From Gemmatimonadaceae bacterium (GTDB lineage: Bacteria > Latescibacterota > UBA2968 > UBA8231), in the NCBI GenBank assembly GCA_002726335.1, contig PBSR01000213.1, positions 1 to 8,781 on the forward strand: DNA of 8,781 nt. The letters are read 5' to 3'. Shown here piece after piece: positions 1 through 8,781 of this stretch. Both the position numbers and the translations under genes were made by a program. Numbering within the stretch: the stretch's first letter is position 1; the number at the start of each line of letters is the position of its first letter. The notes under the pieces were generated by a model. The model ran no database searches, was not told where the DNA came from, and was given only the letters and a program-made list of their open reading frames with translations.

Positions 1-611
1 CCGCCGGCCACCACCCCATCACACAGCCCCTGTTCCGTGGCCCCGTGGATGTGATGTTCGCCGGACTGGGACACGAGGAGGCCTGCATGGCGGTGAAGAC
101 GGCACCGGAGGCGTCGGACCGGATCCTGGACGGCTGCGTCGAGCTGTTCAACGAAATGGCGACGGCGCGGCTCACGGGGACACCCGAGTTCGAGGGCGGC
201 TATCTGTCCAGCTTTGGCATCTGGGCGCCGGGCACCGTCGTGCGGACACAGGTGGACAATGTCTCGATGCTGTCACCCGAGACGTACCGTGAGCGCATCC
301 TGCCTTTCGACCGCAAGGTCTTCGCTGCCTTCGACGTGACCCTCATCCACCTGCACTCCTGCTGTCTGCACATCATCGACGACCTGGTGCTTGAGGAGGA
401 CCTCGACTGCATCCAGGTCTCCATCGACTACCCCGGGGGACCGCTGGCCGCCGATGTCATGCCGCAGCTGCAGCGTGTTCTCGAGCACAAGCCGTTGATC
501 GTCACCGGGCCGGTGTACCAGGCTGAATTGGATGAACTGAAGGAATTGAAGCCTGCGGGCGGCCTGTGCCTGCAAGTGCAGGTCGTGCCTGATGATGAGA
601 GAACGATATAG
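1..611 (+). CDS. UROD-like / MtaA-type methyltransferase family protein, 5'-truncated
   Basis: C-terminal part of a UROD-superfamily protein; about 203 residues are visible. The frame stays open from base 3 with no stop, and the sequence before the GTG at 45 already reads like the family, so the true start lies left of the window. Visible family marks are a segment resembling 'LSPETYRERILPFDRKVF', which corresponds to the SP-x-x-[FY]-R-E block, then 'LIHLHSCC', which carries the H-x-C pair used for zinc in MtaA/MtbA. After that come 'SIDYPGGP' and 'HKPLIVTGPV', and a normal-looking C-terminus ending in TAG. The usual glycine after the cysteine is replaced by a second cysteine (H-S-C-C). It faces the minus-strand amidohydrolase with only 24 bases between the stop codons. 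It is the first of five UROD-like paralogues here. Substrate and partner are unknown; a cobamide- or zinc-dependent methyl transfer role is inference. Confidence 0.85.
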   Translation, partial: AGHHPITQPLFRGPVDVMFAGLGHEEACMAVKTAPEASDRILDGCVELFNEMATARLTGTPEFEGGYLSSFGIWAPGTVVRTQVDNVSMLSPETYRERILPFDRKVFAAFDVTLIHLHSCCLHIIDDLVLEEDLDCIQVSIDYPGGPLAADVMPQLQRVLEHKPLIVTGPVYQAELDELKELKPAGGLCLQVQVVPDDERTI

Positions 612-647
612 ATCTGTCGTCAGTGCCGGCGCAGATCAGGTCTGATC
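611..647. terminator. Candidate bidirectional terminator: nested inverted repeats between convergent genes
   Basis: Two overlapping inverted repeats occupy the convergent junction. GATCTG at 611-616 pairs with CAGATC at 632-637, with a 15-base loop. GATCAG at 634-639 pairs with CTGATC at 642-647 across two bases and covers the stop codon of the minus-strand amidohydrolase. There is no T-tract on either side, so this is not a classic intrinsic terminator. The position between two converging stop codons is the main support. Confidence 0.3.
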
Positions 648-1445
648 CGGGAACCAGACGCGCAGAGGTGTGGCCGAGAGGGTGGCCTCGCGTTCGCCGT
701 CACTGCCGCAGATGTCGTCACGCATCACGGCAAAGTGATCGGTCCAGGTCAATTCGGGGTGCCACTTTTCGGCGGGGAAGTTGCCTCCCCACATGCACCG
801 GTCCGGGCTGAAGGCTGCCAGCAGTCGCCGGCCAATGGCGATGTACGCTTCCTCCCGGTTCGCCCAGAACGACATCTTCAAGTGCAGGTTGTCGAAACCG
901 GCCAGGTCCAGTACAGCCCTTTCGACGTCGGGGCGGTCGGGCGACTGGTAACCGCAATGGTCGAGACAGAAGGTCAGTTCGGGGAACTCGGCCAGCAGCC
1001 GGGCGGCATCGGCGTAGAACTCGGTGCCGTTGGCGTGGATATTGACCACCAGTCCCAGATCGCGGGCGCGGGAGCACAGGGCCACGGATCCGGTATGGTG
1101 GAAGGACCCTCCACCCTTTGGGTACTCCAGCCGCAGGCCACGTACGCCGCCGTCGGCGAGCCGTGCCAGTTCATCCGGTGAGGTCGGCGCATCAGAGGGC
1201 AGGTTGCAGACCCCCACCATCCAGCTGCGGTGGTCGGCCACGGCGTCGACCAGCAGACGGTTGTCGTGACCGTACTGGCTGAAGGTCTGCACCGCTACCA
1301 CATGAGAGATCCCGGCCTCCTGCCGACTGCGCTCCAGGTGCTCCACCGTTCCGGCGCCCGCCGGGGGGCGGCTGGGATCCGGTGTGGTGGGGTAGCGGCT
1401 GTCATCCCCGGAGTAGAGATGGGCATGGGTCTCGACGATCGTCAT
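636..1445 (-). CDS. Amidohydrolase family protein (Amidohydro_2, COG3618-like TIM-barrel metal hydrolase)
   Basis: Predicted 269-residue cytoplasmic metal-dependent hydrolase of the Amidohydro_2 group, which acts on lactones, decarboxylation substrates and similar small molecules. Length is typical. The N-terminal strand-1 motif is T-H-A-H (His7, His9). A histidine on the next core strand lies in 'VVNIHANG' (His137), followed by 'CLDHCGY' (His163) and 'NLHLKMS'. The C-terminal block 'CMWGGNFPAEKW' has Asn222 where many relatives have the catalytic Asp of the G-S-D motif; an Asn here (G-S-N-F-P type) also occurs in some COG3618 members. The ATG at 1445 is chosen because the HxH motif follows at once. 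The longer open frame upstream overlaps the end of the UROD-like gene and has no family similarity. A weak AAGG precedes the start, 13 bases after the upstream stop, so it is probably co-transcribed and translationally coupled with that gene. Substrate unknown; a lactone or other ring-opening step would fit the context. Confidence 0.88.
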   Translation of the reverse strand: MTIVETHAHLYSGDDSRYPTTPDPSRPPAGAGTVEHLERSRQEAGISHVVAVQTFSQYGHDNRLLVDAVADHRSWMVGVCNLPSDAPTSPDELARLADGGVRGLRLEYPKGGGSFHHTGSVALCSRARDLGLVVNIHANGTEFYADAARLLAEFPELTFCLDHCGYQSPDRPDVERAVLDLAGFDNLHLKMSFWANREEAYIAIGRRLLAAFSPDRCMWGGNFPAEKWHPELTWTDHFAVMRDDICGSDGEREATLSATPLRVWFPDQT

Positions 1446-1458
1446 GGTGGCGCCGCCT

Positions 1459-2676
1459 TCAATAGGAGTAGGCCCTTGCCGTCTCGTACAACGCCAGGAT
1501 GTTCTCCACCGGCACGTCGGCCTGGATGTTGTGAATCGGGTTGACGACGCAGCCGCCTCCCGGGGCGAAGATGTCGAGACACTCCTGGGCCTCGCGGCGT
1601 ACTTCGGCCGCTGAACCGAAGGGGAAGGTATTCTGCGTGTTGATGCCGCCACCCCAGAAGACGAGGCGGTCGCCGTAGGTCTCCTTCATCCAGCGCCGAT
1701 CCATGCCGGCCGCACCCCACTGTACTGGATTGAGGCAGTCGACGCCCGCATCGGCGATGTGCCCGATAAGGTCGGGGATGGAGCCACAGCTGTGGATCCA
1801 GACCTTGACGTCGGGGAACTCGTGTACGGCGTCACACACCAGCTTCCACGCCGGCGCCAGGATGTCGCCGAAGAGGGAGGGCCGGAAGACCTCGCGGTCC
1901 TGCGTGCCGTAGTCGGCGCCGCTGAGGATGACGACCTCGATGTACTCGCCGACGGCACCAAGGTACTGGCGGGCGCGAGCGGCACTGGCTTCACACTGGG
2001 CGAGCATGTACTCGCGACAGTGGTCGCGATCCAATGACATCTTCATGCCGAACTGGTACAGACCGCCGTAGCCGCCGGGCAGATTGAAGGGCGGGGTAAC
2101 CACGAGGGCACGCTCGGTGGACTCATACAGCGCCTTGACCTTGGCCCGTTCGCGCTCGAGGAAATCGCTTTCCAGCGGCCCCGGAACGGTCCAGTCCTTC
2201 TGGTCGATGTGGGGCACCTCGAAGGTCTCGGTGAGATTGGCGACATTGATGGCGTCGAAGTAGCGCCCCCCTTCGGGCATACGCGCCACAGGGTCCGTCC
2301 ACCCGGGCCCCTCACCGACGAGCAGCGAGCCATCGTTCGTCACCTGCGGTCGGAAGCCTTCCGGCACGTGGAAGGTCTGGTCACCCCAGAAGGTGAACTC
2401 CTTCCAGCCATTGCGGTCCAGGCCGTAGTTCATGGTGTCCGCCGGCACCATGGCGAAGTCGCAGCCCAGGGCATCGAGCACCGGCTCCTCAACCTCGGCC
2501 AGCATCTGGAACAGATCGAATACGCGGGTCTGGCCGCCGTCGATGCCCAGCGCCTGCTTCAGCGCCTGGTAGGTCCAGGCCACCGTTCCCGTCATGCGGG
2601 TGGCGCCCAGGTCGATGGCGGGTCGATCGGCTTCCTCGAAGTTGAGAATCTTGCGAACACGTTCGCGGGAGTTCAT
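1459..2676 (-). CDS. UROD-like / MtaA-type methyltransferase family protein (H-S-C-G copy)
   Basis: Predicted 405-residue TIM-barrel protein of the UROD superfamily. It opens with the family N-terminus 'MNSRERVRKILNFEEADRPA' (compare x-x-R-E-R-V ... D-R-x-P). Further on come 'GADYGTQ' (residues 253-259, equivalent to the D-D-x-G-x-Q loop) and 'RPSLFGDILAPAWK'. Next are 'VWIHSCGSIPDLI' with His295 and Cys297 (the H-x-C zinc pair of MtaA/MtbA), 'CLNPVQW' and 'LVFWGGGIN', and finally 'VVNPIHNIQADVPVEN'. In true MtaA the last zinc ligand is a C-terminal Cys; here His382 or the nearby Cys376 would have to serve. The RQAGRY motif of HemE is absent, so a heme-pathway role is unlikely. The ATG at 2676 has GAGG six bases upstream (2685-2682) and fits the paralogues. 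The longer upstream frame runs antisense through the next gene and is rejected. First gene of the minus-strand unit with the amidohydrolase; function inferred only at family level. Confidence 0.9.
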   Translation of the reverse strand: MNSRERVRKILNFEEADRPAIDLGATRMTGTVAWTYQALKQALGIDGGQTRVFDLFQMLAEVEEPVLDALGCDFAMVPADTMNYGLDRNGWKEFTFWGDQTFHVPEGFRPQVTNDGSLLVGEGPGWTDPVARMPEGGRYFDAINVANLTETFEVPHIDQKDWTVPGPLESDFLERERAKVKALYESTERALVVTPPFNLPGGYGGLYQFGMKMSLDRDHCREYMLAQCEASAARARQYLGAVGEYIEVVILSGADYGTQDREVFRPSLFGDILAPAWKLVCDAVHEFPDVKVWIHSCGSIPDLIGHIADAGVDCLNPVQWGAAGMDRRWMKETYGDRLVFWGGGINTQNTFPFGSAAEVRREAQECLDIFAPGGGCVVNPIHNIQADVPVENILALYETARAYSY

Positions 2677-2730
2677 AATGACCTCTTCAGGGAGTGGCAG
2701 TCTGTTTCTAGCTGTCTGGTCGTCCCGGTC

Positions 2731-2759
2731 ACCATACCGAGACGCACGTCTCCGGGCAA
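2731..2759 (-). promoter_or_regulatory. Candidate sigma70-type promoter of the minus-strand UROD-like/amidohydrolase unit
   Basis: On the minus strand, TTGCCC (2759-2754) and TATGGT (2736-2731) are separated by exactly 17 bases. Each hexamer matches consensus at four of six positions. A start site near 2724 would leave a leader of about 48 bases before the ATG at 2676. The spacer contains the whole GAGACG/CGTCTC inverted repeat, so a protein bound there would compete with or remodel RNA polymerase. Sequence match only. Confidence 0.4.
2739..2752. promoter_or_regulatory. Candidate operator 1: inverted repeat GAGACG-CA-CGTCTC
   Basis: Perfect 6-base inverted repeat with a two-base centre in the divergent intergenic region. 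It lies within the 17-base spacer of the candidate minus-strand promoter. Its half-site GAGAC/GTCTC recurs in the second repeat 32 bases to the right, which suggests paired binding sites for one dimeric regulator. No regulator gene is visible in the window. Confidence 0.4.
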
Positions 2760-2770
2760 GGGCAGGGCCC

Positions 2771-2785
2771 GGTCTCCCTGAGACC
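2771..2785. promoter_or_regulatory. Candidate operator 2: inverted repeat GGTCTC-CCT-GAGACC
   Basis: Perfect 6-base inverted repeat with a three-base centre, ending eight bases before the Shine-Dalgarno region of the plus-strand UROD-like gene. It uses the same GTCTC/GAGAC half-site as the first repeat but in the opposite arrangement. Its centre is about 32.5 bases (close to three helical turns) from the other. It could also form a short hairpin in the leader RNA of the plus-strand unit. Confidence 0.4.
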
Positions 2786-2804
2786 TCACAAGCGGAGAGG
2801 GGCC

Positions 2805-4019
2805 ATGCAGGAACGCACCTATCTACGCGACCTGGCACAGCACTACGTCGAGATCTGTGAGCGGCCCGAGCAAGCCGAACGACGACAGCTCTGGCGTCAG
2901 CACAACAGTCTGCAGCAGACGCGAACCCCGATCTATATCCGGGCCTTCGCCTGGCAGGAGATGGCGGAGGCTGGACCCAGGTGTCAGGATCCCCTCTGGC
3001 GACAGTATGAGGACTTCTTCCGCCGCCACCTGTTCTGGGATAGCCTGGGCGACGATTCCGTCTTCGAGCCATGGGTGACGGTACGGGCCGAACACGTCTG
3101 CAGCGGCTGGGGTGTGGTGGCGGCGCGCCGACACGCCGAGTACGCCCGTGGCTCGTTCAAGGTCGACTATCCGATCAAGGCGCCGGAAGACGTGGATCAG
3201 CTGCGACCGCCACGGCACGAGATCGACGAAACCAGAACGGCGGCGAAACTGGCCCGGGTGCAGGATTGTCTGGGTGACCTGATCGACATCGACGTGGATC
3301 GTGGTCCGGCGTACTGGACCTGGGGGGCCGATCTGTCCACCGATCTGGGATACCTGCGCGGCATCGAGCATTTTATGATGGACATGACCGATCGTCCCCA
3401 GTGGTTGCACGAGTTGCTGGGTTTCATGTCGGAGGGAGTGCAGCGGGCCCAGGGGCAGGCGGAGGAGGCCGGCGACCTGGGGATGAGCGACCACTATAAC
3501 CAGGCGATGGCCTATGCCGAGGAACTCGACGATCCGGCGGCGAACCGGCAGGGCGTGAACCGGCGACAGCTGTGGTGCTTCACCGCGGCGCAGGAGTTTA
3601 CCGGAGTGTCGCCGCAGATGCACGAGGAGTTTCTGTTGCGCTACCAACTGCCCATCATGGAGCAGTTCGGTCTTGTCGCCTACGGATGCTGTGAGGACCT
3701 GACGGAGAAGATCGACATGCTGCGGCAGATCTCGAACCTGCGTCGAATCGCCGTATCTCCTTTCGCCGATGTGCGCCGTTGTGCCGAACAGATCGGGCGA
3801 GACTACGTGTTCAGCTATCGGCCCAGTCCGACCGACATGGTCGGCTACGGTCTCGATGAACAGCGGGTGAAGGAGCAGCTGCATCAGGATCTGACGGCCT
3901 GCCGGGATTGCTGCGTCGACATCACGTTGAAGGACGTGGAGACCGTGGAAGCCGATCCACAGAGGGTGCGGCGGTGGGTGCAGCTGTGCCGTCAGGTGAT
4001 CGACGAGGTGTCCGCATGA
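2805..4019 (+). CDS. UROD-like superfamily protein, divergent (Y-G-C-C at the zinc-motif position)
   Basis: Predicted 404-residue protein, the most divergent UROD-like member here. The N-terminal third is unlike the others: no R-E-R-V opening, but a charged start and 'IYIRAFAWQEM', then 'SFKVDYPIKAPEDVDQL', which resembles the central region of UROD-like proteins. 'FTGVSPQMHEEFLLRYQLPIMEQFGL' corresponds to the S-P-x-x-F-x-E helix. Next comes 'VAYGCCEDLTEKI', where Tyr293-Gly-Cys295-Cys296 stands where relatives have H-x-C-G, and then 'IAVSPFADVRRCAEQIG' and a C-terminal domain. Cys295/296 and Cys365/369/370 could still offer thiol ligands, but the His is gone. The ATG at 2805 has a strong purine-rich site (GGAGAGG, 2794-2800). 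First gene of a plus-strand unit whose next gene starts 10 bases after this stop. HemE motifs are absent. Family membership is inferred from motif order and context; function unknown. Confidence 0.82.
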   Translation: MQERTYLRDLAQHYVEICERPEQAERRQLWRQHNSLQQTRTPIYIRAFAWQEMAEAGPRCQDPLWRQYEDFFRRHLFWDSLGDDSVFEPWVTVRAEHVCSGWGVVAARRHAEYARGSFKVDYPIKAPEDVDQLRPPRHEIDETRTAAKLARVQDCLGDLIDIDVDRGPAYWTWGADLSTDLGYLRGIEHFMMDMTDRPQWLHELLGFMSEGVQRAQGQAEEAGDLGMSDHYNQAMAYAEELDDPAANRQGVNRRQLWCFTAAQEFTGVSPQMHEEFLLRYQLPIMEQFGLVAYGCCEDLTEKIDMLRQISNLRRIAVSPFADVRRCAEQIGRDYVFSYRPSPTDMVGYGLDEQRVKEQLHQDLTACRDCCVDITLKDVETVEADPQRVRRWVQLCRQVIDEVSA

Positions 4020-4023
4020 GAGG
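4018..4023 (+). promoter_or_regulatory. Shine-Dalgarno site supporting a TTG start
   Basis: GAGAGG begins inside the stop codon of the upstream UROD-like gene and lies six bases before the TTG at 4030. The ATG at 4016 reads only five codons before a stop, so the TTG is the start this site serves. The overlap with the stop codon points to translational coupling. Confidence 0.65.
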
Positions 4024-4029
4024 CAACCG

Positions 4030-5178
4030 TTGAATTCCAAGGAACGCGTCACCGCCGCCATCAACCGCCAGCCCGTAGACCGGGTGCCGCTGGGCTTCTA
4101 CGCCGTCGACTGTGATACGGTGGGGCGCGTCCTGGGGCGCAGCACTTTCGTGCGCGACAAGGTGGAGAGTCAGATCGCGCTGTGGGAGGGCCGTCGTGAT
4201 GAGCTGGCAGCGGGGTTGAAGGCCGATGTTGTCGATTTCTACCGTCGACTCGAGTGTGCCGATCTGCTGCTGCCGAAGGAGGCGATGCTGCTGCCGCCGG
4301 CCGACTACGAGCCGCTGCGGCCGCGCGCCATCGGCGAGGATCGCTGGGAGGACGACCGCGGTCGCGTCTACCAGGCGTCGCGCGGAGCCAACGAGATCCA
4401 GTGCGTCCACGATCCTGCGGCGGGTCAGCGGACCTGGTCGGTAGCGGACTTCGAAGACGACATACCGCCCCAGCCGCCGGATGCCAGTGTCTACGAGGTC
4501 CTCGACCACGTCATCGCCGAACTCGGAGACGAGCGCTATGTGGCCTCGACGACGGGGGGGATCACGGCACTGTCCCTGCTGGGGGGGACCGAAGAGGGGC
4601 TGGTGCTGCACGCGTTGCAGCCAGAGGTGATCGCGGCCGCCAATCGTCGGTCGGTGACCCGGCAGAACGCCCTCGACATACACTGCATACGACCAGGCGC
4701 CGCCGGCGTGCTGATGGAACAGGACATGGCCGGCTCCAACGGGCCGCTGGTGTCACCGGAGATGTTCCGTGAGTTGAGCTATCCGTATCTGAAAGCACGT
4801 ATGCAGCATGTCAGGGAGTCTGGTGTCGAGCAGATCATTTTCCACAACTGCGGCAACAACATGCCCCTCATGGAGATGTTCATCGACTGCGGCGTCGACT
4901 GCTACCAGTCGCTGCAGACGACGGCGGGCATGGAGGTGGGGCTGCTCAAACAGAGCTACGGCCAGCACCTGTGTTTCTGGGGTGGTGTCTCGGTAGAGCT
5001 GCTCATCGACGGCACGCCGGACGAGGTGCGCGCCGACGTACGCAAGGCCATGGAGAGAGGGGCGCCGGATGGCGGTTTCATCCTGGGTCCCTCGCATTCG
5101 GTTGCCTTCGGCACGAAGTACGACAACTTCCTGGCCTTCCTCGACGAGTTCGACCGCTGCCGCGATCACTACTGCTGA
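4030..5178 (+). CDS. UROD-like / MtaA-type methyltransferase family protein (H-N-C-G copy, TTG start)
   Basis: Predicted 382-residue UROD-superfamily protein. The TTG start is chosen because it yields 'MNSKERVTAAINRQPVDRVP', almost the same N-terminus as the minus-strand paralogue ('MNSRERV'), and has a well-spaced Shine-Dalgarno site. Family blocks in order: 'TTGGITAL' (174-181); 'MEQDMAGSNGPLVSPEMFRE' (229-248), which corresponds to the D-D-x-G-x-x-x-P-x-x-S-P block; 'IIFHNCGNNMPLM' with His272 and Cys274 as the H-x-C pair; 'LCFWGGVSVE'; and 'GGFILGPSHSV' (His356) near the C-terminus where MtaA has its third zinc ligand. This copy keeps the two best-conserved putative zinc ligands. No RQAGRY motif, so not HemE. 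Two runs of seven G (4554-4560 and 4581-4587) lie in the gene, but the frame and family similarity continue through both. Second gene of the plus-strand unit. A methyl-transfer role is inference. Confidence 0.9.
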   Translation: MNSKERVTAAINRQPVDRVPLGFYAVDCDTVGRVLGRSTFVRDKVESQIALWEGRRDELAAGLKADVVDFYRRLECADLLLPKEAMLLPPADYEPLRPRAIGEDRWEDDRGRVYQASRGANEIQCVHDPAAGQRTWSVADFEDDIPPQPPDASVYEVLDHVIAELGDERYVASTTGGITALSLLGGTEEGLVLHALQPEVIAAANRRSVTRQNALDIHCIRPGAAGVLMEQDMAGSNGPLVSPEMFRELSYPYLKARMQHVRESGVEQIIFHNCGNNMPLMEMFIDCGVDCYQSLQTTAGMEVGLLKQSYGQHLCFWGGVSVELLIDGTPDEVRADVRKAMERGAPDGGFILGPSHSVAFGTKYDNFLAFLDEFDRCRDHYC

Positions 5179-5190
5179 ACCCGATGCGGT

Positions 5191-5225
5191 GAAGCGGCTT
5201 GCCATGGCGCCATGGCCGGGGCTTC
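5191..5225 (+). repeat. Large stem-loop with a 16-base perfect palindrome in the intergenic gap
   Basis: The 106-base gap between the second and third plus-strand UROD-like genes holds a perfect palindrome, GCCATGGCGCCATGGC (5201-5216). It is flanked by GAAGC (5191-5195) and GCTTC (5221-5225), which also pair, giving a long imperfect RNA stem with a 5/4 internal loop. Only CTTCTT follows, so intrinsic termination would be weak. It may instead attenuate transcription, protect or process the mRNA, or bind a dimeric protein. Confidence 0.5.
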
Positions 5226-5284
5226 TTAAGGCCATCCTCCCGGCACGGCCGCGAGGGTTCGACAGCAAGACAGGAGACCAGCAC

Positions 5285-6346
5285 ATGAGCATGACCTCAC
5301 GCGAGCGCATCCGCTGTGCCCTGATGGGGCAGCCCCACGACAGAGTTCCCTACCAGGACGCCTTCTGGCGTTCGACGATGATCCGCTGGCAGCGGGAGGG
5401 CCTTCCGGCAGATGTCGATCTCGGCGAGCATTTCGGTTGCGAAATGGCCCGTATCGGTGGCGACTACTCCCTCCAGTTTCCTGAACGTACACTGGAGGAA
5501 ACGGATCGCTACAGGGTGTATGTCGACAGCGACGGCGCCACCCGCAAGGTGATCGCCATCGGTGACGACTGGACGCCGCACTGGCTGGAATTCACCGTCA
5601 ACTCTTCGGACTCCTGGCAGCAGCATCGGGACCGACTGACCTACAACCCGTCCCGCGTGCCCTCGCTGGACGGTTACCGGCGGGCGCGGCAAAAGGATCA
5701 GTTCGTCGCCTTTTCCGCCCATGCCTCGTTCCACCCCACATGGCACAAGATCGGTCTCGAGACCATGCTGATGGCCATGCTGGAAGAGCCCGAGTGGCCG
5801 GCGGACATGATGGCCATGCACGCGCAGCTGATCATCGATATCTACGAGGGTATGAAGACGGCGGGCTTCGAGTTCGACGGGGTCTTTCTGGCCGACGACC
5901 TGGGCTACCGCACGGCGCCGTTGATCTCGCCCGCCATGTACCGCGAGCAGATCATGCCCCACCACCGCCGTGTGTGCGACCACTTCGCCGCCGACGGTCT
6001 GCCCATCGTGCTGCATTCAGATGGGGATGTACGGCCTCTGATCCCGTCTTTTCTGGAGGCCGGCTTTACCGGTCTGCACCCACTGGAAGCCAAGGCCGGT
6101 CTCGACGTGGGGGCTCTGCGCGCCGAGCATGGTGACCGCCTGGCGTTGTTCGGCGGCATCGACGCGACGAAACTGGCCGGTACCGAGGAGGAGGTCGTGG
6201 AGGAGGTGCGCACCAAGGTAGCAGCCGGCAAGGAGGGTGCCGCCGGTTATCTGTTTCACACCGATCATTCGGTGCCCAGTGATGTGTCGCTGAGCAACTA
6301 CCAGCTGGCACTGCGCACCCTTGCGGAGTGTGGCGCCTACGACTGA
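5285..6346 (+). CDS. UROD-like superfamily protein (H-S-D-G copy, zinc Cys replaced)
   Basis: Predicted 353-residue UROD-superfamily protein. The N-terminus 'MSMTSRERIRCALMGQPHDR' is the family R-E-R-[IV]...D-R-V-P opening. The ATG at 5285 is chosen because AGGAG lies eight bases upstream (5272-5276); the ATG at 5291 is a possible alternative. The longer open frame to 5069 overlaps the previous gene and is not family-like. Blocks in order: 'FLADDLGYRTAPLISPAMYR' (201-220), the D-D-x-G...S-P-x-x-[FY]-R motif; 'IVLHSDGDVRPLIP' with His244 and Asp246; 'GLHPLEAKAGLDV'; 'LALFGGID'; and 'YLFHTDHSVP'. Asp246 sits where methyltransferase-type relatives have the zinc Cys, so this copy belongs to an H-S-D-G branch and probably does not bind zinc as MtaA does. 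Third UROD-like gene of the plus-strand unit, 13 bases before the PhyH gene. Function unknown beyond family. Confidence 0.9.
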   Translation: MSMTSRERIRCALMGQPHDRVPYQDAFWRSTMIRWQREGLPADVDLGEHFGCEMARIGGDYSLQFPERTLEETDRYRVYVDSDGATRKVIAIGDDWTPHWLEFTVNSSDSWQQHRDRLTYNPSRVPSLDGYRRARQKDQFVAFSAHASFHPTWHKIGLETMLMAMLEEPEWPADMMAMHAQLIIDIYEGMKTAGFEFDGVFLADDLGYRTAPLISPAMYREQIMPHHRRVCDHFAADGLPIVLHSDGDVRPLIPSFLEAGFTGLHPLEAKAGLDVGALRAEHGDRLALFGGIDATKLAGTEEEVVEEVRTKVAAGKEGAAGYLFHTDHSVPSDVSLSNYQLALRTLAECGAYD

Positions 6347-6359
6347 GGCGGAGCGGATC

Positions 6360-7160
6360 ATGACGCAGCCACTGCCACTTGTCCACTATCCCGACGTGGC
6401 GGATCAGGCGCGGGCCGTCCGCGACGACGGCTACGCCTACTTCCCGGGTATCCTGAGCCCGGAAGAGGTGGCTGAACTGCGGGGGGTGATGGATCGGCTC
6501 GAGCCGGTGGAGGAATACTTCGACAGCGAGCGCACCGCTGGCCAGGGTGAGTTCCCGACGAAGGTGCTCAACAACGCCTTCAACCGCGATCCGCACCTGC
6601 TGAGCTTTACCGATCGACCGGGTGTGATCGAACTGGCCGAGGCGATCCACGGGGAGGATGCCCACGTCATCGGCATGACGATCTGGCTCACCGGCCCTGG
6701 TCGGCCGCCGCAGACGCTGCACGCCGACTGGCAGCCGCTGACGATTCCGGAAGATGTCATGGAAGACGAGCGCGTGCAGATTCCGGTGTTCATCTCCACG
6801 ATGCACTACTACCTCGACGACATGTACGAAGAACTGGGACCGACACACTTCGTTCCGGGCAGCCACCGCGCCGGTCGTCCGCCCGACGGCGACACGACGT
6901 TTCATGGCAGGCACGAGCAGGCCATCCTGTGTCAGGCCGGCGATGGCCTGCTCTTCCGTTCCGAGGTCTGGCACCGGGGCACGGCCAACACCAGTCAGCA
7001 GATGCGGTACCTGCTGCAGGTGCACTACGCCCGGCGCATGATCACGCAGAAGTTCCCGCCCTACCCGCACCGATTTCGCCTCGGCGAAGGCATCTACGCC
7101 GCTGCCAACCCGCGGCAGCGGCGTCTTCTCGGCGAGCACCGGAAAAGCAACTACGACTGA
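6360..7160 (+). CDS. Phytanoyl-CoA dioxygenase (PhyH) family Fe(II)/2-oxoglutarate oxygenase
   Basis: Predicted 266-residue cytoplasmic non-heme iron oxygenase, a typical length for the bacterial PhyH family. The N-terminus 'VRDDGYAYFPGILSPEEVAEL' is the classic PhyH opening. The double-stranded beta-helix carries the iron triad: His121 and Asp123 in 'TLHADW' and His205 in 'EVWHRGTAN'. Arg216 follows His205 by 11 residues, the same spacing as His264 and Arg275 in human PHYH, and is the likely 2-oxoglutarate salt-bridge residue. 'THFVPGSHRAG' is the usual loop between them. All active-site residues are present, so it should be an active hydroxylase, but the substrate cannot be read from the sequence; phytanoyl-CoA itself is unlikely. 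The ATG at 6360 has GGAG (6350-6353) six bases upstream, 13 bases after the previous stop. Last gene of the plus-strand unit, convergent with glnK 11 bases away. Confidence 0.92.
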   Translation: MTQPLPLVHYPDVADQARAVRDDGYAYFPGILSPEEVAELRGVMDRLEPVEEYFDSERTAGQGEFPTKVLNNAFNRDPHLLSFTDRPGVIELAEAIHGEDAHVIGMTIWLTGPGRPPQTLHADWQPLTIPEDVMEDERVQIPVFISTMHYYLDDMYEELGPTHFVPGSHRAGRPPDGDTTFHGRHEQAILCQAGDGLLFRSEVWHRGTANTSQQMRYLLQVHYARRMITQKFPPYPHRFRLGEGIYAAANPRQRRLLGEHRKSNYD

Positions 7161-7171
7161 GGCTCTGCCGG

Positions 7172-7510
7172 TTACAGTGCCGTCTCGCCCGTCTCGCCGG
7201 TGCGGATGCGGATGACCTCCTCCACGGGAATCACAAAGATCTTGCCATCGCCGATGTTGCCCGTCCCGGCAGCCTCCCTAACGGCCGTGATGGCCTGTTC
7301 GGCGAGGCTGTCGCCGACGACGACTTCGATCTCGAGTTTCGGTGTGAAGTCGATCTGGTACTCGGCGCCGCGGTAGATCTCCTTGTGTCCCTTCTGCCGG
7401 CCGAAGCCCTTCACATCGCTGACGGTCATGCCGACCACACCAAGGGCGCTCAAGGCTTCCTTCACCTCGTCCAGGGCACTCGTTCGTACGATACACTTGA
7501 GCAGTTTCAT
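7172..7510 (-). CDS. glnK: Nitrogen regulatory protein PII (GlnK)
   Basis: 112-residue PII signal-transduction protein, full length for the family. It senses ATP/ADP and 2-oxoglutarate and, in the GlnK subgroup, plugs AmtB when nitrogen is sufficient. Signature blocks are intact: 'GMTVSDVKGFGRQKGHKEIY' into the T-loop, with Gln39 (2-oxoglutarate/Mg-ATP ligand) and Tyr51, the uridylylation tyrosine, in 'YRGAEYQIDF'. Lys58 follows. The second signature is 'GNIGDGKIFV' with Lys90, and 'RIRTGE' supplies Arg101 and Arg103. Tyr51 suggests control by a GlnD-type uridylyltransferase encoded elsewhere. Start ATG at 7510; AGGAGA (7520-7515) overlaps the last base of the amtB stop codon, so translation is likely coupled to amtB. 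Named glnK rather than glnB because of the amtB linkage. A 9-base tandem repeat (7181-7198) encodes Gly-Glu-Thr twice near the C-terminus. Confidence 0.95.
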   Translation of the reverse strand: MKLLKCIVRTSALDEVKEALSALGVVGMTVSDVKGFGRQKGHKEIYRGAEYQIDFTPKLEIEVVVGDSLAEQAITAVREAAGTGNIGDGKIFVIPVEEVIRIRTGETGETAL

Positions 7511-7519
7511 CAGTTCTCC

Positions 7520-8781
7520 TTACATGGCGTAGCCGGACTCACCATGGTCGGCTACGTCGAGTCCATTGGTTTCTCCTTCGGCACTGACGCGCAGACCGAC
7601 GGTGGCATCCAGAACTTTCAGAATCACGAAGGTGGCCGCCATGCAGTAAATGGCGATGGCCACACAGGCGAAGATTTGCACGCCGAGCTGGCGGCCGATG
7701 TCGAGGCCCTCCACGGCCCCGCCAAAAACGGCGGAGGCGAAGATACCGGCCAGGATCGTGCCGACGAGGCCGCCCACACCGTGCACACCGACGACATCGA
7801 GGGCATCGTCGTACCCCAGACGGGATTTCAGGATGACGGACGCCCAGTAGCAGATGCCGCCGGCAGCCAGACCGATGGCGATGGCCCCGACGGGTCCGAC
7901 GTTCCCGGACGCGGGTGTAATACCGGCGAGGCCGGCGATGGCGCCGGTGGCGAAACCGACGGCCGTGGGTTTACCGAAGCGAATGCGCTCGATAACGATC
8001 CAGGTGAGGGCAGCCACACAGGGCGAGATCTGAGTCACCACAACTGCCATGGCAGCCTGGCCGTTGGCGGCCAGAGCACTACCACCGTTGAAGCCAAACC
8101 AGCCGACCCACAACATGGCCGTACCGGCAAGCGTCATGGGCAGGTTGTGTGGTGGCGTGACCTTCTCCGGGTATCCCTGACGTTTGCCGACCAGGATGCA
8201 GGCCACCAGGGCGGAAAAGCCGGCGGTCACGTGCACGACGATGCCACCGGCGAAGTCGAATACACCAAGGTCGGCCAGGAACGCGCCCGCCCCACCCCAC
8301 ACCATGTGCGCCGTCGGGAAGTAGCACAGGGTCACCCACAGACCGGTGAACCACAGGACGGCGGAGAACTTCATGCGCTCGGCGAAGGCGCCGATCATCA
8401 GTGCCGGCGTGATGATGGCAAAGGTCAACTGGAAGGCAAAGAACGTCAGCTCCGGGATCGTGCCCGACAGCGACGCCGGCCCCACGCCTGACAGAAACAG
8501 TTTGTCGATGCCACCGACGAAGGCGGCCAGGCCGCTCTCGCCCTCCACCATGCCAGTGGTGTCAAAGGCAAGACTGTAACCGTAGATCGTCCACAGCACC
8601 GTGACGAGGGCGGTGATGGCAAAGCACTGAGTGAACAGGGACAGGACGTTTCTCGATTTGACGAGACCCGCGTAGAACATGGCGAGTCCGGGTATCGTCA
8701 TGAACAACACGAGTGCGGTGGCGGTGGTGATCCACGCCGTGTCACCCGTATCCAGGCCGTCCTGGGCATAGGCCATCCCGG
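7520..8781 (-). CDS. amtB: Ammonium transporter AmtB, 5' end beyond the window
   Basis: Inner-membrane ammonium channel of the Amt/MEP/Rh family; at least 418 residues with about 11 transmembrane segments after a signal peptide. Counting from the Met at 8776, the key residues are present: 'FQLTFAIITPALMIGAFAERMKFS' with the Phe gate region (113-115); 'AHMVWGG' (Trp160, E. coli Trp148); 'FDFAGGIVVHVTAG' with Asp174 and His182; and 'DVVGVHGVGG' with His332. His182 and His332 are the pore twin histidines. The tail 'GLDVADHGESGYAM' matches the conserved C-terminal region that contacts GlnK. The Met at 8776 is probably internal: the frame remains open to the window edge, and 'AYA' followed by Gln looks like a signal-peptidase I site, so the start and signal peptide lie beyond the edge. 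The stop is TAA at 7522-7520, nine bases before glnK. Gene order amt then PII is the reverse of E. coli glnK-amtB. Confidence 0.95.
   Translation of the reverse strand, partial: GMAYAQDGLDTGDTAWITTATALVLFMTIPGLAMFYAGLVKSRNVLSLFTQCFAITALVTVLWTIYGYSLAFDTTGMVEGESGLAAFVGGIDKLFLSGVGPASLSGTIPELTFFAFQLTFAIITPALMIGAFAERMKFSAVLWFTGLWVTLCYFPTAHMVWGGAGAFLADLGVFDFAGGIVVHVTAGFSALVACILVGKRQGYPEKVTPPHNLPMTLAGTAMLWVGWFGFNGGSALAANGQAAMAVVVTQISPCVAALTWIVIERIRFGKPTAVGFATGAIAGLAGITPASGNVGPVGAIAIGLAAGGICYWASVILKSRLGYDDALDVVGVHGVGGLVGTILAGIFASAVFGGAVEGLDIGRQLGVQIFACVAIAIYCMAATFVILKVLDATVGLRVSAEGETNGLDVADHGESGYAM

Follow-up and report, generated by a model that had tools for sequence, protein, structure and literature searches.

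Why should one bacterial locus carry five UROD-like genes, each with a different version of the zinc motif of MtaA-type methyltransferases? The window, by which we mean the whole 8,781 bp stretch of DNA analysed, contains five UROD-superfamily reading frames in an ORF analysis, named here U1 to U5. The initial annotation had described five UROD-like paralogues in one locus. All five are real UROD-like genes, U2, U4 and U5 by Pfam, and U1 and U3 by profile searches and predicted structures. The window edge truncates U1 (positions 3–611, plus strand) at its 5′ end, leaving 202 C-terminal residues of a protein with the UROD fold. Three genes encode URO-D family (PF01208) proteins: U2 (1459–2676, minus strand, E = 1.5e-14) and U4 (4030–5178, plus strand, E = 2.5e-24), both with the ligand set H-x-C...H, and U5 (5285–6346, plus strand, E = 7.2e-18), with H-x-D...H. 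U3 (2805–4019, plus strand) carries an invariant Y-G-C-C-E sequence.

A Pfam scan of the window proteins found no URO-D match for U1 or U3, and no Pfam domain was found on U3 or on the 120 of its 2,555 relatives that were listed. A PDB sequence search detected no UROD relative for U3 (E up to 1) or for the U1 fragment (E up to 10). In a set of 169 proteins, a UROD profile recognised U3 (E = 1e-10), U1 (1e-7) and a full-length orthologue of U1 (2e-11); the nearest U1- and U3-type rows had been left out of the profile, with a distant U1 sister (L001_1487) retained. The structures predicted for U3 (pLDDT 93.5) and for a U1 homologue of full length (pLDDT 95.1) both adopt the UROD fold. U1, by profile and its homologue's model, and U3, by profile and its own model, thus belong to the fold, and a TIM barrel or profile match was obtained for all five proteins. 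The U1 model also weakly matched the epsilon subunit of acetophenone carboxylase; a search of the literature on that enzyme gave nothing bearing on U1.

U3, U4 and U5 all run in one direction, 10 and 106 bases apart, and U2 points away from them across the intergenic region that it shares with U3 (2677–2804). Within this region, a 15-base block (2727–2741) is identical in a related genome, G001, and recurs only at that orthologous place among the loci compared. A promoter and terminator scan of positions 2600–2900 gave one 9-of-12 match. Directly downstream of U2, between U1 and U2, lies a gene for an Amidohydro_2 family hydrolase (636–1445, minus strand; PF04909, E = 1.9e-33). A PhyH-family dioxygenase gene (6360–7160, plus strand; PF05721, E = 1.5e-20) begins 13 bases after U5 and is possibly part of the U5 operon. 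The flanking glnB (P-II) and amt genes (7172–8776, minus strand) anchor the locus and are not part of the UROD-like system. Scans of the window for tRNA and Rfam families found none, and its genes include none for a corrinoid protein, activase or folate enzyme.

The window locus is a fragment of a larger UROD-like array. In G001, orthologues of all five proteins (82–89% identical; 88% for U2 and for U4, 89% for U5) occur in one 25-kb array on contig C4, and U2 to U5 retain their order and orientation (locus L009). Counterparts of amt and glnB (83%) are side by side at C4:114877–116490, 17 kb from the U5 orthologue. The array contains 17 UROD-like frames by six-frame count, or 16 when an ORF caller keeps only the longest of overlapping frames. 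Four other genes of the array were scanned; none encodes a corrinoid protein, activase or folate enzyme, and one has no family assignment. Neither the Amidohydro_2 nor the PhyH-family gene had a match above 45% identity in the cluster stretches searched in G001 and a second genome, G002.

The initial annotation placed five motifs at the zinc position of MtaA. Three of them, H-S-C-G of U2 (1783–1794, minus strand), H-N-C-G of U4 (4843–4854, plus strand) and H-S-D-G of U5 (6014–6025, plus strand), do align with the His-x-Cys of two His-Cys-Cys relatives. The third MtaA ligand had been omitted; in the alignment this position is His in U2 (1531–1533), U4 (5095–5097) and U5 (6266–6268). HemE has His there too and is not known to hold a metal at this site, so this residue is no proof of a metal site. 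For U3, Y293-G-C-C-E297 (3681–3695, plus strand) fits: in the model it sits where the equivalent strand ends (residues 290–293, followed by G294, C295, C296 and E297), and a MAFFT alignment set it one residue off the ligand columns. A conserved pair, K376-D377, is encoded at 3930–3935. The H-S-C-C quoted for U1 is out of register. Alignments instead put H-L-H of the sequence H-L-H-S-C-C-L-H (348–371, plus strand; invariant part H-x-H-S) on the ligand columns, and we discarded H-S-C-C as the zinc motif.

The His-Cys-Cys set of MtaA is found in none of the five proteins. The corresponding residues are H-C-H in U2 and U4, H-D-H in U5, H-x-H in U1 and Y-G-C in U3; the methyltransferase motif is least well kept in U1 and U3. 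U5 fits the pattern H-x-D...H, which may correspond to a zinc site with carboxylate or relaxed ligands, the kind known from UroD-superfamily O-demethylases. Full His-Cys-Cys sets are kept by one member of the G001 array and by one URO-D protein beside a corrinoid protein and RACE. Variation at the zinc-ligand positions is real at this locus but is not new: the available text of PMC10418091 describes it for the superfamily, including replacement of Cys by carboxylates in O-methyltransferases.

The five proteins are 12–24% identical to each other and, as judged from their sequences, are old paralogues that fall into five distinct clades, every one with a fixed signature of its own. The tree was a quick search with long branches, and 32 of its 90 forks have values under 80. 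Searches found 2,555 relatives of U3, 821 homologues of U5 (E up to 0.001) and 159 of U1, and conservation was counted over the 120 best listed in each case, plus one G001 row for U1. In U3, YGCCE was conserved in 120/120 relatives; over 58 rows, Y-G-C-C-E and K-D were invariant or near invariant down to 30% identity. For U5, the first His, the Asp and the third-position His occurred in 120, 119 and 120 of 120 relatives. H-x-H-S was present in 121/121 rows for U1, and its two quoted Cys positions were Cys in 58/121 and 79/121. The U2 and U4 signatures are fixed across their clade rows in the tree set. Because the ligand states are fixed, in U1, U3 and U5 over 120–121 relatives with the single U5 Asp exception and in U2 and U4 over those clade rows, they are not due to chance. 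The five clades and their signatures also support the suggestion that the UROD-like copies are sub-functionalised.

Pfam URO-D matches number 39 in G001 (a ligand tally, also of 39 proteins, covered fetched regions only and is a different set). Among 25 genomes of its order, nine have 6–51 matches and 16 have 1–3. B12-binding_2 matches stay at 1–4 per genome in the order, while URO-D reaches at least 51. Similarly, 35 U3-bearing genomes from several phyla have medians of 27 URO-D and one B12-binding_2 match, the URO-D counts being lower bounds in many of them, as they are in G002, G054 and G056. In G001, B12-binding_2 matches are on contigs C92, C101, C66 and C29, and RACE is on C101. One of these sites (C66:93.9–102.2 kb) encodes FTHFS, a URO-D protein, a Pterin_bind+MTHFR+DUF5981 fusion, DUF1638, a B12-binding protein and an H-x-D...H URO-D protein with the same triad as U5. 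The fusion occurs in 6/9 genomes with at least six URO-D matches and in 1/16 others (Fisher p = 0.003, without correction for kinship). G053, G057 and G060 are expanded but show no such fusion, and G043 has the fusion alongside a single URO-D match. Only in G001 and G052 was FTHFS seen next to the fusion; G055 has the fusion on a separate contig. A role in demethylation or C1 transfer, as first proposed, thus gains indirect support from the corrinoid/folate module of G001 and the presence of its fusion in most expanded genomes, but the module and the array are on different contigs.

The explanation that we favour, with slightly less than even confidence, is that the locus is one piece of a large array of UROD-superfamily methyltransferases, each specific for its substrate, that pass methyl groups to a corrinoid/folate hub in trans. 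The methylated substrate bound at the barrel mouth would differ from enzyme to enzyme. The leaving group would be activated by the enzyme's own residues: His-Cys-His in U2 and U4, His-Asp-His in U5, His-x-His in U1 and Tyr-Gly-Cys-Cys-Glu in U3, which would serve as differing metal ligands. The methyl group would be handed to a corrinoid protein encoded elsewhere, and the pterin-binding/MTHFR fusion and formate-folate ligase would then oxidise it. The flat B12-binding_2 counts weigh against this model because they are equally expected if most of the enzymes are corrinoid-independent. Also counting against it are the absence of genes for a corrinoid protein, activase or folate enzyme from the window and from the four array genes scanned, the expanded genomes that show no fusion, the fusion in G043, and the distance of U1 and U3 from the methyltransferase motif. 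The best PDB sequence match of U5 is, moreover, a HemE, not MtaA, and CdmB is a zinc-independent methyltransferase of the UroD superfamily (PMC13222342, available text).

That most of the expanded proteins, U1 and U3 above all, are corrinoid-independent is a serious though doubtful alternative. They would be metal- or acid-base-dependent lyases, decarboxylases, isomerases or folate-type methyltransferases acting on sugars or osmolytes. MetE, which has a related fold, methylates without a corrinoid. The excess of URO-D over B12-binding_2 matches in U3-bearing genomes is consistent with this alternative, as are the Y-G-C-C-E and K-D residues that U3 conserves in place of a zinc triad, and the alpha-L-fucosidase and xylose-isomerase-like protein among the neighbours in related clusters. 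Against it, the hub protein that shares the triad of U5 adjoins a corrinoid protein, and the superfamily literature, in the parts available, gave only methyl transfer and HemE activity.

It is improbable that the five proteins form a hetero-oligomer, one of the options raised in the initial annotation, or work one after another on a single substrate. Such a unit would suit the close spacing of U3 to U5, the divergent U2 and the order kept in G001. However, other genomes carry parts of the set. G002 and G060 have U2 (83%) and U4 (84%), but U5 is matched there at 46% at best, or not at all at E 1e-40; in G002, U2 and U4 lie next to each other and U3 lies on a different contig. G056 has a U2 match at 73%. 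Conversely, G052 and G054 have U5-family proteins at 57–59% and best U2 and U4 matches of only 33–37%. Among 35 U3 loci other than L001 and L009, 24 show no other UROD-like frame on the DNA compared and seven show one within 3 kb, in flanks of differing length. This distribution gives no support to an obligate set.

Very improbably, the five are extra HemE-like tetrapyrrole decarboxylases: G001 has, apart from these, a full-length URO-D match (E = 2e-105) that is presumed to be its HemE, and the Arg and Asp motifs of HemE, which are active-site residues, are unaligned in U2 to U5, where the N-terminal alignment is poor. Decay into inactive copies, to which the missing canonical ligands of U1 and U3 might point, is scarcely credible given the fixed signatures and intact frames.

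Annotation usually labels URO-D genes as heme enzymes, but with tens per genome here they can hardly all be so. If the demethylase array and its single hub are real, uncultivated bacteria may have in methylated compounds a major carbon source that has been overlooked. Otherwise, the UROD fold holds unknown chemistry in families as large as that of U3. Tens of UROD-fold enzymes in several phyla, partly in arrays, with clade-fixed triads and few corrinoid proteins, could be, though less probably than not, a general catabolic toolkit, with dozens of interchangeable demethylases on a shared hub or, for instance with Y-G-C-C-E, new corrinoid-independent chemistry. Literature searches on UROD expansion by phylum name or polysaccharide returned nothing to the point.

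Among known systems, HemE shares the fold, and the third-position His with U2, U4 and U5; the HemE of G001 differs in having no H-x-C/D motif. The MtaA/MtbA coenzyme M methyltransferases (PDB 4ay7) share the fold and the position of the His-x-Cys motif. They are the best PDB sequence match of U2 (E = 0.006) and U4 (5.5e-8) and the best structural match of the U1 model, whereas U5 and U3 match HemE better. NCBIfam MtaA, MtbA and MtaA-CmuA models gave U2, U4 and U5 36–57 bits against cut-offs of 235–244, and no match to U3 or the U1 fragment. Type 1 mlp gene clusters, in the available text of PMC10418091, resemble this locus in having several UROD-superfamily paralogues from different lineages per cluster. 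They differ in carrying a corrinoid protein, an activase (Ram/RACE) and, several Mlp1 proteins excepted, His-Cys-Cys, none of which is in the window. CdmB (PDB 9rui) is a weak sequence match of U4 (E = 1.4e-4). Its Cdm gene cluster includes its partner genes, according to the available text of PMC13222342, whereas corrinoid/folate partners are not beside U1 to U5. The UroD-superfamily O-demethylases and CdmB nevertheless have relaxed or absent zinc ligands, a trait that the five proteins may share, and partners that resemble the G001 hub.

The initial annotation placed variants of one motif in U1–U5 at the MtaA-type zinc position. We aligned 51 UROD-like proteins from the window, locus L001 and the close relative G001 (Gemmatimonadetes bacterium SI074_bin69). 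For U2 (H-S-C-G), U4 (H-N-C-G) and U5 (H-S-D-G) the placement holds; these motifs align with the His-x-Cys of two His-Cys-Cys proteins (C101_211989 and C4_141855). The third ligand is Cys in those two proteins and His in U2, U4, U5 and the G001 HemE. For U3 (Y-G-C-C) the outcome was mixed. MAFFT set Gly beneath the ligand His, whereas the proposed register agrees with the predicted structure, where a strand ends at Y293 and G-C-C-E follows. The H-S-C-C of U1 is two residues out of register; in both MAFFT alignments H-x-H occupies the ligand columns. H-S-C-C was rejected as the U1 ligand motif because H-x-H-S is invariant in 121 relatives (the best 120 of 159, together with one from G001) and the next two positions vary, with Cys in 58 and 79 of the 121. 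All five thus lack the complete MtaA ligand set. The U1 model weakly resembles the acetophenone carboxylase epsilon subunit (9fou). Among the best 120 of 2,555 U3 relatives, all have Y-G-C-C-E. Among the best 120 of 821 U5 relatives, His, Asp and the third His occur in 120, 119 and 120. The U1, U3 and U5 variants are fixed, not decayed.

Pairwise identity among the five is 12–24%, and they are five old lineages. A quickly searched tree of 94 proteins, with 32 of its 90 forks weak and its deep joins untrustworthy, places each of them in a separate starred clade alongside relatives found elsewhere. Within each clade the first two ligand positions do not vary (10, 16, 11, 4 and 8 rows for U1–U5; three U2 rows are second copies of the same gene, and the third ligand column of the U3 clade is not reliably aligned). 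The second position differs in the sisters of U4 (H-D-H, support 93), U5 (H-C-H, support 86) and U1 (H-D, support 98). Hence, the ligand switches between neighbouring clades.

The closest useful relative is locus L009 of G001, where U2, U3, U4 and U5 are 88, 82, 88 and 89% identical, with order and orientation kept. The U1 orthologue (82%) lies 14 kb beyond this block. By six-frame count, the orthologues are five of 17 UROD-like frames (16 in a first count) at about C4:132,330-157,350. An amt-glnB pair, 83% identical, lies at a distance of 17 kb from U5 in G001; in the window the distance is 0.8 kb. This puts both loci at the same chromosomal place. The window is likely a fragment of a larger UROD-like array. 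None of the G001 and G002 stretches compared matched its amidohydrolase or PhyH gene at more than 45% identity. Between the divergent U2 and U3, a 15-base block (2727–2741) is identical in G001, while much of the region has diverged; it is a possible operator. A hydantoinase/oxoprolinase A gene lies within the G001 array (L074:9212-11257), and a frame judged by eye to resemble it is on G002 contig C750 (L112:8231-10000). An alpha-L-fucosidase and a xylose-isomerase-like protein occur among UROD-like arrays (L074:1109-2437; L001:9087-9986), hinting at sugar substrates. An MTTB-family (trimethylamine methyltransferase) gene adjoins UROD-like genes on G001 C61 (L078:5064-6488).

Hetero-oligomeric enzymes acting on one pathway had also been suggested. 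All five recur in G001. In G002, U2 and U4 are divergently oriented neighbours and U3 is on a separate contig, with a different UROD-like array. At 35 U3 loci (L001 and L009 excluded), flanks of unequal length contain another UROD-like frame in 11 cases, within 3 kb in seven. These observations argue against the hetero-oligomer. The five are therefore better regarded as modules of a repertoire than as a fixed complex.

Among 25 genomes from the order to which G001 belongs, 1–3 URO-D matches occur in 16; the other nine, termed expanded, have 6, 10, 14, 25, 32, 39 and at least 47, 48 and 51. B12-binding_2 matches, which include MetH, number 1–4 in each. They increase with URO-D (Spearman 0.54, p 0.005, 25 genomes), averaging 3.2 in expanded genomes versus 2.0 in others; this rise of about one is far smaller than that of URO-D. 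A further 35 genomes form a sample biased by selection for a U3 relative; they have a median of 27 URO-D matches (range 1 to at least 43) and a median of 1 B12-binding_2 match. Of these, Spirochaetes HyVt-370 (G037, locus L037) has 18 B12-binding_2 and at least 43 URO-D matches; the remaining 36 genomes in the same B12-binding_2 count have 1–4.

The stand-alone corrinoid proteins of G001 are on contigs other than C4. One, on C101, adjoins a His-Cys-Cys URO-D and the genome's one RACE match. The second lies in a gene run at 93.9–102.2 kb of C66 (L077, the hub): FTHFS, URO-D (H-D-D), an 899-residue fusion (Pterin_bind, MTHFR and MTHFR C-terminal domains), DUF1638, the corrinoid protein and URO-D (H-S-D-G...H). 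Judged by gene families, this content reads as a path from substrate methyl via corrinoid and methyl-folate to methylene- or formyl-folate, and L077 may be a compact C1 oxidation module. Relatives of the fusion (E <1e-60) occur in 7 of the 25 genomes, namely expanded G001, G002, G052, G054, G055 and G056 and non-expanded G043; expanded G053, G057 and G060 have none at this threshold (2 by 2 table 6, 3, 1, 15; Fisher p 0.003, with no correction for kinship or draft assemblies). In the stretches read, a hub-type corrinoid protein, DUF1638 or URO-D is nearby in G002, G052, G054, G055, G056 and G043. Not all of the hub genes were seen in each of them: FTHFS was observed in G001 and G052 alone, and the fusion of G055 sits on another contig. 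Close to the hub corrinoid protein of G002, G054, G052 and G055 (L116, L117, L118, L119) lies a second, very divergent UROD-like protein, which reads H-L-C-G...N in the three copies that the tree includes; none was seen in the G001 hub.

We propose that U2, U4 and U5 would be substrate-specific methyltransferases that feed the corrinoid protein of the hub or of C101 in trans and whose second ligand suits the leaving group. PMC10418091 describes His-Cys-Cys for sulfur or selenium and a carboxylate or non-ligand for oxygen. Since this rule pairs carboxylate with oxygen, U5 would act on an O-methyl compound. The H-C-H of U2 and U4 goes unmentioned in the Results and Discussion of that paper. The assignment is weakest for U1 and U3, whose fold and conservation are shown and whose methyl transfer would be putative. 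CdmB, a UroD-superfamily methyltransferase, is described in PMC13222342 as able to work without zinc. Ligand loss is therefore still compatible with methyl transfer. An equally serious explanation is that the majority of these UROD-like proteins are corrinoid-independent.

Ligand variation and multi-paralogue clusters are already published (PMC10418091). Our search of open-licence literature found no arrays this large with so few corrinoid proteins; such arrays may have been described before. By the curated cut-off, the window proteins fall outside MtaA/MtbA. Nor is the window a type 1 mlp cluster, being without a corrinoid protein, an activase or His-Cys-Cys.
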